The notes beneath the pieces were generated by a model, which was not told the origin of the DNA, did not search any database, and saw nothing but the letters and a program-made list of their open reading frames with translations. A stretch of 64,000 bases of DNA from contig NZ_SPMY01000045.1 in the NCBI RefSeq assembly GCF_012939955.1, positions 1-64,000 of the forward strand, given 5' to 3'. Both the position numbers and the translations under genes were made by a program. This document shows positions 1-64,000 of this stretch, one piece after another; the first letter of the stretch is position 1; each line of letters opens with the position of its first letter. Source of the stretch: Candidatus Accumulibacter phosphatis. GTDB taxonomy: Bacteria; Pseudomonadota; Gammaproteobacteria; Burkholderiales; Rhodocyclaceae.

Positions 1-217
1 TGAAACTGTCGTGCCGAGGCGCGCCCTGGGTGCCGCCAGGGCGCTGCTTTGCAGCTGGAGCGCAAGTCGCTCGATCGCTACCAAGCACATTTCTCATGCC
101 GCAGCGATAGCGCAAGCACTCGCTCGCCGGGTCACTCGGCGCGCCAGGAAGGCAGGTAGTCAACGGCCCAAGGGCTTGCTGCGTTACGTGGGATTGCTAC
201 ACAACTACAAGGCCAGC
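1..217. other. Left-edge region, nothing recognised
   Basis: The first 217 bases are GC-rich. An open frame runs through them into the exported-protein gene that follows, but its residues (Ala/Arg-rich, no motif) look like non-coding read-through. The real downstream start is the ATG that opens a signal peptide. No tRNA, repeat or terminator is visible. Confidence 0.5.
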
Positions 218-712
218 ATGAAACGTCTCCTCTTCGCCGCCGTACTGCTCGTCGCCACCTCGGCGGCGCTTTCCACCGAAATTGGCGTCTCGGTAAGTAT
301 TGGCCAACCCGGCTTCTATGGTCGCATCGACCTTGGCGGCTATCCAACACCGCAACTGATGTACCCGCAGCCGATCATCATCGAGCGGGTACCGGTCGTG
401 CGCCCGCCGATCTACCTGAACGTTCCCCCCGGCCACGCAAAGCACTGGAGCAGGAATTGTCACAAGTACCGTGCCTGCGGGGAGCGGGTCTACTTTGTTC
501 AGAACAACTGGTACCAGCGCGAATACATTCCCTACTATCAGGGTCAGCAGCGCTATCGCCGTGAGGAATACCGTGACGAATACCGCCGCGACTACCGACG
601 CGACGCCCACCAATACCAAGAGGATGAACGCCGGGATGACCATCATGGCAAACAGCAGAAAGACAAGGGCTACGGCAACTACGGCAAGCATGGTGGAGAT
701 CGCCGGGATTAG
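218..712 (+). CDS. Exported Tyr/Arg-rich protein of unknown function
   Basis: This encodes a small exported protein of about 164 residues. The chosen ATG begins a clear signal peptide (MKRLLFAAVLLVATSAALS), which is why I prefer it to longer starts upstream. The mature part has a Pro/Tyr-rich stretch and two central Cys in a WSRNCHKYRACGE segment that could form a disulphide. The last 50 or so residues are low complexity, rich in Arg, Tyr, Asp, Glu and His. Small periplasmic proteins of this shape are common in Betaproteobacteria, but no function is known to me. There is no operon partner: the next 470 bases hold only a fold-back repeat. The gene is probably real because signal peptide, composition and length are coherent. 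Confidence 0.75.
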   Translation: MKRLLFAAVLLVATSAALSTEIGVSVSIGQPGFYGRIDLGGYPTPQLMYPQPIIIERVPVVRPPIYLNVPPGHAKHWSRNCHKYRACGERVYFVQNNWYQREYIPYYQGQQRYRREEYRDEYRRDYRRDAHQYQEDERRDDHHGKQQKDKGYGNYGKHGGDRRD

Positions 713-908
713 CGATTGCGGGCGCGCGCAGCGGCTTTCGGTGCAACGGCTGGATGCGTACAATCGGCCAGAAATAGCCGCCGGCTGCGCAAAGCATTTC
801 CAGCAATGTGAAGTGGTTGGCGCGAGCGATGGACAGAGCCGGGGCCGAAGACTTCGATTTCCGGTGGCAGCAGACTGCCGCCTGATGACTGCCTGCGCGG
901 ATGCGCGT

Positions 909-1075
909 GCTTAGGCGATTTCTGTCAAAGAACATGCCATCTTGCTTGCCTTTTCGCCCGTCGTGTGTGTTACGACAACAGTTGCATAGTTCGGCTATGC
1001 GCCTGTTGTCGCGCCTTGAAGCCGACCGAAAATCCGGCGCAATCTGGTACGTTCTTTTCCGGCAATCGCCTAAGC
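909..1075. mobile_element. 167-bp fold-back MITE
   Basis: This non-coding element is an almost complete imperfect palindrome. Its outer ends are inverted repeats (GCTTAGGCGATT at 909 and AATCGCCTAAGC ending at 1075). The similarity continues inwards for about 30 bases and then more weakly. The centre is a strong hairpin, CGACAACAG..CTGTTGTCG, enclosing GCATAG-TTCGG-CTATGC, at about 973-1012. No reading frame is contained. This is the structure of a miniature inverted-repeat (fold-back) element mobilised in trans. No target-site duplication is obvious. The rest of 713-1187 shows nothing recognisable apart from an A10 run near 1127. Confidence 0.7.
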
Positions 1076-1187
1076 TGACACCAGGCGCTTGGTAACGCAG
1101 GAATTATCACCCGCGCCACGGAAAAAAAAAAGCGCGAAACGGTAACGCCATTCAAGAAGGATAGGTACATGTGAAGCACGCGACAAG

Positions 1188-1650
1188 ATGATGTATGCCG
1201 CCACGCTTGCCGGAATCGCTTTCGGCAACGCGGGCGTGCATGTGCCACATGGCATGGCTTACTCCGTGGCGGGACTGGTTCGCGACTATCGCGCCGCGGG
1301 TTCTCCGCAGGACGAGCCGATGGTGCCGCACGGCATGAGCGTCATCGTCAATGCGCCCGCGGTGTTTCGGTCCACGGCGAGCGCCGCCACATCCACGCGG
1401 GGCACTGCCTCGGTGCAGAGGTAAAGGGGCCACCGATGAAGACGCCGCAGAAATCCTCGCCAGCCAGTTGATCAAGATGATGAAGGCTACCGGCATTGCC
1501 AACGACATCGGCGGGGTGGGTTATGGCGAAGCTGACGTCGAGGCGCGGACCAAGGTTGCCTGGGCGCAACAGCGCCTGCTGACCAACCCGCCGCGAGAAA
1601 TCGTTCCGGACGACCTGCGCAAACTTTTTCGCGGCGGGGTGAGTTGGAAT
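1188..1650 (+). pseudogene. Remnant of iron-containing alcohol dehydrogenase (HOT type)
   Basis: Only the C-terminal third of a group III iron-dependent alcohol dehydrogenase / hydroxyacid-oxoacid transhydrogenase remains. The first frame (1188-about 1420) has the metal-site segment [15 protein letters not shown] and the family text [21 protein letters not shown] shift to another frame then continues with GATDEDAAEILASQLIKMMK, the WAQQRLLTNPPREI motif and the usual C-terminus (KLFRGG). An intact enzyme is about 400 residues, so roughly the first 250 are missing and the frame is broken. Both defects point to a true pseudogene. Nearby remnants suggest general decay of this region. Confidence 0.8.
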
Positions 1651-1714
1651 GGGTTTATTCTCATGCTCTGCAAGAAATCCAGAAACGGAATTTTTGCTGA
1701 CGGAAGGAGATTTG

Positions 1715-2798
1715 ATGGGTCGATTGCTATTTGGTTTGCTGGCTGCTTTTTTTGATCGGACACGTTGGAAAGGTGAGTGCTGCTGACACTGCACAGTCGA
1801 TCGAAGCGCATCAACAAGCATCGTTTCGCGCCATGGAGCGTAACGACTTTGTTAGCGCAGAAGCCGAGGCCCAACGCGCCCTGGAAACTGCCGAGCGCGT
1901 GCTCGGGCCTGAACACTCTCGTACTGTCGAATCGCTGAGTTTGCTAGCAATCGTATATCGCGGAAAAGGACGGAACGAAGAAGCAAAACCATTTGCCGAG
2001 CGTGCTCTTGCTATCTCTGAAAAGACCATTGGCCCTGAGCACCTAGAAACCGCGGCGTTAATGTCAATAATGGCATCTATCTATTTGAATACAGGTGATG
2101 TTGCCAAGGCGGAATCCCTGCTGCGCCGTTCTGTTTCCATTAAGGAAAAGGGATTTGGGCCGAATCATCCGTTTGCCGCAATTTCGTCGTCGACTCTGGC
2201 AGATCTGCTGACAGCAAAGGGGGAGTATGTCGAAGCCGAGCGGCTCAACAAGCGCGCCCTGGTGGCTGTTGAAAAGGCGTGGCCTGCTGACGACCCATCT
2301 ATCCCGGTCGGACTTCGTGCGAATATTCCGATAATTATGGAGGGATTGGCTCAAGTTCACCTCGGGCAACTACGACTTGAAGAAGCTGAGAAACTCGTTG
2401 CGCGTGCCTTCAGTCTCAGGATGTCGATGGTTGGAGCTGATCATGTCTCCATGGTAGGCAATCGAAAGATTCTTGGGGATATATACCGGGCGTGGGGAAG
2501 AAATGCTGAAGCCGAGAATTATTATCGCGAGGCGCTACGCATTATGGAGAAGGCGATCGGCAGTGAAAATGAGGTCGTCTCGAATTTACTATCAGCTATC
2601 GCCGATTCCTGCGAGATGCAAGGGAAATATGATGTGGCAGCACAGATTTATACTCGTTGTGTTGCAATTGACGAGAAGATTTTTCCTCTTGGGCACCCCG
2701 TTCGTACGGAGCATTCGAAGCGTTACGCCAATATTCTGAAAGTTACAGGAAGAGCCAAGGAGGCTAATCAAGTTCAGCAGCGGTCTCAAGGAAAGTGA
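1715..2798 (+). CDS. Exported tetratricopeptide-repeat protein, frameshifted in signal peptide
   Basis: A TPR protein of the kinesin-light-chain-like type, with six or so consecutive 42-residue repeats of the form A..YR..GR..EAE..Y..AL.I.EK..GPEH. It probably acts as a periplasmic protein-interaction scaffold; no partner is encoded next to it. The best start is ATG 1715, behind a good ribosome site (AAGGAG at 1704-1709). It begins MGRLLFGLLAAF, a signal peptide. That frame is broken at T7 (1747-1753). With six T it reads straight into LIGHVGKVSAAD, giving a complete signal peptide. As written, only a TTG at 1731 could start the downstream frame. The gene is AT-richer than its neighbours, which hints at transfer. 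I treat the shift as a probable sequence error. Confidence 0.7.
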
Positions 2799-3081
2799 TG
2801 ATCCGGGTAAGGCTTAGGCGGCCACAAACAGCGACAATCGGGCGGAGACCACGATACTCGTCGGTCTCTGTGCGGAGCTGCCGGCGAGCACGCTGCGCTA
2901 TTGGGCGGCCGACCGCCGTCGGCTCGATCGGCCATTGGCGCCCTACGGTCGCGGCTTGCCGGCTGATAGCGTGCTCGCTTCCTGGCTGGCAGCGACACTC
3001 TTGTAGTGCGCTCCCGTACCCGCTTCGACGGCCGGCATTCCCCATTCGTGGAGAACTCTCGTCGCGCCACGTTTCCTCTGC
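2799..3081. other. Non-coding stretch, nothing recognised
   Basis: Between the TPR gene and the HEPN remnant there are short Arg-rich frames on both strands but no ribosome site, motif or intact gene. A stretch near 2850-3000 (plus strand) reads TILVGLCAELPASTLRYWAA in one frame. It might be another eroded gene but I could not assign it. Confidence 0.4.
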
Positions 3082-3483
3082 TTACTGCGCGTGTTTTTCG
3101 CTCCGCTGTTGGAACGTCCAGTCAATCGTTCTCGTGACCAGCGCCTCGCACCACACAGCGTCGACGACTGGCGACGGATCATCAATGACATCTTCGTAGC
3201 GCAGGACTACACCAAAGGGCGTCAGGCCGCCGAAGGCCTCGACGTCCGGTGGCAACGAGCAAAGCGCGTTGCGCAGCAATTCCGACAGCATTACCAGGTT
3301 GTGGGTAAGCGGCTACGCTAGCTCGCAACCGGACAGCACAACCTTGATGGCTTTTTCAACTGCCTGCTGAGCATGCAAGCCGAGTACCCAGGCGGGAGCA
3401 TCCGGATCATCGCGCAGTCGACGCAGGACCTAGAGATCACCCTTGGCGCGAGCCAACAGCGCCAGAGCGTGCTCAATGTTCAC
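3082..3483 (-). pseudogene. HEPN-domain protein with two in-frame TAG codons
   Basis: Read on the minus strand from a GTG at 3483, the frame gives a complete HEPN-domain protein of about 133 codons. It has the family pattern DDPDAPAWVLGLHAQQAVEK, then AIKVVLSGCELA, then LTHNLVMLSELLRNAL and a C-terminal helix. HEPN proteins usually pair with a minimal nucleotidyltransferase in toxin-antitoxin-like modules. Two TAG stops interrupt the frame, near codon 15 and near codon 45. No nucleotidyltransferase partner survives; a transposase remnant now sits immediately upstream. The reading frame itself is unshifted, so decay is by point mutation. Confidence 0.7.
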
Positions 3484-3530
3484 GCAGCGCATTCATGAAC
3501 CAGCCCTTCCCGTGACGCGCGCCATGCCGT

Positions 3531-3749
3531 GTCGGGAACAGCCTGCGCTGGTGCATGGATGTGGTCTTTGGCGACGATCAGATGCGGGCTTGCACCGATC
3601 ATGCCGCGCACAACTTGGCTGTCCTGCGCCAGTTCGTCTTCAATCTCCTCCGCCTTCCCCCGGTGAAGCGCAAGGGTGGCCTCAAGACTCAGCGCCTGAT
3701 CGCCGCTACTTCCGATTCCTTCCGTGCCGAGCTGCTGGGTCTTGTATAA
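3531..3749 (+). pseudogene. C-terminal remnant of an ISAs1-family transposase
   Basis: The frame encodes the last 70 or so residues of an ISAs1-type (H repeat-associated) transposase. It shows NSLRWCMDVVFGDDQMRA, then TDHAAHNLAVLRQFVFNLLR, and ends RLIAATSDSFRAELLGLV. Intact members are about 370 residues, so the N-terminus and most of the catalytic domain are missing. It abuts the HEPN pseudogene on the opposite strand, so insertion or deletion by this element may have removed the HEPN partner gene. The 250 bases after it are non-coding. Confidence 0.75.
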
Positions 3750-3997
3750 GATTCATGCGATTGTCCTGTCCTGCCTGTAGGCCGTTTGTTGAGCTGAGGG
3801 ATCTCGCCAGCGGAGTCCGAGGCCATTTCTCTCGTCGTAAAGCGCAGGCCCGCCTGAAGGTCGGGGGCCACTCTTGCTGATCTGAGATGCGACAAGATGC
3901 CACACGACGATTGGTCGCTGGCCGGGCATACTTCGAATAGCCGATAGTCGTGATTACCGACGATCGAATGTTTCACCCGCTTTCCACGGAGGTAGGT

Positions 3998-4417
3998 ATG
4001 CAGTTCTTCAAGACTGTCTTGTTGGCCCTGGCGCTGATCGTTTCCGGTTTGTCGAACCCGGTCTTCGCCGAGGATAAGGATCCCTTGTTCATCGCTTTAT
4101 CGAGCGATGCGACACGGCGGGTTGGCCACGTTCTGCATTTTGCCGAGCTTCAACGCGCCAGAGGACACTCGTTGACGATTTGGCTGAACGAGAGCGGCAT
4201 CCTTCTCGCGTCCAGGAAGTACGCGGAGAAGCATGCCGATCATCAAAAGGCGCTCGCCGAACTGATGAGCAAGGGTGCGACGGTATTGATATGCCACTAC
4301 TGCATGCAGCAATTCGACGTCGAAGCGTCGGACTTGTTGCCGGGATTCAAGATCGGCAGCCCGGAGCTGCTTGGTAACGCCTTGTTCAAGGACGACACCA
4401 AGACCTTGTCGTGGTGA
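3998..4417 (+). CDS. Exported DsrE/DsrF-like protein
   Basis: About 139 residues. The ATG at 3998 follows a strong ribosome site (ACGGAGG) and opens a signal peptide (MQFFKTVLLALALIVSGLS, cleavage near VFA-ED). The mature part has the DsrE/YchN-like fold pattern: early SSDATRRVGHVLHFAELQ, a central IWLNESGILLA, and a VLICHYCMQQ segment holding two Cys that match the conserved cysteine region of sulfur-transfer relatives. Relatives bind or pass on sulfane sulfur. A periplasmic version next to a thioredoxin/DsbD-like membrane protein suggests thiol or sulfur chemistry in the envelope. That link is inference from proximity. Confidence 0.75.
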   Translation: MQFFKTVLLALALIVSGLSNPVFAEDKDPLFIALSSDATRRVGHVLHFAELQRARGHSLTIWLNESGILLASRKYAEKHADHQKALAELMSKGATVLICHYCMQQFDVEASDLLPGFKIGSPELLGNALFKDDTKTLSW

Positions 4418-4608
4418 GCGCCTGACCACGAGGCGTTGATTCTGGCGCTGCGTCAACCGGCACCGGTGAAAAAGGAGCGAAGAAAGGGGTAGGACCGGGT
4501 GCAAATGACAGGCGCTGTCTGAAACCTTCCGCCATGCCTGTCGAAGCTCCGGCCGCGACGAGGCGGCATTCAGCCAGCACGGCCGGCTCACTATCGGCAA
4601 GGTACGCG

Positions 4609-5907
4609 ATGAGAACACGACTCACCGGCTTGGTTCGGGTCTTGCGCCTGATCTGCCTGCTCACTGCCGCCGCTGTCTATTGCTCGCCAGTCGCTGCCGA
4701 TGCGTCGCTGTGGATCGACCACGACACCGCTGGCGAACGGCAGGTGCATTTGTACTTCTTCTGGACTCGGAGCTGCCCGCATTGCCAGGCGGCGACTCCG
4801 TTCGTCGAGGCGCTGTCGGCCCGCTATCCCTGGTTGCTGGTGCACAGTGGCGACGTCAGCAGCGACGCGGAAGCGGCCAAGGCGTATGTCGCCATGGCGG
4901 AGGCTCTGAGTCAAGAAGCGAGTAGCGTTCCAGCCTTTATCTTCTGTGGCCGCATGACCGTCGGTTTCGATCGGCCGGAAGGAACCGGGCACGCGCTGGA
5001 GGAAGGACTGCGCTTGTGTCGCGAAACGGGCATGCCGGCAACGTTTGAGCCCGCTGCGGCAATGGCGCGGGTGCCGAGTGTCGATCTCCCGTTGCTCGGC
5101 AGGGTGACGGCCGAGCAGCTGTCGTTGCCAGTTTTCACCCTGATCATCGCCGGACTCGATGCTTTTAATCCCTGCGCCTTCTTTGTGCTCCTATTCCTGC
5201 TTTCGCTGCTCGTCCATGCGGGCAGCCGCCGACGCATGCTGTTTATCGGCGCCGTCTTCCTCTCCTTCTCGGGCCTGATCTACTTCGTGTTCATGGCCGC
5301 CTGGCTGAACGCTTTCCGCTGGCTGGGCGAGATCGCGATGGTTACGACGGTGGCAGGGATGTTGGCGATAATCATCGCGCTGATCAACATCAAGGACTAT
5401 TTCTGGTTCAAGAAGGGGATCTCGCTGAGCATCTCCGACACGGCCAAGCCCAGGCTCTACCGGCACGTGCGCGGGCTGCTGCGGGCGGACAGCATGCCGG
5501 CGCTGACGCTCGGCACGGTTACCCTGGCGGTGGCGGCAAATTCGTATGAGCTGCTGTGTACCGCCGGATTCCCGATGGTCTATACGCGGCTGCTGACCCT
5601 GTCTGACTTGTCCCCCTGGCAGCACTATGCCTATCTGGGACTCTACAGTTTGGTCTATGTGATGCCGCTGATGATCATCACACTGGTGTTCACCTGGACC
5701 CTCGGCTCGCGCAAGATGTCCGAGAGCGAAGGGCGGTTCCTCAAACTGCTTTCCGGCAGCATGATGCTGGGGCTGGGCGTTCTGCTGCTTGTTGCACCGG
5801 CGGCGCTCAACGATCTGCGCGTGGCACTGGCCTTGCTGGCCGGCGCGCTTGGTGGTTCATGGCTGGTGCACCGGCTGATGTGTTCTCGAAAATCATTCTC
5901 GATCTAG
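4609..5907 (+). CDS. Thioredoxin-fold / DsbD-CcdA-type membrane protein
   Basis: About 432 residues. The ATG at 4609 begins a signal peptide or first membrane helix (LTGLVRVLRLICLLTAAAVY). Residues about 35-140 form a periplasmic thioredoxin-like domain with the active-site-like CPHCQ in FWTRSCPHCQ. From about residue 185 there are at least six transmembrane helices with the two DsbD/CcdA-type cysteines, in LDAFNPCAFFVLLF and YELLCTAGFP. This arrangement should carry electrons from cytoplasmic thiols across the membrane to the periplasmic CXXC. Order differs from E. coli DsbD because here the soluble domain is N-terminal. It lies 190 bases after the DsrE-like gene on the same strand. The substrate is unknown. 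Confidence 0.85.
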   Translation: MRTRLTGLVRVLRLICLLTAAAVYCSPVAADASLWIDHDTAGERQVHLYFFWTRSCPHCQAATPFVEALSARYPWLLVHSGDVSSDAEAAKAYVAMAEALSQEASSVPAFIFCGRMTVGFDRPEGTGHALEEGLRLCRETGMPATFEPAAAMARVPSVDLPLLGRVTAEQLSLPVFTLIIAGLDAFNPCAFFVLLFLLSLLVHAGSRRRMLFIGAVFLSFSGLIYFVFMAAWLNAFRWLGEIAMVTTVAGMLAIIIALINIKDYFWFKKGISLSISDTAKPRLYRHVRGLLRADSMPALTLGTVTLAVAANSYELLCTAGFPMVYTRLLTLSDLSPWQHYAYLGLYSLVYVMPLMIITLVFTWTLGSRKMSESEGRFLKLLSGSMMLGLGVLLLVAPAALNDLRVALALLAGALGGSWLVHRLMCSRKSFSI

Positions 5908-5942
5908 TCGCCGCCAAAGGGCGCGTTTCGAGAACGTCTGCC

Positions 5943-6464
5943 TTAGCGTGCCTTGTTGTCCGTTTTCCGAGCGGAAAGAGCGGTTGCCAGGGGCAGGAAC
6001 AGCGTCAGCGGAGAGTCGGGCAAAGCGATAAATCCATGATGCCGGTAGAAGGCCACTGCCGCCTCGTCTTTACCGTCTACCATCAGGGCATAAGCAGCGA
6101 TCTCCGAGCGAGCGGCACGGTCGAGCGCATCGGCCAGTAGCGCACCGCCTAGACCTTGCCCCCTGAATCCCTGATCGACGGCCAGGCGGCCCATGCGTAC
6201 CGCTGGCACGGTCGGGTAGCGCGGTAGCTTCTTGCCGGTGCTGGCCGGAAGATCGGCGAGCAACAGGCTTGCCGACGCCAAGGTGTAGTAGCCCGCGATG
6301 CGGTGCCCCTCAGCCAACGCGACAAAACAGGCGACAACGCGTCGGCGCACATCCTGAGTGACGTGTTCCCGCAAGTAGCGGTCTAGCGGCTCGGAAGTAC
6401 TGTTGAACTTCGTTCGGTCATGTGTCGCATCGAGCGGCGCGAGCCGGAACGGCGCGCTATTCAG
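5943..6464 (-). CDS. GNAT acetyltransferase toxin (TacT-like), probable CTG start
   Basis: A GNAT-fold N-acetyltransferase of the type II toxin class. Relatives acetylate the amino group of charged tRNAs and stop translation. The acetyl-CoA loop is VDQGFRGQGLGGALLADAL, followed by KDEAAVAFYRHHGF. The family N-terminus (APFRLAPLDATHDR, then LDRYLREHVTQDVRRRV) lies upstream of any ATG/GTG/TTG start that would retain it. The frame opens after a stop only four codons before APFR, and the one plausible initiator is a CTG at 6464-6462. It overlaps the antitoxin stop as CTGA, exactly where an ATGA is expected. With that start the product is 173 residues. The alternative TTG start at 6374 would delete conserved residues. 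Confidence 0.75.
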   Translation of the reverse strand: MNSAPFRLAPLDATHDRTKFNSTSEPLDRYLREHVTQDVRRRVVACFVALAEGHRIAGYYTLASASLLLADLPASTGKKLPRYPTVPAVRMGRLAVDQGFRGQGLGGALLADALDRAARSEIAAYALMVDGKDEAAVAFYRHHGFIALPDSPLTLFLPLATALSARKTDNKAR

Positions 6465-6742
6465 TCAGCGCGCAGCAGCTGGCTACGACGAGCGAAAGCA
6501 CGTTCCAGGGCCGGCGACGGCTGAGGTGGCGACAGCAGCGCCTGAGCAAAGCACTCCTGATCGGCCATGGACAGGCGGATAACTTCGGCTTGCTCGATGG
6601 CGCGTTGTGCTGCGTCTTGAACGGCGGTGATCACGAAGTCGGTCATGCTCCGCCCCTGAAGTTCAGCAGCGCGCTTGAGCATCGAATGCAGATCGGTGCT
6701 GATCCTGGCTTCGAGGCGGACGGTAGAAATGGCTGCGGGCAT
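6461..6742 (-). CDS. DUF1778 ribbon-helix-helix antitoxin (TacA-like)
   Basis: A 93-residue DUF1778 protein. Residues about 5-50 form the ribbon-helix-helix DNA-binding part (STVRLEARISTDLHSMLKRA, then AELQGRSMTDFVITAVQDAA). The C-terminal tail (ALERAFARRSQLLRAD) is the usual toxin-wrapping segment. It neutralises the GNAT toxin encoded directly downstream, with which it overlaps by four bases, and probably represses their shared promoter upstream of 6742. A ribosome site (AGGAGGACAAG) precedes the ATG. The length is normal for the family. Confidence 0.9.
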   Translation of the reverse strand: MPAAISTVRLEARISTDLHSMLKRAAELQGRSMTDFVITAVQDAAQRAIEQAEVIRLSMADQECFAQALLSPPQPSPALERAFARRSQLLRAD

Positions 6743-6933
6743 AGTCTTGTCCTCCTGAAGATGAGAGTACGGCAGCCTGCCGTACTCGTCAATTTCACCT
6801 TATCGTACGATTTTTCCCGTTTCGTGAGCAGATCCATTGTTGAGCCCGTTAAAGCCGTCAGTTCAGCGAAGAACGTCGCGGTGTTCATGGCCGCCAGCTT
6901 CTCGGCGACAGCGGTCGCCACGAACTGGTGTTA

Positions 6934-7122
6934 GCATGAGTCAGCAACACGCAATTTATGGATTCCGGGTCGAATGCGAACGGCTTTCGGTTGCGCGCCG
7001 TTGCCTCGCGCCTGCCCTGCACCATGCGGCAGTTCACCAGGGCGCGTGTCTGCGGTCTCGGCCAAGTAGCACGAACCGGTTACTTCGCAGGGCTGCGCCG
7101 CGCCGAGAAAGGTGATGTTCAT
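6934..7122 (-). pseudogene. N-terminal fragment of MBL-fold RNA exonuclease
   Basis: From an ATG at 7122 with a GGAG site, the minus strand encodes MNITFLGAAQ..EVTGSCYL, the start of the metallo-beta-lactamase/beta-CASP exonuclease family (usual length about 450). After a shift near 7050 another frame carries on with MVQGRREATARNRKPFAFDP and ends in INCVLLTHA, just before the expected metal-binding HXHXDH motif. Everything downstream is missing. It is frameshifted and truncated, a real pseudogene. The remaining bases up to the antitoxin (6743-6933) contain nothing I can assign. Confidence 0.75.
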
Positions 7123-7129
7123 CTTGTTT

Positions 7130-7450
7130 CTCCACCCGCTGGAGCGATCCGTTCCGGGCTGTTTGTCGCCAGCCTGTCGAGCATATACGAGGGGGTATGA
7201 AACCGGCTGCCCTTCCGAAACCTGTGCCACGGAGGAGATGACGAGTTGTCCATTCCCGCCATCGCTCTGGTAGCTCTGGACGAATTTCTTTTCGAGTGTC
7301 GTCATCTCGACCACCACCACGGCGTCTTCCCAGCCCGCGACGGCCACTCGCTGCTGCAGTCCGCCGCTGGCGGAAACGCTGGCGCCGCGAAAATCGTTGA
7401 AGAGGCGCTGACGTCAATCGCTCTCGTCGGCGATCAGCAGCCTCGGATCC
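7130..7450 (-). pseudogene. Unrecognised beta-rich protein remnant
   Basis: One frame on the minus strand gives a protein-like sequence (RQRLFNDFRGASVSASGG, WEDAVVVVEMTT, GGNGQLVISSVAQVSEGQPV), interrupted by a TGA near 7405. The alternating hydrophobic pattern suggests a small periplasmic beta-sheet protein, but I do not recognise the family. It is sandwiched between a methyltransferase fragment and an exonuclease fragment, so it may be fused to or truncated by deletion events. Confidence 0.4.
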
Positions 7451-7640
7451 TGATGGATGACCTCGAGACCCTGCTCGGCGAGCCACACCGAGTTCCTGCC
7501 TTCGCCATCGGCGAGCGACAGCGCCCTTTGTCCGTCCTGCAGCAGTCTTGCTCGGTGTACCAGGAAGCGGTTCTGTGCCAAACAAATATTGTTCGCCAGC
7601 TTCGTGGTAACGATTGCGCCACATCGCTTCCGGACTCATT
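7440..7640 (-). pseudogene. N-terminal fragment of SAM-dependent methyltransferase
   Basis: The minus strand reads EAMWRNRYHEAGEQYLFGTE, the start of a class I methyltransferase of the TehB-like group. After a shift it continues NRFLVHRARLLQDGQRALSL and ADGEGRNSVWLAEQGLEV, the AdoMet-binding motif I region. The first 60 or so residues are present in two frames and the rest of the enzyme (usually about 200 residues) is absent. The shift is not at a homopolymer, so it is more likely genuine decay than a sequencing slip. The 120 bases between it and the next gene show nothing. Confidence 0.7.
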
Positions 7641-7764
7641 GAACGAATATTCCCGGTCATCGATCGTTGTGCTGAAACCCACAGCGCAGCATCCCAGAAT
7701 GGTTTCTGCAGCCATCCGTGGCAGCAGCGAGCACGCCGCGTCTTCGCGCTTGCCGCGCTGGAAA

Positions 7765-8184
7765 TTACCTCTCCGGCACTTCGATATAGTGCGCGGCGAG
7801 CCACTCACGATCAAGTTCCCAGCGCGCGTCCTTGATCCCGGGCTGCGCGAGGACGATCGCGCGCGCTTCAGCCTGTACTTCGCCGAGCAGCGTTTGCGCG
7901 GCGATGAACGTCGGATCGTTGGCATCCTTGGTATTGATTTCCGGATAGAGAACGGCCAGCGCCTTGAACGCCGGTACCTGGACGTTGCGCGGCGTACTGA
8001 TGAACGCCGTTTCGCCAGTGACTTTCAGGATCCGGAACTGGTAGGGGTAGCTCTTCAGCTTCGCGCTGCCCTGCGCAGCAATGACTGCCGTCAGCTGGCG
8101 AGAACGCGAATCGGGGGCGCGGATTACCCAGTCGAGGCCAACGAGCAACAGCAGGATGATGATTATCCAGTAGCGCCTCTTCAC
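7765..8184 (-). CDS. Membrane-anchored protein of unknown function
   Basis: A 139-residue protein starting MKRRYW with a ribosome-site-like AGGAGA upstream. The first 22 residues form one hydrophobic anchor (YWIIIILLLLVGLDWVI), leaving a periplasmic part of about 115 residues. The mature region contains SYPYQFRILKVTGETAFIST and a helical C-terminus (LLGEVQAEARAIVLAQPGIK). I recall similar conserved hypothetical proteins in Betaproteobacteria, but no function. It lies 20 bases after the stop of the alpha/beta hydrolase on the same strand, so the two are probably cotranscribed. Confidence 0.7.
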   Translation of the reverse strand: MKRRYWIIIILLLLVGLDWVIRAPDSRSRQLTAVIAAQGSAKLKSYPYQFRILKVTGETAFISTPRNVQVPAFKALAVLYPEINTKDANDPTFIAAQTLLGEVQAEARAIVLAQPGIKDARWELDREWLAAHYIEVPER

Positions 8185-8204
8185 CTTACATCTCCTATTG
8201 TTGG

Positions 8205-9116
8205 TTACGAGAGTTCTTTGCCGTGTCGGTCGGCAAGTGGTCTTGTGGCACCGTCCAGAAAGTCGATCACCGTTTCGAAGTGGCGCTCCATTTCCGCGTA
8301 CTGATCGTGGCTGCCAGGGATCAGCAGCAAGCGTACCCGCTCATCACGGCGCCTGGCGAAAATTTCCTGCGCTTCGCTGACCGGTACCGTTTCGTCGTTT
8401 GTGCCGTGTACGAGCAGCACCGGGCAGCTTGCCGCGCGGATGGTGTGGCAGGGTGCGATGTCCGCAAAACGCTGGCCGATGACGTGCTGGACGTAGTACA
8501 GAATGTAGGCCCCCAGCGGCCAATAGGGAATCCGCCGCGCTTTCAGCCAGCGCCGCATGATCGCTGCCGGATCGGCGAAAGCGGCCAGCGTCACGGCGGC
8601 GACCAGGTCCTGTCGTTGGCTGGCGAGCAGCAAGGCCGCCGCCGCCCCGACGGAATGCCCGATGACACCAACTCGGTGTGCGTCGACTTCCGCCTGGGCG
8701 CGCAGCCAATCCACCGCGTGCGCCAGATCTTCGGCAAAGCGCGGCAGTGAAGCAAAGCTGTCGCCATCGCTGCGGCCGTGGCTGCGTGCGTCGAAGAAGA
8801 GCAGTGCGTAGCCTGCCCCGTGCAGGGGTTTGGCCAGCGGCAACATCATTTCGGCGTTGCCACCCCAGCCATGCAGGATTGCCAGTGCCGGTGCGCATTT
8901 GCCGGCCGGGATGAACCATCCGAACAGAGTCTTTCCGCGCACGCTGGAGATCGCCACCTGGCGCCACGGCAGTCCGTCGGGAACCCCGCTTTCGGCAACG
9001 CGCGGCGCGGCCAGGCTGCGGCGAATTAGGTGATTGATGGTGAGCAGGGCGACGACCGCGACCGACAGCATGGCGAGCGCCGTAGAGATGCCTTCCCAGG
9101 TGCTCGCATCACGCAT
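8205..9116 (-). CDS. Membrane-anchored alpha/beta hydrolase
   Basis: About 303 residues. An N-terminal hydrophobic segment (ISTALAMLSVAVVALLTI) is followed by an alpha/beta-hydrolase fold. Visible features are the oxyanion strand ALAILHGWGGN, the nucleophile elbow GHSVG (HRVGVIGHSVGAA), the acid in VLLVHGTNDETVP and the catalytic His in LIPGSHDQYAEM. The acyl or ester substrate cannot be read from the sequence. I chose the ATG at 9116. A second ATG at 9149 adds 11 residues without improving the anchor. It is followed at a 20-base interval by the small membrane-anchored protein and may form a two-gene operon with it. Confidence 0.85.
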   Translation of the reverse strand: MRDASTWEGISTALAMLSVAVVALLTINHLIRRSLAAPRVAESGVPDGLPWRQVAISSVRGKTLFGWFIPAGKCAPALAILHGWGGNAEMMLPLAKPLHGAGYALLFFDARSHGRSDGDSFASLPRFAEDLAHAVDWLRAQAEVDAHRVGVIGHSVGAAAALLLASQRQDLVAAVTLAAFADPAAIMRRWLKARRIPYWPLGAYILYYVQHVIGQRFADIAPCHTIRAASCPVLLVHGTNDETVPVSEAQEIFARRRDERVRLLLIPGSHDQYAEMERHFETVIDFLDGATRPLADRHGKELS

Positions 9117-9471
9117 ACTGGACGGCGTTCCCCGATTGCCAGACCGCATTGCCGCCGACGGCCGGGCTAGCCGACTTCAATCGCTTCGTCAGGGTTGGCA
9201 AATTGCGCCTGCCGCATAACGTAGGACGGGGACAGGGGGAGTTCTCGCCTAAAGTTCCGGAATTAAACATATCGTATATCAGATGTTGCTAATAGTGCAC
9301 CAACGCCGCGCCATCTGACAAAGTAGAATTTGAGCTCCCCCCGAAATTTAGTCTGCCAAGGGTGAGAGGTAGAAGTCAATCACTTTTGCAATGAAAGATG
9401 AAGATACCGGCACCCGCATACACGCCGGAGTTCAATGATGGTCTGCAATGCAGGGTGGCGGAGAGGCAACG
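9117..9471. other. Intergenic, AT-rich patch, no gene
   Basis: Between the divergent hydrolase and WGR-like genes lies an AT-richer stretch (about 9255-9370, ATTAAACATATCGTATATC). It could carry promoters for both genes, but I could not identify convincing -35/-10 pairs. No repeat or RNA gene is apparent. Confidence 0.4.
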
Positions 9472-9690
9472 ATGCGCGTTCGCTGGGAGACGAGTACCAG
9501 GTACTACGAGGTCCGCTTGGTGCGTGACCTGCTTCAGGATTGGGTGCTGATCGTCGCCAGGGGCGGCAAGACCAATCGTCTTGGTGCGCTCCGGACTCTC
9601 TTCGTATCGAGCGAAGCGGAAGGCATGAAGATAATCGAGACCATGGAGAAGGTCAGAATTCGCCGCGGGTACGTTCGGGTGCCTGTTTAG
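9472..9690 (+). CDS. Small WGR-domain-like protein
   Basis: About 72 residues, starting MRVRWETSTRYYEVRLVRDL. The pattern R(W)E..TRYYEVRLV.DL..DWVL...GGK..R.G..RT matches a stand-alone WGR domain, a small beta fold otherwise found in PARPs and in bacterial proteins that bind nucleic acids. The following S.SEAEG......E......RGY.RV is the usual C-terminus of this small bacterial family. GAGAGGCAACG lies upstream of the chosen ATG. There are no neighbours of known function; such genes are often carried on plasmids and genomic islands. Confidence 0.7.
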   Translation: MRVRWETSTRYYEVRLVRDLLQDWVLIVARGGKTNRLGALRTLFVSSEAEGMKIIETMEKVRIRRGYVRVPV

Positions 9691-10296
9691 CCGTCCGGAC
9701 CCTTCGCTTGAGCGCAAGCCTTGCCACTGTGTGTTTCACACCGGCGGTCGTGCGATGCCGGTTGCCCACACAAATCGAGGAGATCATCCCGACCTACCGG
9801 CGGATTTATCACATCCGCGACGGGCGCACTTACCAGGGGTAGAACAAGCAGTTGTGTCACCAGCCTCCACCTTGGAGCAAGCGGGAGCTTCATTTGCTCA
9901 TCCACTTGCGCAGCAGGCGCTTTTTTAGGGAGGCGCGTTCCTGCGGATTGCGTCCCTTGTGGTTGGCGATGCGATCCGCCGTTGTGACCGGACGCTTGAT
10001 GGGCCAGAGTAGGGGCGGCCAGTCATCATTCGCCGCCGTCGAGGCCTCCATGGCACAAGCTGTCTGGGGACAGCGCCGTCAATTGCGATAGCGTTGCCTG
10101 TACCTCTTACAGATTGGCCATCATGTGGAAACCTGCTCATCCAGATCGCTGGCCAGCTCGAATAGATAGTGCGTGACCGAAAACCCCTTGATCTGAACAG
10201 CAGCAAGGGATTGGGCGGATCTCCAAGCGATGAGCCGAAGAGTACAAACCGACGAGTTTTTGGAGGCAAGCGACGCGAGTTGTCGAGAATACCCAA
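9691..10296. other. 600-base stretch without an intact gene
   Basis: Short frames on both strands lack ribosome sites and motifs. A 27-residue tail ending at 9842 on the plus strand (EEIIPTYRRIYHIRDGRTY) looks protein-like and may be a remnant, but I cannot assign it. The last 100 or so bases probably belong to the left flank of the transposase remnant starting at 10297. Confidence 0.4.
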
Positions 10297-10710
10297 ATGC
10301 ACATTGGCGAAGTCGATGTTTCCCATATTGTTCTTGACGCCAAGTCGCGCGACGACATCCCGCAGATTCTGCGAGGTTTGCAGTACCTCTACCAAGATCC
10401 AGGCAAGCGGGCAAAGCTCTTCCAGTTGCTTGAATCAGGCATGGCCCCGAAGGTCGACAAACGGACGGGGCGTCCCGGGATGACGCTCTGGTCGATCTTC
10501 GTCTGCGGAGTGATCCGGCTTGACTTGAACATCGACTACGACCGTCTGCATGAGTTGGTCAATCAGCACAACACCATTCGGCAGATGCTCGGGCATGGGT
10601 TGTTCGACCCGACGTCGTACCACTACCAAACACTGAAGGACAACGTCACCTTATTCACGCCGGAACTGCTGAACAAGATCAACCAGATCGTCGTGGATCG
10701 AGGCCATCGA
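10297..10710 (+). pseudogene. N-terminal half of ISNCY-family transposase
   Basis: The frame starts MHIGEVDVSHIVLDAKSRDD and continues IPQILRGLQYLYQD, KRTGRPGMTLWSIFVCGVIR, NIDYDRLHELVNQHNTIRQM and FTPELLNKINQIVVDRGH. This is the conserved N-terminus of the ISNCY (IS1202-like) transposase. About 135 residues remain of an expected 450 or so. The catalytic DDE part is missing and the frame runs directly into an unrelated fragment at about 10697. I see no terminal inverted repeats. This is a deletion remnant, not an active element. Confidence 0.75.
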
Positions 10711-11080
10711 TCGCCTGTGCCGGTCACAGAGCAAGGCGGGTCGGCATGTCGCCGCTTTCAACCCGGTCACCGCGGAGAACGTCGCTCTGTTCACCTCGCT
10801 GCTCGCCGGCGAGTTCGCCATCAATGGCTTCCGCAAGCGCGATCTTCAGGGCAAACTTTACTCCGCCCCTGCCAACAACCCCGCCGAAATCAAGCGGCGC
10901 ACGCATCGAACCAGCCGCCTGATCGCCAAACTGCGCGGCCATGGCTTGATCGCCAAGGTCACCAACTCTCGTCTCTACCGGGTCACGCAAAACGGCGTGA
11001 AAGCAATGTGGGCCGCCGTCCGCTGCCGCCGTATCGACTTTCCAGCCGCCTTCAACAGGTCAGAATCATTCGCGCAATAG
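10697..11080 (+). pseudogene. C-terminal winged-helix-like fragment fused to transposase remnant
   Basis: In a frame offset from the transposase, 127 codons read FNPVTAENVALFTSLLAGEF, then GFRKRDLQGKLYSA, RLIAKLRGHGLIAKVTNSRL and YRVTQNGVKAMWAAV, ending in TAG. The helix-turn-helix/wing pattern (..LRGHGLI.K......YRVT..G) is like the C-terminal domain of a larger protein family that I cannot name with confidence. It lacks any start of its own. It looks like the surviving end of a gene joined to the ISNCY remnant by deletion. Confidence 0.55.
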
Positions 11081-11263
11081 AGACAAGTCCTGCGGGGGAA
11101 TTTCACAGGAACTACCCAGTAGCGCGACGCCCTTCTTGATCTCGTCATCCCAGCAGCGGAGGAAGATCGCGCCGTCAGCGCGCACGGCGCCCCAGCTCCA
11201 CATGCGGTTGCAGAGAGGGGCCTTCAGAACCTTTGCGAAGTGCTCGGTAATGGGACGAGGCAT
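11066..11263 (-). pseudogene. N-terminal fragment of a conserved hypothetical protein
   Basis: From ATG 11263 the minus strand reads MPRPITEHFAKVLKAPLCNR then MWSWGAVRADGAIFLRCWDD. This resembles the start of a widespread restriction-like/hypothetical family beginning M.R.ITEHF..V...PL.N.RWSWGA....G.VFLRVWQD. After about 45 residues the similarity stops and the frame ends in the 3' end of the opposite-strand fragment. Intact members are roughly 180-200 residues, so this is truncated. Confidence 0.55.
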
Positions 11264-11276
11264 CGTGCGACTCCGA

Positions 11277-12218
11277 TCACACCCACCAGTAGCGCACAAT
11301 GTGAAAGAAGATCGGCGCCGAGAAGCTGATCGAATCGACACGGTCGAGCATGCCGCCGTGCCCTTCGATGAGGGTGCCCCAGTCCTTCACACCACGGTCG
11401 CGCTTGATGGCCGAGAGCACGAAGCCACCGAAGAAGCCGACGATGTTGATGGTCAGCGCCACCAGTGCCGCCTGCCAGACGTTGAAAGGCGTCAACCAGT
11501 ACAGGGCGGCACCCAGGACGGTCGAGGTGAGTAGGCCACCGACCAGCCCTTCGAGCGTCTTCGACGGGGAGATCGCCGGTGCCAGCTTGCGCTTGCCAAA
11601 GAGCTTGCCGCAAACGTACTGGAACACGTCGCTCGACTGCACGGTGAGCACCAGGAAGATGATCAGCTGCGCGTTGCGGCCATCGAACCCGGGAATCTCC
11701 AGCGTCAGCAGCGCCGGCACGTGCGAAATGCAATACACGCAGATCATCAGCCCCCATTGCACCTTGGCGGCACGCTCGAGAAAGCGCTCGGCGTCGCTGC
11801 ACAGCGTCGCCGAGATCGGCAGCAGCAGGAAGGCATAGACCGGGATCAGGATACTGAACAGTCCGTACCAGTCGATGGCGATGAGCACGTACTGGGCGGG
11901 CAGGAAAAAGAAGAAACACCACATCAGGGCGTGGTGGTCGCCGCGCCGGGTATGGGTGAGCGAGATGTACTCGCGCAGCGCCTGGAAGGAGATCAGCCCG
12001 AAGAGGACGATGATGCCGCCCTCGCCGATCCAGAAGGCCACCGCCAGTACGCCCACCATCCACCACCAGGCGTTGATGCGCGCGTTGAGGTTGTCGATGA
12101 CCGCGCCCGAGGCGTCGGGCGCCAGCCGCCACTTGAGTACGGCGGCAATGCCGCTGGCGACAGCCAGGGCGGCGAAAACCGCAGCAAAGACATTGAACAC
12201 GGTGTGATCGGGGCTCAT
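11277..12218 (-). CDS. CdsA-like phosphatidate cytidylyltransferase
   Basis: About 313 residues, an integral membrane enzyme that should make CDP-diacylglycerol from phosphatidate and CTP. The C-terminal signature is intact: S-x-I-K-R-x(4)-K-D-x-G..I-x-G-H-G-G-M-L-D-R-x-D (SAIKRDRGVKDWGTLIEGHG then GMLDRVD). Eight or so hydrophobic helices precede it. The ATG at 12218 follows a ribosome-like site and lies 13 bases after the acyltransferase stop. It is the last gene of a six-gene minus-strand phospholipid cluster. This is probably a paralogue of the main CdsA, which is normally near dxr/bamA, so a specialised lipid role is likely. Confidence 0.88.
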   Translation of the reverse strand: MSPDHTVFNVFAAVFAALAVASGIAAVLKWRLAPDASGAVIDNLNARINAWWWMVGVLAVAFWIGEGGIIVLFGLISFQALREYISLTHTRRGDHHALMWCFFFFLPAQYVLIAIDWYGLFSILIPVYAFLLLPISATLCSDAERFLERAAKVQWGLMICVYCISHVPALLTLEIPGFDGRNAQLIIFLVLTVQSSDVFQYVCGKLFGKRKLAPAISPSKTLEGLVGGLLTSTVLGAALYWLTPFNVWQAALVALTINIVGFFGGFVLSAIKRDRGVKDWGTLIEGHGGMLDRVDSISFSAPIFFHIVRYWWV

Positions 12219-12231
12219 CGCGGGTCCTGGG

Positions 12232-12852
12232 TCAGTTCGCCGGCGGGGCGAGGTCGAGCAGCGCGTGGCGGGCGCGGTCAAGGAATTCGCCCTTGCTTTC
12301 GCCCGGTGTCAGCGTCAGAGGTGCGCCAAAAGTCAGCGTGCAGAGAAGCGGCACCGGCACTAGCGCCCCCTTGGGCATCACCCGGCCGAGGTTCTCGATC
12401 CACACCGGCACAAACTCCACCGGCGGCATCGCTTGCGCGAGATGGAAAATCCCGCTCTTGAAGGGGAGCAGCGCCTCGCCAAGATTGCGCGTGCCCTCGG
12501 GGAACAAAATCAGGGAGTTGCCGGCCTGTAGCGCAGCGGCCATCTGCGCGACCGGATCCGGGCCCTCCCGCCCAGGCCGGCGGTCCACCAGCACGGCCTG
12601 GAAGACCTTGTTGATTAGCCAGCTCTTGAAGCGGCTATCAAGCCAGTAGTCCGCCCCGGCGACCGGGCGCGTCTGACGGCGCAACGCGGCCGGCAACGCC
12701 GCCCAGATCAAGACGAAATCGCCATGGCTGCGGTGGTTGGCAAAATACACGCGCAGCTTCGCTTCGGGCTCGCAGTTCTGCCACAGCGGGCGCACGCCGG
12801 TGAGCAGCTTGGCAAAGTTGCACAACAGCAGGCCAAACAGTTTTTCGATCAT
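12232..12852 (-). CDS. PlsC-like 1-acylglycerol-3-phosphate acyltransferase
   Basis: 206 residues with the glycerolipid acyltransferase blocks: block I NHRSHGD (catalytic His and Asp, an N-H-x(4)-D variant), block III FPEGTRN and a following Pro-rich segment (VEFVPVWIENLGRVMPKG). It should acylate lysophosphatidate or a related lysolipid at the inner membrane. A short hydrophobic N-terminus (IEKLFGLLLCNFAKLL) fits peripheral membrane binding. It sits between the small membrane protein (36 bases upstream) and the CdsA-like enzyme, whose substrate phosphatidate it would supply. Other lysolipids cannot be excluded. Confidence 0.88.
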   Translation of the reverse strand: MIEKLFGLLLCNFAKLLTGVRPLWQNCEPEAKLRVYFANHRSHGDFVLIWAALPAALRRQTRPVAGADYWLDSRFKSWLINKVFQAVLVDRRPGREGPDPVAQMAAALQAGNSLILFPEGTRNLGEALLPFKSGIFHLAQAMPPVEFVPVWIENLGRVMPKGALVPVPLLCTLTFGAPLTLTPGESKGEFLDRARHALLDLAPPAN

Positions 12853-12887
12853 CGCTCGTCGCTTCGCAAAAAAGTACAGTCAGGCAG

Positions 12888-13335
12888 TCAGGGCCAGAGG
12901 GCAATGACGGTGAAGCCCAGTTGCAGGGTCGCGCAGGCAGCCTGCCAGATCAGCAGCCGGATGGCGCCGCGTCGCCGTTCGGCAAGATCCGCTGCGACTG
13001 AAGCGGCCGCGGGCTTTTGTCGACCGACACACGCATCGAACGCTGCCAGATCGGCAGCCGCTGCCAGCGGATGATGCCAGCGCGAGGCCCAGAAGTGGAA
13101 GATGCCGGCGTCGAAACGCACGCGCTGTGCAAAAAAACGCCTGCGCCGCGGCCATCACGACCGCGCCGACGAGCGCCGGCGAATGCACGGCATGCCCCAG
13201 CAGCCAGACAAGCGCGGTGATCAGCAGCGTCATGCCGCTCACCCAGGCCAGGGTCCGGCCGCTGTCGAGCAGACCGGCGGTGACGGCAGCATCGGCGGCG
13301 AGGCGGGGCATGAGTTCATCGTCATCATTGCCCAT
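12888..13335 (-). CDS. Small membrane protein of phospholipid cluster, homopolymer frameshift
   Basis: Starts MGNDDDELMPRLAADAAVTA at 13335, overlapping the phosphatase gene by 11 bases. A hydrophobic hairpin follows (GMTLLITALVWLLGHAVH, ALVGAVVMAAAQAFF). At A7 on the plus strand (13131-13137) the frame is lost. With six bases it continues AQRVRFDAGIFHFWASRW and then another hydrophobic segment (LLIWQAACATLQLGFTVIAL) ending at 12888. The restored protein is about 148 residues with two or three membrane helices and a central amphipathic part. I do not recognise the family. Its conserved position between lipid enzymes suggests an accessory subunit. Confidence 0.65.
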
Positions 13336-14644
13336 CGGACAACTCCTTGAGCAGCGTCAAGTGTGCCTCGGAAAACACGACCTGCGGTCGCGCCGCCCTG
13401 ATCCGGGCGATCGCCGCATCGACCGAGTCGCAGCGGCCGCTTTGCAGCAGCCAGGCGGCGACGCTGAGCGCGCTGCGCGAATAGCCCAGCGCGCAGCACA
13501 CCAGGACCCGGTCGCCGTTGGCCACGGCGGTGTCCAGTGTCGCTGCGGCATGGCGCAAGGTCGCCAGTGACGGCAAGGCCAGATCGAGCATCGGCACGCT
13601 GTACGCGCGCGCCGCCCCGCGTGGCGTATTGAATTCGGCGGTGACATCGACGACGGCATCGAAGCGCTCCCGGGCCAGTTCGGCGGCGGTCGGCAGGCGA
13701 CCCAGCCAGAGCGTATCGGCGACCCGATCGGGCTCGGGTTTTCGCCAGGTCCATAGCCGGCTGTTGATCCATGCCCCCAGCCGGTACGGCGCCAGCAGCC
13801 AGCGTACGGCGAAGCTCTGACGGCCGTCGTGCTTCTGAAAGCCGCCGGCACCGGCCCAGGCATAGTTGGCCGCCACCAGTGCCAGGGCCGTCGCCGGCCA
13901 CGCGGCCAGCAGCGCCCAGCCGCCCTGCACCGCCATCAGCAGGCAGATCATGGCGCCGCAAAAATAGCCCAGGCTCAGGCGCGCTCGCCTGCCCTCCCCC
14001 TTGCCAGGCGGCCACAGCGGCGGCCTACCCCGGTCGGGCCACAGCCACAGGCACAGCAGCCCCGCCAGCAGGCCGGTGGGCAGGTCAAAGAAATGGTGTT
14101 GCCAGGTGGTCAGCACCGAGGCCGCCACCAGCAGCGCCCAGGCATTCCAGACCATGCGGCGGCCGGGCGAAGCGCGGCGCACGAGCACCCACCAGATGAT
14201 CACCAGCAGACTGATATGCAGTGACGGCGCCTGGTTGTAGGGCAGATCGAAGCCGGCAAGGGCATCGAAAAGCGTGCCGAAGACACCGTCGGCGGCGGGT
14301 TTTTCGCCCGAAAAGCGCAAGGGGAAGAGCACGAAACAGGTCACCGAGATGAGTTGCGCGCTGAGCAGGCGCAGGCCGTGGTGATTGACTTCGCGCGGCG
14401 TGCGACAGGCCAGGAAGGACAAGCCGTACATCAGGTCGATGGACCAGTAGGGCACGATGGTCCACGGCAGGAAGGGAATCGCCCGCTCCCAGCCGAAAAC
14501 GATGCTCGCGCTCACTCCGCGGCTGGCCGCCAGCTGGTTGGTCCAGCCGTAGCTCAGGAAGAACAGCGGCGCCAGCAACAGCAGCCAGGCGACGCTGTGC
14601 TGCCAGCGGATCGGCCCGAGCGGAGCGGAGCCGACGCTGTTCAT
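13325..14644 (-). CDS. PAP2-type phosphatase fused to dual-specificity phosphatase
   Basis: 439 residues, two domains. Residues about 1-290 are a multi-helix PAP2/inositol-phosphorylceramide-synthase-like membrane domain, with QAPSLHISLLVIIWW and a later HHFFDLPTG. These correspond to the SxxxH and HxxxD parts of the phosphatase site. Residues about 310-439 are a cytoplasmic dual-specificity phosphatase domain with the CX5R loop VLVCCALGYSRSA and an upstream FDAVVDVTAEFNTP. The pair could dephosphorylate a phosphatidylglycerol-phosphate-like or inositol-phosphate-like intermediate. The start ATG overlaps the previous stop as ATGA, so translation is coupled to the hydrolase-methyltransferase. 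The exact lipid substrate is unknown. Confidence 0.85.
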   Translation of the reverse strand: MNSVGSAPLGPIRWQHSVAWLLLLAPLFFLSYGWTNQLAASRGVSASIVFGWERAIPFLPWTIVPYWSIDLMYGLSFLACRTPREVNHHGLRLLSAQLISVTCFVLFPLRFSGEKPAADGVFGTLFDALAGFDLPYNQAPSLHISLLVIIWWVLVRRASPGRRMVWNAWALLVAASVLTTWQHHFFDLPTGLLAGLLCLWLWPDRGRPPLWPPGKGEGRRARLSLGYFCGAMICLLMAVQGGWALLAAWPATALALVAANYAWAGAGGFQKHDGRQSFAVRWLLAPYRLGAWINSRLWTWRKPEPDRVADTLWLGRLPTAAELARERFDAVVDVTAEFNTPRGAARAYSVPMLDLALPSLATLRHAAATLDTAVANGDRVLVCCALGYSRSALSVAAWLLQSGRCDSVDAAIARIRAARPQVVFSEAHLTLLKELSDGQ

Positions 14645-16431
14645 GCCGCCTTGCGACGCGCGATCGAGACGGTAAAGATGCCCCATTCATCGATGCGTTG
14701 CCCGATTTTCTCGAAGCCCGCTTCGCGCACCAGCTGGTCCATTTCGGCTTGCGTGCGCCGGCGCATCACCCAGGCCTCACCCTGGCGATGGCTGGTCAGC
14801 GCGCGGGCGATCATCTCCAGTTGCGGATGCCAGGGCTGGCCGGTGTAGATGAGATAACCCCCCGCCTCGACCGCCCTCGCCATGCCGCCCAGAGAAGCAC
14901 GGACCAGGTCGTTGGACGGGAACAGCTCGTACAGGCCGGAGACGATGCCAATCGTGGTCCCTGGCTGCGCGCCGGCCACCGACTCGCTGTCGAAGGCGTC
15001 GCCCTCGTCAAAGCGAGCGATGCCGGCCAGGTTCTTCTCCGCGATCAGGCGGCGACCGTCGCGCACGTTGATGGTCGAGTAGTCGCGCAGCAGCACGCTT
15101 TCCGGAGCTGTGCCTTCGGCCATCAGGGCGTCGAGCACATAGCGGCCGTGGCCGGCGGCAATGTCGAGCACGCGCACCGCTGCGCCGTCAGCACGCAAGC
15201 GGGCCATGGCGTCGCGGATCAGCTCCTCGAGATGCAGCTTGCGCTGGCGAATGCCGCGCCAGCCGATCGCGTCGAGGTAGTTGCGGTCCACCATGCGGCC
15301 GATGAAGCCCGCGCCCCTGGCCTCGTTGCGATACACGTAGTCGAGCGTGCTGCCCGAATCGAAACCGGTGCGATGCCCCAAGGACACGCCGTCCGACACC
15401 ATGCCGGCCCAGCGCAGGCTTTTGCGGTACATCTTCCACCACCAGCCCTTGAAGCTTCCTTCGGGCAGCGGAGCGGCCAGCGTCTGCGCCTCGTCGAAAG
15501 TGGTCCCGGCCTTGTCGGCATCGTTCAGGTCAAGTGTCGGCGCGGGGCTGTCGAACTGGCGCAGAATGAAGCCGCGCACCAGCGCGATCGCCCGCTCCCG
15601 ATCGGCTTCGCCCAGGGTGTCGTGGAAGAAACCCTCAAGCACATGCTTTTCCTTCACCGTGCTGCCGAGGCGATCAAAGAAATCGTGCTGGGGCTGATCA
15701 TGCACCACCCAGTCCGCCCCCGAGATCAGCATCTGCGTCGGGATGGTGATCGCGGCCGCATCGGCCACCACGCGCTCGGCAGCCTCGTACAGGGCGAGCA
15801 GGATATTGACCGAAATGGCGCGCGTGATCAGCGGATCGGCAGCAAAGCTGGCCTGCCGCGCCGGATCGTGAGTCAGAAACTTCGCCTTCACATAACTGTT
15901 GACGAAGAAATTGCCGCGCAGCCTCTGCAGCAGACGCAGCCCCGGCCGCGCGAAAGGCACGTAGAGTTTCACCTTGAAAGCCGGCGAGGCGAGCACCAGC
16001 GCGCGGACCTGCGGCGCGTAGTCGTGCGCCCAGGTTGCGATCGTCACCGCCCCCACGCTCTGGGCCAGCACCACCATCTCCTGCGGCGCCACGCCATGGG
16101 CGTTGTGAAGGTGGTCGACAAAAGTCTGCACATCACGCACCGAGGTGGCAAAGCTCGGCGAGAAACCGCGCTCGCCAGGCGAGCGGCCATGCCCGCGGGC
16201 ATCCCAGGCAAAAACATCAAAATCCGGAAGATCCAGTTCATCCACCAGATGTGCCATGCGCCCGGAATGCTCATGACCGCGATGGAACATCACCACCGTG
16301 CCCCGGCGCGTGCCGCTGGCCGGCCAGTGGCGGTAGAACAGCTCGACACCGTCGTCGGTCGCGAAACGGCTTTCGATCACCGGACCTTCGTCCAGTCGAT
16401 GCACGGAATTCATCCCCATCCTCACCCTCAT
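14641..16431 (-). CDS. Alpha/beta hydrolase fused to SAM-dependent methyltransferase
   Basis: 596 residues. The N-terminal 290 or so form a monoacylglycerol-lipase-like (S33) hydrolase, with oxyanion segment VMFHRGHEHSGR, AWDARGHGRS, nucleophile elbow LAQSVGAVT (A-x-S-x-G variant), acid in LISGADWVVHD and His in GFFHDTLGE. A linker (about 330-400) leads to a class I methyltransferase with motif I VLDIAAGHGRYVLDAL and a later GLYELFPSNDLV. The ATG at 16431 overlaps the phosphatidyltransferase stop as ATGA. Fusion of lipase and methyltransferase within a phospholipid operon suggests removal of an acyl chain and methylation of a head group or acyl intermediate. That is inference. Confidence 0.85.
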   Translation of the reverse strand: MRVRMGMNSVHRLDEGPVIESRFATDDGVELFYRHWPASGTRRGTVVMFHRGHEHSGRMAHLVDELDLPDFDVFAWDARGHGRSPGERGFSPSFATSVRDVQTFVDHLHNAHGVAPQEMVVLAQSVGAVTIATWAHDYAPQVRALVLASPAFKVKLYVPFARPGLRLLQRLRGNFFVNSYVKAKFLTHDPARQASFAADPLITRAISVNILLALYEAAERVVADAAAITIPTQMLISGADWVVHDQPQHDFFDRLGSTVKEKHVLEGFFHDTLGEADRERAIALVRGFILRQFDSPAPTLDLNDADKAGTTFDEAQTLAAPLPEGSFKGWWWKMYRKSLRWAGMVSDGVSLGHRTGFDSGSTLDYVYRNEARGAGFIGRMVDRNYLDAIGWRGIRQRKLHLEELIRDAMARLRADGAAVRVLDIAAGHGRYVLDALMAEGTAPESVLLRDYSTINVRDGRRLIAEKNLAGIARFDEGDAFDSESVAGAQPGTTIGIVSGLYELFPSNDLVRASLGGMARAVEAGGYLIYTGQPWHPQLEMIARALTSHRQGEAWVMRRRTQAEMDQLVREAGFEKIGQRIDEWGIFTVSIARRKAA

Positions 16432-17049
16432 CCTTGTTGTTGCCTGCGGATCTCGGACAGGCCGGCGCGCACGCGATTGATGATGTTCGCCACCATGAGC
16501 AGCGCGATGGCCGGCATCAGCCAGGCCAGCCAGGCCGGCAACTGCCCCGCCAGCCCCAGCCACAGGCCGAGCGCGCCAAACACGAAAGCCCGGTCGCTTT
16601 TCCCCATCGGCCCTTCGTAGCGGCGCGATGCACCGACCATCGGTCCCAGCGCGCCGGCCATCTCCGATACCGCCGCCAGCCAGATCACCAGCCCCACGCT
16701 CAAAGCGCCAAAAGGCGCCACGAAAGCAAAAGGCAGGTAGAGCGCCGCATCCGAGATGACATCAGTCAACTCATTGAGATACGCCCCCAGCGTCGACCTC
16801 TGCCCATGCTCGCGCGCCAGCATGCCGTCGATGGCATTGAGTGCCATGCGTAGAAACAACCAGATCGGCAAGGCCAGATACGCCGCCCCCCCCGGGCTGA
16901 AAAATTGCCAGCAGCAGGCCAAGGGCCAGCGAAAGCGCCATCGCCAACAGCGTCACCGCATTGGCCGTCACACCGGCGGCGGCCAAACGTGTGGCCAGCG
17001 GCCGGAGCAGGCTCTGGAAACGGGGTTTGATGTCGTAGATGGAAAGCAT
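16428..17049 (-). CDS. CDP-alcohol phosphatidyltransferase, homopolymer frameshift
   Basis: First gene of the phospholipid cluster. It starts MLSIYDIKPRFQSLLRPLAT at 17049 and is hydrophobic throughout. The family motif is DG-x2-AR-x8-G-x3-[N]-x3-D-x3-D, here IDGMLAREHGQRSTLGAYLN then ELTDVISDA. The first Asp of the usual D-x2-DG is Asn. The enzyme would displace CMP from CDP-diacylglycerol with an alcohol. The frame is broken at G8 on this strand (plus-strand C8, 16886-16893). Seven G gives FQPGGAAYLALPIWLFLRMA. The restored protein is about 206 residues, normal for the family. Because the rest is perfectly conserved, I read the shift as a sequence error. Confidence 0.75.
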
Positions 17050-17499
17050 GGAGTCCGTTCTGGCAAAAAGGCAGGCGTATCATAGCCAATTGCCTGGCTT
17101 CAAGCCATACCAGCGGCATCAATGTTGGCCAGGCATCACAGATCCGCGCCGCCAGCTGCTCTGGCCGTTCGGGCGGCGATTCATAAAACAGTCAAATCCC
17201 GAATTTGCCCACTTGCTCAAGGTCGCTGCATGGTGGGTGCCGCTTGCAAGCGTGACGATTGCGCCGAACAGGAAAGGTCAGCTCTGCAAAACCCAAAGAC
17301 GATCCGGCTCGAAGCGACGCTCGGCCCAAACGTCGAAGTCCCTCCAGTGCTGGTTCAGCAGGATTTTGGCTCCGTTCTACGCGAAGAAGGCGCGGCGACC
17401 AACCATCTGTACTTGCTGGTCGATCCTCTGCCCGGTGCAGCCCTGCTCGATCGTGGCGGTCTGCAGATGGACCTTGAAGAGTTGCCCGGGATCCGGGTA

Positions 17500-17781
17500 G
17501 TTATCAGCATGGAGGGGCGGGGGCGGGTGTTCAACAACATCCTTGTCGAGCGGCTCTGGCGCAGCGTCAAGTACGAGGACGTGTACCTCAAGGGCTGTGC
17601 CGCGATGAGCGAATTGATGGTTCGCCTGGCCGAGTACTTTGCCTTCCACAACGGCGAGCGTCCGCACCAGTCGCTGCACAACGCGACCCCTGAATCGTCT
17701 ATCGAACCACCATCGGCGGGCGGCGCCTTCATCCTCGACAAGTTCGACGGCGCGGGTGGGAAAGTTACTTGCGCAACCTAA
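17500..17781 (+). pseudogene. 3' remnant of IS3-family transposase (orfB)
   Basis: The frame reads ISMEGRGRVFNNILVERLWR, SVKYEDVYLKG, then LAEYFAFHNGERPHQSLHNA, the C-terminal part of an IS3 integrase with the last catalytic Glu (VERLWR). The two Asp of the DDE triad and all of orfA are missing. The 340 bases before it (17122-17499) are open but not recognisable as transposase. It marks the downstream border of the TIR/MoxR island, directly after the FGE-sulfatase gene on the opposite strand, and may relate to how the island arrived. Confidence 0.75.
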
Positions 17782-17832
17782 ACCGCGTCTATTTTTGTCT
17801 TGACTTCGGGGTCCACTTTACCCTTCGCTACG

Positions 17833-18981
17833 CTACGGCAGCGTCCTGGCCAGGCGGAAACCCACGCCGCTGCCGCGCCCGCCAGGGGCGCTCCCGAAGC
17901 GATTGGCCGACCGCGCTTTGTACGGATCATCGTCCCAACCCCCGCCGCGCAGGATACGCTGCGAACAGTTTCCGTCGACCCATGCACTACCGTCCCCGGG
18001 TGCATTGCTGTAGTTGCCGTGGTAACAGTCTTCCGTCCATTCCCAGGCATTGCCGAGCATATCGTACAAGCCAAAGGCGTTCGCCTTGAATGACTTGACG
18101 GATGCCGTATACACATTACCGTCCGAACAGTCGGCGAAGACCCATCCTTTCAGCAGCTCCTTCAGCGCGTCCTTCAGGCTGCGATCGGCAACATTGCCGT
18201 AGCTGCAAATTTCATTCGCGCGATCGCCGAAGGCATAGGGTGTCTGGCTGCCGGCGCGGGCCGCGTATTCCCACTCCGCTTCACTGAGCAGTCGGTAGTT
18301 GCGGCCGGTGCGCTGGCTCAGCCACAACGCGTAGGCCCGGGCATCATTCCAGTCGACGCAGACCACCGGATGCTGATCGGTCTGGGTGAAGCCGACACTG
18401 TTCCAGGCGCCTTTCGGATCAACTGCAAAGCCCTTCCCAGTCAACGTCGAGCAAGCGGCTTTGATCTGGTATTTCGTTTCCTTGACGAACGCGGCAAACT
18501 GGCCACGTGTGACCTCGTGTTGCATCACCGCGATCTTCGCGGCGATGGCGACCTCGTGTTGCGGGCCTTCGTCGGGTTTCGGCTCCGCTTCGCCGGCGGC
18601 AGAGCCCATGACAAAGCGGCCGGGTGGGAGGACGACCAGCCAGGGGCAAGACTCGTCCCTGCAGTCGCGGAAAATGCTGCCAGGGGAAAGCTGCCCGGCA
18701 TCGGTGACCGACTGCGCCGAAGCGGGTGACCACTGCCGCACAGCGTCCGGGACGACAAACGGGGCGACGACGCCGGCCAGGGCGAGCAACACCAGCGCCA
18801 GCCCGAAGGCGACCCCGAGTAGTGAGCGTGCTGTCGCCGACTCGCCGCCAGGTAGCGGGTAGAGCAGCGGCAGAATACGGTCGCGCAGGCGCGGAGCCGG
18901 CGCACGGTAGGCTCGCGCTGGCGTGCGGTCCGGCGGCCGCGGAGCGGGCCGATCCAGCTCTTGCGGATCAGGCATGCTCAC
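17833..18981 (-). CDS. Membrane-anchored FGE-sulfatase (SUMF1-like) domain protein
   Basis: 382 residues. An acidic/Pro-rich cytoplasmic N-terminus (about 1-45) is followed by one membrane helix (SLLGVAFGLALVLLALAGVV, about 54-76) and then a formylglycine-generating-enzyme-like domain. This shows FVMGSAAGEAEPKPDEGPQH, PVVCVDWNDARAYALWLS, RLLSEAEWEYAARAG, LYDMLGNAWEWTEDCY and ILRGGGWDD. In conflict systems such domains (related to C-type-lectin-like folds) often act as sensors or effectors rather than sulfatase activators, and no sulfatase is near. The start is GTG 18981, overlapping the TIR gene stop as GTGA; ATG 18975 is possible. It is the last gene of the TIR/MoxR cluster. Confidence 0.85.
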   Translation of the reverse strand: MSMPDPQELDRPAPRPPDRTPARAYRAPAPRLRDRILPLLYPLPGGESATARSLLGVAFGLALVLLALAGVVAPFVVPDAVRQWSPASAQSVTDAGQLSPGSIFRDCRDESCPWLVVLPPGRFVMGSAAGEAEPKPDEGPQHEVAIAAKIAVMQHEVTRGQFAAFVKETKYQIKAACSTLTGKGFAVDPKGAWNSVGFTQTDQHPVVCVDWNDARAYALWLSQRTGRNYRLLSEAEWEYAARAGSQTPYAFGDRANEICSYGNVADRSLKDALKELLKGWVFADCSDGNVYTASVKSFKANAFGLYDMLGNAWEWTEDCYHGNYSNAPGDGSAWVDGNCSQRILRGGGWDDDPYKARSANRFGSAPGGRGSGVGFRLARTLP

Positions 18982-21776
18982 TTGGCGTTCGTCCTTTCGC
19001 CCACCGAGCGGACGATGGCATCGGTCAGGCGGTCGAGGTCGGCGTCGAGACGATCGCCTTGCAAGGGAAACGCGTTGTAGTGGGTCAACTGGCGAATCGA
19101 GGGCGGAAGAGCGGCCGACCCCGGCATGGCGGCACCGTCGAGCAGCACCGGCATGATCGGCTTGCCTGATGCCAGTGCATTCTCGATCTCCTGGACCTGC
19201 CAGCGCGAATCATCAGCAAACGGATTGCGGCCAATGAATACGACGAGGATCTTGGAACGATCCAGCGCGCGCACACTTGCAGCGTCGATATCGGCCTGCC
19301 ATCCGGCACCGACAGGCAGTTCACGGTCGTCCCAGACGCTGGCAAGGCCGAGCCTTGCCACCAACCGCTCGCGTAGCGCTCGCGCGGCAAAAGCTGCCTC
19401 GCTACGACGGTAGCTCAGGAAGACCAGCGTGCCGGATGCTTCGCTTGGCGGCGCGCCGTCTTGTTCGGCCGGCGCCGCGACCGGTTCCGCGCCAAACAGG
19501 CGTGCGCCGACTCGCACGAACCAATTACCGATGACGGCGTAGAAGCGTTCGACGTCGGCATGGGCCGTTCGCCACGCCTGCACGAAGTCCCGGCCCACCC
19601 CTGCCACTTCGCCGGGCAGCGCTCCACTGGCCCACCATTTCAGCCAGATCACCGGGTAGAACTCCGCGACGACGAGAACCGCCAGCCAGCGCAAGGGGTT
19701 GCGGGTCAGTCGCGGGCCCGTCTCGGAACGTACTGCGCGGGCGAAGTCTTCCCCGGCGTCGAGGGTGAGCTCGGTGTCGAAGTCGCCGCGCAGGACGCCG
19801 AGGTAGATCACGTCGCGCAACGGGCTGTCGGGCGGCTCGTTGGCGACCACGCCGGCGAGACCGATGCGCCGGGCGAAGCTGCGCAGCAGAGAGTGCGGCT
19901 GTCGTCGCGTCGGCGCCGCTCCATCACTGGCGACGGTGCCCAGCGATACGCCGAGGGCGATGTCGTCCTGGCCAGCGGCGCGGAACAGCCTGGTGAGCAC
20001 AGCCCGCACCCGCTCGCGTGTCGCCGGCGCGAGGCTCAGGAACAGCGCGCGACGGACCCAGTCGGGCATCATCCCCAGGCGGCACCAGGGAAGTTGCGCT
20101 ATGCCCACCAGGCGCGCTTCGAGGAGGCGCGCGTCCGACGATGCGGCCCCGCTCCTGGCGGCGGATGGCGACGCCTCGCTGAGCTGGTGGGCGAGGTAAG
20201 CCGTGAGATCGGCGGACAGATAGGGGTAGGCCGCGCTGGCCGCCAGCCAGGTGTAGGCCGTCGGGCCGAGGAAGCTGCGCAGTTGTTCAACGAGCGCCAC
20301 CAGCTCGGTCGCGGCCGGCGCTTCGCGTCCGACCCAGCGGCCGATGTCTTCCTCGAGCATCGCTGGCAGCAGCGCCGGTGCGCCAGGCAGCAGGTCGACT
20401 TCCGGCACCTTGCGCTCATCGAACCAGCGCGCTGCCGCCGACAGCATCTCGATCTGCGCCGGCAGCACGAGGAAGCTGTCCACATGCGCCGGCTGGCCTT
20501 CGCCGGCGATGACGTCTTCGGCAAGTCCCCAACTCGCGGGTGGCCGCGGCGTCATCAGCACCCGCCGCGGCCACGGCGCCAGCGCGCCTGGCAGCCAGTC
20601 GTGCAGTTCGCCGGAGGCCTCTTCGATGAAGCTGTGGCCATCGCCCAGCACGATCAGGCCCTGGCCGGCATGCCGGGCGCCGAGGCAAGCCAGCGGCAGA
20701 AACGTCTGCGTCGCGCCCAAACCCCTGCGGTGACGAGTGTGCAGCGGCGCCACCCAGCGCGGGTCGCGGTCGAACTCGTACAAGGCAACCGTAACGCCTT
20801 CAGCGGCGAGGTCGCGCGCCATTGCGGCCGCCCAGTGCGCCTGCTGGTCGTTGCGACCGGCGCGATCGACGAGCAACAGGTATTCGGGCATGGCTGTGGC
20901 CTGGCGATGCACCGGGGAAAACAGGCCGCCTCGTGATGCCGTGGCGCGCGTGCTGGCATTGATGTCGAGGTCTCGACGCTCGCTCGGCCGCGGCTTGCGC
21001 AGGCGGCGTGCTGCGACCCGCAGGGCGGCACGTCGTTCGCCGGAAACAGGGAGGAGCTGGCGGGCGAACACCTGCTGCTCGCGCAAGTTTTCGCCCGTGG
21101 TGATGCGCGCGATCTCCGCCTTGCGGGTACGCCGGACGAACCAGCCGGCCGAAGCGAGCGCCAGGATCAAAGCCGCATAGACCGCCGGATGCATGCCAAA
21201 CAACCAGGGCGAAGCCTGCACTTCCGTTTGGCCGGCGACTTCAATCGGGCCGGCGACCGACTTGATATTCGTGAAAGTGGGCACCTCGATGGTCTTTCCG
21301 AGGGCAGGTGGCGGTTTTTCCGCTTCGACGACCAGGTGCTGTGGCTGAGGTTCCTGCCATTTCTTGTACCCATAATGGACGGCGAGCCCTGACACGGCGA
21401 GCACGACGAACAGCGTCAGCCAAGATCGCAGAGACCATCGTACCGCCAAGAGCGCACGCGGCTGATCAGGGGGCGGCGAGGGCTCGGTGGCAGTTGCGCT
21501 ACCCAGCAATTCGACACCGTGGTCCCAGCGTTGTCGCCAGGACTCAAATACCTGATCGAACAGTTGCTGGTCGCGTGCGCTCTTGCTGACGATAGCCCGC
21601 AGTGCGCCCTGCGCGCAACGCGGGTCGTCGCTCAGGAGCTGGCGATCGTGGGCGGCCTCGATCCACGCTTCGATGTTGAGCCGTGAGCGAAGGTCGAGAT
21701 CCAGCCCGGCCGCCTGCAACTCGGGCAGTAATTGCTCGCGCATGGGATCTAGCCAGGCCGGCGCGACGGATTGCAT
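18978..21776 (-). CDS. Membrane-anchored vWA-like protein with C-terminal TIR domain
   Basis: 932 residues. Residues about 25-90 form a helical module (ALRAIVSKSARDQQLFDQVF) like the N-terminus of CoxE/vWA partners of MoxR ATPases. Two membrane helices follow (about 117-134 and 197-214) with a loop of about 60 residues. Residues about 295-430 resemble a von Willebrand A fold (EYLLLVDRAGRNDQ) with a degenerate metal site: D-x-A-x-x instead of D-x-S-x-S. Residues about 782-932 are a TIR domain (GTLVFLSYRRSEAAFAARAL, then SVWDDRELP), with the likely NADase Glu near residue 863 in RWQVQEIENAL. It lies 6 bases after the MoxR gene. Expected role: effector that destroys NAD or makes a signal when its MoxR partner is triggered. 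This is inferred, not shown. Confidence 0.85.
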   Translation of the reverse strand: MQSVAPAWLDPMREQLLPELQAAGLDLDLRSRLNIEAWIEAAHDRQLLSDDPRCAQGALRAIVSKSARDQQLFDQVFESWRQRWDHGVELLGSATATEPSPPPDQPRALLAVRWSLRSWLTLFVVLAVSGLAVHYGYKKWQEPQPQHLVVEAEKPPPALGKTIEVPTFTNIKSVAGPIEVAGQTEVQASPWLFGMHPAVYAALILALASAGWFVRRTRKAEIARITTGENLREQQVFARQLLPVSGERRAALRVAARRLRKPRPSERRDLDINASTRATASRGGLFSPVHRQATAMPEYLLLVDRAGRNDQQAHWAAAMARDLAAEGVTVALYEFDRDPRWVAPLHTRHRRGLGATQTFLPLACLGARHAGQGLIVLGDGHSFIEEASGELHDWLPGALAPWPRRVLMTPRPPASWGLAEDVIAGEGQPAHVDSFLVLPAQIEMLSAAARWFDERKVPEVDLLPGAPALLPAMLEEDIGRWVGREAPAATELVALVEQLRSFLGPTAYTWLAASAAYPYLSADLTAYLAHQLSEASPSAARSGAASSDARLLEARLVGIAQLPWCRLGMMPDWVRRALFLSLAPATRERVRAVLTRLFRAAGQDDIALGVSLGTVASDGAAPTRRQPHSLLRSFARRIGLAGVVANEPPDSPLRDVIYLGVLRGDFDTELTLDAGEDFARAVRSETGPRLTRNPLRWLAVLVVAEFYPVIWLKWWASGALPGEVAGVGRDFVQAWRTAHADVERFYAVIGNWFVRVGARLFGAEPVAAPAEQDGAPPSEASGTLVFLSYRRSEAAFAARALRERLVARLGLASVWDDRELPVGAGWQADIDAASVRALDRSKILVVFIGRNPFADDSRWQVQEIENALASGKPIMPVLLDGAAMPGSAALPPSIRQLTHYNAFPLQGDRLDADLDRLTDAIVRSVGERTNAK

Positions 21777-21782
21777 CGCCGA

Positions 21783-22790
21783 TCAGCGCGAGGCTGCGGC
21801 GATTATCGGATGGCGCGCGGCGGCCGTCTGATCTTCGGGCGCCTTGACCAGCGTCGCCAGTACGCGCCGGGCGTGCGCCGGCTGCAGCGCTTCGTCCGGT
21901 GAAGCCCCGGGCTCGCGCGACAACGCGGCAACAAAACTCAGGAATTCAGCGGTCGAAGGCCGCTTGCGCAGGTCGTATTCGGGCTTGCGCAGATCGAAGA
22001 ACAGTTGCAATGCCTCTTCAAGCAGGGGGCCGGACTGCACCTTCAGGGCCGCGAGCCGGCGCAGTGCAATCCTGCGCAAGCGGTCGGGGTTGATCGGCTG
22101 CATGTGGTAGAAGATGCAGCGGCGCAGGAAGGCATCGGGCAACTGCTTTTCCGAGTTGCTGGTGATGACGACCACCGGCCGCTGCCTGGCGGCAGCCTTG
22201 ACCTCAAGCCCACCCTGCAGCTCGCGTATGCGAAAGTAATGGCGCTCGATCTCGTTGAGCGCGTCGTTGGGTAGATCGCTCGGGGCCTTGTCGATTTCGT
22301 CGATCAGCACGATGGCTCGGCCAGGACCGCTATACCAGTCAGGGAGCTCGCCGGCCGGAAAGAGCGCTTTTGCCTCGGCGGGCTGAAGACTTTGCACAAC
22401 GGCCTTGCCCAGTGCGCCGAAGTCGATGAAGTTCAACGCGTGCAGGGCGGCGGCGTCCTTGCTGACCTGTGCGGCCTGGAAACGCCCCACATGGTCGAAG
22501 GTGTAGAAGAGGTCCTGCGCAACGCTGGTGGACTTCGTCTCGAACTTGAAGAGCGGGAACCCGAGTTCAAGCGCAAGCTTCTCTGCCAACTGGGTTTTTC
22601 CGGTGCCCGGCTCGCCGGTGAGCAGCAGCGGTTGGTCGAGCAGCAGGGCGGCATTGACGGCATCGCGCAGGCCATCTTCCGCCTCGTAATTCTCCGGGCC
22701 GAAGAAACGGTCGCGATCAATGGACTCAATTTCGACAGGCTGTGCCGGCGCCATGACATCTGGCCGACCTTGAAACCAGTTGCATGACAT
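21783..22790 (-). CDS. MoxR-family AAA+ ATPase
   Basis: 335 residues. Walker A is GEPGTGKT at residues 59-66, Walker B is AIVLIDEIDKAP at about 159-170, sensor 1 lies in VVVITSNSEKQLPD, and the arginine-finger region is DAFLRRCIFYHM. MoxR ATPases act as chaperone-like motors paired with vWA-domain proteins; the adjacent downstream gene encodes just such a vWA-like protein. An insertion around residues 105-150 is longer than in minimal MoxR proteins. It starts 25 bases after the TIR-iSTAND stop on the same strand. The NTP-driven switch of the putative conflict system is its most likely role. Confidence 0.92.
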   Translation of the reverse strand: MSCNWFQGRPDVMAPAQPVEIESIDRDRFFGPENYEAEDGLRDAVNAALLLDQPLLLTGEPGTGKTQLAEKLALELGFPLFKFETKSTSVAQDLFYTFDHVGRFQAAQVSKDAAALHALNFIDFGALGKAVVQSLQPAEAKALFPAGELPDWYSGPGRAIVLIDEIDKAPSDLPNDALNEIERHYFRIRELQGGLEVKAAARQRPVVVITSNSEKQLPDAFLRRCIFYHMQPINPDRLRRIALRRLAALKVQSGPLLEEALQLFFDLRKPEYDLRKRPSTAEFLSFVAALSREPGASPDEALQPAHARRVLATLVKAPEDQTAAARHPIIAAASR

Positions 22791-22815
22791 CGGCGACTAC
22801 TCCTTGTTGATTGGC

Positions 22816-24234
22816 TTAGGGGTGATGGAACCACTGGCGCGCGACTTCGGCGAAGGTACGCATGGGCCAGGAACTGCGGCCGGTGGGTAGCGCCTTGGTG
22901 AGCATTTCGATGTCGTCGATCAGCTTGCCGTTCACATCATCGTGAAACGACCAGTTACTAATGTCCGTCTCGACCAGCTCGGGCAGTGAACCGAGCATTG
23001 ACGCCTGGACGCCGCCCGTTGCAACGGCCTGATCGATCACGGACTGAAACGTCGACGCGAGACGCGCGCGGGCATCTGCCGGTGCGGCGGCCTCGCGAAT
23101 AAGGTTGATTGCGACCACGAGCATTGTTCTCTGGCCCAGCGGCGGACAGGCACTCAAAACGGCCAGTAGCCCTTCGAGAGATCTCTGTGCGTGTTCCTCC
23201 TCGCAACTGTCGGAACAGTCGACCCACAGCAGAGTGGGATGTGCGCGGGTGAGATGCGCCTCGAATGCCTCCGCCTCCGACGCCAGCGGATGCGGACAAA
23301 GCACATCGGCCAGCTCGCGCACGAAGCGCTGCCGCGCGAGTTCGACGGAGGACAACGCAGCAGCTGTCGCTGCCGGCCACCTGAAAGGCTTGAAATGGCC
23401 GAGCGACAGGCCCATTTCCTCGAAGCCCAGAGACTTGACGATCTCTTGCCGTCGCATACGCTCCACCCACTTGCCCAGACAGTCGTCGGCACGCCCTTCG
23501 CTTACCAGCACCAGCGGACGAACGAAGCTCGTCTTACGCCATGCCAGCAGCGTGGCGATCAGCGCGTCGTGCTGTTCGCCGCGGTCGCAAAGGTAAGGAA
23601 GATGGCTGGCTTGGATGGCCAAGGGCTTGGCGGTGGAAACCACAGGTTCGCTACTCTGCCTAGTCTCGGGTGCAGCAAAAACCGGGTGGCTATCGGCGAG
23701 AAGGGACTCTTCGATCTGCTCGCCGACTGTGACCCAAGCGTCGCTGGCGAAGCGCCAGTGGTTGATTGGCTTCAAGCCCCATCGTTGACCCGCTGCCGTC
23801 GTAGTCAACTTTTGCGGGAGACACTGATACTCCTCCAATGCGATCGCCTGGCCATCTACCTCCACCGAGAAGTCCTTCAGATTGACCTTGTGACGCGCGA
23901 CCCCGATCACTTTCACATGCGGCTCGAGCTTCCGACGTTCCAGCATGCGCTTCAATTCGACGTCACGGCAAAACGACGAAGCGTGGAAAGACGTGCTCAT
24001 CAGGACGACAAAGACGTTGGCAGAATTAACCGCGGCGATGATCTTGGCTTTCCATTCGTCTCCGGCCATCAGCCGATTGTCCCCCTGGCAATCGAGGAAC
24101 ACTGCCGAGTCCCCTAGCCTCCGACACATTGCCTCGAGAACTTCGTTCAGCCTATAGGCGGCAGAGTAGTCGGCGTGACAGTATGAAACGAATATTCTTC
24201 GCCCGGCGATCTGTTTGATATTCGCTTTTGCCAT
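22816..24234 (-). CDS. TIR domain protein with iSTAND-like module
   Basis: 472 residues from ATG 24234. Residues about 11-150 are a TIR/SEFIR-type domain: RRIFVSYCHADYSAAYRLNE, SAVFLDCQGDNRLMAGDEW, VFVVLMSTSF and a candidate catalytic Glu at about residue 93 in FCRDVELKRML. From about residue 210 comes an LPYLCDRGEQ motif followed by LVLVSEG and a long alpha/beta region. This fits the inactive-STAND (iSTAND) domains described in NTP-dependent bacterial conflict systems. No Walker A is visible, consistent with 'inactive'. It precedes moxR by 25 bases. I infer that this protein links sensing to a TIR output. The iSTAND name is from memory of the motif and should be tested by profile search. Confidence 0.82.
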   Translation of the reverse strand: MAKANIKQIAGRRIFVSYCHADYSAAYRLNEVLEAMCRRLGDSAVFLDCQGDNRLMAGDEWKAKIIAAVNSANVFVVLMSTSFHASSFCRDVELKRMLERRKLEPHVKVIGVARHKVNLKDFSVEVDGQAIALEEYQCLPQKLTTTAAGQRWGLKPINHWRFASDAWVTVGEQIEESLLADSHPVFAAPETRQSSEPVVSTAKPLAIQASHLPYLCDRGEQHDALIATLLAWRKTSFVRPLVLVSEGRADDCLGKWVERMRRQEIVKSLGFEEMGLSLGHFKPFRWPAATAAALSSVELARQRFVRELADVLCPHPLASEAEAFEAHLTRAHPTLLWVDCSDSCEEEHAQRSLEGLLAVLSACPPLGQRTMLVVAINLIREAAAPADARARLASTFQSVIDQAVATGGVQASMLGSLPELVETDISNWSFHDDVNGKLIDDIEMLTKALPTGRSSWPMRTFAEVARQWFHHP

Positions 24235-24378
24235 CGATTTGGAATAGCGTGGGTGACAATCAATTGTAGTCCTGATGATCAAGCGCGCCCAGTTCCTCCT
24301 CAATCCAAAAAAACGCCGACACCGTTCCTCCTCATCGCCCTCGGTCGGCTCTACGAGAAGAAGCTACGGCTGCCAATA

Positions 24379-25395
24379 TCAGCTCGGTTCGGGTTCGGAT
24401 CCGGGTTCGATGCGTTCAAGGATGGCGGCGGCCAGGGCCGCGAAGTCGGTCCTGGCGTCTCTCACTGCATAGGAATGGCTGCCGATGGCGCCATCGGCGG
24501 TGCTGAGCTGGAAAATCGGTTTGCGTACTTCCTGAGCCATGGGCACGAGGCTGCGGTAATGCTTCAGCTTGGCGAGGCAGTTGTCATCGCTGGGCTTGCT
24601 CGTCACCGAAACGCGGTCGCTCAAGACAGCCTGTTGATAGGTAGATGGAATTCGGTCGGCCCACTTGCCATACGCTTTGACGGGACGGGAAAGACGCTCG
24701 CTGTGCTGCATGAGGATGTAGCCGACGGGTTGCATGCTGCCCGCAGGCAGCGCGAAAGCCGGAGCGACCCAGTTGTCCACGCGCTTCTTCCAATCCTGGC
24801 GCCATGCCTGTAGCGTTGGACCGAGGTTGCGCAGACCTTGCAGCGAGAACAGGTCGGCCGCCAGTGGTATCACGACATGATCCGTGCCGATCAGCGCCGA
24901 GCGATTGATGGCGCCGAGGTTGGGGCCGACATCCGCCAGGATGATGTCTGCGCTATGCTGCCGGGCAGCCATTTGGGCGACCTGCCAGAAAGACGACAAG
25001 ATGCGGAACGGACGATAGAGGTTCCTGGAACCAAGCGCATTGGGCCATTCCTGCGACAGGAAGTCCTCGAAGCCCGCCAGCCCGAGATCGCCTGGCACGA
25101 GATGCAGGCGCGAGCTGATGGCCTGGGTTTGTGGAACGAGAATGTCGCCAGTTTCCATCAGCGGTCGGATGCACTGATAGATCGTGCTGGTTCGCCGGGA
25201 AGTATCGTCAGTGTCCCAGAGAACCTCGAGATCCTCTTCCGGCAGGAAGGCCGAAGTGAGGTTGGCCTGCGGATCGAGGTCGATCGCCAGGACGCGCTTG
25301 CCCATTTCCGCGAGCATCCATGCCAGATGGAAGACAAGGGAAGTTTTCCCCACCCGCCCCTTGCTGTTGAAGAAAGTAAGAACAGGGACGCTCAT
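24379..25395 (-). CDS. ParA/MinD-like ATPase of the TIR/MoxR cluster
   Basis: 338 residues. The deviant Walker A is FNSKGRVGKTSLVFHLAW (residues about 9-26). It has the ParA signature Lys but Arg where Gly is usual (K-G-R-V-G-K-T). Walker A' is VLAIDLDPQANLT, and Walker B is in DIILADVGPNLGAINRSAL. No ParB-like gene or parS-like array is nearby, so plasmid partition is unlikely. A role in the neighbouring conflict system, or in placing the AlbA_2 protein, is more plausible. Its ATG overlaps the upstream stop as ATGA. A 144-base gap, with an A7 run, separates it from the TIR-iSTAND gene, so that gene may have its own promoter. Confidence 0.85.
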   Translation of the reverse strand: MSVPVLTFFNSKGRVGKTSLVFHLAWMLAEMGKRVLAIDLDPQANLTSAFLPEEDLEVLWDTDDTSRRTSTIYQCIRPLMETGDILVPQTQAISSRLHLVPGDLGLAGFEDFLSQEWPNALGSRNLYRPFRILSSFWQVAQMAARQHSADIILADVGPNLGAINRSALIGTDHVVIPLAADLFSLQGLRNLGPTLQAWRQDWKKRVDNWVAPAFALPAGSMQPVGYILMQHSERLSRPVKAYGKWADRIPSTYQQAVLSDRVSVTSKPSDDNCLAKLKHYRSLVPMAQEVRKPIFQLSTADGAIGSHSYAVRDARTDFAALAAAILERIEPGSEPEPS

Positions 25396-26604
25396 GGTAC
25401 TTTCCTTACGCTTGCCAGCACCACCGTCGGCTCAACCTGAAAGTCGAGCGGCGGGTTGCCGTTGGCTGCCAGCGATCGACGCGCTTCGGCAATACCGAAG
25501 CCGAAGCGCTGAACGAATCCCATGGCTTTTAGCACTGTCGCCACGCTCGGGTTACGATAATCGCTAACGCCCGGGCGCCCGAAATTCTCGGCGGTTACCG
25601 TGCCATAGGGGCCACCGGGGTTGGTGATTTCGATGCGGTCGTCAAACCAATAGACGCGCACCGGCGCATTGGTACCCTCGTAGCTCCGGTGCATCACCGC
25701 GTTGCGGGTCAGTTGTTGCAGGGCGCTGAGTGGGTAGGGAATGGAACGAAGCTCGGTGGTCGATCCGGAGGTGAAGTCGACCGAAACGGCGAGGGTCGCC
25801 TTGATCTTGTCGTCGAGCCGGCGCAGAACGAGGTCGAGCGTCCCGTCGAGTTCCTGCTCGTCGGCCACCGGGTCGCCCCACTCTGTACCGCGAATACGCA
25901 GGAACTGGACGTAGGCGCAAGGCACCCAGGAGCGCGGCGTCTTGCCGAGCGCAAGAACCCCAATGACCGTGGGTGTCGGGTCGTCCACCGAAGCAATCAT
26001 GCCCATCGAGGCCAGGCGCTCTTCATAGCTTCGTGCGTTGACCGCCAGCACGTCGCCGGCAACTGCCTGAGGCAGGTACTCGTTTTCGAACACCGTACGA
26101 TTCAGCTCACTGAGAGGACAACCCTGGATCGGATGAGTATCGAAGGCACGGTCGCGGTAGCGGCGCTTTTCATTCAGGATACGTTCATCCTGCGCGCTGG
26201 CGAGACCGCGACGTGGGCCAATCCGAATCCAGATGCGACCCTCGTAACGCACCGGCGGCGAATCGGCTGGCCAAACCGTCACGATCGCCACGGGGGCGCC
26301 TTTGAGCACGCGTCTCTCAACCGTCAATGTCGGTGGCGGGACCGTCTTGCCATCGGTCTTGATATCGGAAAGCGTCAGCAGGAGCTGGTCTGTAACGTCA
26401 ATGCTGGCGACGCTACCATCGTCATTGGCGCCGATGAACACGACGCCCGGCCGGCCATGGTTTGGCAAGTCGTTGGCGAACGCACATACGGCCTGGCGCG
26501 CCTTCTCCGCGGCGTCTCCCGCCCAAGCTCGTTTGCGCTCGATACGATCGGATTCCAGATCTTCGAGCAGAGTGGCAAGTTCTTGATCGCTGAGGGGGTT
26601 CATG
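25392..26604 (-). CDS. AlbA_2/Schlafen-type protein with C-terminal HATPase-like domain
   Basis: 403 residues from ATG 26604. The N-terminal AlbA_2 (Schlafen AlbA) domain spans about residues 12-150: LESDRIERKRAW, ARQAVCAFANDL, RPGVVFIGANDDG, then PPVRYEGRIWIRIGPRRGLA. The C-terminus has the GHKL/HATPase_c_4-like region LQQLTRNAVMHRSYEGTNAP, IEITNPGGPYG and a closing FGIAEARRSL. Proteins of this build are commonly annotated as ATP-dependent DNA helicase RecG-like or transcriptional regulators, and some act as nucleases or effectors in defence. It is first in the minus-strand cluster and translationally coupled to the ParA-like gene. Whether it regulates the cluster or is an effector is unknown. 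Confidence 0.85.
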
Positions 26605-26925
26605 AGACAAGCTCCCGGTTTTCGATAACGCTCGCAGCGAGTGCGGCGACCCTCTTCGTTGGCTGCTTTCCAAAACCTGCGTAAGAACGACGCAGGCAAG
26701 ACCGTACACTGGCCCGCCTTCGGGCCGCCGACCAGCGAAAAAACTGCGCAACAGCAACGCAACAGCGTCGCCGGCGGCACATCTGCTGCGGCGCGACACG
26801 GTCCGCACCGCCCTTGGTCGCGCCAAGCGACATCATGCCGTCAATTTTGCCCGCAAGGCAGTCGGTCCTGGCGATGTCGCGGAGCCGCACTGCGACCGTG
26901 CGGCGGCAAGTGGCGCGGCTGCTCA
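26605..26925. other. Intergenic between hsdR and AlbA_2 gene
   Basis: This 320-base gap separates two minus-strand units. It should hold the promoter of the TIR/MoxR cluster, but GC-rich sequence hides any clear -35/-10 pair. No terminator hairpin with a T tract is apparent after hsdR, so read-through into the cluster is possible. No intact small gene is seen. Confidence 0.4.
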
Positions 26926-29900
26926 CTAAGTGCGCGTCCACTCATCCGAAAGCCGTTCCGCCTGTTCGAGCACCAGCCGGATCGCTTCTTCCTGCCTCTC
27001 CGGTGGGTACTTGTAGCGGCGCAAAGTGATACGCACCAGGTTCCGCAATCGCGCGCGCACGCTGTCGCGCTTCTGCCAGTCGACGCTGGCGCTGTTGCGC
27101 AGCTTCTCGGTCAACTCGTGGGCGATCTTCTTCAAAATTTCGTCGCCCATCTCGCGGACGGCGCTTTCGTTGTCGGCCAGCGCATCGTAGAAAGCCAGCT
27201 CGGATTGGTTGAGGCCCAGCGCGTCGCCGCGTTGGGCGGCGGCGCGAAACTCCCTGGCCATGGCGATCAGTTCCTCGATCACCTGCGCACTTTCGATGGC
27301 CCGGCCACGGTAGCGGTTGAGCGCCGCCTGCAGGCGCTCGCTGAACTTGCGTTCGAGCACTACATTGGTCCGCGAGCGCGACTTCACTTCGTCGTTGAGC
27401 AGCTTCTGCAGCAACTCCACGGCGAAGTTGCGCTGCGGCAGATTGCGTACTTCCTCCAGGAAAGCATCCGAGAGAATGCCGATGTCCGGCCGGTCCAGGC
27501 CGGCCAGCTTGAAGATATCCTCGACGCCCTTGGCGACCACGGCATTGTCGAGAATCTGCTTGAGCACCGCATTCTTCCGGTCTTCCGAGAGCTTCTTTTG
27601 AGAAGTCGTCGCTTTGGCGATCACCGCCTTGATCGCCTGGAAGAAAGCAATTTCCTCGCGCAGCACCAGGGCCTCGTCGAGAGTGCCGCACAGCGAGAAA
27701 GCCTTGCTGATCGCGAGTACAACGTCGAACCAGCGTTTCTTTCCTTCCTCCTGCCCGAGCACGAAATTGGCGGCCGGCAACAGCAGCGCCACTGCCTGGG
27801 TCGGATAGGCGGCGAAGTCGAAGCCATGCAGCAGCCCGCGCGCCACTTCCATCAACTCCTTCAGCTTGGCCAGCGCCTCGGCGGCATCGAGCGTCGGCTG
27901 GCCCTTGCCACGGCTTTCGGTATACGCCTTCAGGGCCTTGCGCAACTCGGCGGCGATGCCGATGTAATCGACGACCAGGCCGCCTTCCTTGTCGCGGAAG
28001 ACACGATTCACACGGGCAATGGCCTGCATCAGGTTGTGGTCGCGCATCGGCTTGTCCACGTACATGGTGTGCAGGCAGGGCACGTCGAAGCCGGTCAGCC
28101 ACATGTCGCGCACGATCACCAGCTGCAGGCCGTCGTTGGCATCCTTGAAGCGCTTTTCCAGCAACTTCCTGGTACTGCCGTTATGGATGTGCGGGCGCAG
28201 CAGCTCGCCATCCGCCGCCGAACCGGTCATCACCACCTTGATCGCCCCCTGCGCCGGGTCATCGCTGTGCCATTCGGGCCGCAGCATGACCATGGCCTGG
28301 TAAATCCGGGCGCAGATTTCGCGGCTCATGCCAACGATCATGCCCTTGCCGGCCACCGCCGAAATGCGCACTTCGAAGTGCTGCACGATATCGGCGGCCA
28401 CCTGGTCGATGCGCGGCTGCGCGCCGACCAGCTTTTCCAGCGCCGCCCAGCGCGTCTTGGCCGCCTCGCGCAAAGCGACATCCTCTTCGTCCTCGAACAC
28501 CTCCTCGACATCGCTGTTGAGTTGTTCCATCGCTGCCTGCTCGAGGTCCAGCCGGGCCAGCCGGCTTTCGTAGTAGATCGGCACCGTGGCGCCGTCGTCT
28601 ACCGCATCCTGGATGTCATAGATACTCACGTAATCGCCGAACACCGCCCGCGTGTCCTTGTCGGTGCTTTCCACGGGCGTGCCCGTAAAGCCGACGAAAG
28701 TGGCGTTCTTCAGCGCATCGCGCAGATGCTTGGCGAAGCCGTACCTGTATTTGCCGGTCTTCCTGTCCAGCACGGCGCGAAAGCCGTACTGCGAGCGGTG
28801 CGCCTCGTCGGCGATGACCACGATGTTGGTACGCGCCGAAAGCAGCGGAAAGGCCTCCTCATCCGGCCCCGGCACGAATTTCTGCACGGTCGTGAAAATG
28901 ATGCCGCCGGACGGTCGTCCGTCGAGCAAGGCGCGCAGCTCGTCGCGGTCGGCGGCCTGCTGCGGCGCTTCCTTCAACAGCGAACGCGCCCCGGCGAAGG
29001 TCTGGAAAAGCTGGCCATCCAGGTCGTTGCGGTCAGTCACCACGACCAGCGTCGGGTTCTGCATCTCCGGCTGCTGCATCAGTTTGGCGGCAAAGCAGAG
29101 CATCGAAATGCTCTTGCCCGAGCCCTGGGTGTGCCAGACGATGCCGCCCTTGCGCGCCTCGACCCGCTTGCCGTAGGTCGCCCGCGCCTCTTCCACTCGG
29201 AGGCCCTCGGGCAACAAGGGCATGGTCGCCGCCTTGATCGTCACTCGTACCGCTTCGCGCACGGCGTGAAACTGGTGGTAAGCGGCTATCTTCTTGATCA
29301 GCTTGCCGTCGAAAGTCTCGAACAGGACAAAATAGCGCAGGTAATCGAGCAGCAAGTCGGGGAAGAAAAAGCCGCGCACCACCTTTTCCAGCTCGAACTC
29401 CAGCAACGGCCGGTCGTTCTCGTTCTTCAGGGTGCGCCACGGCAGGTAACGCTCGCGGCTGGCGGTCAACGAACCGACGCGGGCATGCAGACCGTCCGAA
29501 ATCACCAGCGCCTCGTTGAAGACGAAGAGATCGGCGATCTCCTCCTTGTAGGTCTGCAGTTGATTGAAGGCCGACCAGATATCCGCCTGCTCCGCAGCAG
29601 CATTTTTCAGCTCGATCACCGCGATCGGCAAACCGTTGATGAAGCACACCAGGTCCGGCCGGCGCAGATGCCTGCTACCCTGGATGGTGAATTGATTGAC
29701 CACCAGAAAGCGATTGCGGCCCGGGTTCTCGAAATCGATCAGCCGCACCCGATCCCCACGCCGTCCGCCCTCGCCTTCCACCTCGACCGGCACGCCGTCG
29801 ATCAGCGCCTCGTGGAAAGCGCGGTTGCTCTGGATCAGCGAAGGATGGTCGGGCTTGGCGACGTGATGCGCCACCTCGTCAAGAACGGCCGTGGGCACAT

Positions 29901-30075
29901 CGGGATTCAGGCGGCGAAGAGCCTCGCGAAGCTGGGTCGGCAGCAAGACGTGGCGGTAGTCGGTGCGCTCGGGGGTGTCGCTATCCGGCGCAATGTCGGG
30001 GCCGTGGCGGAATTCCCAGCCGGTGTCCTGGAACCAGGTGATGGCGAGTTGTTCGAGGTGTTGTTCGGTCAGCAT
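26926..30075 (-). CDS. hsdR: Type I restriction enzyme, R subunit
   Basis: 1049 residues, normal for HsdR. The N-terminal nuclease domain has the D..ExK core in PDLVCFINGLPIAVIELKNA (about residue 140-160). The helicase motor follows, with Walker A-like HTQGSGKSISML, DEAH-box IADEAHRSQYG, TGTPVE and a motif VI-type ARVNRVFRDKEGGLVVDY. It cuts unmodified DNA after ATP-driven translocation, together with HsdM and HsdS encoded just upstream. ATG 30075 lies within the last codons of hsdS (7-base overlap), indicating translational coupling. Unlike the common order R-M-S, the order here is M-small ORF-S-R. Confidence 0.95.
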   Translation of the reverse strand: MLTEQHLEQLAITWFQDTGWEFRHGPDIAPDSDTPERTDYRHVLLPTQLREALRRLNPDVPTAVLDEVAHHVAKPDHPSLIQSNRAFHEALIDGVPVEVEGEGGRRGDRVRLIDFENPGRNRFLVVNQFTIQGSRHLRRPDLVCFINGLPIAVIELKNAAAEQADIWSAFNQLQTYKEEIADLFVFNEALVISDGLHARVGSLTASRERYLPWRTLKNENDRPLLEFELEKVVRGFFFPDLLLDYLRYFVLFETFDGKLIKKIAAYHQFHAVREAVRVTIKAATMPLLPEGLRVEEARATYGKRVEARKGGIVWHTQGSGKSISMLCFAAKLMQQPEMQNPTLVVVTDRNDLDGQLFQTFAGARSLLKEAPQQAADRDELRALLDGRPSGGIIFTTVQKFVPGPDEEAFPLLSARTNIVVIADEAHRSQYGFRAVLDRKTGKYRYGFAKHLRDALKNATFVGFTGTPVESTDKDTRAVFGDYVSIYDIQDAVDDGATVPIYYESRLARLDLEQAAMEQLNSDVEEVFEDEEDVALREAAKTRWAALEKLVGAQPRIDQVAADIVQHFEVRISAVAGKGMIVGMSREICARIYQAMVMLRPEWHSDDPAQGAIKVVMTGSAADGELLRPHIHNGSTRKLLEKRFKDANDGLQLVIVRDMWLTGFDVPCLHTMYVDKPMRDHNLMQAIARVNRVFRDKEGGLVVDYIGIAAELRKALKAYTESRGKGQPTLDAAEALAKLKELMEVARGLLHGFDFAAYPTQAVALLLPAANFVLGQEEGKKRWFDVVLAISKAFSLCGTLDEALVLREEIAFFQAIKAVIAKATTSQKKLSEDRKNAVLKQILDNAVVAKGVEDIFKLAGLDRPDIGILSDAFLEEVRNLPQRNFAVELLQKLLNDEVKSRSRTNVVLERKFSERLQAALNRYRGRAIESAQVIEELIAMAREFRAAAQRGDALGLNQSELAFYDALADNESAVREMGDEILKKIAHELTEKLRNSASVDWQKRDSVRARLRNLVRITLRRYKYPPERQEEAIRLVLEQAERLSDEWTRT

Positions 30076-31292
30076 GCCGCCATGCCCTGAACCCCGTACG
30101 ATGCCGCATAGCCACATATTTCGCCCGAAAGCAAGCGAGGTAGAAGTGCATCCCGCAAGGCGCTCAGTGTTCGTGACTGAGTTTGGTTTTCGGAAACCAA
30201 ACTCAGCAAGGCTGCAATTTCCCGACCAACCTGTGCTTGAGACGCGTCGAAGCGTGGCATAAACATCGCTCGTTGATCTCGCAGAGAAACATACGGGGCC
30301 ATATCTGTTTCACCCGAACGACCATGCAATTGGGTCAAGAAATCAACCGATTGCATCCAGCAGTAGAGGATGGCAGGATGCAGCCGCTGGGGGTCCAATG
30401 TCCGCCAAAAACAGACTTGCGGAGAGTAGACGAAGGACTCGGTTGCCTCACCAACACGGGCGAACCTGCCAATCGTTCCCTTCGAGGTAAAGGCCACATC
30501 ACCGACCCTGGAGCACTTGGAGAGCGCACCGGCAATGCGATCAGGTTTTAGCCGGTCAGCTCCCGCCGTATCGAAATCATTCTTCAAATTCATGGCGCGG
30601 ATGAATGGCAATCCCTCATCTCCCAACTCGTCATTCTTCGCCCGATAACCATCTCCAATGTCAAGTACTTTCTCGCGGATAAGCTCGCTGGCACTCACGC
30701 GAACGAACTCGAAACCGACGAACCAGGACTGGAAGATCGCGCGCGCCATAGCTTCTAGGGTTTCATTGGTGCGGCGGTTCAGTTCGATTTTGTCGTCGAG
30801 CGTGCCGAGAATGTGGGCAATATGACGTTGCGTATGCAGTGCAGGAAGCGCAAGAGGGAAGTCAGGGAAAGCCTTTAGTGGAATACGATCAACGGTACTG
30901 CCATGGATAGTCCGACTCCGCAAGTATTCCTGAAAGCCTGGACTGAGATACTGGTACAAGAAGAAACGAGAGTCGAGCGCGTGTGTTCGTGGTCGTACCA
31001 AGCCCATCCGACGGCCAAGACAACAGCGCAACCCATTGGGAATCAATGCAGCTTCGCCGAGACGAGTCTCGTAAGAAAAGACCACATCTCCAGCCGTAGG
31101 CAAAACACGACGGGTCCACTGAGCAAAATCAGTCTCTGACAAGTGTTCCGTTGCGGACAGCTTCAAACGCCCACTTTCGAGGCTACTAATTCCAAGGAAT
31201 ATTGGCCCAGATGCCACTTTAGTCGGTGTCGCGTGGGGGCCATCGAACACCGCCGCAACATCCCCTATTCGAACGGTCCGCCACTCACTCAT
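30069..31292 (-). CDS. hsdS: Type I restriction-modification specificity subunit
   Basis: 407 residues with two target-recognition domains separated and followed by conserved helices. The central helix is LGTLDDKIELNRRTNETLEA, ARAIFQSWFVGFE, and the C-terminal one is LLSLVSENQTQSRTLSALRD then ALLPRLLSGEI. TRD1 covers about residues 1-155 and TRD2 about 200-350. The two halves of a bipartite recognition site are read by these TRDs, but the site cannot be deduced. The gene is AT-richer than hsdM and hsdR in its TRDs, as is usual for recombining specificity genes. Start ATG overlaps the preceding small ORF as ATGA. Confidence 0.93.
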   Translation of the reverse strand: MSEWRTVRIGDVAAVFDGPHATPTKVASGPIFLGISSLESGRLKLSATEHLSETDFAQWTRRVLPTAGDVVFSYETRLGEAALIPNGLRCCLGRRMGLVRPRTHALDSRFFLYQYLSPGFQEYLRSRTIHGSTVDRIPLKAFPDFPLALPALHTQRHIAHILGTLDDKIELNRRTNETLEAMARAIFQSWFVGFEFVRVSASELIREKVLDIGDGYRAKNDELGDEGLPFIRAMNLKNDFDTAGADRLKPDRIAGALSKCSRVGDVAFTSKGTIGRFARVGEATESFVYSPQVCFWRTLDPQRLHPAILYCWMQSVDFLTQLHGRSGETDMAPYVSLRDQRAMFMPRFDASQAQVGREIAALLSLVSENQTQSRTLSALRDALLPRLLSGEICGYAASYGVQGMAAC

Positions 31293-31408
31293 CCCCGCCC
31301 CCCCAGATCCCCGCTCAACTCCGCCTCGATCTCCTCAATGCTCGGCAAACTGCCCTTGAGTTCGCTCGGCATCGCCCGGCTTGGGGTGGCTTTCTGTGGC
31401 GGTGTCAT
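31289..31408 (-). CDS. 39-residue ORF between hsdM and hsdS
   Basis: A small frame starts with ATG 31408 and ends as TGA overlapping the hsdS ATG (ATGA). The product is 39 residues with Pro/Thr-rich start (MTPPQKATPSRAMPSELKGS) and an acidic helix (LPSIEEIEAELSG). It fills most of the hsdM-hsdS gap, so it could serve as a leader that couples HsdS translation. Alternatively it could be a small partner peptide. A G7 run near its end (plus-strand C7 about 31308-31314) could hide a one-base error that would change its last residues to GGGDE. I do not recognise a family. Confidence 0.5.
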   Translation of the reverse strand: MTPPQKATPSRAMPSELKGSLPSIEEIEAELSGDLGGRG

Positions 31409-31450
31409 GGCGTGGAGTTTGTGCAACGGGTCGTTGCACAAGTGCGTGCG

Positions 31451-33148
31451 TCAGATTTCATAGCCCAGCCCGGCCAGGTTCTTGCGGATTGCAGCTTCCA
31501 GGCGGGCGCTTTCAGCGAACTGCTGGCCCAGGGTGGCGGTGAGGCGGGCCATTTTCTCTTCGAAGGGCTCGCTGTCTTCCTCCTGCGCGGCGGCGCCGAC
31601 GTAGCGGCCGGGCGTGAGGACATGGTCGTGCTTGCGGATTTCTTCGCGCGTGGCGGCTTTGCAGAAGCCGGGGATGTCTGCGTAAGCCGCCGCCTCTCCC
31701 CGGCCCTCGCCCGCGAGGGGAGAGGGGGAATGGCGTTTCCAGGCGTGGAAGGTGTCGGCCACTCGGGCGATGTCTTCCGCCCTGAAGTCGCGCAGCACGC
31801 GGTCCTTCATGTAGCCGAGCTTGCGGGCATCGATGAACAGGGTTTCGCCCTGGCGCTGGCGCGTGCCCGAACCTGCGTTGCCGCGTTCACGCTTGTTGCG
31901 GGTGAGGAACCAGATGCAGGCGGGGATTTGCGTATTGGTGAACAGCTGGCCGGGCAGCGCGACCATGCATTCGATCAGATCGGCCTCGATCAATGCCTTG
32001 CGGATTTCGCCTTCGTTGTTGGTGTTGCTGCTCATCGAGCCGTTGGCGAGCAGCAGGGCCATGCTGCCGTTGGGCGCCAGGTGGTGGATCATGTGTTGCA
32101 TCCACGCGAAGTTGGCATTGCCAGCCGGGGGCACGCCGTACTTCCAGCGCACGTCTTCGTCCTGCACGCCTTCGTTCCAGTCCTTCATGTTGAAGGGCGG
32201 ATTGGCCATGATGAAGTCGGCGCGCAGATCCGGGTGCTGCGGGCGGGTGTAGGTGCTGGCCGGCTCCTTGCCGAAATCGAAATCCATGCCGCGGATGGCC
32301 ATGTTCATCGAGGCCAGCCGCCAGGTGGTGGGGTTGGCTTCCTGCCCGTAGACCGAGAGCTGGCCGATACGCCCGCCGTGCTCCTCGACGAAGCGCTCGC
32401 TCTGCACGAAGAAGCCGCCGGAGCCGCAACAGGGGTCATACACCCGGCCCTGGAAGGGTTCGAGCATTTCGACGATGAGGCTGACGATGCTCTTCGGCGT
32501 GTAGAACTCGCCGCCGCGCTTGCCGGCAGCAATCGAGAATTCGCCGAGAAAGTATTCGTAGACGTGGCCGAGGATGTCCTTGGCCTTGAGCGATTCGTGC
32601 TGGAAAGGCACCGTGGAGAGCAGGTCGATCAGACCGGGCAACGCTTCATCGACGCGCTTGCGCGCGTAGTCCTTGTCGAGGACGTTCTTGAGGCGCGGGT
32701 TTTCCTTTTCGACGGCATCGAGGGCATCGTCGAGCAAGCGGCCGATGCCCTTGAATTCATACTCGAATGTTCTGCCGTTCCTGACCTCGAGCAGGCTCCC
32801 GGCGGCGACCTTGGCGTTGTCCTTGATGAAATCCCAACGCGCCAGCGCCGGCACCCAGAAGACGTTCTTTTCGGTGTAGTAGTCGCGCGCTTCGAGTTCC
32901 TGCTCGACCATTTCGGTATCAAGCTCGCCCGAGTCGTCACCGAGGTAGTAGTCATTTTCCGGATCGAAAAAAGCCTTTTCGAGCTCGTCACGGCGTTCCT
33001 TGAACGCGTCCGAGATGTATTTCAGGAAGACCAGGCCAAGCACCACATGCATGTAGTCGCCGGGGTTGACGTTGGCACGCAAACGGTCGGCGGCGGACCA
33101 CAGGCGCTTGTCGAGATCGTTCAGATACTGTTGTCCGTCGTCGCTCAT
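31451..33148 (-). CDS. hsdM: Type I restriction-modification DNA methyltransferase
   Basis: 565 residues. The HsdM N-terminal helical domain is DLDKRLWSAADRLRANVNPG, then YMHVVLGLVFLKYISDAF. The N6-adenine methyltransferase core has motif I VYDPCCGSGGFFVQ and catalytic motif IV NPPF in DFIMANPPFNMKDW. It methylates adenine in the HsdS-defined site and protects host DNA. Near residues 470-485 the protein carries an extra low-complexity stretch (HSPSPLAGEGRGEAA), encoded by a REP-like hairpin inserted in frame. No terminator separates it from the downstream genes, so M, small ORF, S and R should form one operon. Confidence 0.95.
   Translation of the reverse strand: MSDDGQQYLNDLDKRLWSAADRLRANVNPGDYMHVVLGLVFLKYISDAFKERRDELEKAFFDPENDYYLGDDSGELDTEMVEQELEARDYYTEKNVFWVPALARWDFIKDNAKVAAGSLLEVRNGRTFEYEFKGIGRLLDDALDAVEKENPRLKNVLDKDYARKRVDEALPGLIDLLSTVPFQHESLKAKDILGHVYEYFLGEFSIAAGKRGGEFYTPKSIVSLIVEMLEPFQGRVYDPCCGSGGFFVQSERFVEEHGGRIGQLSVYGQEANPTTWRLASMNMAIRGMDFDFGKEPASTYTRPQHPDLRADFIMANPPFNMKDWNEGVQDEDVRWKYGVPPAGNANFAWMQHMIHHLAPNGSMALLLANGSMSSNTNNEGEIRKALIEADLIECMVALPGQLFTNTQIPACIWFLTRNKRERGNAGSGTRQRQGETLFIDARKLGYMKDRVLRDFRAEDIARVADTFHAWKRHSPSPLAGEGRGEAAAYADIPGFCKAATREEIRKHDHVLTPGRYVGAAAQEEDSEPFEEKMARLTATLGQQFAESARLEAAIRKNLAGLGYEI
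31693..31728. repeat. REP-like palindrome inserted in frame inside hsdM
   Basis: The hairpin CTCTCCCC...GGGGAGAG, with a GC-rich inner part, encodes SPSPLAGEGRGE in HsdM. Peptides of the S/P-L-A/G-E-G type are the usual translation of short palindromic intergenic repeats found in many proteobacterial genomes. The surrounding HsdM sequence is otherwise contiguous with family members, so the repeat is likely an in-frame insertion into a surface loop. Confidence 0.65.
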
Positions 33149-33278
33149 TTACGGTGTTGTCCCTTTGGCTGGCAAGCAGGTCAATGCTGATCGGCGGCAT
33201 ATCGACGCTCGAAAGTCGTCATTCTACGCAGGCAGCGACGGCCACGGAGCCGACGGCATCGGCAATCATGCCTGCCAA

Positions 33279-33313
33279 GAAAAAAAGCCCCCGCCAGCTT
33301 GCCGGCGGGGGCT
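33279..33313 (-). terminator. Rho-independent terminator of acnB
   Basis: On the minus strand a ten-base perfect stem (AGCCCCCGCC / GGCGGGGGCT, loop of eight bases) is followed by a run of T (A run on the plus strand, about 33279-33285). It lies 27 bases after the acnB stop codon and separates acnB from the restriction operon that starts at 33148. Confidence 0.9.
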
Positions 33314-33339
33314 TGTTCTGCTGTCGCTTACTGCGAAGC

Positions 33340-35934
33340 TCAGACGCTCACCGTATCCGCCACCTCACTGAACTCCTTGATCTGGTCGAAGTTCATGTAG
33401 CGATAGACATCGGCGGCCTTGGCGTTCACCACTTTCACCTGTTCCATGTACTCGGCGACGGTCGGGATGCGGCCCAGCAGGGCGCAGATCGAGGCCAGTT
33501 CGGCGGAGCCGAGGTAAACGAAGGTGTCGATGCCGAGGCGGTTGGGGAAGTTGCGGGTTGAGGTCGACATCGCCGTGCTGCCTTTCCGGATCTGCGCCTG
33601 GTTACCCATGCACAGCGAGCAGCCGGGCATTTCCATGCGTGCGCCGGACTTGCCGAGGATGGCGTAGTAGCCTTCCTCGTTGAGGATTGCGGCGTCCATC
33701 TTGGTGGGCGGCGCAACCCACAGCCGGGTCGGGATGTCGGTCTTGCCTTCGAGGACCTTGCCGGCGGCACGGAAGTGGCCGATGTTGGTCATGCACGAGC
33801 CGATGAAGACTTCGTCGATCTTGGCGCCGGCAACTTCGGACAGCAGCTTGGCGTCGTCCGGGTCGTTCGGGCAGGCGACGATCGGCTCCTTGACGTCGGC
33901 GAGGTCGATCTCGATCACCGCGGCGTACTCGGCGCCGGCATCGGCCTTGAGCAGTTCGGGCTTGGCGATCCACGCTTCCATGGCCTTGATGCGGCGGCCA
34001 AGGGTGCGCTTGTCTTCGTAGCCGGTGGCGATCATCCACTTCATCAGCGTGATGTTCGAGCGCATGTACTCGATGATCGGCGCCTTGTCGAGCTGGATGG
34101 CGCAGGCGGCAGCGGAACGCTCGGCAGCAGCGTCGGAGAGCTCGAACGCCTGTTCGATCTTCAGATCCGGCAGGCCTTCGATTTCGAGGATGCGGCCGGA
34201 GAAGATGTTCTTCTTGCCTTTCTTCTCGACGGTCAGCAGGCCGGCCTTGATGGCGTAGTAGGGAATGGCGTTGACCAGGTCACGCAGGGTGACGCCATCC
34301 TGCAGCTTGCCCTTGAAGCGCACCAGCACCGATTCCGGCATGTCCAGCGGCATCACGCCCGTGGCGGCGGCGAAGGCGACCAGGCCGGAGCCGGCCGGGA
34401 ACGAAATGCCGATCGGGAAGCGGGTATGCGAGTCGCCGCCGGTGCCGACGGTATCGGGCAGCAGCAGGCGGTTCAGCCAGGAGTGGATGATGCCGTCGCC
34501 GGGACGCAGCGAGACACCGCCGCGGGTGCTGATGAAAGTCGGCAGTTCGCGGTGCGTGCGCACATCGACCAGCTTCGGATAGGCGGCGGTATGGCAGAAG
34601 GACTGCATCACCATGTCCGCCGAGAAACCGAGGCAGGCGAGATCCTTGAGTTCGTCTCGGGTCATCGGGCCGGTGGTGTCCTGCGAGCCGACGGTGGTCA
34701 TGCGGGGTTCGCAATAGGTACCCGGCAGAACGCCCTTGCCTTCCGGCAGGCCGCAGGCCCGTCCGACCATTTTCTGCGCCAGCGTGTAGCCCGTGCCCGG
34801 GTCGGCAGGGTTGTGCGGCACACGGAACAGGGTCGAGACCGGCAGGCCAAGCGCTTCGCGCGCCCGGGTGGTGAGGCCGCGGCCGATGATCAGCGGGATG
34901 CGGCCGCCGGCACGTACTTCGTCGAGGATCACGGGTGTTTTCAGTTGCGATTCGGCGATCACGGTACCGTTCTTCAGTGCGGTGACTTTGGTCGTCGCGG
35001 TATCGATCTGCAATTCGATCTCGTCGCCCATTTCCATCTGCTCGACGTCGAGTTCGATCGGCAGCGCGCCGGCGTCTTCCATGGTGTTGAAGAAGATCGG
35101 AGCGATCTTCGAACCCAGGCAGAAACCGCCGAAACGCTTGTTGGGAACGAAGGGAATGTCCTCGCCGGTGAACCAGAGCACGGAATTGGTCGCCGACTTG
35201 CGCGAGGAACCGGTACCGACGACGTCGCCAACGTAGGCGATCAGATTGCCTTTCGCGGCCAGCGCTTCGAGTTGCTTGATCGGGCCGCGCTCGCCGGCGA
35301 CATCGGCTTCGATGCCCGCACGCGGGTTCTTGAGCATGGCCAGCGCGTGCAGCGGGATGTCCGGACGCGACCAGGCGTCGGGTGCCGGCGACAGGTCGTC
35401 GGTGTTGGTTTCGCCGGTGACCTTGAACACGGTCAGCTTCTGTGAGGTCGGCACTTCCGGACGCGAGGTGAACCACTCGCCGTCGGCCCAGCTCTGCAGG
35501 ACGGACTTGGCGTTGGCGTCACCCTTGTCGGCGAGTTCCTTGACGTCGTGGAAGAAGTCGAAGACCAGCAGTGTCTTCTTGAGTGCTGCCGCGGCGATGG
35601 CGCCGGTCGGACCAGCGAGCAGATCGATCAGCGGTTTGACGTTGTAACCGCCAAGCATGGTGCCGAGCAGTTCGGTGGCCATCTCTTTGGAAACCAGCGC
35701 GCAGCTCTCCTCTCCCTTGGCGACTTTGGCCAGGAACTCCGCCTTGACCTTGGCCGCATCATCGACACCGGCTGGCACACGATAAGTGAGCAGCTCAACC
35801 AGGTTCTCCCCTTCACCCTGCGGCGGATTCTTCAGCAGTTCGACGAGTTCCCTGGTCTGCTGAGCGGTCAGCGGCAGCGGCGGGATACCAAGCGCAGCAC
35901 GCTCGGCAACATGGGCACGATAGGATTCCAGCAC
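33340..35934 (-). CDS. acnB: Aconitate hydratase B / 2-methylisocitrate dehydratase
   Basis: 864 residues, normal length. AcnB interconverts citrate, aconitate and isocitrate in the TCA cycle and can act on 2-methylisocitrate in propionate breakdown. Its [4Fe-4S] cluster ligands are visible in [10 protein letters not shown] and in [10 protein letters not shown] near the C-terminus, with [17 protein letters not shown] between. The N-terminal HEAT-like domain begins [21 protein letters not shown] chose the GTG at 35934, which gives the family N-terminus (M/V-L-E-S-Y-R) and has AAAGGA eight bases upstream. An upstream TTG at 35952 overlaps that ribosome site. It is monocistronic with its own terminator. 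Confidence 0.96.
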
Positions 35935-36081
35935 GGCAACGTCCTTTCTCAAAGTTTAGGCAGCAAGAGTGCAATTGTACTGCAAGGCCGCAGCGGCGGC
36001 AGCCCACGAGCTCGTGGCGGGTAGGCATTTACGCCCGACGGCAGAAACTTCAGCGGCCGACAGCCCCGCTTGATTGGTGTG

Positions 36082-36097
36082 TATTATATAAGACATA
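36082..36097. promoter_or_regulatory. Possible GntR-type operator in acnB promoter region
   Basis: An AT-rich TATTATATAAGACATA element lies 150 bases upstream of acnB in otherwise GC-rich DNA. It resembles the TCTTATATAAGA-type palindromes that I associate with GntR-family control of TCA-cycle genes in Betaproteobacteria. The left half is imperfect. It also contains plausible -10-like sequences. The assignment is tentative. Confidence 0.3.
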
Positions 36098-36134
36098 CGA
36101 CTTGCTGTGAAGCACGCGAGCCAGTGCCCCGCTC

Positions 36135-36845
36135 TCAAGTCAAATGGGTGACCGTACGAAACAGGCCATGGCCGGAATCCAGGTACTTGCGTTCGAAGGG
36201 CGTCATCGGCAGATCCGGGACGAAAGGCTCGCAAACTGCCGCTTGGCCAGTGAGTTGCTGCACCGCCAGACAATGCTCGGCGATGTAGATCGGCCAGTTG
36301 CTGCGGCATTCGAGCACTCCGCCGAGAGCCAGCAGGGCCGGAAAAACCGGGTGTCCATGCCAGCGTCGGCGCAGGTGGCCGATTTTTGGCCAGGGGTTGG
36401 GATAGAGCAGGTAGTGGCGATCGAGGCGCAGGCCGGCGTCGAGCAGCAGACGCCAGTAGTCGACCAGATCGGCGCGCACCAGGTCGAGGTTGGCAGGCCA
36501 GGCACCCTGTTCCTCTGGTGACTCGCGTGACTCGCGCCGCGCTTGCTGACGCTGCTGGCCGCGGCGCAAGCGCGTGGCAGACTGGTCAACGCCAATCACG
36601 TAGTGGGTCGGGAAGGCTCGGGCCAGCGCGACGCTGCTCTCCCCTACCCCGCAGCAGGCGTCGAGGATCAAGGGCACGCCCGGCGCCAGGCGCTGGTAGC
36701 GTTCGAAACTTGCCGCGAAGGCAGCGCGATTGTAGTCGGCGTAGGGCTTGCGAAAAGCGGTGCTCACGTGGCAAGCGACAACCGCGGCCAGATGCGCGTG
36801 GACGTCGCTCTGGGCGCTGCCCGGGACGCGCGAGTTGCCTTGCAT
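36135..36845 (-). CDS. TrmB-like SAM-dependent tRNA methyltransferase
   Basis: 236 residues. It matches the tRNA (guanine-N7) methyltransferase group: motif I LILDACCGVGESSVALAR, a VIGVDQSATRL acidic loop, the catalytic-region HYLLYPNPWPKIGHLRRRWH and the C-terminal TPFERKYLDSGHGLF. TrmB proper makes m7G46 in tRNAs. The somewhat divergent motif I (D-A-C-C-G-V-G-E) suggests the shorter paralogue often found next to dus genes rather than the canonical TrmB, so I leave the symbol empty. Its ATG directly follows the dusC stop, so the two RNA-modifying enzymes are cotranscribed. Confidence 0.8.
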   Translation of the reverse strand: MQGNSRVPGSAQSDVHAHLAAVVACHVSTAFRKPYADYNRAAFAASFERYQRLAPGVPLILDACCGVGESSVALARAFPTHYVIGVDQSATRLRRGQQRQQARRESRESPEEQGAWPANLDLVRADLVDYWRLLLDAGLRLDRHYLLYPNPWPKIGHLRRRWHGHPVFPALLALGGVLECRSNWPIYIAEHCLAVQQLTGQAAVCEPFVPDLPMTPFERKYLDSGHGLFRTVTHLT

Positions 36846-37829
36846 CTAGGCCGGGTGCTTGTGCGCGGAGATCCCGTGCAAGGCAAGCACGCGGCTGATT
36901 TCTTCCACACCAGCAAGTGTCCTGATGGCCATGAACAAGGCTTCGGCTTCGACGAAGTTGCGCCGCAGCGATCCCAGCCACAGCTTGAGCCGCCCGGGCG
37001 CATGCCGGGCCGCGACCTTGGCGCAGACCTGCTGCCAATAGGATGCCAAGAGCGGCTGCAACTGCCGCCAGTCATCCGCGCGGTCGACGGCGACGACCTC
37101 GCCCGCCGCCTGGGCGCGAATGCGCTGGGCGAGAAAAGGATCGGCAACCGCGCCGCGCCCGATCATCACGTCGTCGCTGCCACTCACCGCACAGCAGCGC
37201 GCGTGGTCGGCAACGGTCCACACCTCGCCGTTGGCGACCACCGGCATTTCTACGACCGCGCGGATACGCGCTATCCATTCCCAGTGCGCCGGCGGTCGAT
37301 AGCCGTCGGTGCGGGTGCGGGCATGTACGACCAGCGCCACGATACCGCCGGCAGCCAGGGCCCGCGCGCAATCGAGCGTTTTCGCCGTATCGCGTACACC
37401 GAGCCGCATCTTGGCGGTAAACGGAATTTCCGCTGGCACCACGCGGCGCACCGCCGCAGCGATACGCAGCAACTGCTCGGGGTCGGCGAGCAGCATCGCG
37501 CCACCTCCGTGGCGATTGACCGTCGGTGCCGGACAACCAAAGTTGAGGTCGATACCTGCCGGCGCGAGCGCAACCAGTTGAGCAGCATTTTCTGCCATGC
37601 AGGCCGGATCGCTGCCGAGAAGCTGCACCACCAGCGGCGTACCAGCGCGCGTTCGGCTACCGTTATCAAGCTCGGGGCAGAGCCGTCGGAAGGCTCGCGG
37701 CGGCAGCAAATTCCCCGACACGCGGATGAACTCGCTGACCGCCAGGTCATAAGCGCCGACACGCGTCAGCACGTCGCGCAGCACGTCGTCGACCAGACCT
37801 TCCATCGGTGCCAGCAGCAGTTTTCCCAT
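36846..37829 (-). CDS. dusC: tRNA-dihydrouridine(16) synthase
   Basis: 327 residues of the FMN-dependent Dus family. Features are APMEGLVD at the start, VSEFIRV (typical of DusC), DLNFGCPAPTVNRHGGGAML with the catalytic Cys in GCPAP, FTAKMRLGV, VVHARTRTDGY and VVANGEVWTVAD. It reduces uridine 16 in the D-loop of tRNAs. The start is ATG 37829. The stop abuts the ATG of the TrmB-like gene. Family members differ mainly in target uridine; the V-S-E-F-I-R-V and HARTRTDGYRPPAHWE segments favour DusC over DusA and DusB. Confidence 0.93.
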   Translation of the reverse strand: MGKLLLAPMEGLVDDVLRDVLTRVGAYDLAVSEFIRVSGNLLPPRAFRRLCPELDNGSRTRAGTPLVVQLLGSDPACMAENAAQLVALAPAGIDLNFGCPAPTVNRHGGGAMLLADPEQLLRIAAAVRRVVPAEIPFTAKMRLGVRDTAKTLDCARALAAGGIVALVVHARTRTDGYRPPAHWEWIARIRAVVEMPVVANGEVWTVADHARCCAVSGSDDVMIGRGAVADPFLAQRIRAQAAGEVVAVDRADDWRQLQPLLASYWQQVCAKVAARHAPGRLKLWLGSLRRNFVEAEALFMAIRTLAGVEEISRVLALHGISAHKHPA

Positions 37830-37993
37830 CTTCTTCCAGAATCCTGATCGTCAGACCCGGCAATCGTCAATCGTCGCCGGGCCGGAGTAGCAACCAGCGT
37901 TGCGACCAGCGTTCCAGCGCGCGTGCCTACCGCCAAAGCAGGCGAGGCACCTGGCGCGCATTCTGGCACTTCGCGCTCATCCAAAACGGCGCC

Positions 37994-38021
37994 AAAAAAA
38001 AAGGCCGGGCAAGCCGGCCCT
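37994..38021 (-). terminator. Rho-independent terminator of CsgG-like gene
   Basis: Read on the minus strand, a GGGCCGGC-TTGC-CCGGCC-type stem is followed by at least eight T (A run at 37994-38002 on plus). It lies about 20 bases after the stop of the CsgG-like lipoprotein gene at 38040, in the correct orientation to end its transcript. Confidence 0.85.
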
Positions 38022-38039
38022 CGTCAGGAAGCGCTGTCG

Positions 38040-38915
38040 CTAGGGCTTCTTGCTCTTTTTCTTGGGAGCCTGTGCTCCTTCGGCACCCTGCACGCCCAGA
38101 TTGCCACCAGTCCCGAGGCCGCCTTTGACCTCTTGCGCCTGGTAGTTCTTGACCGCACGCACAAGGTTATTGTACGAGTCAGTGAAAGCGGCGACGATCA
38201 CCTTGCCCTGCGCGGTGTTCGCGTAACCGCCAGCGGCCCCACCCAGGCCGCGGCCAAACAGGCTACCGACCGCGCCAAAGTCGATATTGCTGGCGCTGCC
38301 TTCGGCGGCCGCCAGCTGCACGCCGGAACGGTTGTCGATCAGGGTCAGCAAGGTACTGGCCTCCTTGACGTTCATGCTGCTGGCAATGGCACCGATAACG
38401 CCCAGCGCACCGCTCACGCCGCCAAGCGCCCCCCCTCCACCTCCCGCATTGCTGTTGCTGAAGGTAATCGACGGACTCATCGAGTAATCGGCCGAGACCA
38501 TCTGCCCCTTGTGGAACTTGGAGCCCTTGCGCAGTTCCCCCGAGTCTTCCAGGGCGCGCTCCTGCATCATGTTGTTCATCGCACGGCCGCGTTCGACGAC
38601 CACGAAACAGTTCGATTGCTGGACCATCAGCTTGAGCACCGGCGTCGTCGATCCCAGGCCCCACTGGCCGGTCAGAATGCCATACCACGGTGCTTGCGTG
38701 TCCTCAACCACGGCAAGCGTGCCGAGCGAGCTATCGCATCTCTCGAGTTGGTTGTTTGCATTCTGGGCGTTTGCACCGCCGGCCGCCCCGGTGGCCGTGG
38801 TCTTGGCATCCTGTGACCCCATTTGCATGTTGGAGCAAGCGGCCAGCAAGGCAGTTGCAGCGGAGGCGGCAACCAGGCGTGCCGCATTACGAGAACTCAA
38901 TATAGACATGTGCAT
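38040..38915 (-). CDS. CsgG/HfaB-like lipoprotein
   Basis: About 291 residues. The N-terminus is a lipoprotein signal (LVAASAATALLAACSNM, lipobox LAAC). The mature part has the CsgG-like fold: CDSSLGTLAVVEDT, PVLKLMVQQSNCFVVVERGR, a QERALEDSGELRKG helix, then YSMSPSITFS and VKEASTLLTLIDNRSGVQLA. A Gly-rich loop (NSNAGGGGGALGG) and a basic PKKKSKKP tail are distinctive. CsgG relatives form outer-membrane secretion pores or bind the envelope. No curli genes (csgA, csgB, csgE, csgF) are nearby, so it is a generic CsgG-like protein. ATG 38915 or 38909 could start it. Confidence 0.85.
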   Translation of the reverse strand: MHMSILSSRNAARLVAASAATALLAACSNMQMGSQDAKTTATGAAGGANAQNANNQLERCDSSLGTLAVVEDTQAPWYGILTGQWGLGSTTPVLKLMVQQSNCFVVVERGRAMNNMMQERALEDSGELRKGSKFHKGQMVSADYSMSPSITFSNSNAGGGGGALGGVSGALGVIGAIASSMNVKEASTLLTLIDNRSGVQLAAAEGSASNIDFGAVGSLFGRGLGGAAGGYANTAQGKVIVAAFTDSYNNLVRAVKNYQAQEVKGGLGTGGNLGVQGAEGAQAPKKKSKKP

Positions 38916-39092
38916 CCCCCCCTCTGAATTGGCAATTGGCTGAATGAGGCGTGCCCGAATAACGCCAGCGGTGCCCTCCTCACCGGCTGCCACTATAGCA
39001 GCATGGCTACCGCCTGCGCAGCACCTTCCGACGCTTGACCTCTGCGCTTGGCTGCTTACAATCGCCACAGGCAATCACCAGGCTGCAACACC

Positions 39093-39623
39093 ATGACCAC
39101 TTTGCTGCATGCGCTGCGCGCCGATATCACCACCCTGGCGGTTGATGCGATCGTCAACGCCGCCAACGCCTCGCTGCTCGGCGGCGGCGGTGTCGACGGG
39201 GCCATCCACCGCGCCGCCGGTCGGGACTTGCTCCGCGAGTGCCAGGCGCTCGGCGGCTGCCGGACGGGTGACGCCAAACTCACCAAGGGCTACCAACTTC
39301 CGGCCAGGTACATCATTCACGCGGTGGGTCCGGTCTGGCACGGTGGCGATGGCGGCGAGCCCGCGCACCTGGCCTCCTGCTATCGTCGGGCGATCGCGAT
39401 CGCTGCCGCCAATGGGCTGCGCACGCTCGCCTTTCCGAGCATCAGCACGGGCATCTATGGCTACCCGATCGAAAAAGCGGCAGCGCTTGCCGTGGCGACG
39501 GTGCAGGCATCGACAGCTGCGCCTGGCGGCCTTGAAGAGGTGACCTTCTGCTGCTTTTCGAGCGGCGATTTGCGGATCTATGAGCAATTGCTGGCAGCTT
39601 TGGACGCTGACCCGGCAGGCTGA
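39093..39623 (+). CDS. MacroD-type macrodomain protein (ADP-ribose hydrolase)
   Basis: 176 residues, a single macrodomain. It has the substrate loop [47 protein letters not shown] and the second loop [18 protein letters not shown]. These match MacroD-type enzymes that hydrolyse O-acetyl-ADP-ribose and remove ADP-ribose from acidic residues. It stands alone on the plus strand, divergent from the CsgG-like gene with about 180 bases between. It follows ATG 39093; the longer upstream frame lacks a conserved extension. A link to the TIR proteins 15-20 kb away, whose products can include ADP-ribose species, is only speculation. Confidence 0.92.
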
Positions 39624-39655
39624 GGCGAGCGTGCGGCGTCATCAGCCCGCGTTAA

Positions 39656-39775
39656 TGTGAAAGTCGCGTATGCGACTCACGAACCGCCCTTCTCCCCTTG
39701 CGGGAGAAGGGGCGATGGGAAGAGAAACGGTCATGACTTTCATGATTTGGGGTGTCTCCACGTGTCATGACCGTT
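39656..39775. repeat. Composite palindromic intergenic repeat, copy 1
   Basis: Two parts. The first (39656-39712) has the small palindrome AGTCGC-GTAT-GCGACT, then CTCACGAACCG, then a strong hairpin CCCTTCTCCC...GGGAGAAGGG. The second (39726-39775) is bounded by perfect 12-base inverted repeats AACGGTCATGAC and GTCATGACCGTT around TTTCATGATTTGGGGTGTCT. A second copy follows immediately. There is no coding potential. Confidence 0.85.
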
Positions 39776-39975
39776 AATGTGAAAGTCGCGTATGCGACTC
39801 ACGAACCGCCCTTCTCCCCTTGCGGGAGAAGGGCCGGGGTGAGACGGGGAATTCTGGGCGCATTGCGCCCAACCCGTCGAACGATTCCGGCGTGCAAGCC
39901 GGAATGCGCACTGCAAGTGAGGGGGAAACGGTCATGACTTTCATCATCCGGTGTATCTCGACCGTCATGACCGTT
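39776..39975. repeat. Composite palindromic intergenic repeat, copy 2
   Basis: The same AGTCGC/GCGACT palindrome and CCCTTCTCCC/GGGAGAAGGG hairpin lie at 39783-39834, nearly identical to copy 1. The AACGGTCATGAC...GTCATGACCGTT part is at 39927-39975, separated from the first part by about 90 unrelated bases (39836-39926). The spacer differs in the central bases of the second part. It lies in the gap between the convergent macrodomain and rhodanese genes, where it may help transcription termination. Confidence 0.85.
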
Positions 39976-39995
39976 AGCCACTACCCGCAGCACGC

Positions 39996-40448
39996 TCAGC
40001 AGCGAGCACCGGCCGGGCACTGTGCGACGGTACTGGCCAACGGCGTCACTGGCCGCCCTTCCTGCACCCAGGCGCGCATCCCGTCCTTGACGTTGTACAC
40101 CTTCGCGTAGCCTGCCTGCTGCGACAAGAGCTGGCTCGCCGCTCGCGTCCGGTTGCCGCTACGGCAAATAACGATCACCGGCTGGTCCGGTCTGGCCACG
40201 CCCTGCACCTTTGCCAGCCAGGCGGGCGCATCGACGACGCCGCGCTCGTCGACATAGGTAATCAGTTGGCTGCCCTCGACGACGCCGCTTTGCTGCCATT
40301 CGCCAAACGTACGGATGTCGATGATCGGCACCCCTGCGGCCCGCAGGCGCAGCAGTTCGGCGTTGTCGATATCGATCACTTCAGCGCGCAGCGGCAACGG
40401 TAGCGCCAGCAGCAGGAAAGACAGGGCAACAGCGAGTGTGCGAAGCAT
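39996..40448 (-). CDS. Periplasmic rhodanese-like protein
   Basis: 150 residues. The signal peptide MLRTLAVALSFLLLALPLPL (cleavage near LRA-EV) is followed by one rhodanese domain: IIDIRTFGEWQQSGVVEGSQ and the active-site loop VIVICRSGNRTRAAS, with the catalytic Cys present (CRSGNRT). The C-terminal YNVKDGMRAWVQEGRPVT is typical. It would transfer sulfane sulfur, or bind it, in the periplasm; the acceptor is unknown. I start at ATG 40448 after a GGAGGTTTGGTC site; a start two codons upstream is possible. No partner gene is on the same strand. Confidence 0.9.
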   Translation of the reverse strand: MLRTLAVALSFLLLALPLPLRAEVIDIDNAELLRLRAAGVPIIDIRTFGEWQQSGVVEGSQLITYVDERGVVDAPAWLAKVQGVARPDQPVIVICRSGNRTRAASQLLSQQAGYAKVYNVKDGMRAWVQEGRPVTPLASTVAQCPAGARC

Positions 40449-40662
40449 GACCAAACCTCCGAGAACTGTGATGCCTTCATCTTACAACGGGTGCCGGCGG
40501 ACAGGCGTCCAGTGCGAGCTCTGCTCACGCCACTGCGCGAACTTTCGATGACATCACTCTGAAAAATAGCTCTTTTCAGGTCTGCACTGCCGCGCTAGTA
40601 TAAACCCTTTGGGGCCGGTGACTGCGACCCCGGACTCGTGCCGAAGAAAGGATGCGCTCGCC

Positions 40663-42588
40663 TTGAAACCGACCGATATCAGCGTCCCCGACTATTTCCA
40701 CAAAGTCGTTGATTGCCAGTGGGCATGCCCGGCCCATACGCCTGTTCCCGAATACATTCGCTTGATCGCGGCTGGCCACTACAGCGAGGCCTACATGGTC
40801 AACTGGGTGTCGAACGTTTTTCCCGGCATCCTCGGGCGAACTTGTGATCGCCCCTGTGAACCGGCGTGTCGACGCGGTCGCGTCGAGGACGAAACGCCGG
40901 ACGGCCACGGCGAGCGCAAGGCGCCGGTCGCCATCTGCCGCCTGAAGCGCGTCGCCGCCGACTACAAGGAGGACATCCGCCACCTCCTGCCGCCGCCAGC
41001 AGCACAGAAAAATGGCCGGCGCATCGCCTGCGTCGGTGCCGGGCCGGCGTCACTGACCGTGGCGCGCGACCTGGCCCCGCTCGGCTACGAGGTGGTGATC
41101 TACGACGGCGACGCCCTCGCTGGCGGCATGATGCGCACCCAGATCCCGAAATTTCGCCTGCCTGAAGAAGTCATCGACGAGGAGACCGGTTACGTCCTCG
41201 ACCTCGGCGTCGAGCTGCGCGGCGGCCAGTACGTCAGTTCGCTGAAGAATCTGATCGGCGAAGGCTACGACGCGATTTTCGTTGGTTCCGGCGCGCCGCG
41301 CGGGCACGACCTCGACATTCCCGGACGGAAAGAGGCAGCAAAGTCGATTCACCTGGGCATCGACTGGCTGGCCAGCGTCGCTTTCGGCCACACCACTTCG
41401 ATCGGCAAGCGGGTGATCGTCCTCGGCGGCGGCAACACCGCCATGGACTGCTGCCGCTCGTCGCGCCGCCTTGGCGGCGAGGACGTCAAGGTCATCGTCC
41501 GCTCCGGCTTCGAGCAGATGAAGGCCAGTCCCTGGGAAAAAGAAGACGCGATGCACGAAGGCATCCCGATCCTCAACAACCTGGTGCCCAAGGCCTTCAC
41601 CCACATCGGCGGACGGCTCACCGGCGCGACCTTCGAGAAAGTACGCGTGGAATTCGACGCGAACGGCCGCCGCAGCCTGGTGCCGACCGGTGAACCCGAC
41701 GCGCACTTCGATTGTGACGAGGTGCTGGTCGCCGTCGGCCAGGACAATTCCTTCCCCTGGATCGAGCGCGACATCGGCATCGAGTTCGACAAGTGGGAAC
41801 TGCCCAAGGTCGACGAGGCGACGATGCAATCGACCGTGCCGAACGTCTTTTTCGGCGGTGATGCGGCCTTCGGGCCGAAAAACATCATCTGGGCAGTTGC
41901 CCACGGCCACCAGGCGGCGGTCTCCATCGATCGCCTGCTCAACGGCGAGGACCTCGCCGAACGGCCCGCGCCGCAGACCTCGCTGGTCTCGCAGAAGATG
42001 GGAATCCACCAGTGGATGTACGACAACGCCATTTCCGCCGATCGGCGCCTGCGCGTGCCGCTGCGTGACTTGAAGGCCGCGTTGAAGAACATCAAGGTCG
42101 AGGTCGAACTCGGCTTCGATCCGCAACTGGCTTTCCAGGAAGCGCAACGCTGCCTGAACTGCGATGTGCAGACGGTCTTCGCGCCGAAGCTGTGCATCGA
42201 GTGCGACGCGTGCATGGACATCTGCCCGATGGACAGCATCTCCTTCACCGTCAATGGCGACGAGAAAGATCTGCGGCAGCGTCTGAGCGCGCCGGCGCTT
42301 GACAAGAGCCAGGATCTTTACGTCTCGGATTCCCTGAAGACCGGGCGGGTGATGGTCAAGGACGAGGATGTCTGTCTGCATTGCGGCCTGTGCGCCGAGC
42401 GCTGTCCGACCGGCGCCTGGGACATGCAGAAGTTCCTGTTCGCAAGTACCTACGCCGGACCCGGCTGCCGCAATGCGGGCTCTCCGCCACCTTTTCCCGA
42501 GCCCCCGAGCCCCCCGTCATCCGAGCAGAAGCCAAAAGCCAGGCACAAGCCAAAGCCCGCGCCGGCTCCAGACCAGCAAACCGCCTGA
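40663..42588 (+). CDS. korC: KorC-type flavin/iron-sulfur NAD(P) oxidoreductase subunit
   Basis: 641 residues. The N-terminal GltD-like 4Fe-4S region (CQWACPAHTPVPEYIRLI, ..GILGRTCDRPCEPACRRG) leads to an FAD domain (IACVGAGPASLTVARDLAPL) and an NAD(P) site (RVIVLGGGNTAMDCCRSSRR). Two ferredoxin-type 4Fe-4S clusters follow (CIECDACMDICPMD and CLHCGLCAERCPTGAW), then a Pro/Lys-rich tail. In Thauera, KorABC is a 2-oxoglutarate oxidoreductase that passes electrons from ferredoxin centres to NADP. This subunit has all the parts for that. The start is TTG 40663 behind AGAAAGGA; no better ATG is in frame. The next gene begins 10 bases downstream. Confidence 0.9.
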   Translation: MKPTDISVPDYFHKVVDCQWACPAHTPVPEYIRLIAAGHYSEAYMVNWVSNVFPGILGRTCDRPCEPACRRGRVEDETPDGHGERKAPVAICRLKRVAADYKEDIRHLLPPPAAQKNGRRIACVGAGPASLTVARDLAPLGYEVVIYDGDALAGGMMRTQIPKFRLPEEVIDEETGYVLDLGVELRGGQYVSSLKNLIGEGYDAIFVGSGAPRGHDLDIPGRKEAAKSIHLGIDWLASVAFGHTTSIGKRVIVLGGGNTAMDCCRSSRRLGGEDVKVIVRSGFEQMKASPWEKEDAMHEGIPILNNLVPKAFTHIGGRLTGATFEKVRVEFDANGRRSLVPTGEPDAHFDCDEVLVAVGQDNSFPWIERDIGIEFDKWELPKVDEATMQSTVPNVFFGGDAAFGPKNIIWAVAHGHQAAVSIDRLLNGEDLAERPAPQTSLVSQKMGIHQWMYDNAISADRRLRVPLRDLKAALKNIKVEVELGFDPQLAFQEAQRCLNCDVQTVFAPKLCIECDACMDICPMDSISFTVNGDEKDLRQRLSAPALDKSQDLYVSDSLKTGRVMVKDEDVCLHCGLCAERCPTGAWDMQKFLFASTYAGPGCRNAGSPPPFPEPPSPPSSEQKPKARHKPKPAPAPDQQTA

Positions 42589-42597
42589 GGAAAGACC

Positions 42598-44436
42598 ATG
42601 CAGAAGATCGAAGCGGTCAATGATTTCGTCATCAAGTTCGCCAACATCAATGGCTCGGGATCGGCCTCGGCGAACGAACTTGTCGCGCGCGCCATCCTGC
42701 GCATGGGCGTGCCGGTATCGCCGCGCAACATCTTCCCCTCGAATATCCAGGGACTGCCGACCTGGTTCGAAGTGCGCGTCACCGAACGCGGCTACCTGGG
42801 TCGGCGCGGCGGTGTCGATATGATGGTGGCCATGAACCCGCAGACCTGGGATCAGGATGTCCGGGAAGTCGAAACCGGCGGCTACCTGTTCTACGACAAT
42901 TCCCGGCCGCTACCCCGCTCGCGGTCGCGTGATGACATCCACGTCATCGGCATGCCACTCACCGAGCTCTGCAACAATGCTTACAGCGACCCGCGGCAAC
43001 GGCAACTGTTCAAGAACATCATCTACGTGGGCGCTCTGGCGCATTTGCTCGACATCGAAGCGAGCGAAATCGAGAAACTCTTCGCCCAGCAGTTCAAAGG
43101 CAAGGAGAAGCTGCTCGATGCCAACGTCCAGGCACTCGCGGTCGGCCGCGAATACGCGCGCGAACACCTCAAGCCGATCGGACTCAAGGTCGAGCGCCGC
43201 GACAAGGTTGGCGACCACATTTTTGTCGATGGCAACACCGCCGCGGCGCTGGGCTGTGTCTATGGCGGCGCCACGGTCTGCGCCTGGTACCCGATTACCC
43301 CGTCATCGTCAGTCGCCGAGGCCTTCATCCGCTTCACACAGAAATTGCGCGTCGACCCCGCGACCGGCCAGCAGCGCTGTGCCGTGGTGCAGGCCGAGGA
43401 TGAGTTGGCGTCGATCGGCATGGTCGTCGGCGCCAGCTGGAACGGCGCACGTGCTTTTACCGCGACCTCGGGACCCGGCATCTCGCTAATGTCCGAGTTC
43501 ATCGGCCTTGCCTACTTCGCGGAAATCCCGGCGGTGCTGATCAACGTCCAGCGGGGCGGCCCCTCTACCGGCATGCCGACACGCACCCAACAGTCCGACA
43601 TTCTTGCCTGCGCCTACGCTTCGCACGGCGACACCCGGCACGTGCTGCTTTTCCCCGAAGATCCCTACGAGTGCTTCGAGATGTCGGCACAGGCGCTCGA
43701 CCTCGCCGAGCGCCTGCAGACACCGGTTTTTGTCATGAGCGACCTCGATATCGGCATGAACCAGCGCCTCTGCCGTCCCTTCGCCTGGGACGACAGCGTC
43801 GAATACGATCGCGGCAAGGTAATGACCCGCGACGCACTCGACGCCGGCACCGACTTCGGCCGCTACCTCGACGTTGACGGGGACGGTATTCCCTACCGTA
43901 CCTATCCGGGAACGCACCCCACCAGGGGTGGCTATTTCACGCGCGGCACAACCAAGAATGCTTACGCGGCCTACTCCGAAGCCGGCACGGACTACGTCGA
44001 AAACATGCAGCGATTGCTGCGCAAGTTCGAAACCGCCAAGTCGCTGGTGCCGCTGCCAGTGCTTACTGCTGCCAGGCACCCGGCGCGCTTCGCTGTCATC
44101 TTCTACGGATCGACCAGTCCGTCGATGCACGAAGCGCTCGACGCGCTTGCCGAACACGGCATCTACATCAACGCCCTGCGCATACGCGCTTTCCCTTTCC
44201 AGGACGAGATCGTCGACTTCATCGCGGCGCATAGCAAGGTCTTCGTCTTCGAGCAGAACCTGGACGGGCAGTTGACCACCCTGCTGATCAATGAGGCTGG
44301 CGTACGCCCGGCGAGTCTGGTGACGGTGGTCCACTACGACGGCACGCCAATTACCGCGCGCTTCATTACGCGGGAGATCTCCGATCGCGTCGCGCGCCTC
44401 AACGTGCATTCTCTCAAAGAAGACAGAGTGGCCTGA
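42598..44436 (+). CDS. korA: 2-oxoglutarate:ferredoxin oxidoreductase, alpha-gamma subunit
   Basis: 612 residues. The gamma-type domain is N-terminal (FVIKFANINGSGSASANELV, VRVTERGYLGRRGG) and the alpha-type domain follows (GNTAAALGCVYGGATVCAWY, PITPSSSVAEAFI, VQAEDELASIGMVVGASWNG). The C-terminal QNLDGQLTTLLINEAG is typical. With KorB it oxidatively decarboxylates 2-oxoglutarate (or another 2-oxoacid) to the acyl-CoA. Other 2-oxoacids cannot be excluded by sequence alone. Ribosome site GAGGAAAG precedes the ATG; korB starts one base after its stop. Confidence 0.92.
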   Translation: MQKIEAVNDFVIKFANINGSGSASANELVARAILRMGVPVSPRNIFPSNIQGLPTWFEVRVTERGYLGRRGGVDMMVAMNPQTWDQDVREVETGGYLFYDNSRPLPRSRSRDDIHVIGMPLTELCNNAYSDPRQRQLFKNIIYVGALAHLLDIEASEIEKLFAQQFKGKEKLLDANVQALAVGREYAREHLKPIGLKVERRDKVGDHIFVDGNTAAALGCVYGGATVCAWYPITPSSSVAEAFIRFTQKLRVDPATGQQRCAVVQAEDELASIGMVVGASWNGARAFTATSGPGISLMSEFIGLAYFAEIPAVLINVQRGGPSTGMPTRTQQSDILACAYASHGDTRHVLLFPEDPYECFEMSAQALDLAERLQTPVFVMSDLDIGMNQRLCRPFAWDDSVEYDRGKVMTRDALDAGTDFGRYLDVDGDGIPYRTYPGTHPTRGGYFTRGTTKNAYAAYSEAGTDYVENMQRLLRKFETAKSLVPLPVLTAARHPARFAVIFYGSTSPSMHEALDALAEHGIYINALRIRAFPFQDEIVDFIAAHSKVFVFEQNLDGQLTTLLINEAGVRPASLVTVVHYDGTPITARFITREISDRVARLNVHSLKEDRVA

Positions 44437-44437
44437 C

Positions 44438-45493
44438 ATGACCTACCTCGCCAAACCCAAACTTCACCATCCGACGCTCGCCAAGAACCGCGTCGGCTAC
44501 ACACGCCGCGACTACGAAGGCAAGATATCGACGCTTTGTGCCGGTTGCGGCCATGACTCGATCTCGGCGGCGATCATCCAGGCCTGCTGGGAACTTGACA
44601 TCGAGCCGCATCGCGTCGCCAAGCTCTCGGGCATTGGTTGCTCATCGAAAACGCCGGATTACTTTCTCGGCAACTCGCATGGCTTCAACACCGTGCACGG
44701 GCGCATGCCATCGGTGCTCACCGGCGCCAACCTGGCCAACCGCGAGCTGATCTACCTCGGCGTTTCGGGCGACGGCGATTCGGCGTCGATCGGCCTCGGC
44801 CAGTTTGCGCACGTCCTGCGCCGCGGTGTCAACATGACCTACATCGTCGAAAACAACGGTGTCTATGGGCTCACCAAAGGGCAGTTCTCTGCCACCGCGG
44901 ACAAAGGCTCGAAGTCGAAACGCGGACTGGCCAACAACGACACCCCGATCGACCTCGCCAGCCTGGCGCTGGTGATGGGCGCGACCTATATCGGGCGCAG
45001 CTTCTCGGGCGACAAGGCGCAGTTGGTGCCACTGATCCGCGGAGCGATGGCGCATCCCGGCGCGGCGGTCATCGATGTCGTCTCACCGTGCATCGCCTTC
45101 AATAACCATTCCGGTAGCACCAAGAGCTACGACTACGTGCGCGAGCATAATGAAGCAGTCAACCGGCTGGACTTCTTCCCACAGCGCGAGGAAATCACCA
45201 CCGAGTACGGCGAAGGCGAGGTCATCGATATTCGCCAGCACGACGGCTCGATCCTCCGCCTGCGCAAGCTGCACGCCGAGTACGACCCCGGCGACCGGGT
45301 GCGCGCCATGGCCTACGTCCAGGAGCACGCCGCGCGCGGCGAAGTGGTCACCGGCCTGCTCTACGTAGACAACGATGCCTGCGACCTGCACCAGCAGATC
45401 AACACTGTGGAACAGGCCCTGAACACGCTGAGTGCCGCTGAACTCTGCCCCGGCTCAGCCGCACTCGAGAAGATCAACGCCTCGCTGCGCTGA
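44438..45493 (+). CDS. korB: 2-oxoglutarate:ferredoxin oxidoreductase, TPP-binding beta subunit
   Basis: 351 residues. It has the cluster/TPP-associated CAGCGHDSISAAIIQACWEL and the thiamine-diphosphate motif GDGDSASIGLGQFAH...ENNGVYGLTKGQ. It binds TPP and the catalytic iron-sulfur centre. It ends the korCAB operon. Because the ferredoxin-linked enzyme is oxygen-sensitive and reversible, its presence suggests anaerobic or micro-aerobic TCA operation alongside AcnB. That is inference. The start ATG overlaps nothing but is one base after korA, so coupling is likely. Confidence 0.93.
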   Translation: MTYLAKPKLHHPTLAKNRVGYTRRDYEGKISTLCAGCGHDSISAAIIQACWELDIEPHRVAKLSGIGCSSKTPDYFLGNSHGFNTVHGRMPSVLTGANLANRELIYLGVSGDGDSASIGLGQFAHVLRRGVNMTYIVENNGVYGLTKGQFSATADKGSKSKRGLANNDTPIDLASLALVMGATYIGRSFSGDKAQLVPLIRGAMAHPGAAVIDVVSPCIAFNNHSGSTKSYDYVREHNEAVNRLDFFPQREEITTEYGEGEVIDIRQHDGSILRLRKLHAEYDPGDRVRAMAYVQEHAARGEVVTGLLYVDNDACDLHQQINTVEQALNTLSAAELCPGSAALEKINASLR

Positions 45494-45499
45494 GTGCCA

Positions 45500-45575
45500 G
45501 TGTCGTGTTTCATTGTTGAGGAGACCTTAGGCAAGCATCCCCCAGCCACCGTCATTGCTGCCGCCTGCGCGACCG
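45500..45575 (+). repeat. Dispersed intergenic repeat, copy A
   Basis: The segment GTGTCGTGTTTCATTGTTGA, GGAGACCTTAGGCAAGCAT and CCACCGTCATTGC recurs in inverted orientation at about 60833-60903 with roughly 80 percent identity by eye. It can be translated as CFIVEETLGKHPPATVIAA, but both copies lie between genes without a ribosome site or continuing frame, so I call it a non-coding repeat. Confidence 0.7.
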
Positions 45576-45645
45576 AACAAGTGCGCACTGCTGTCACCCT
45601 GCCCAGCCGTTATAATCGCGGCTTGTCCATTTCGCTGGCGCACTC

Positions 45646-46506
45646 GTGTCCGATCGTCTCGCCGTATCAGCCCAGTACCTGCTGCCCAAGCAGGCCCTTA
45701 CCACCATCGCCGGCAGCTTCGCCGGCGCGCAAGCGGGCGAGCTCACCACCCGGGTCATCCGCTGGTTCGTAAAGCGTTACCGAGTCGATTTGAGCGAAGC
45801 CGCCGATCCAGACCCCGCCAGCTACAAGACCTTCAACGACTTCTTTACGCGCGCGCTGCGCGCCGACGCCCGTCCGCTGGCCAATGCGGACTTCCTGTGC
45901 CCGGTCGACGGCGCGATCAGCCAGTTCGGGCGTATCGAAGGTGAGCAGATCTTTCAAGCCAAGGGCCACCAATACTCGACGACAGCGCTGGTCGGTGGCG
46001 ACGCCCAACTGGCGGCCGGCTTCGCCGATGGCGCGTTCGCGACACTCTACCTCAGCCCGCGCGACTATCACCGCATTCACATGCCGGTCGACGGGCGACT
46101 GAAGCGCATGATTCACGTTCCTGGCGAGCTGTTTTCGGTCAATCCGGCGACGGCGCGCGGCGTACCCGGGCTGTTCGCGCGCAACGAACGCGTGGTCTGC
46201 GTTTTCGAAGGCGAGTTCGGCAGCTTCATTCTGGTCCTCGTCGGGGCGACCATCGTCGGCAGCATGGCCACTGTCTGGCACGGCCGAGTCAACCCGCCGC
46301 GCAGCGGAAAAATTCGCGACTGGCCTTACGATGGGCAGAAAATCCTGCTTACGAAAGGCGAGGAAATGGGGCGCTTCCTGCTCGGTTCGACGGTCGTGAT
46401 GCTGTTCCCGAAAGATCTGCTGAGCTTCAATCCCGCCTGGGCACCGGGCGGCACAGTCCGCCTGGGCGAGCGCATGGCCTGCAGCGCCGTGAGCACCAGC
46501 CACTGA
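45646..46506 (+). CDS. psd: Phosphatidylserine decarboxylase proenzyme
   Basis: 286 residues. It makes phosphatidylethanolamine from phosphatidylserine at the inner membrane. Visible features are TFNDFFTRALRADARPL, the FLCPVDGAISQFGRI segment, YLSPRDYHRIHMPVDG, and the self-cleavage site LGST (in RFLLGSTVVMLFPK) that yields the pyruvoyl group. The start is GTG 45646 and fits the family N-terminus. The TGA stop overlaps the ATG of the pentapeptide gene by one base (TGATG), so they are cotranscribed. Confidence 0.96.
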   Translation: MSDRLAVSAQYLLPKQALTTIAGSFAGAQAGELTTRVIRWFVKRYRVDLSEAADPDPASYKTFNDFFTRALRADARPLANADFLCPVDGAISQFGRIEGEQIFQAKGHQYSTTALVGGDAQLAAGFADGAFATLYLSPRDYHRIHMPVDGRLKRMIHVPGELFSVNPATARGVPGLFARNERVVCVFEGEFGSFILVLVGATIVGSMATVWHGRVNPPRSGKIRDWPYDGQKILLTKGEEMGRFLLGSTVVMLFPKDLLSFNPAWAPGGTVRLGERMACSAVSTSH

Positions 46507-47295
46507 TGAAGCGGCTCTCGGCGTTCCCGGTAGTCTCGGCATGCGCCGCTCTAGCGCTCGCGATCGTCGCTCCTGTCGGCGCAGCGGACGCCCTGCCCAT
46601 CGGCGACTGCGCCGATCCGCAAGCGGCGACCGATCTCTCACAGTGCGACTTCTCGCGCCAGAAGCTGTCCGGCAAGAAGCTGCGCGGCGCGCGTCTGGCG
46701 GGCGCACGGATGGAAAGCACGGACTTTAGTCAGGCCGATCTTCGCGACGCCGACTTGCGCGGCAGCAACGCCAAGTGGGCAAATTTCACTGCCGCCAATC
46801 TGAGCGCTGCCGACCTTCGCGACGCCGACCTTTTTCATGCCATTTTTGACGACGCCAAGCTCAGCAAAAGCAAGCTGCAGCGCGCCAATTTGTTTGGCGC
46901 CAACTTCATCAACACGCAAGCGCCAGGCGCCGATTTCTCCGGTGCTTATCTGAAGGACATCCTGATGGAAGGGATTGACCTCAGCGGTGGCTCAATCCGC
47001 AACTGCAATGCCTTGCGTGGCGTTTTTTTTGGATGCACGACTGGTCGGCACGGACCTCTCCGGCGCCGACCTGACCGGCGCCGCCATGGATAGCGCCGAT
47101 CTCTCGAACAGCACGCTCAAGGGCACCCGCCTCGCCGGCGCGACCTTGCGACATGCGCTGTTCAAAGGCGCCAACCTCGACTCGGCCGACTTCAGCAACG
47201 CCGATCTCTGGAATGCCAATTTTGAGCAGGCGACGAACCTTGATGATTCAGTGCGCGCAGCCTTGGCCGAGCCTTTCGTGGTCAGGGGACGCTGA
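46506..47295 (+). CDS. Exported pentapeptide-repeat protein, homopolymer frameshift
   Basis: A signal peptide (MKRLSAFPVVSACAALALAI) and a short Cys-containing region (GDCADPQAATDLSQCDFS) are followed by many pentapeptide repeats of the A(D/N)LxX type. These include ADLRDADLRGSNAKWANFTA and ANLSAADLRDADLFHAIFDD, which should form a right-handed quadrilateral beta helix. At T8 (47023-47030) the frame is lost. With seven T it continues LDARLVGTDLSGADLTGAAM and ends at 47295, about 262 residues in all. The second half is also pentapeptide repeats, so I read the break as a sequence error. Function unknown; coupled to psd. Confidence 0.75.
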
Positions 47296-47514
47296 GCGGC
47301 GTGGCCAGGCGCCTTTCTCGGTTACCGAGCACCCACCATCGGGAGGAGCGAAGGAAGGCTCCGTTCCTGGCCATGACTCGCGACTTTTGCGTTTTTTTCT
47401 GGTCTGCGGGCGCAAATTCGACCATCGCGCCGCTGCCCTGTGTATCCTAGACGCCGTTTGACTTGCCTGGCTTTTTTCACCACGCAACCACGACCATCAG
47501 CCACTGCATATCTG

Positions 47515-47632
47515 AAAGTCGCGCACGCGACTCACGAAACGCCCTTCTCCACTCGCGGGAGAAGGGCTGGGGAAGAGGGAAACGGTCATGACTTTCATAA
47601 TTTTGGGTGTCTCCACGTGTCATGACCGTTAG
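47515..47632. repeat. Composite palindromic intergenic repeat, copy 3
   Basis: It has the AGTCGCGCACGCGACT palindrome and the CCCTTCTCC...GGGAGAAGGG hairpin at 47517-47567, then the 12-base inverted repeats AACGGTCATGAC and GTCATGACCGTT at 47581-47592 and 47619-47630. This matches the two copies near 39.7 kb. The 220 bases before it (47296-47514) contain no gene. It ends 12 bases before the chemoreceptor start and may carry part of its leader. Confidence 0.85.
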
Positions 47633-47644
47633 CGGGAGAACGGA

Positions 47645-48766
47645 ATGATTTTCGGAAGCGGGGGAAAAATCCGCAGCCTTGAGGGGCGCCTCGGCGAGCT
47701 TGAGCAGCAGAATCAGGAGCTGCGCGAGCAACTGGCGTCGGCACACGCCGCTCGCGACGACTGCCTGCAAGCCGCGGCAGCCAGCGAAATGCGCAGCCGG
47801 GAAGTGCAGCGGCTATTCCTTTCCTTCCAGTCCTATCGGCAATCGCTGGCGGAGTCGCAACAGACCCTCGCCGCATTGGCTCATCGCCTGCGCGACGAGA
47901 CGAAAGACACGCTCGCTGCCGCCGGCATTGCCGCGCGCAGCCGCGAATCGGTAACCGCCATCAGCACGGAATTGAACCAGCTCGCTGGCGACTCGCGCAG
48001 CGCGCTGGAAAAAGTGCTCAGCCTGCAAGGCAGTACCGAAAAAATCGGCGGCATCGTCCAGCTGATCAAGGAGATTGCCGACCAAACCAACCTCCTGGCA
48101 CTCAACGCCGCCATCGAAGCGGCGCGTGCGGGTGAAGCCGGCCGCGGTTTCGCTGTCGTCGCCGACGAAGTCCGCAAGCTCGCCGACCGGACAACACAGG
48201 CCACCAGCGACATCTCGCGCCTGGTCAGCAATATCCAGGGTGAGACCGTTTCGGCGCAGAGCAGTATCAGCCATCTCGCCGAGCAATCTGATTCCTTCAG
48301 TGAGCAGGGGCGGCAGGCATCGACCGCAATCGGTGGCATTACCGGTCTCGCCAGGCAAATGGAACGAACCATTGCCACGGCCGCCCTGCGCAGTTTTGTC
48401 GAACTCGCCAAGATCGACCATCTGCTCTTCAAGTTCGACGTCTATCAGGTGTTCATGGGTGCCACGGCCAAGAACGCCAAAGACTTCGCCTCGCATACCG
48501 ACTGCCGTCTGGGCCAGTGGTACTATGCGGGCGACGGAAAGCGTTACTGCACGCAGCTCGATGCTTACCGGGCAATTGAAACGCCGCATGTCGATGTTCA
48601 CCGACATGGTCGCCTAGCCGTCGAAGCGCGTTGTGCGGGCGACTTCGCTGGCGGCTTGGACGCTGTCGAGCAAATGGAAACTGCCAGCATGGCCGTGCTG
48701 CTTGGCCTCGAACGAATGGCCCAGGCTGGCGAAGCCCGACCCGATACTCTTTTCGTGGAACCCTGA
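47645..48766 (+). CDS. Cytoplasmic methyl-accepting chemotaxis protein with CZB domain
   Basis: 373 residues, no membrane segment. Residues about 5-40 form a coiled coil ([20 protein letters not shown]). The signalling hairpin tip is [20 protein letters not shown] then [20 protein letters not shown]. The C-terminus (about 250-350) is a CZB (chemoreceptor zinc-binding) domain with [39 protein letters not shown] and HVDVHRHG, giving the expected His/Cys ligands. Such soluble receptors sense zinc-linked or redox (hypochlorite) signals and report to CheA. No che genes are in the window. The domain order MCP-CZB is the common one. Confidence 0.9.
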
Positions 48767-48790
48767 CCCGGCAGCAATTGCCGTCACTTC

Positions 48791-49444
48791 ATGTCTGCAC
48801 GAAATACCCTGACCGCAGCCCGCCACATCGTGGTCGAGGGCCCAATCGGCGCCGGCAAGACGAGTCTTGCGCGCCGTCTCGGTACGTATATCGACGCGCA
48901 AATGCTGCTCGAACAACCCGAGCTGAACCCCTTCCTGAGTCGCTTTTATCAGGACCAGCAGCACTTTGCCCTGCAGACGCAGTTGTTCTTTCTGTTTCAG
49001 CGCCTCGACAAGCTACGCGAGCTGTCGCAAGCCGATTTCTCCGCTCGCCCGGTGGTTGCCGACTACCTGCTCGAAAAGGATCCGCTGTTCGCGCTGCTGA
49101 CGCTCAGTGAAGACGAATACGGGCTGTACCGCAGAATCTACGAACAGCTTTCACCCGCAGCGAAGCCACCGGATCTGGTGATCTATCTGCAGGCCAAGCC
49201 GGAAACGCTGATCGCCCGCGTCCGGAAACGCGGCATCGACATGGAACGGCGGATCGCTGACGCCTATCTGACGGTTCTTGCGGAAAGCTATATGCGCTTC
49301 TTCCACAACTACGACGCAGCGCCGGTCATGGTGGTGAACTCCGAAAACATCAACTTCGTCGACTCCGACGACGATTTTCAACTACTCGTCAAGCGCATCG
49401 AATCGATGCGCGGACACCGCGAGTATTTCAACCGGGGAGAGTAA
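48791..49444 (+). CDS. Deoxynucleoside kinase
   Basis: 217 residues of the dNK/deoxyguanosine-deoxyadenosine kinase family. The P-loop is [18 protein letters not shown]. The substrate region [20 protein letters not shown] with following [18 protein letters not shown], and the lid Arg cluster [13 protein letters not shown], are as expected. It phosphorylates deoxynucleosides for salvage. It starts 24 bases after the chemoreceptor stop and ends 4 bases before the panB start. In Betaproteobacteria this kinase usually lies next to panB, so the arrangement is typical. Confidence 0.9.
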
Positions 49445-49448
49445 ACCC

Positions 49449-50262
49449 ATGTCCACCCATGTCGCGACGCGCAGACGCACACACGTCGACCTCGCCAAAA
49501 TGCGTGCCAACGGCGAAAAAAATCGCCATGCTCACGTGTTATGACGCGAGCTTTGCGCAGCTCTGCGACGCTGCCGACGTCGATGCACTACTGATCGGCG
49601 ACTCGCTCGGCATGGTCCTGCAAGGGCGCGAGTCGACGCTCGCAGTAACGCTGACCGACATCGCCTACCACACCGCCAGCGTCGTCCGCGGCAGCCAGCG
49701 CGCTTTGATAATCGCCGACATGCCTTTCGGCAGCTTCCAGGAAAGCCCGCAGCAAGCGCTACGCAACGCCGTCACCCTGATGACCGCTGGCGCGCAGATG
49801 GTCAAGCTCGAAGGCGGTGCCGAGATGGCGGAAACGACGCGCTTCCTTAGCAGCCGAGGCATTCCCGTCTGCGGCCACGTCGGGCTCACCCCGCAATCGG
49901 TACACCAGATTGGTGGCTACCGCGTGCAGGGAAAAGACGATTCCGGGGCCGCCCGGCTGCAGGCCGACGCCCTCGCCCAGCAAGAGGCTGGCGCGACGCT
50001 GATCGTCCTCGAAGCCATCCCCGAGGCGCTGGCCGCCAAGCTCACTTCCAGCCTCGCCATCCCGACCATCGGCATCGGTGCCAGCCGGGAATGCTCGGGG
50101 CAGGTGCTGGTCCTGCACGACATGCTCGATATTTCGGCCGGCAGGAAGGCGCGCTTCGTGAAGAATTTCATGGCCGGTCAGACGTCCATCGCCGCCGCTG
50201 TCGCCGCCTACGTGGCTGCCGTCAAGGAGAGCAGTTTTCCGGGGCCCGAACACTGCTACTGA
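49449..50262 (+). CDS. panB: 3-methyl-2-oxobutanoate hydroxymethyltransferase, homopolymer frameshift
   Basis: PanB makes ketopantoate from 2-oxoisovalerate and methylene-THF, the first step to pantothenate. The ATG at 49449 gives [20 protein letters not shown] then NGEK, where A7 (49516-49522) shifts the frame. With six A it reads [20 protein letters not shown] and on through [32 protein letters not shown] and [20 protein letters not shown] to 50262. The restored protein is about 270 residues, normal for PanB, with all metal and substrate residues intact. Because panC and panD follow intact, I consider the shift an artefact. Confidence 0.85.
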
Positions 50263-51222
<960 letters not shown>

Positions 51223-51281
51223 CAGGCAGCGATTAGCCGCTACAATGCCCTTCCCCCTTTAACTCAACACCCGGTGATTCC

Positions 51282-51665
51282 ATGCAGAGGACAATGCTGA
51301 AGTCGAAGCTGCACCGCGTCAGCACCACACACGCCGAACTCCACTATGAAGGTTCTTGCGCCATTGACGAAGACCTTCTGGATGCGGCGAACATTCGCGA
51401 GTACGAACAGATCGACATCTGGAACGTCAACAACGGCGAGCGTTTCACGACCTACTCGCTGCGCGCCGAGCGCGGATCTGGCGTCATCTCGGTAAATGGC
51501 TCGGCAGCACGCCGCGCCGCGCCGGGTGACATCCTGATCATCGCCAGCTTTGCGGTGTACAACGAAGTCGAACTCGCCAAGTACGCGCCGAAACTGATCT
51601 ACGTGGACACTCAGAATCGCATCGTCCGCACCGCCGGCATGATTCCGACGCAGGCCGCTGCCTGA
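51282..51665 (+). CDS. panD: Aspartate 1-decarboxylase
   Basis: 127 residues. PanD makes beta-alanine from aspartate for PanC. The self-processing site Gly-Ser is in [20 protein letters not shown] (cleavage before Ser, which becomes the pyruvoyl group), and the catalytic Lys is early in [20 protein letters not shown]. It may start at M1 (51282) or at the second Met, four codons on. It ends the pan gene group and is followed by a terminator. Confidence 0.95.
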
Positions 51666-51697
51666 ACCATGAACCGCGCCAGCTCTGGCGCAGTTAC

Positions 51698-51728
51698 AAA
51701 AAAGCCGCGACCCAGTCGCGGCTTTTTT
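51698..51728 (+). terminator. Rho-independent terminator after panD
   Basis: A perfect nine-base stem (GCCGCGAC/GTCGCGGC, loop CCA) extended by A/T pairs is followed by six T. It lies about 35 bases after the panD stop. The symmetric A and T tracts mean it could also work for transcripts from the NYN gene arriving on the other strand. Confidence 0.92.
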
Positions 51729-51754
51729 GTTTCAGGGGCGGGTCCGTCAATGAG

Positions 51755-51810
51755 CACGTCGCGCAAGCAACTCACGAATCTCCCCTCCCCCCATTGCCGG
51801 GCCCCTCCCC
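51755..51810. repeat. Degenerate copy of palindromic intergenic repeat
   Basis: GTCGCGCAAGCAACTCACGA and ATCTCCCCTCCCCCCATTGC resemble the first part of the composite repeat seen at 39.7 and 47.5 kb (AGTCGC..GCGACTCACGAACC then CCCTTCTCCCC). The palindromes are eroded and the AACGGTCATGAC part is missing. It sits between the convergent panD and NYN genes. Confidence 0.5.
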
Positions 51811-51852
51811 AACATCATGCGAGCACACACGGCCTGGGGTCAGGCTGTGGGG

Positions 51853-53412
51853 TCAGGCTGTTTCCGGCGCAGCTTTGGGCTTGCGCGGCCGACGTGAACG
51901 CGGCGCCGGCTTGTTGACCGGCGCAAGCTCTGCAGGGTCGCTGCTGGCTGTGGCCGCGGCCGTTTCGACAGCGCCGAGGCTCGACTCCGCGGCCGGCTCA
52001 GCAGCGGCTTGACCACCTGGCGCAGCCGCAGGCGAATCGCTGCTAGCGTTCTTTGCGGCGGTCCGGCGGCGCCCGGTCGCACGGGGTTTTGCGGCGGGCC
52101 TATGCTGCGCGATGGCTTCCGGCGGCGAACCCTCGACTTCGCTTGCCATTTCGACCGAGGCTGGCGGCGTGAAAGCTTCTAGCGATTGGGGAATTTCGGG
52201 CGATGGTGACGCTGAAGACAAGGGCAGCGGGTCCGCAGATTTCGCAGATTCTGCATCTTCCAACGACTCGGAAGATGCAGACGCTGGCCTCACTTCGCGT
52301 AGCGTTGGCCGGTCGACGGGTTCGTTGCCGAGAGCAGCTTCCTGGCCTTGACAACTAGCACCTTCGATACCGTCGCTGCCCGCAGCCGTCGCAGCTGCCT
52401 CTTCGTCTTTGCCCGCCTTCTGCTCGCGGCCCCGCTTCGCAGCTTTCTCGCCGCCTTTTCGACGTCCTTGCCCCTTGCGGCGCCCTGCGGCCTGCTCAGC
52501 CTGCTCATCGGTCGTCGTCGCGCCCTCGCTGGGTGCTGCGGGCAATACCAGCAGCAGCCCCTCACTGCCCACCAACTCGACTGCCGCTTCCCCGCCGTTA
52601 CTGCGATACACGTAGGTTCCCGACTTTTCGTCGCGACCAATGACCAGCAGGCCGCGCTTCTGCGCCTCTTCGAGCAGGTTGCCAAACGCCCGGAAGCCGT
52701 AGTACGACTCGTTGAAATCCGGCTTGCGCCGCTTGATCGCCTCCTTGAGCATCGACGCCCAGATCTTGCTGCTGTCGCCGCGCTCGCCAATCAGTGCATC
52801 GAAAGTGGCAACGGCCAGTTCGACGGCCTTGCTGCGACGTGCATCGAGCTCTGCCTTGCGTTGCGCATCCTCTTCCGGCGAACGCCTGACCGCGGGTTGG
52901 GCTTCCTTGGAATCCCGCCGCGCCGAGCGCTGGATCTCGCGCACCAGATCGTCATAGAAAATGAACTCGTCGCAGTTAGCGATCAGGAGGTCCGACGTCG
53001 ACTGCTTGACGCCGACGCCAATCACCGATTTGGCGTTCTCGCGCAATTTGGAAACCAGTGGCGAAAAATCCGAATCGCCGCTGATGATCACGAAGGTGTC
53101 GACGTGCGACTTGGTGTAGCACAGGTCGAGGGCATCGACGACCAGCCGGATGTCGGCCGAGTTCTTGCCCGACTGGCGCAGGTGCGGAATCTCGATCAGC
53201 TCGAAGTTCGCCTCGTGCATCGCGGCTTTGAAGCCCTTGTATCGCTCCCAGTCACAATAGGCTTTTTTGACCACGATACTGCCCTTCAGCAACAACTTTT
53301 CCAGTACCGGCTTGATGTCGAACTTATCGTAATTCGCATCGCGAACGCCAAGTGCGACGTTCTCGAAGTCACAAAACAACGCCATGCTGGCGGTTTCGGG
53401 CGCTACGGCCAT
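51853..53412 (-). CDS. NYN-domain (LabA-like) protein with LOTUS domain
   Basis: 519 residues. Residues about 1-150 are an NYN/PIN-like nuclease domain with conserved acids in ALFCDFENVALGV, SADIRLVVDALDL and FVIISGDSDFSPLVSKLREN. Residues about 195-260 are an OST-HTH/LOTUS RNA-binding domain (FDALIGERGDSSKIWASMLK, SYYGFRAFGNLLEEAQKRGL). The remaining half is low-complexity, rich in Ala, Glu, Lys, Arg and Pro. The protein probably binds or cleaves RNA; the target is unknown. ATG 53412 gives MAVAPETASMALFCDFENVA; a second Met nine residues on is possible. Converges on panD. Confidence 0.9.
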   Translation of the reverse strand: MAVAPETASMALFCDFENVALGVRDANYDKFDIKPVLEKLLLKGSIVVKKAYCDWERYKGFKAAMHEANFELIEIPHLRQSGKNSADIRLVVDALDLCYTKSHVDTFVIISGDSDFSPLVSKLRENAKSVIGVGVKQSTSDLLIANCDEFIFYDDLVREIQRSARRDSKEAQPAVRRSPEEDAQRKAELDARRSKAVELAVATFDALIGERGDSSKIWASMLKEAIKRRKPDFNESYYGFRAFGNLLEEAQKRGLLVIGRDEKSGTYVYRSNGGEAAVELVGSEGLLLVLPAAPSEGATTTDEQAEQAAGRRKGQGRRKGGEKAAKRGREQKAGKDEEAAATAAGSDGIEGASCQGQEAALGNEPVDRPTLREVRPASASSESLEDAESAKSADPLPLSSASPSPEIPQSLEAFTPPASVEMASEVEGSPPEAIAQHRPAAKPRATGRRRTAAKNASSDSPAAAPGGQAAAEPAAESSLGAVETAAATASSDPAELAPVNKPAPRSRRPRKPKAAPETA

Positions 53413-53859
53413 AATTCCATATTCTCCAGTGATTGTTGCGCCACGCCTGAGCATGGCGACTTGATGATCTGGTCCGAGAGCGCAAGGCAGTCGAAAAGCC
53501 CCGCCGCGGCAGACGCAGCCAACGAGAAGTGATCGACCAACTGTCAGGAAATGATCCGGAGCTCGACTTTCAGACGGCAGCTTCAGGGGACTCGGGATCC
53601 AGAGTCCATGCACGATGGTAAACAATTGCCTGCAGGAAGCAAGGAAAGTCTTTTTTCAGAGCGCTGATGGCGGCATCTGCCGCGAAGTCGTACCATTCGT
53701 ACCATTCGTAGCCTTTGTACCATTTGTCGCATGAGTACATTGCCGCTCGACCTGGCGCAGTGAGGCGCGCGACCCCAACTTTCCCTGCGCTTGCGCATCA
53801 CCTGCGATCAAACGGCTTTAGTGATCGCCACACCCCAAACCTCCCACGAAAGGAACGCC
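53413..53859. other. Intergenic with short tandem repeat
   Basis: Between the divergent NYN and patatin genes. Around 53690-53735 the 9-mer CGTACCATT is repeated (ACCATTCGTACCATTCGTAG, then GTACCATTTG), perhaps a slipped repeat or operator array. The remainder has short Arg-rich open frames that I regard as chance. The promoters of both genes must lie here. Confidence 0.4.
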
Positions 53860-54729
53860 ATGCGTCCGCTGCTACTCATTGTTGGCTTGGCCACGCTCAT
53901 CGTCAGCGGCTGTGCAAGCAAGCCGCCGGCCCCTGCTACGCAGGCAGGCAAACCGGTCAAGCTGGGTCTGGCCCTCGGCGGTGGCGCAGCGCGCGGCTTT
54001 GCGCACGTCGGCGTGATCAAGACCCTGGAAAGTCAGGGCATCGTTCCCGACATCATCGTCGGCAGCAGCGCTGGCGCGGTGGTCGGCGCCCTCTACGCCG
54101 CCGGCAACAACGGCTTTGAGCTGCAGAAGCTCGCGCACCGCCTCGACGAGACGAAAATCAGCGACTGGTCGCTGCCCGACCGCGGCGTGCTCAAGGGGGA
54201 CTTGCTGCAGAAGTTCGTCAATGACGCCGTCGGCCAGCGTCCGCTCGAGGCCCTGAACAAGCCTTTCGGGGCCGTGGCCACCGATCTGCGCAACGGCGAC
54301 AGCGTCGTCTTTCGCACCGGCAACACCGGCATGGCGGTACGCGCTTCGGCGACCGTCCCGGGCGTCTTCCAGCCGGTACGCATCAACGGCCGGGAATACG
54401 TCGATGGCGGGCTGAGCAGCCTCATTCCGGTGCGCGCCGCACGCGAAATGGGTGCCGACGTGGTCATTGCCGTCGACATTTCGGCCCGCCCCAGCACCCA
54501 GCCGGTAAGCAGCACCTTCGACATTCTCATGCAGACCTTCACCATCATGGGGCAAAGCCTTGCTCGCTACGAGCTCAAGGAGGCCGACGTGGTGATTCGC
54601 CCGCAGGTCGGCGCCGTCGGCTCGACCGAGTTCCAGGCCCGCCACGACGCCATCCTCGAAGGCGAAAAAGCAGCGCAGGCAGCGCTGCCGCAAATTCGCG
54701 AAGCGCTCAAGAAAGCGGGGCGCAGCTGA
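53860..54729 (+). CDS. Patatin-like phospholipase lipoprotein
   Basis: 289 residues. The lipoprotein signal is LIVGLATLIVSGCASK. The patatin domain has oxyanion loop LALGGGAARGFAHVGVIKTL, nucleophile Ser in IIVGSSAGAVVGALYAAG (GxSxG) and catalytic Asp in EYVDGGLSSLIPV. It should hydrolyse phospholipid acyl chains at the periplasmic face of a membrane. It resembles the RssA/NTE group. It begins at ATG 53860 behind a GAAAGGAACG site. The BenE gene follows after 95 bases on the same strand. Confidence 0.92.
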   Translation: MRPLLLIVGLATLIVSGCASKPPAPATQAGKPVKLGLALGGGAARGFAHVGVIKTLESQGIVPDIIVGSSAGAVVGALYAAGNNGFELQKLAHRLDETKISDWSLPDRGVLKGDLLQKFVNDAVGQRPLEALNKPFGAVATDLRNGDSVVFRTGNTGMAVRASATVPGVFQPVRINGREYVDGGLSSLIPVRAAREMGADVVIAVDISARPSTQPVSSTFDILMQTFTIMGQSLARYELKEADVVIRPQVGAVGSTEFQARHDAILEGEKAAQAALPQIREALKKAGRS

Positions 54730-54823
54730 GCTGCGTCGGCTCGCTGACCCGCGCCCCATGCGTCACCGTGGCTAGCCCTCGTCGCAGCACTGACCTGCCG
54801 CGATAGCCCTGGTGGACGAAGCA

Positions 54824-56005
54824 ATGCGCCTGATCAAGGATTTCTCGACTTCGGCCGTAACTGCCGGCTTCGTCGCCGTTCTGATCGGCTTCACCAGTTC
54901 GGCGGTGATCGTTTTCCAGGCCGCCCAGGCGCTGCACGCAAGCCCTGCCGAGATCGCTTCCTGGATGTGCGCACTCGGCGTTGGCATGGGCTTGACCAGC
55001 ATCGCCCTGTCGCTGCGCTTCCGGGTGCCGGTGCTGACCGCCTGGTCGACACCCGGTGCGGCGATGCTGATCACGAGTGCCGCCGGCGTCTCGATGCCGG
55101 AAGCGATCGGCGCTTTTCTCGTCTCCGCGGCCCTGATCACGGTCTCCGGCTTCAGTGGCTTGTTCGAGCGGATGATCAGCCGCATTCCGATCTCGATTGC
55201 TTCGGGAATGCTCGCAGGCGTCCTGCTGCGTTTCGGTCTCGACGCCTTCCTGGCCATGCAAAGCCAGTTCGTCCTCGTTTTCCCGATGTTCTGCGCCTAC
55301 CTGCTCGGCCGCCGGCTGCTGCCGCGCTACGCGATCATCATGACCTTTCTCGTCGGTGTCGGTATTGCTGCCGGTCAAGGCTCGCTGCGCGTCGACGAGA
55401 TCCACCTCGAACTGGCGATGCCGGTATTCATCACCCCGGAGTTGTCGTGGCAGGCGCTGATCGGCGTCGCGCTACCGCTCTACGTGGTGACCATGGCCTC
55501 CCAGAACCTCCCCGGCGTCGCCGTCATCCGCGCTTCGGGCTATCAGCTACCGATCTCGCCGCTGATCGGCTGGACCGGCGCCGCCAACCTGCTGCTCGCC
55601 CCATTCGGCGCTTACGCGCTGAATCTGGCGGCGATTACCGCCGCCATCTGCATGAGCCGCGAAGCGCACGAAGACCCCGAAAAACGCTACGTCGCCGCCA
55701 TCGCCGCCGGCTTCTTCTATCTGCTGATCGGCGTTTTCGGGGCTACCGTCGGCTCGCTTTTCCTGGCCTTCCCGAAGGAACTGGTGCTGGCCATCGCCGG
55801 CTTCGCACTGCTCGGGACCATCGGCAGCGGCCTCGCCGCCGCCCTGAGCCAGGAAGCCGAACGCGAGCCGGCACTGCTGACTTTCCTGGCCACCGCTTCG
55901 GGAGTCGCCTTTGCCGGGGTCGGCTCGCCGTTCTGGGGCCTGCTCGCCGGACTGGCGGCATTGATCGTCCTGCGCAGCAAGCGCCGCCCCATCCAGCAGC
56001 CCTAG
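54824..56005 (+). CDS. benE: BenE-family benzoate/proton transporter
   Basis: 393 residues with about 12 hydrophobic helices. Family segments are DFSTSAVTAGFVAVLIGFTS, AVIVFQAAQAL, LTAWSTPGAAML, TMASQNLPGVAVIRASGY and APFGAYALNLAAITAAICMS. BenE imports benzoate with protons. Aromatic degradation genes are not in the window, so the substrate is by family only. ATG 54824 is preferred; a GTG 12 bases upstream is possible. Its stop overlaps that of the opposite-strand uup gene (CTAG). Confidence 0.92.
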   Translation: MRLIKDFSTSAVTAGFVAVLIGFTSSAVIVFQAAQALHASPAEIASWMCALGVGMGLTSIALSLRFRVPVLTAWSTPGAAMLITSAAGVSMPEAIGAFLVSAALITVSGFSGLFERMISRIPISIASGMLAGVLLRFGLDAFLAMQSQFVLVFPMFCAYLLGRRLLPRYAIIMTFLVGVGIAAGQGSLRVDEIHLELAMPVFITPELSWQALIGVALPLYVVTMASQNLPGVAVIRASGYQLPISPLIGWTGAANLLLAPFGAYALNLAAITAAICMSREAHEDPEKRYVAAIAAGFFYLLIGVFGATVGSLFLAFPKELVLAIAGFALLGTIGSGLAAALSQEAEREPALLTFLATASGVAFAGVGSPFWGLLAGLAALIVLRSKRRPIQQP

Positions 56006-57925
56006 CCTTCGAGCGCCTCCCAGCGTTCGAGCAGCTGCACCAGCTGATCGTCGATTTCACTCAGCCGTGCCGCCAGCCGCTGCGCCTCCTCGGGTTGCGA
56101 CTGGTACAACCGGGCATCGGCCAGACGCTCGCCGATCGCCTTCTGCTCGCTCTCCAGTGCACTGATCCGCTGTGGCAACTCCTCCAGCTCGCGCGCTTCC
56201 TTCCAGGAGAGCTTGCCGCCGCCCGGTTTTTGCGCAGCCGCCTTGGCGTTGGCCGTAGTCTCCGCCGCACGCGCGTCGCTGCGCTTGCCGCTGCTCGCCG
56301 CCAGCGCCTCGTCACGCAGGCGGCCCGCCTGGTAGTCGGCCCAGTCCTGATAGCCACCGGCGTACTCGCGCCAGGTGCCGTCGCCTTCCGAAGCGATGGT
56401 CTGGGTCACCACGTTGTCGATGAAAGCGCGGTCGTGACTGACCAGGAACAGCGTCCCGGTGTATTCCTGCAGCAACTCCTCGAGCAGTTCAAGGGTCTCG
56501 ATGTCGAGGTCGTTGGTCGGCTCGTCGAGCACCAGCACATTTGCCGGACGCGCTAACAGGCGCGCCAGCAGCAGCCGGTTGCGCTCGCCGCCGGACAGCG
56601 AACTGACCAGCGAACGCGCGCGCTGCGGCGCAAAGAGAAAATCACCGAGGTAGCTGATCACGTGCTTGCGCTGGTTGCCGATCTCGACGAAGTCGGAGCC
56701 CGGCGAGATGACATCGATCAGCGTCGCCTCTTCGTCGAGCGCACTGCGAAACTGGTCGAAATAGGCCACTTCCACTTTCGTTCCCAGATACACCTTGCCC
56801 TGGTCCGGAGACAGCTCGCCGAGAATCATGCGCAACAAGGTCGTCTTGCCGGCGCCGTTCGGGCCGATGACACCGATCTTGTCGCCACGCTGCAAGCGAC
56901 AGGAGAAATCGCGCACCACCGCCTTGTCGCCGTAGCTCTTGCTGACATGTTCGAGCGCCGCCACCAGCTTGCCGCTCTTGACCCCGGCGTCGAGCGCCAA
57001 CTCGACCTTGCCCTGGCGCTCGCGTCGCGCCGCCCGATCACGACGCAACTGTTCGAGGCGCAGGACTCGCCCTTCGTTGCGCGTCCGCCGCGCCTTGATA
57101 CCCTGGCGAATCCAGACTTCTTCCTGGGCCAGGAACTTGTCGGAACGGGCATTGTTCTGCGCCTCGTCGTGCAGCATCATCTCCTTGCGCGACTGGTACT
57201 CGCCGAAACTGCCCGGACAGGACATCAGACGACCACGGTCGAGTTCGACGATGCGTGTCGCCACGCGCTCGAGGAAACGCCGGTCGTGAGTGATGAACGC
57301 CAGCGTCACCCCCGACGAGACCAGCATTTCCTCCAGCCACTCAATGGCGCCGATGTCGAGATGGTTGGTCGGCTCGTCGAGCAGCAACAGCTCCGGCGAG
57401 ACAGCGAGCGCCTGCGCCAGCGCCAGGCGCTTCTTCTGGCCACCGGAAAGCGTTCCCACCAGCGCGTCGGCGTCCAGCGAGAAGCGCTGGATGACCCGCT
57501 CGGCCTGCGCCTCGAAGGACCAGGCGTCACGCGCTTCGAGTTCCGTCTGCAGGAGCTGCATGCGATCGAGCAATTGCTCGTGATCAGCGTCCGCCTCGCC
57601 CAGCGCGTGCGACACCGCGTGATACTCGGCGAGCAGCTTCGACAGGTCACCCATGCCGGCAACGACCGCCTCGAAGACGCTCAACGCCGGGTCGAAGGGT
57701 GGCTCCTGCGGTACATAGCCGATACGCAATCCCGGCTGTCGCCACACCGCCCCATCGTCGAGCCCCCCCCGTGCCCGCCAGCGCGCAGAGCAGCGACGAC
57801 TTGCCGGTGCCGTTGCGGCCAATCAGCGCCACCCGTTCGCCAGGGTCCAGCTGGAATTCGGCGTGGTCAAGAAGCGGCACATGGCCGAAAGCGAGCGAGG
57901 CGTCGGAGAGAATCAGATACGGCAT
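56002..57925 (-). CDS. uup: ABC-F ATPase Uup, homopolymer frameshift
   Basis: A cytoplasmic protein with two ATP-binding domains and no membrane segment, typical of the Uup branch of ABC-F factors that act on ribosomes or DNA. Domain 1: Walker A LIGRNGTGKSSLL, signature LSGGQKKRLALAQAL, Walker B LLLDEPTNHLDI. Domain 2: GPNGAGKTTLL, SLSGGERNRLLLARLL and LVLDEPTNDLDIET. A C-terminal coiled coil follows (LEALEGE-type, about 560-640). The frame breaks at G8 on the minus strand (plus C8, 57763-57770). With seven G it continues TGGLDDGAVWRQPGLRIGYV. The restored length is about 640 residues, as expected. Confidence 0.85.
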
Positions 57926-58136
57926 GAGGGCGGGTAAGTTTCCTGTGGGGGGGGTGGTCCTGCTGGGGATACTCAGCCAAGATGCGCGCCGGTGGAAGCC
58001 AAGAAATCGACGAGAACGGCAGCAGCGCGGCAAGAGCGCGCGATTTTACTCCGATGCGCGCTCCGGCAGGTTCAAATCGGGCCAAGGGCTGCCCTTACAG
58101 TTCGCGGCCCACGATGAATATGGCCACAAAGTCGAA

Positions 58137-58165
58137 TTGGCGAAATCGAAGGCAGCGGCTACAAT
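58137..58165 (+). promoter_or_regulatory. Sigma-70 promoter of tRNA-Arg
   Basis: A -35-like TTGGCG (58137-58142) and a -10-like TACAAT (58160-58165) are separated by 17 bases and lie 10 bases before the tRNA-Arg gene. A GC-rich CGCGCCCC follows the -10, as in the discriminators of stable-RNA promoters. Confidence 0.8.
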
Positions 58166-58175
58166 ACGCGCCCCT

Positions 58176-58247
58176 CTCCTCGTAGCACAATGGATAGTGC
58201 ACGCGCCTCCTAAGCGTGGGATACAGGTTCGATTCCTGTCGAGGGGA
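58176..58247 (+). tRNA. tRNA-Arg (anticodon CCT)
   Basis: All four stems form. The acceptor CTCCTCG pairs with CGAGGGG (one G-T pair), then TA, then D arm GCAC/GTGC with loop AATGGATA. The anticodon stem CGCGC/GCGTG holds loop CTCCTAA (anticodon CCT). The T arm is ACAGG-TTCGATT-CCTGT. The discriminator base is A and no CCA follows (CGA instead), so CCA must be added by the tRNA nucleotidyltransferase. It reads AGG codons. tRNA genes like this are common integration sites, and transposase and island-like genes do follow it. Confidence 0.95.
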
Positions 58248-58254
58248 CGATAAC

Positions 58255-58747
58255 AAGCGCCGCGACCGTCCGCAGCAGTCCATAACTGGTAGTAAATACC
58301 AGGAATGGAACGGTTCTTGGCTCCCCGGAGGGCGCGCAGGTGAAACTCGAACAGCAGGCTGCACTTCTGTAGTCAGTCCCACCAGCGACCGGCGGTGCGC
58401 CGGTCCGGCGGGCTGCCGAGTGCACGGCGCTGATCGGCGCGTTCGCGCAACAGCCGTTCGAGGTGGGCTTGCTGCACCGACCAGTCATGCCAGCAGCGCG
58501 CTGCGATGCACGCCGGCGGACGCGAACAGGTGCGCCTACAGCCGGAGCAGCAGTAGCGGCAGATCGGTATCGGATTGAGTGAAACCTGCCCGGCTCGGCG
58601 GTCGGCCTTGCGCTCATAGTGCCCGTGTGACCAGAGGATCTTGAGCCCGCAATGCGGGCAGCACGGCGGCCGATACACTTCGGGGGTTTGCCTGACGGCC
58701 TCAAGATGCTGCTCGATCGTGTCGATGCCGGCTACAATTCGCTGCAT
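58255..58747 (-). pseudogene. Zinc-ribbon transposase-like (DUF6431-type) remnant
   Basis: From ATG 58747 the frame reads YRPPCCPHCGLKILWSHGHY, ERKADRRAGQ, NPIPICRYCC and TCSRPPACIAARCWHDWSVQ. This is the zinc-ribbon start of a transposase-associated DUF6431 family, with CPHCG and C..C ligands. The frame stops with TGA at about 58377 (GRWWD), but without a shift it carries on in family-like sequence (CSLLFEFHLRALRGAKN) for 40 or so more codons. So a single in-frame TGA, rather than a frameshift, breaks it. Immediately downstream of the tRNA on the opposite strand. Confidence 0.65.
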
Positions 58748-58842
58748 GGGCTGGGCTCTTTTCTATGTGGGTTGTCTCGATAACTTTCCACGATAGCAGC
58801 GGTCTCCCGGCCCATCTTTCGTTCACTTCGTCCCAGCCTCGT

Positions 58843-59352
58843 TCAGGCAGCACCCCTCCCTTCGCTCTCGCCGTTCATGGGATAGGCGACGTCGTCAGTT
58901 ACTGGAGAGCGGCGGACGTAACACTTGCGACGACGCATCGGAGGCTCGCCGTCGCAGCTCGGAGCCTTGCGCCTGAAGCTCCGAGCCTTGCGCGCGGAGC
59001 GCGCTGCCTGTCGCGGCGCACAGGCCGTGGCGACCGGACTCGGCTGACGCTTGCGGCTGTAGCGAGCGGCCATCGCTTCCTTCAAGGCATCGACCCCGGC
59101 GCCCTTGCCGAAGACCTTGGCCAGCGCATAACCCTCGAGCGCGGCCGTCAGGATGTCGCTGCCGAGCGCGATTTCGGTGTCGTCGGCCCCGGCTACCCGG
59201 CTGCGCTGCGGCACGGCAAAGGGCCGCGTCGTGCATCGACAACAAGCCGCGCGCTCGGTCGCCCAGTGTCTGACGAACTCACCGGGTACGCCGGCCGCCG
59301 AGCAGGCGACGACCGGCAAGGGTGTTTCTTCGCTTCCCGGAATCGTCATCGA
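58843..59352 (-). CDS. Hypothetical protein, uncertain
   Basis: A long minus-strand frame contains one protein-like segment, GADDTEIALGSDILTAALEG then YALAKVFGKGAGVDALKEAM, which looks like a small alpha-helical conserved protein. It is followed by an Arg/Ser-rich tail that is probably read-through. No clear ribosome site supports any start; ATG at about 59352 (MTIPGSEETPLPVV) is one choice. It may be a remnant in the eroded stretch between the tRNA and the beta-lactamase. Bases 59419-59719 after it contain no assignable gene. Confidence 0.35.
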   Translation of the reverse strand, partial: SMTIPGSEETPLPVVACSAAGVPGEFVRHWATERAACCRCTTRPFAVPQRSRVAGADDTEIALGSDILTAALEGYALAKVFGKGAGVDALKEAMAARYSRKRQPSPVATACAPRQAARSARKARSFRRKAPSCDGEPPMRRRKCYVRRSPVTDDVAYPMNGESEGRGAA

Positions 59353-59719
59353 CAAGCGCCGCACGAGCGCTGATAGCGCCACGTCACAAGAGCCATCGCC
59401 ATGCCGGCTACTCGTCATTGCCCAATTAATCGGGCGATCCTCATCTCGCCGGCGGCTGCGGCAAATGGAGAACCCAAGTACGATCTTCCGGCTCCAACCC
59501 CTCCAAATTGACCGGGCCGGACGGCCGCCCGTGACACGCGATTGCTTGTCGATGGCCGCTTTGCAGTACGATTACCGGGCGGCGTCTTTCGGCCAAGACC
59601 AGACAACGCAGCCTGATAAGATCGAGACGCACGAGCTGCTGATTGCCCTTTCGAAACCGGACGCTTGGGTATCGGTAGCGACGTACGCTTAGCGTGAATT
59701 CCTGCTGGAGAAAGTTACA

Positions 59720-60605
59720 TTGATAACCAAAGCCATTGCTGGAATAAACATCGCGCTTACCTGTGTCTTTGCATCGTTTTTTTTCTACCTTTGTCTGCGC
59801 TCTAGAAACCACGAAGTTGATTAATGTTGTACAAGCTGAAGAGAATGCGCTACAAGCCAGAGTAGGCATGACGGTGTTTGACGCAAACACAGGGACGACT
59901 TGGCAATATCGGGGCGACGAACGGTTCCCTCTGAATAGTACGCACAAGATATTTTCCTGCGCAGCATTGCTCGCGAAGGTCGATGGGAAGTCTCTATCAC
60001 TAGATCAATCCGTATCCATCTCGAAGGAAATGTTGGTCACCTATTCGCCGATTACCGAAAAATCGCTGTCTCCTCAAACGATGACATTTGGCGAGGTTTG
60101 CCGTGCAGCGGTGAGCTATAGCGACAACACGGCCGCAAACGTTGTCTTTGATGCCATTGGAGGAACAACCGGATTCAACTCATACATGCAATCCATCGGC
60201 GATGATCAAACCAGGCTCGACCGCAAAGAACCTGAGTTGAACGACGCAACACCGGGTGACGAGCGTGATACCACCACCCCCAACGACATCGTTAGCAGCC
60301 TGAGAAAAATCCTCCTTGGGAACGGGCTGTCGGTTTCATCCCGAAACGTGCTGACACAATGGATGCTGGACGATCAAGTCGCCGGTGCGCTACTGCGAGC
60401 TTCACTGCCATCCAACTGGAAGATTGCCGACAAGACCGGAGCGGGTGGCTACGGCTCACGCTCGATCGTGGCGGTAATCTGGCCGCCATCGAAGCAGCCA
60501 GTGGTGGTTGGCATTTATGTCACGCAAACCAAAGCATCCTTGCAGGCCAGCAATGAGGCGATTGCAAGAATAGGAGCGGCACTGAAAGAAGCGATCGGCC
60601 GTTGA
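59720..60605 (+). CDS. Class A beta-lactamase, homopolymer frameshift in signal peptide
   Basis: A periplasmic serine beta-lactamase of about 295 residues. Motifs: S70-x-x-K as STHK in FPLNSTHKIFSCAALLA, SDN in VSYSDNTAANVVFDAIGG, E166 region RKEPELNDA, and K234-T-G as ADKTGAGGYGSRS. The GYGSRS following KTG and the overall text resemble the carbenicillinase (CARB/RTG-like) subgroup. The signal peptide starts at TTG 59720 (MITKAIAGINIALTCVFASF) with GGAG upstream, but T8 (59777-59784) breaks it. Seven T gives FFSTFVCALETTKLINVVQA. The gene is clearly AT-richer than its surroundings, suggesting horizontal acquisition. No ampR-type regulator is adjacent. Confidence 0.88.
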
Positions 60606-60832
60606 TGCATCAAACTTTCTGAGGACAAGGGCGAACGGCAGGTATCGGATCTGGAGTCGACTATTGATAAGGAAAAGATCATCCGACCGTTGTGGGTCGT
60701 TTGCTGCAGCAGCAGAACTAAGAACCGGCCGTCCAGAATGGTTCTCGGCGTTGCTCGGCCCAAGCTGTCTGCACCGGCCAGCTGAATGGTGAATGGTGAA
60801 TGCGGCGCGACAAGCAGCCCGCACGTCACTGC
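60606..60832. other. Intergenic, nothing recognised
   Basis: After the beta-lactamase there is a short AT-rich stretch and then a small direct repeat (GAATGGTGAATGGTGAA at about 60784). No terminator hairpin with a T tract or intact gene was found here. Confidence 0.4.
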
Positions 60833-60903
60833 GAGGGTGGGCAATGACGGTGGGTGCGAAATGCTTGCCGAAAGTCTCATCAAAAATGCAACACAACACT
60901 CGC
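60833..60903 (-). repeat. Dispersed intergenic repeat, copy B (inverted)
   Basis: Read on the minus strand, GTGTTGTGTTGCATTTTTGA, TGAGACTTTCGGCAAGCAT and CCACCGTCATTGC matches the segment at 45500-45575 on the plus strand. It lies 15 bases beyond the stop of the DMT transporter gene, between convergent genes. It is open for translation (CCIFDETFGKHFAPTVIAH) but has no start signals. Confidence 0.7.
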
Positions 60904-60917
60904 ATCGAGTCGGAAAT

Positions 60918-61793
60918 CTACCGCCCTCCCTTGGCACGTCTCCCGACAACAATCAGCGCGACAGTGGCCACGGCGACAAACAGCATCATCGGCTCAATCG
61001 CTTCTCCCAGCAATAATGCGGAAAATCCCAGCGTAAGAAATAGTTGGAGCAACTGTACCTGACTCACTTTGGCAATTCCGCCCATGAGCAATCCGCGATA
61101 CCAGAAGAAAAATCCGATCCACTGACTCATCAGGCCCAGATAAACAAAAGCCAGCCACCCTGTCAAAGGCACTGCGGCCAGGCTAACCGGGCTTACGTAT
61201 AACATATACGGCAGCGTCACTGGCAAGCCCGCGAGTAGCGCCCAGGAAATCACTTCCGGACCGCTGATGTACTTTGTGGCGATTGCTCCACAGGCATAGC
61301 CAAGCGCTCCGAGCAAAACCCCCATCAGCAGTAGAGCATCAGGGGTATGCAATGTTCCCGAGGCATGAACCCAGGCGTATCCGCAGACCAGGCAAGTGCC
61401 AACTGCGGCACAAACCCAGAAGGCGGCTGGCAGGCGTTCGCGATTCAGGCTGGCGCCGATAACGGCGGTGGCCAGAGGAAGAATGCCGTTGATAACCGCC
61501 GAGTGACTCGATGACACCCATTGCAGGGCAAGGGTATTGAGCAATGGCCAGCCAAAGACAACGCCTGCTGTTGTGCCAAGCAAAGGCCACCAGGCTTCAC
61601 GGGGAGGTGGTTTTCGCTTTGTCAGAAGCAGATAGGCCATGCCGGCGAATGCTGCCAACACCGCGCGCCCGGCCCAGACAAACCATGCCGACATCAGGTC
61701 GCCGGAAAGCGCGATTTTTGTGATCGGCATTGTTAGGCTGAAAATCAGTACGCCAAGAGCGCCCAATATCAAACCACGGACAGACGGAGTCAT
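60918..61793 (-). CDS. EamA/DMT-family transporter
   Basis: 291 residues with ten predicted membrane helices in two EamA repeats. The first begins GLILGALGVLIFSLTMPITK and the second around LLLMGVLLGALGYACGAIAT. DMT exporters of this type move amino acids or metabolites out of the cell; the substrate is unknown. The ATG at 61793 gives MTPSVRGLI; a Met one codon upstream is also possible. It ends in a basic tail (VVGRRAKGGR). It has no obvious operon partner. Confidence 0.9.
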   Translation of the reverse strand: MTPSVRGLILGALGVLIFSLTMPITKIALSGDLMSAWFVWAGRAVLAAFAGMAYLLLTKRKPPPREAWWPLLGTTAGVVFGWPLLNTLALQWVSSSHSAVINGILPLATAVIGASLNRERLPAAFWVCAAVGTCLVCGYAWVHASGTLHTPDALLLMGVLLGALGYACGAIATKYISGPEVISWALLAGLPVTLPYMLYVSPVSLAAVPLTGWLAFVYLGLMSQWIGFFFWYRGLLMGGIAKVSQVQLLQLFLTLGFSALLLGEAIEPMMLFVAVATVALIVVGRRAKGGR

Positions 61794-61907
61794 CAAGAGT
61801 GGGTCCCTGAGTCAAGAGCGCCATCTAAGTCTGCCGGCGATGATGGCAGGCCTCAACTGACTGGCGGATTATCGCGGCAGAGCCGTCTTCGCCAAAATGC
61901 CTTCGCC

Positions 61908-61929
61908 AAAAAAAATGCCGCGCGCGGCA
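61908..61929 (-). terminator. Rho-independent terminator after ABC-binding-protein gene
   Basis: On the minus strand the perfect palindrome TGCCGCGCGCGGCA is followed by eight T (plus-strand A8, 61908-61915). It is about 50 bases downstream of the solute-binding-protein stop at 61977 and oriented to terminate its transcript. A further GC-rich inverted sequence lies just before it. Confidence 0.8.
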
Positions 61930-61976
61930 CTCGGCGCGCGCGGGCAATTGCGGGGAGGCGCCCGCCCCCCATTGGA

Positions 61977-63707
61977 TCAGCGAACCTTGCCGGCCTTCCA
62001 CGCGTTCAGCAGCGTCTCATAGGCGATGGTCTCACCCTTGGGCTTTTCGTTAGCCAGTTTCTTCCACGGAGCGCCCTTGTCGCTCAGCCACTTGCTCGGG
62101 TCGCTCTTCGGGTTCAGCTTCGGTGGGCAGTGAGCCATGCCGGCGCGCTCGAGGCGAGCCATCACCTGGTCCATCTCCTCGGCGAGGTTGTCCATCGCCT
62201 GTTGTGGAGTCTTCTCGCCGGTCACGGCGACAGCCACGTTCTTCCACCACAACTGCGCCAGCTTCGGGTAATCCGGCACGTTGGTGCCGGTCGGCGTCCA
62301 CGCGACGCGTGCCGGGCTGCGATAGAACTCGACCAGGCCACCCAGCTTGGGGGCCATGTCGGTCATCGCCTGGCTCTGGATGTCGGACTCACGAATCGGC
62401 GTCAGGCCGACGATGGTCTTCTTCAGCGAGGTCGTCTTGGCGGTGATGAACTGCGCGTACAGCCAGGCAGCGGCCGTCTTGTCGGCGTCGTGCGCCGCAA
62501 AGAAAGTCCATGAGCCGACGTCCTGGTAGCCGTTCTGCATGCCCTGCTTCCAGTACGGGCCGTTCGGGCCGGGGGCCATGCGCCACTTCGGAGTGCCGTC
62601 GGCGTTAACCACCGGCAGGCCGGCCTTGATCATGTCGGCGGTGAACGCCGTGTACCAGAAGATCTGCTGCGCGATCTGGCCTTGCGCGGGCACCGGGCCG
62701 GCTTCGCCGAAAGTCATGCCGGTGGCCTCTTTCGGGGCGTATTGCTTCATCCAGTCGACATACTTGGTCAAGGCGTACACCCCGGCCGGCGAGTTGACGG
62801 CGCCGCCGCGCGAGACCGAGGCGCCGACCGGCGTGCACTTGTCGTCGGCGACGCGAATCCCCCATTCGTCGACCGGCATGCCGTTCGGGATGCCGATGTC
62901 GGCCGTGCCGGCCATCGACAGCCAGGCGTCGGTGAAACGCCAGCCCAGCGAAGGATCTTTCTTGCCGTAGTCCATATGGCCGTACACCGGCTTGCCTTCG
63001 ATGCTCTTCACCTCATCGCTGAAGAAGGCGGCGATGTCTTCATAGGCGCTCCAGTTCAGTGGTACGCCGAGTTCGTAGCCGTATTTGGCCTTGAACCGGT
63101 CTTTCAGGTCCTGGCGCGCGAAGAGGTCGGCGCGAAACCAGTACAGGTTGGCGAACTGCTGGTCGGGAAGCTGATACAGCTTGCCGTCCGGTGCGGTCGT
63201 GAAGCTGGTGCCAATGAAATCCTTCAGGTCCAGTCCTGGGTTCGTCCACTCCTTGCCCTTGCCGGCCATGTAGTCGGTCAGGTTCATGATCTTGCCGTAG
63301 CGATAGTGGGTGCCAATCAGGTCGGAGTCGGAAATCCAGCCGTCGTAGATGGACCTGCCCGACTGCATCGAGGTCTGCAGTTTCTCGACGACATCGCCCT
63401 CCTGGATCAGGTCGTGCTTGACCTTGATGCCGGTGATCTCCTCGAAGGCCCTGGCCAGGGTCTTCGATTCATACTCGTGGGTGGTGATGGTCTCGGATAC
63501 GACCGAGATCTCATTGACTCCCCTGGCTTGCAGCTTCTTGGCGGCGTCGATGAACCACTTCATCTCGGCCATCTGCTGATCCTTGTTCAGCGTCGATGGC
63601 TGGAACTCGGTATCAATCCATTTTTTGGCCTCGGATTCGCCGGCCCAGGCCTGACTGGCGAGCGCGCAAGCGATAGTGAGGGCCATCGTCGTGTGGCGTA
63701 GTTTCAT
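61977..63707 (-). CDS. ABC transporter solute-binding protein (GlpV-like)
   Basis: About 576 residues, large for this class. The signal peptide is MALTIACALASQAWA. The mature protein has the family-1 binding-protein fold with ARGVNEISVVSETITTHEYE, LTDYMAGKGKEWTNPGLDLK, QLPDQQFANLYWFRADLFAR and GSWTFFAAHDADKTAAAWLY. It resembles the glycerol-binding GlpV of rhizobia, and the DUF2160 gene upstream belongs to the same type of operon (glpSTPQUV in Rhizobium). The substrate is therefore probably glycerol or a related polyol, by inference. Start ATG 63707 has GAGGAGAC upstream. Last gene of its operon. Confidence 0.88.
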   Translation of the reverse strand: MKLRHTTMALTIACALASQAWAGESEAKKWIDTEFQPSTLNKDQQMAEMKWFIDAAKKLQARGVNEISVVSETITTHEYESKTLARAFEEITGIKVKHDLIQEGDVVEKLQTSMQSGRSIYDGWISDSDLIGTHYRYGKIMNLTDYMAGKGKEWTNPGLDLKDFIGTSFTTAPDGKLYQLPDQQFANLYWFRADLFARQDLKDRFKAKYGYELGVPLNWSAYEDIAAFFSDEVKSIEGKPVYGHMDYGKKDPSLGWRFTDAWLSMAGTADIGIPNGMPVDEWGIRVADDKCTPVGASVSRGGAVNSPAGVYALTKYVDWMKQYAPKEATGMTFGEAGPVPAQGQIAQQIFWYTAFTADMIKAGLPVVNADGTPKWRMAPGPNGPYWKQGMQNGYQDVGSWTFFAAHDADKTAAAWLYAQFITAKTTSLKKTIVGLTPIRESDIQSQAMTDMAPKLGGLVEFYRSPARVAWTPTGTNVPDYPKLAQLWWKNVAVAVTGEKTPQQAMDNLAEEMDQVMARLERAGMAHCPPKLNPKSDPSKWLSDKGAPWKKLANEKPKGETIAYETLLNAWKAGKVR

Positions 63708-63797
63708 TGGTCGTCTCCTCGGTGCACATGCATCCCCGTGAATAGCCTTGCTCAGCACGGCCCCGGGGACGCTGCGGGCCGGATTCGAGAAAACCAT

Positions 63798-64000
63798 TCA
63801 GCCTTTTCGCATCACCAGTAGCAGCGCGGCGATTGAAATGGCAAAACTGATCCAGATGCTCGGATCCTGCTCAAGCGTCAACCACTCGGCGAATTTTCCC
63901 GACAGCCCGACGAAGGCCAGATTGATGTAGGCGGCGCCGAGCAGTCCGATGAACAGGCGATCGCCACGCGTCGTTGCCATGGGCAGAAAGCCCTTGCGCA
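63798..64000 (-). CDS. DUF2160 small membrane protein, N-terminus beyond window
   Basis: The frame runs from the right edge (RKGFLPMATTRGDRLFIGLL) to a stop at 63798. Two hydrophobic helices (RLFIGLLGAAYINLAFVGLS and SIWISFAISIAALLLVM) match the last two-thirds of DUF2160 proteins, which have about 90 residues and a first helix upstream of the window. The internal ATG at 63980 is probably not the start, because RKGFLP is conserved before it. It is linked to glycerol ABC transporter operons and lies 90 bases before the solute-binding-protein gene. Confidence 0.82.
   Translation of the reverse strand, partial: RKGFLPMATTRGDRLFIGLLGAAYINLAFVGLSGKFAEWLTLEQDPSIWISFAISIAALLLVMRKG

Follow-up and report, generated by a model that had tools for sequence, protein, structure and literature searches.

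A fold-back MITE-type element of Candidatus Accumulibacter phosphatis belongs to a widespread family with differing ends and a conserved structured core

Results

A 157-bp hairpin element without a gene of its own

We analyzed a window of 64,000 nucleotides from Candidatus Accumulibacter phosphatis (contig NZ_SPMY01000045.1, positions 1 to 64,000), in which a first-pass annotation had described positions 909-1075 as a 167-bp fold-back MITE. The hairpin was confirmed but its size was not. An alignment of 30 copies from the same genome gave the common ends GGCGATT...AATCGCC, which correspond to window positions 914-1070 and thus to an element of 157 bp. The outer GCTTA/TAAGC, 5 bp on each side, is flanking sequence that varies from copy to copy. 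The features are given below; the element is palindromic, and the + strand is the orientation of the core profile.

911-913, no strand: left target bases TTA, unequal to the right ones here
914-1070, + strand: mobile element proper, a 157-bp imperfect hairpin with boundaries common to 30 own copies
914-939, + strand: left end module, 26 bp, with the GGCGATT tip and a subterminal AAAGAAC at 927-933; used as end profile
940-1044, + strand: core, 105 bp, with sequence and structure both kept in all 19 far loci
973-1011, + strand: central hairpin within the core, arms 973-989 and 995-1011
1045-1070, + strand: right end module, inverted, with GTTCTTT at 1051-1057 and the AATCGCC tip at 1064-1070
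1071-1073, no strand: right target bases TAA, the right flank of the window copy

The terminal inverted repeats of the annotation are present at 909-945 and 1039-1075 (37 nt, 78% complementary), and the 17-nt arms of the central hairpin are 88% complementary. Its perfect sub-stems, CGACAACAG/CTGTTGTCG and GCATAG/CTATGC with a 5-nt loop, had been read correctly and are separated by mismatches. As proposed, the 167-nt strand folds end to end into one long imperfect hairpin (-77.3 kcal/mol, z -9.27), with none of 200 shuffles as stable. Open reading frames of at least 60 aa overlap the element, among them ones of 64 and 92 aa, but all extend past its ends and none is its own, in keeping with the claimed absence of coding capacity. 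At gathering score, Rfam 15 matched the element neither in the window nor in the other loci searched. The sole match in the window at that score is a tRNA gene at 58176-58247, and a Desulfobacterota hairpin (L130) showed sub-threshold matches to miRNA models.

Copies, target sites and insertion

The host genome (5.04 Mb, 149 contigs) yielded 50 listed matches, comprising at least 31 full-length places, at least 10 partial ones and 9 reverse self-matches of the palindrome; these counts are lower bounds, as 40 of 57 candidates were scored. The element is therefore multi-copy, and single-copy occurrence, the finding that would have spoken against a MITE, is excluded. Compared with the consensus of 31 own copies, the window copy has six deviating positions. 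Among 101 genomes, five matched, own genome included; one of these matches is 23 bp long and probably due to chance, which leaves the own genome and three others of the genus Candidatus Accumulibacter. In a pattern search of 28 own-genus genomes, the element was mostly absent.

We then considered target duplications, using 85 distinct copies from Accumulibacter, Thiohalocapsa, Chromatiaceae, Sedimenticola and an unclassified gammaproteobacterium, which remained from 110 full-length places once duplicate places and those with less than 13 bp of flank were removed. An exact 3-bp duplication of the TAA/TTA type borders 67 of them, compared with a mean of 36.5 and a maximum of 47 in 200 shuffles, the shuffle counts being high because TWA itself is preferred. 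Equality never extends to four bases (0/85). C or T before the target and G or A after it are favored, giving a YTWAR consensus. The remaining 18 copies lack an equal duplication, and the window copy, with TTA on the left and TAA on the right, is one of them.

Two occupied/empty site pairs show that the direction of change is insertion. At the first, the own-genome copy L005 adjoins a 45-bp mini-element; in A. meliphilus (L096) the right flank of L005 comes immediately after a related mini-element, with a single TTA. At the second, the A. meliphilus copy L049 corresponds to a single TAA in own-genome L037, with similar flanks of 75 and 59 bp, although the place is possibly paralogous. A candidate third site, in Thiohalocapsa, is left out of this count. 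Multiple copies without genes, terminal inverted repeats, 3-bp target duplications and empty sites together support the fold-back MITE reading. At 157 bp, below 500 bp, with no open reading frame of its own and hence no transposase gene, and with dispersed copies bounded by inverted repeats, this is a real fold-back MITE-type element, which the first-pass annotation had correctly recognized.

By a heuristic gene call, 14 of 30 own copies start within 0-1 bp of an open reading frame's 3' end; the one copy flagged as intragenic is also counted among these 14. The TAA target overlaps stop codons, and insertion there would preserve a stop. Neighboring genes are convergent at 10 copies, divergent at 2, and in tandem at 9 and 7.

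Smaller forms and another repeat were also noted. Mini-versions of about 45-60 bp are found in Accumulibacter (L005:1457-1501, also L032, L094, L096 and L104); the copy adjoining L005 is bordered by TTA at either end, and A. meliphilus holds a related counterpart of it. On contigs C295, C370, C427 and C633 of genome G104 lie 20-bp micro-elements, GGCGATTTCTGTCAATCGCC or GGCGATTGCCGGAAATCGCC, in which the tips are joined directly between TTA flanks; they would be either products of recurrent deletion or minimal movers. A separate Accumulibacter repeat, which measures about 123 bp and contains a palindrome of its own, GTGAGTCGCATRCGCGACTTTCACA, is both tandem and dispersed (L111:3002-3247 and 5135-5257, the left flanks of L011 and L015, a flank of L040), and the element copies L011 and L015 are located at its TAA/TTA end.

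A wide taxonomic range

An end-pattern scan of the genome collection (62 stretches) located the element, mostly at 156-158 bp, in Thiohalocapsa ML1 and PL23b, two Chromatiaceae, Sedimenticola and an unclassified gammaproteobacterium, and in a 149-bp version in Methyloprofundus. One Chromatiaceae genome holds 309 forward and 309 reverse end matches and may therefore carry about 300 copies. End matches in a cyanobacterium, Woesebacteria, Nitrospinaceae and Salinivirgaceae had no second end and look like chance. A covariance model built from 21 copies (alignment A1), with at most seven candidates scored per genome, matched 30 of 398 Pseudomonadota genomes, own included, and 16 of 213 genera; six of the 30 are uncertain (best E 7.6e-7 to 1.8e-4). 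Single copies on plasmids and phages, and viral contigs scanned with five strict patterns, gave nothing useful, and a typed core pattern, too strict as it proved, had one match over 307 loci.

From this range we drew a far sample of 19 loci in 19 other genomes, representing 11 genera and 8 families by database labels. A sequence-only profile matched all 19 (E 6.8e-21 to 1.6e-8), while shuffled or reversed loci gave no match at E up to 10. The alignments begin at profile positions 14-31 and end at 127-148, and so exclude the tips of the element.

The core is conserved while the ends differ

To locate the conserved part, we used the core (940-1044) and the left end (914-939) as separate profiles at E up to 0.01. 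The core matched 19/19 far loci and 0/25 Desulfobacterota loci, and the left end 0/19 and 10/25, respectively, a contrast favored by the choice of the two samples through different parts of the element, the part missing in each being unselected. Two of the Desulfobacterota loci (L116 and L260) are one place, leaving 24 places with end matches at 9. Thus 11 other genera keep the core between different ends, and Desulfobacterota elements have similar ends around another core. The far elements retain GG...CC tips and an A-rich subterminal stretch, and 23 of 40 copies from the 19 genomes have an exact TNA duplication when the ends are allowed to shift, a count made without shuffle control. Altogether, the family is widespread and its structured core is conserved, and the window element represents one of its end-types. 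We make no claim on end differences among copies within one genome, which are partly an artifact of ends one base out of register. In Desulfonema magnum, 12 tandem units of 187 bp that are 98% alike occupy L268:3489-5730, and every unit contains a fold-back element whose ends resemble GGCGATT.

Paired changes occur between lineages and hardly among resident copies

In the MAFFT alignment A1, 26 of 58 pairs are changed on both sides, against 16.1 in shuffles and 9-16 in slid controls, with a covariation of 0.193 against 0.108 and at most 0.086, respectively. In the far alignment A2, which was fitted to the structure and has two antisense rows, 46 of 58 pairs are changed on both sides (35.5 in shuffles, 20-26 slid) and covariation reaches 0.509 (0.158 in shuffles, at most 0.131 slid). 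The central hairpin (helix 5) has 11 of 17 pairs changed on both sides between lineages. Unconstrained RNAalifold on A1 recovered the apical hairpin but missed the long outer stem.

The 31 own copies present a different picture. They carry 90 one-sided changes at paired positions, of which 67 break the pair and 23 leave a standard pair, and no two-sided change; a slightly different structure gave one, with no measure above its shuffles. Copies in the own genome thus show no sign of hairpin repair or selection in place. Since covariation exists between lineages and almost none among resident copies, folding looks to be selected in the moving form and not at resident sites. Two further ideas were dropped: arm-to-arm copying as the cause of pairing within the genome, given only 0 or 1 two-sided changes, and an excess of substitutions in the 5' half (105 versus 45), as singletons number 43 versus 28 (p 0.10) and the excess reflects shared polymorphisms.

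Search for a helper transposase

GG...CC ends are typical of IS5/PIF-Harbinger-type elements, and the family combines them with a 3-bp TWA/TNA duplication. PIF/Harbinger uses TWA targets and NuwaII C|TNA|G, both being related to bacterial IS5, and IS5 itself targets ANT, according to PMC4482050. From the TWA/TNA target, the transposase would be of the IS5/PIF-Harbinger class.

The annotation had suggested looking for a transposase with matching ends, and none was found among the loci examined, a search covering families PF01609 and PF13359 in genomes that are partly drafts. All 21 PF01609 matches of the own genome were inspected and none has the element's ends, and PF13359 had no match there. 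The same holds for 30 loci examined from 86 PF01609 matches in four genomes, for 17 stretches of Accumulibacter ACC003, and for all 18 PF01609 matches of ten far genomes. PF13359 (DDE_Tnp_4) matched 0 of 1 and 1 of 9 genomes, and several element-rich genomes have 0-1 DDE_Tnp_1 matches. Working from the ends, we searched 89 loci for pairs of GGCGATT-like ends that are spaced 30-2600 bp and bordered by equal TNA, and obtained nothing longer than 205 bp. Twenty stretches near single ends or divergent copies (A. meliphilus, ACC003, own genome) had no opposite end beyond about 170 bp, and 49 unpaired strong ends had no partner within 6 kb in the loci examined. In 20 stretches of Desulfonema magnum, short elements alone were recognized. 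Two candidates were rejected. At a transposase locus of ACC003 (L282:1489-2835), two ends with GG tips lie 1347 bp apart between equal TCA flanks; their sequence differs from that of the element's ends. A 1.47-kb end pair in G191 encloses an aspartyl-protease-like open reading frame and one without Pfam match, and no transposase.

Discussion

Beyond the account of the first-pass annotation, this analysis adds a wide range, a conserved core with differing ends and covariation at the level of lineages. That the core recurs between quite different ends among many distant relatives suggests a mobile element of swappable parts. We think it probable that this is a non-autonomous fold-back MITE that targets YTWAR-like sites, duplicates 3 bp there, is mobilized in trans, and combines a conserved structured core with exchangeable ends. 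A DDE transposase of the IS5/PIF-Harbinger type would act at the GG...CC ends and move the element in trans, without a gene of its own. The folded core would matter to the moving form or to source copies rather than to the resident site, the ends would diverge or be exchanged to suit the transposase at hand, and copies would decay after insertion. Counting against this proposal, the PF01609 and PF13359 loci examined yielded no transposase whose ends match. On the same side stand the few DDE_Tnp_1 and DDE_Tnp_4 matches, the 18 of 85 copies with unequal flanks, the outer stem missed by RNAalifold on A1, the fitting of A2 to the structure with its two antisense rows, and the choice of the far and Desulfobacterota samples through different parts of the element.

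Integron attC sites are recognized as a fold on one strand. By analogy, movement might depend on the folded core of about 105 bases, the ends being an exchangeable, self-pairing adaptor that fits the resident transposase; the core, recognized as a one-strand fold, would then be the heritable identity of the family, passed between transposase systems across wide taxonomic distances. This stronger version is speculative, and we would not bet on it.

An ordinary MITE, derived by internal deletion from one IS, the parent being lost or unassembled, with a range due to horizontal transfer and an incidental palindrome, appears unlikely. It would agree with one end-type being common to Accumulibacter, Chromatiaceae, Sedimenticola and others, with IS copies possibly missed in draft genomes, and with the lack of compensation among resident copies. 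However, simple deletion from a resident IS does not account for a core kept across genera in 19 of 19 far loci while the ends differ, and the two-sided pair changes between lineages and a constant length near 157 bp also disagree with it. Nor do we favor a functional RNA or terminator retained by the host at its sites and spread secondarily, which we hold to be very improbable despite the stable fold (-77.3 kcal/mol), the conserved and covarying core, and sites mostly at gene 3' ends by heuristic gene call. The main argument against such a resident role, and for one in mobility, is the uncompensated pair loss in resident copies, where 67 of 90 singly changed pairs are broken with 0 or 1 two-sided change; in addition, there is no clear strand bias relative to neighbors (tandem 9 and 7), the element has no Rfam match, and it is mostly absent from 28 own-genus genomes and present in 4 of 101 relatives. 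Movement of a REP-like element by the Y1 (RAYT) type of transposase would fit the palindromic, intergenic and high-copy character, but a 3-bp target duplication is present here, and Y1 transposition, as in REP/RAYT elements, is not known to make one; this is the least credible of the alternatives.

Bacterial MITEs are usually viewed as genome-bound decay products of one IS. If the proposal is true, a conserved core, modular ends and lineage-level covariation would instead make them long-lived replicators with a selected fold. The element offers a direct test of whether folding matters in transposition, and it also marks genome plasticity, both in Accumulibacter and in purple sulfur bacteria.

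In literature searches on MITEs of Accumulibacter, Thiohalocapsa, Chromatiaceae and sulfur oxidizers, on IS5-type MITEs and on conserved cores, the family was undescribed in titles and abstract beginnings, a coverage that mostly leaves aside subscription papers; the element's end and core strings returned unrelated titles only. Known systems could be compared by description. ERIC and Correia/NEMIS are imperfect palindromes present in many copies in several species, as is the element here, but ERIC is about 127 bp with a TA duplication, compared with 157 bp and a 3-bp duplication. PIF/Harbinger, NuwaII and bacterial IS5-type transposons are alike in duplicating 3 bp and in their target, TWA or C|TNA|G (PMC4482050), whereas no transposase was found for our element in the loci examined. 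The high-copy MITEs of Thiomargarita nelsonii also belong to a sulfur bacterium and their parent IS was not found, but that report describes them as having either direct repeats of 10 bp together with inverted repeats of 19 bp, or TATAG ends (PMC4853749). Thiohalocapsa PB-PSB1, a related host, has MITE-like stem-loop repeats, which that paper matches to the ends of named IS elements (PMC10907252). Finally, Chunjie of Geobacter is, as a review describes it (PMC10969869), likewise short, gene-less and intergenic, with inverted ends, duplications, size variants and partial copies; Chunjie is 178-235 bp long, whereas the element described here keeps its core across genera with other ends.
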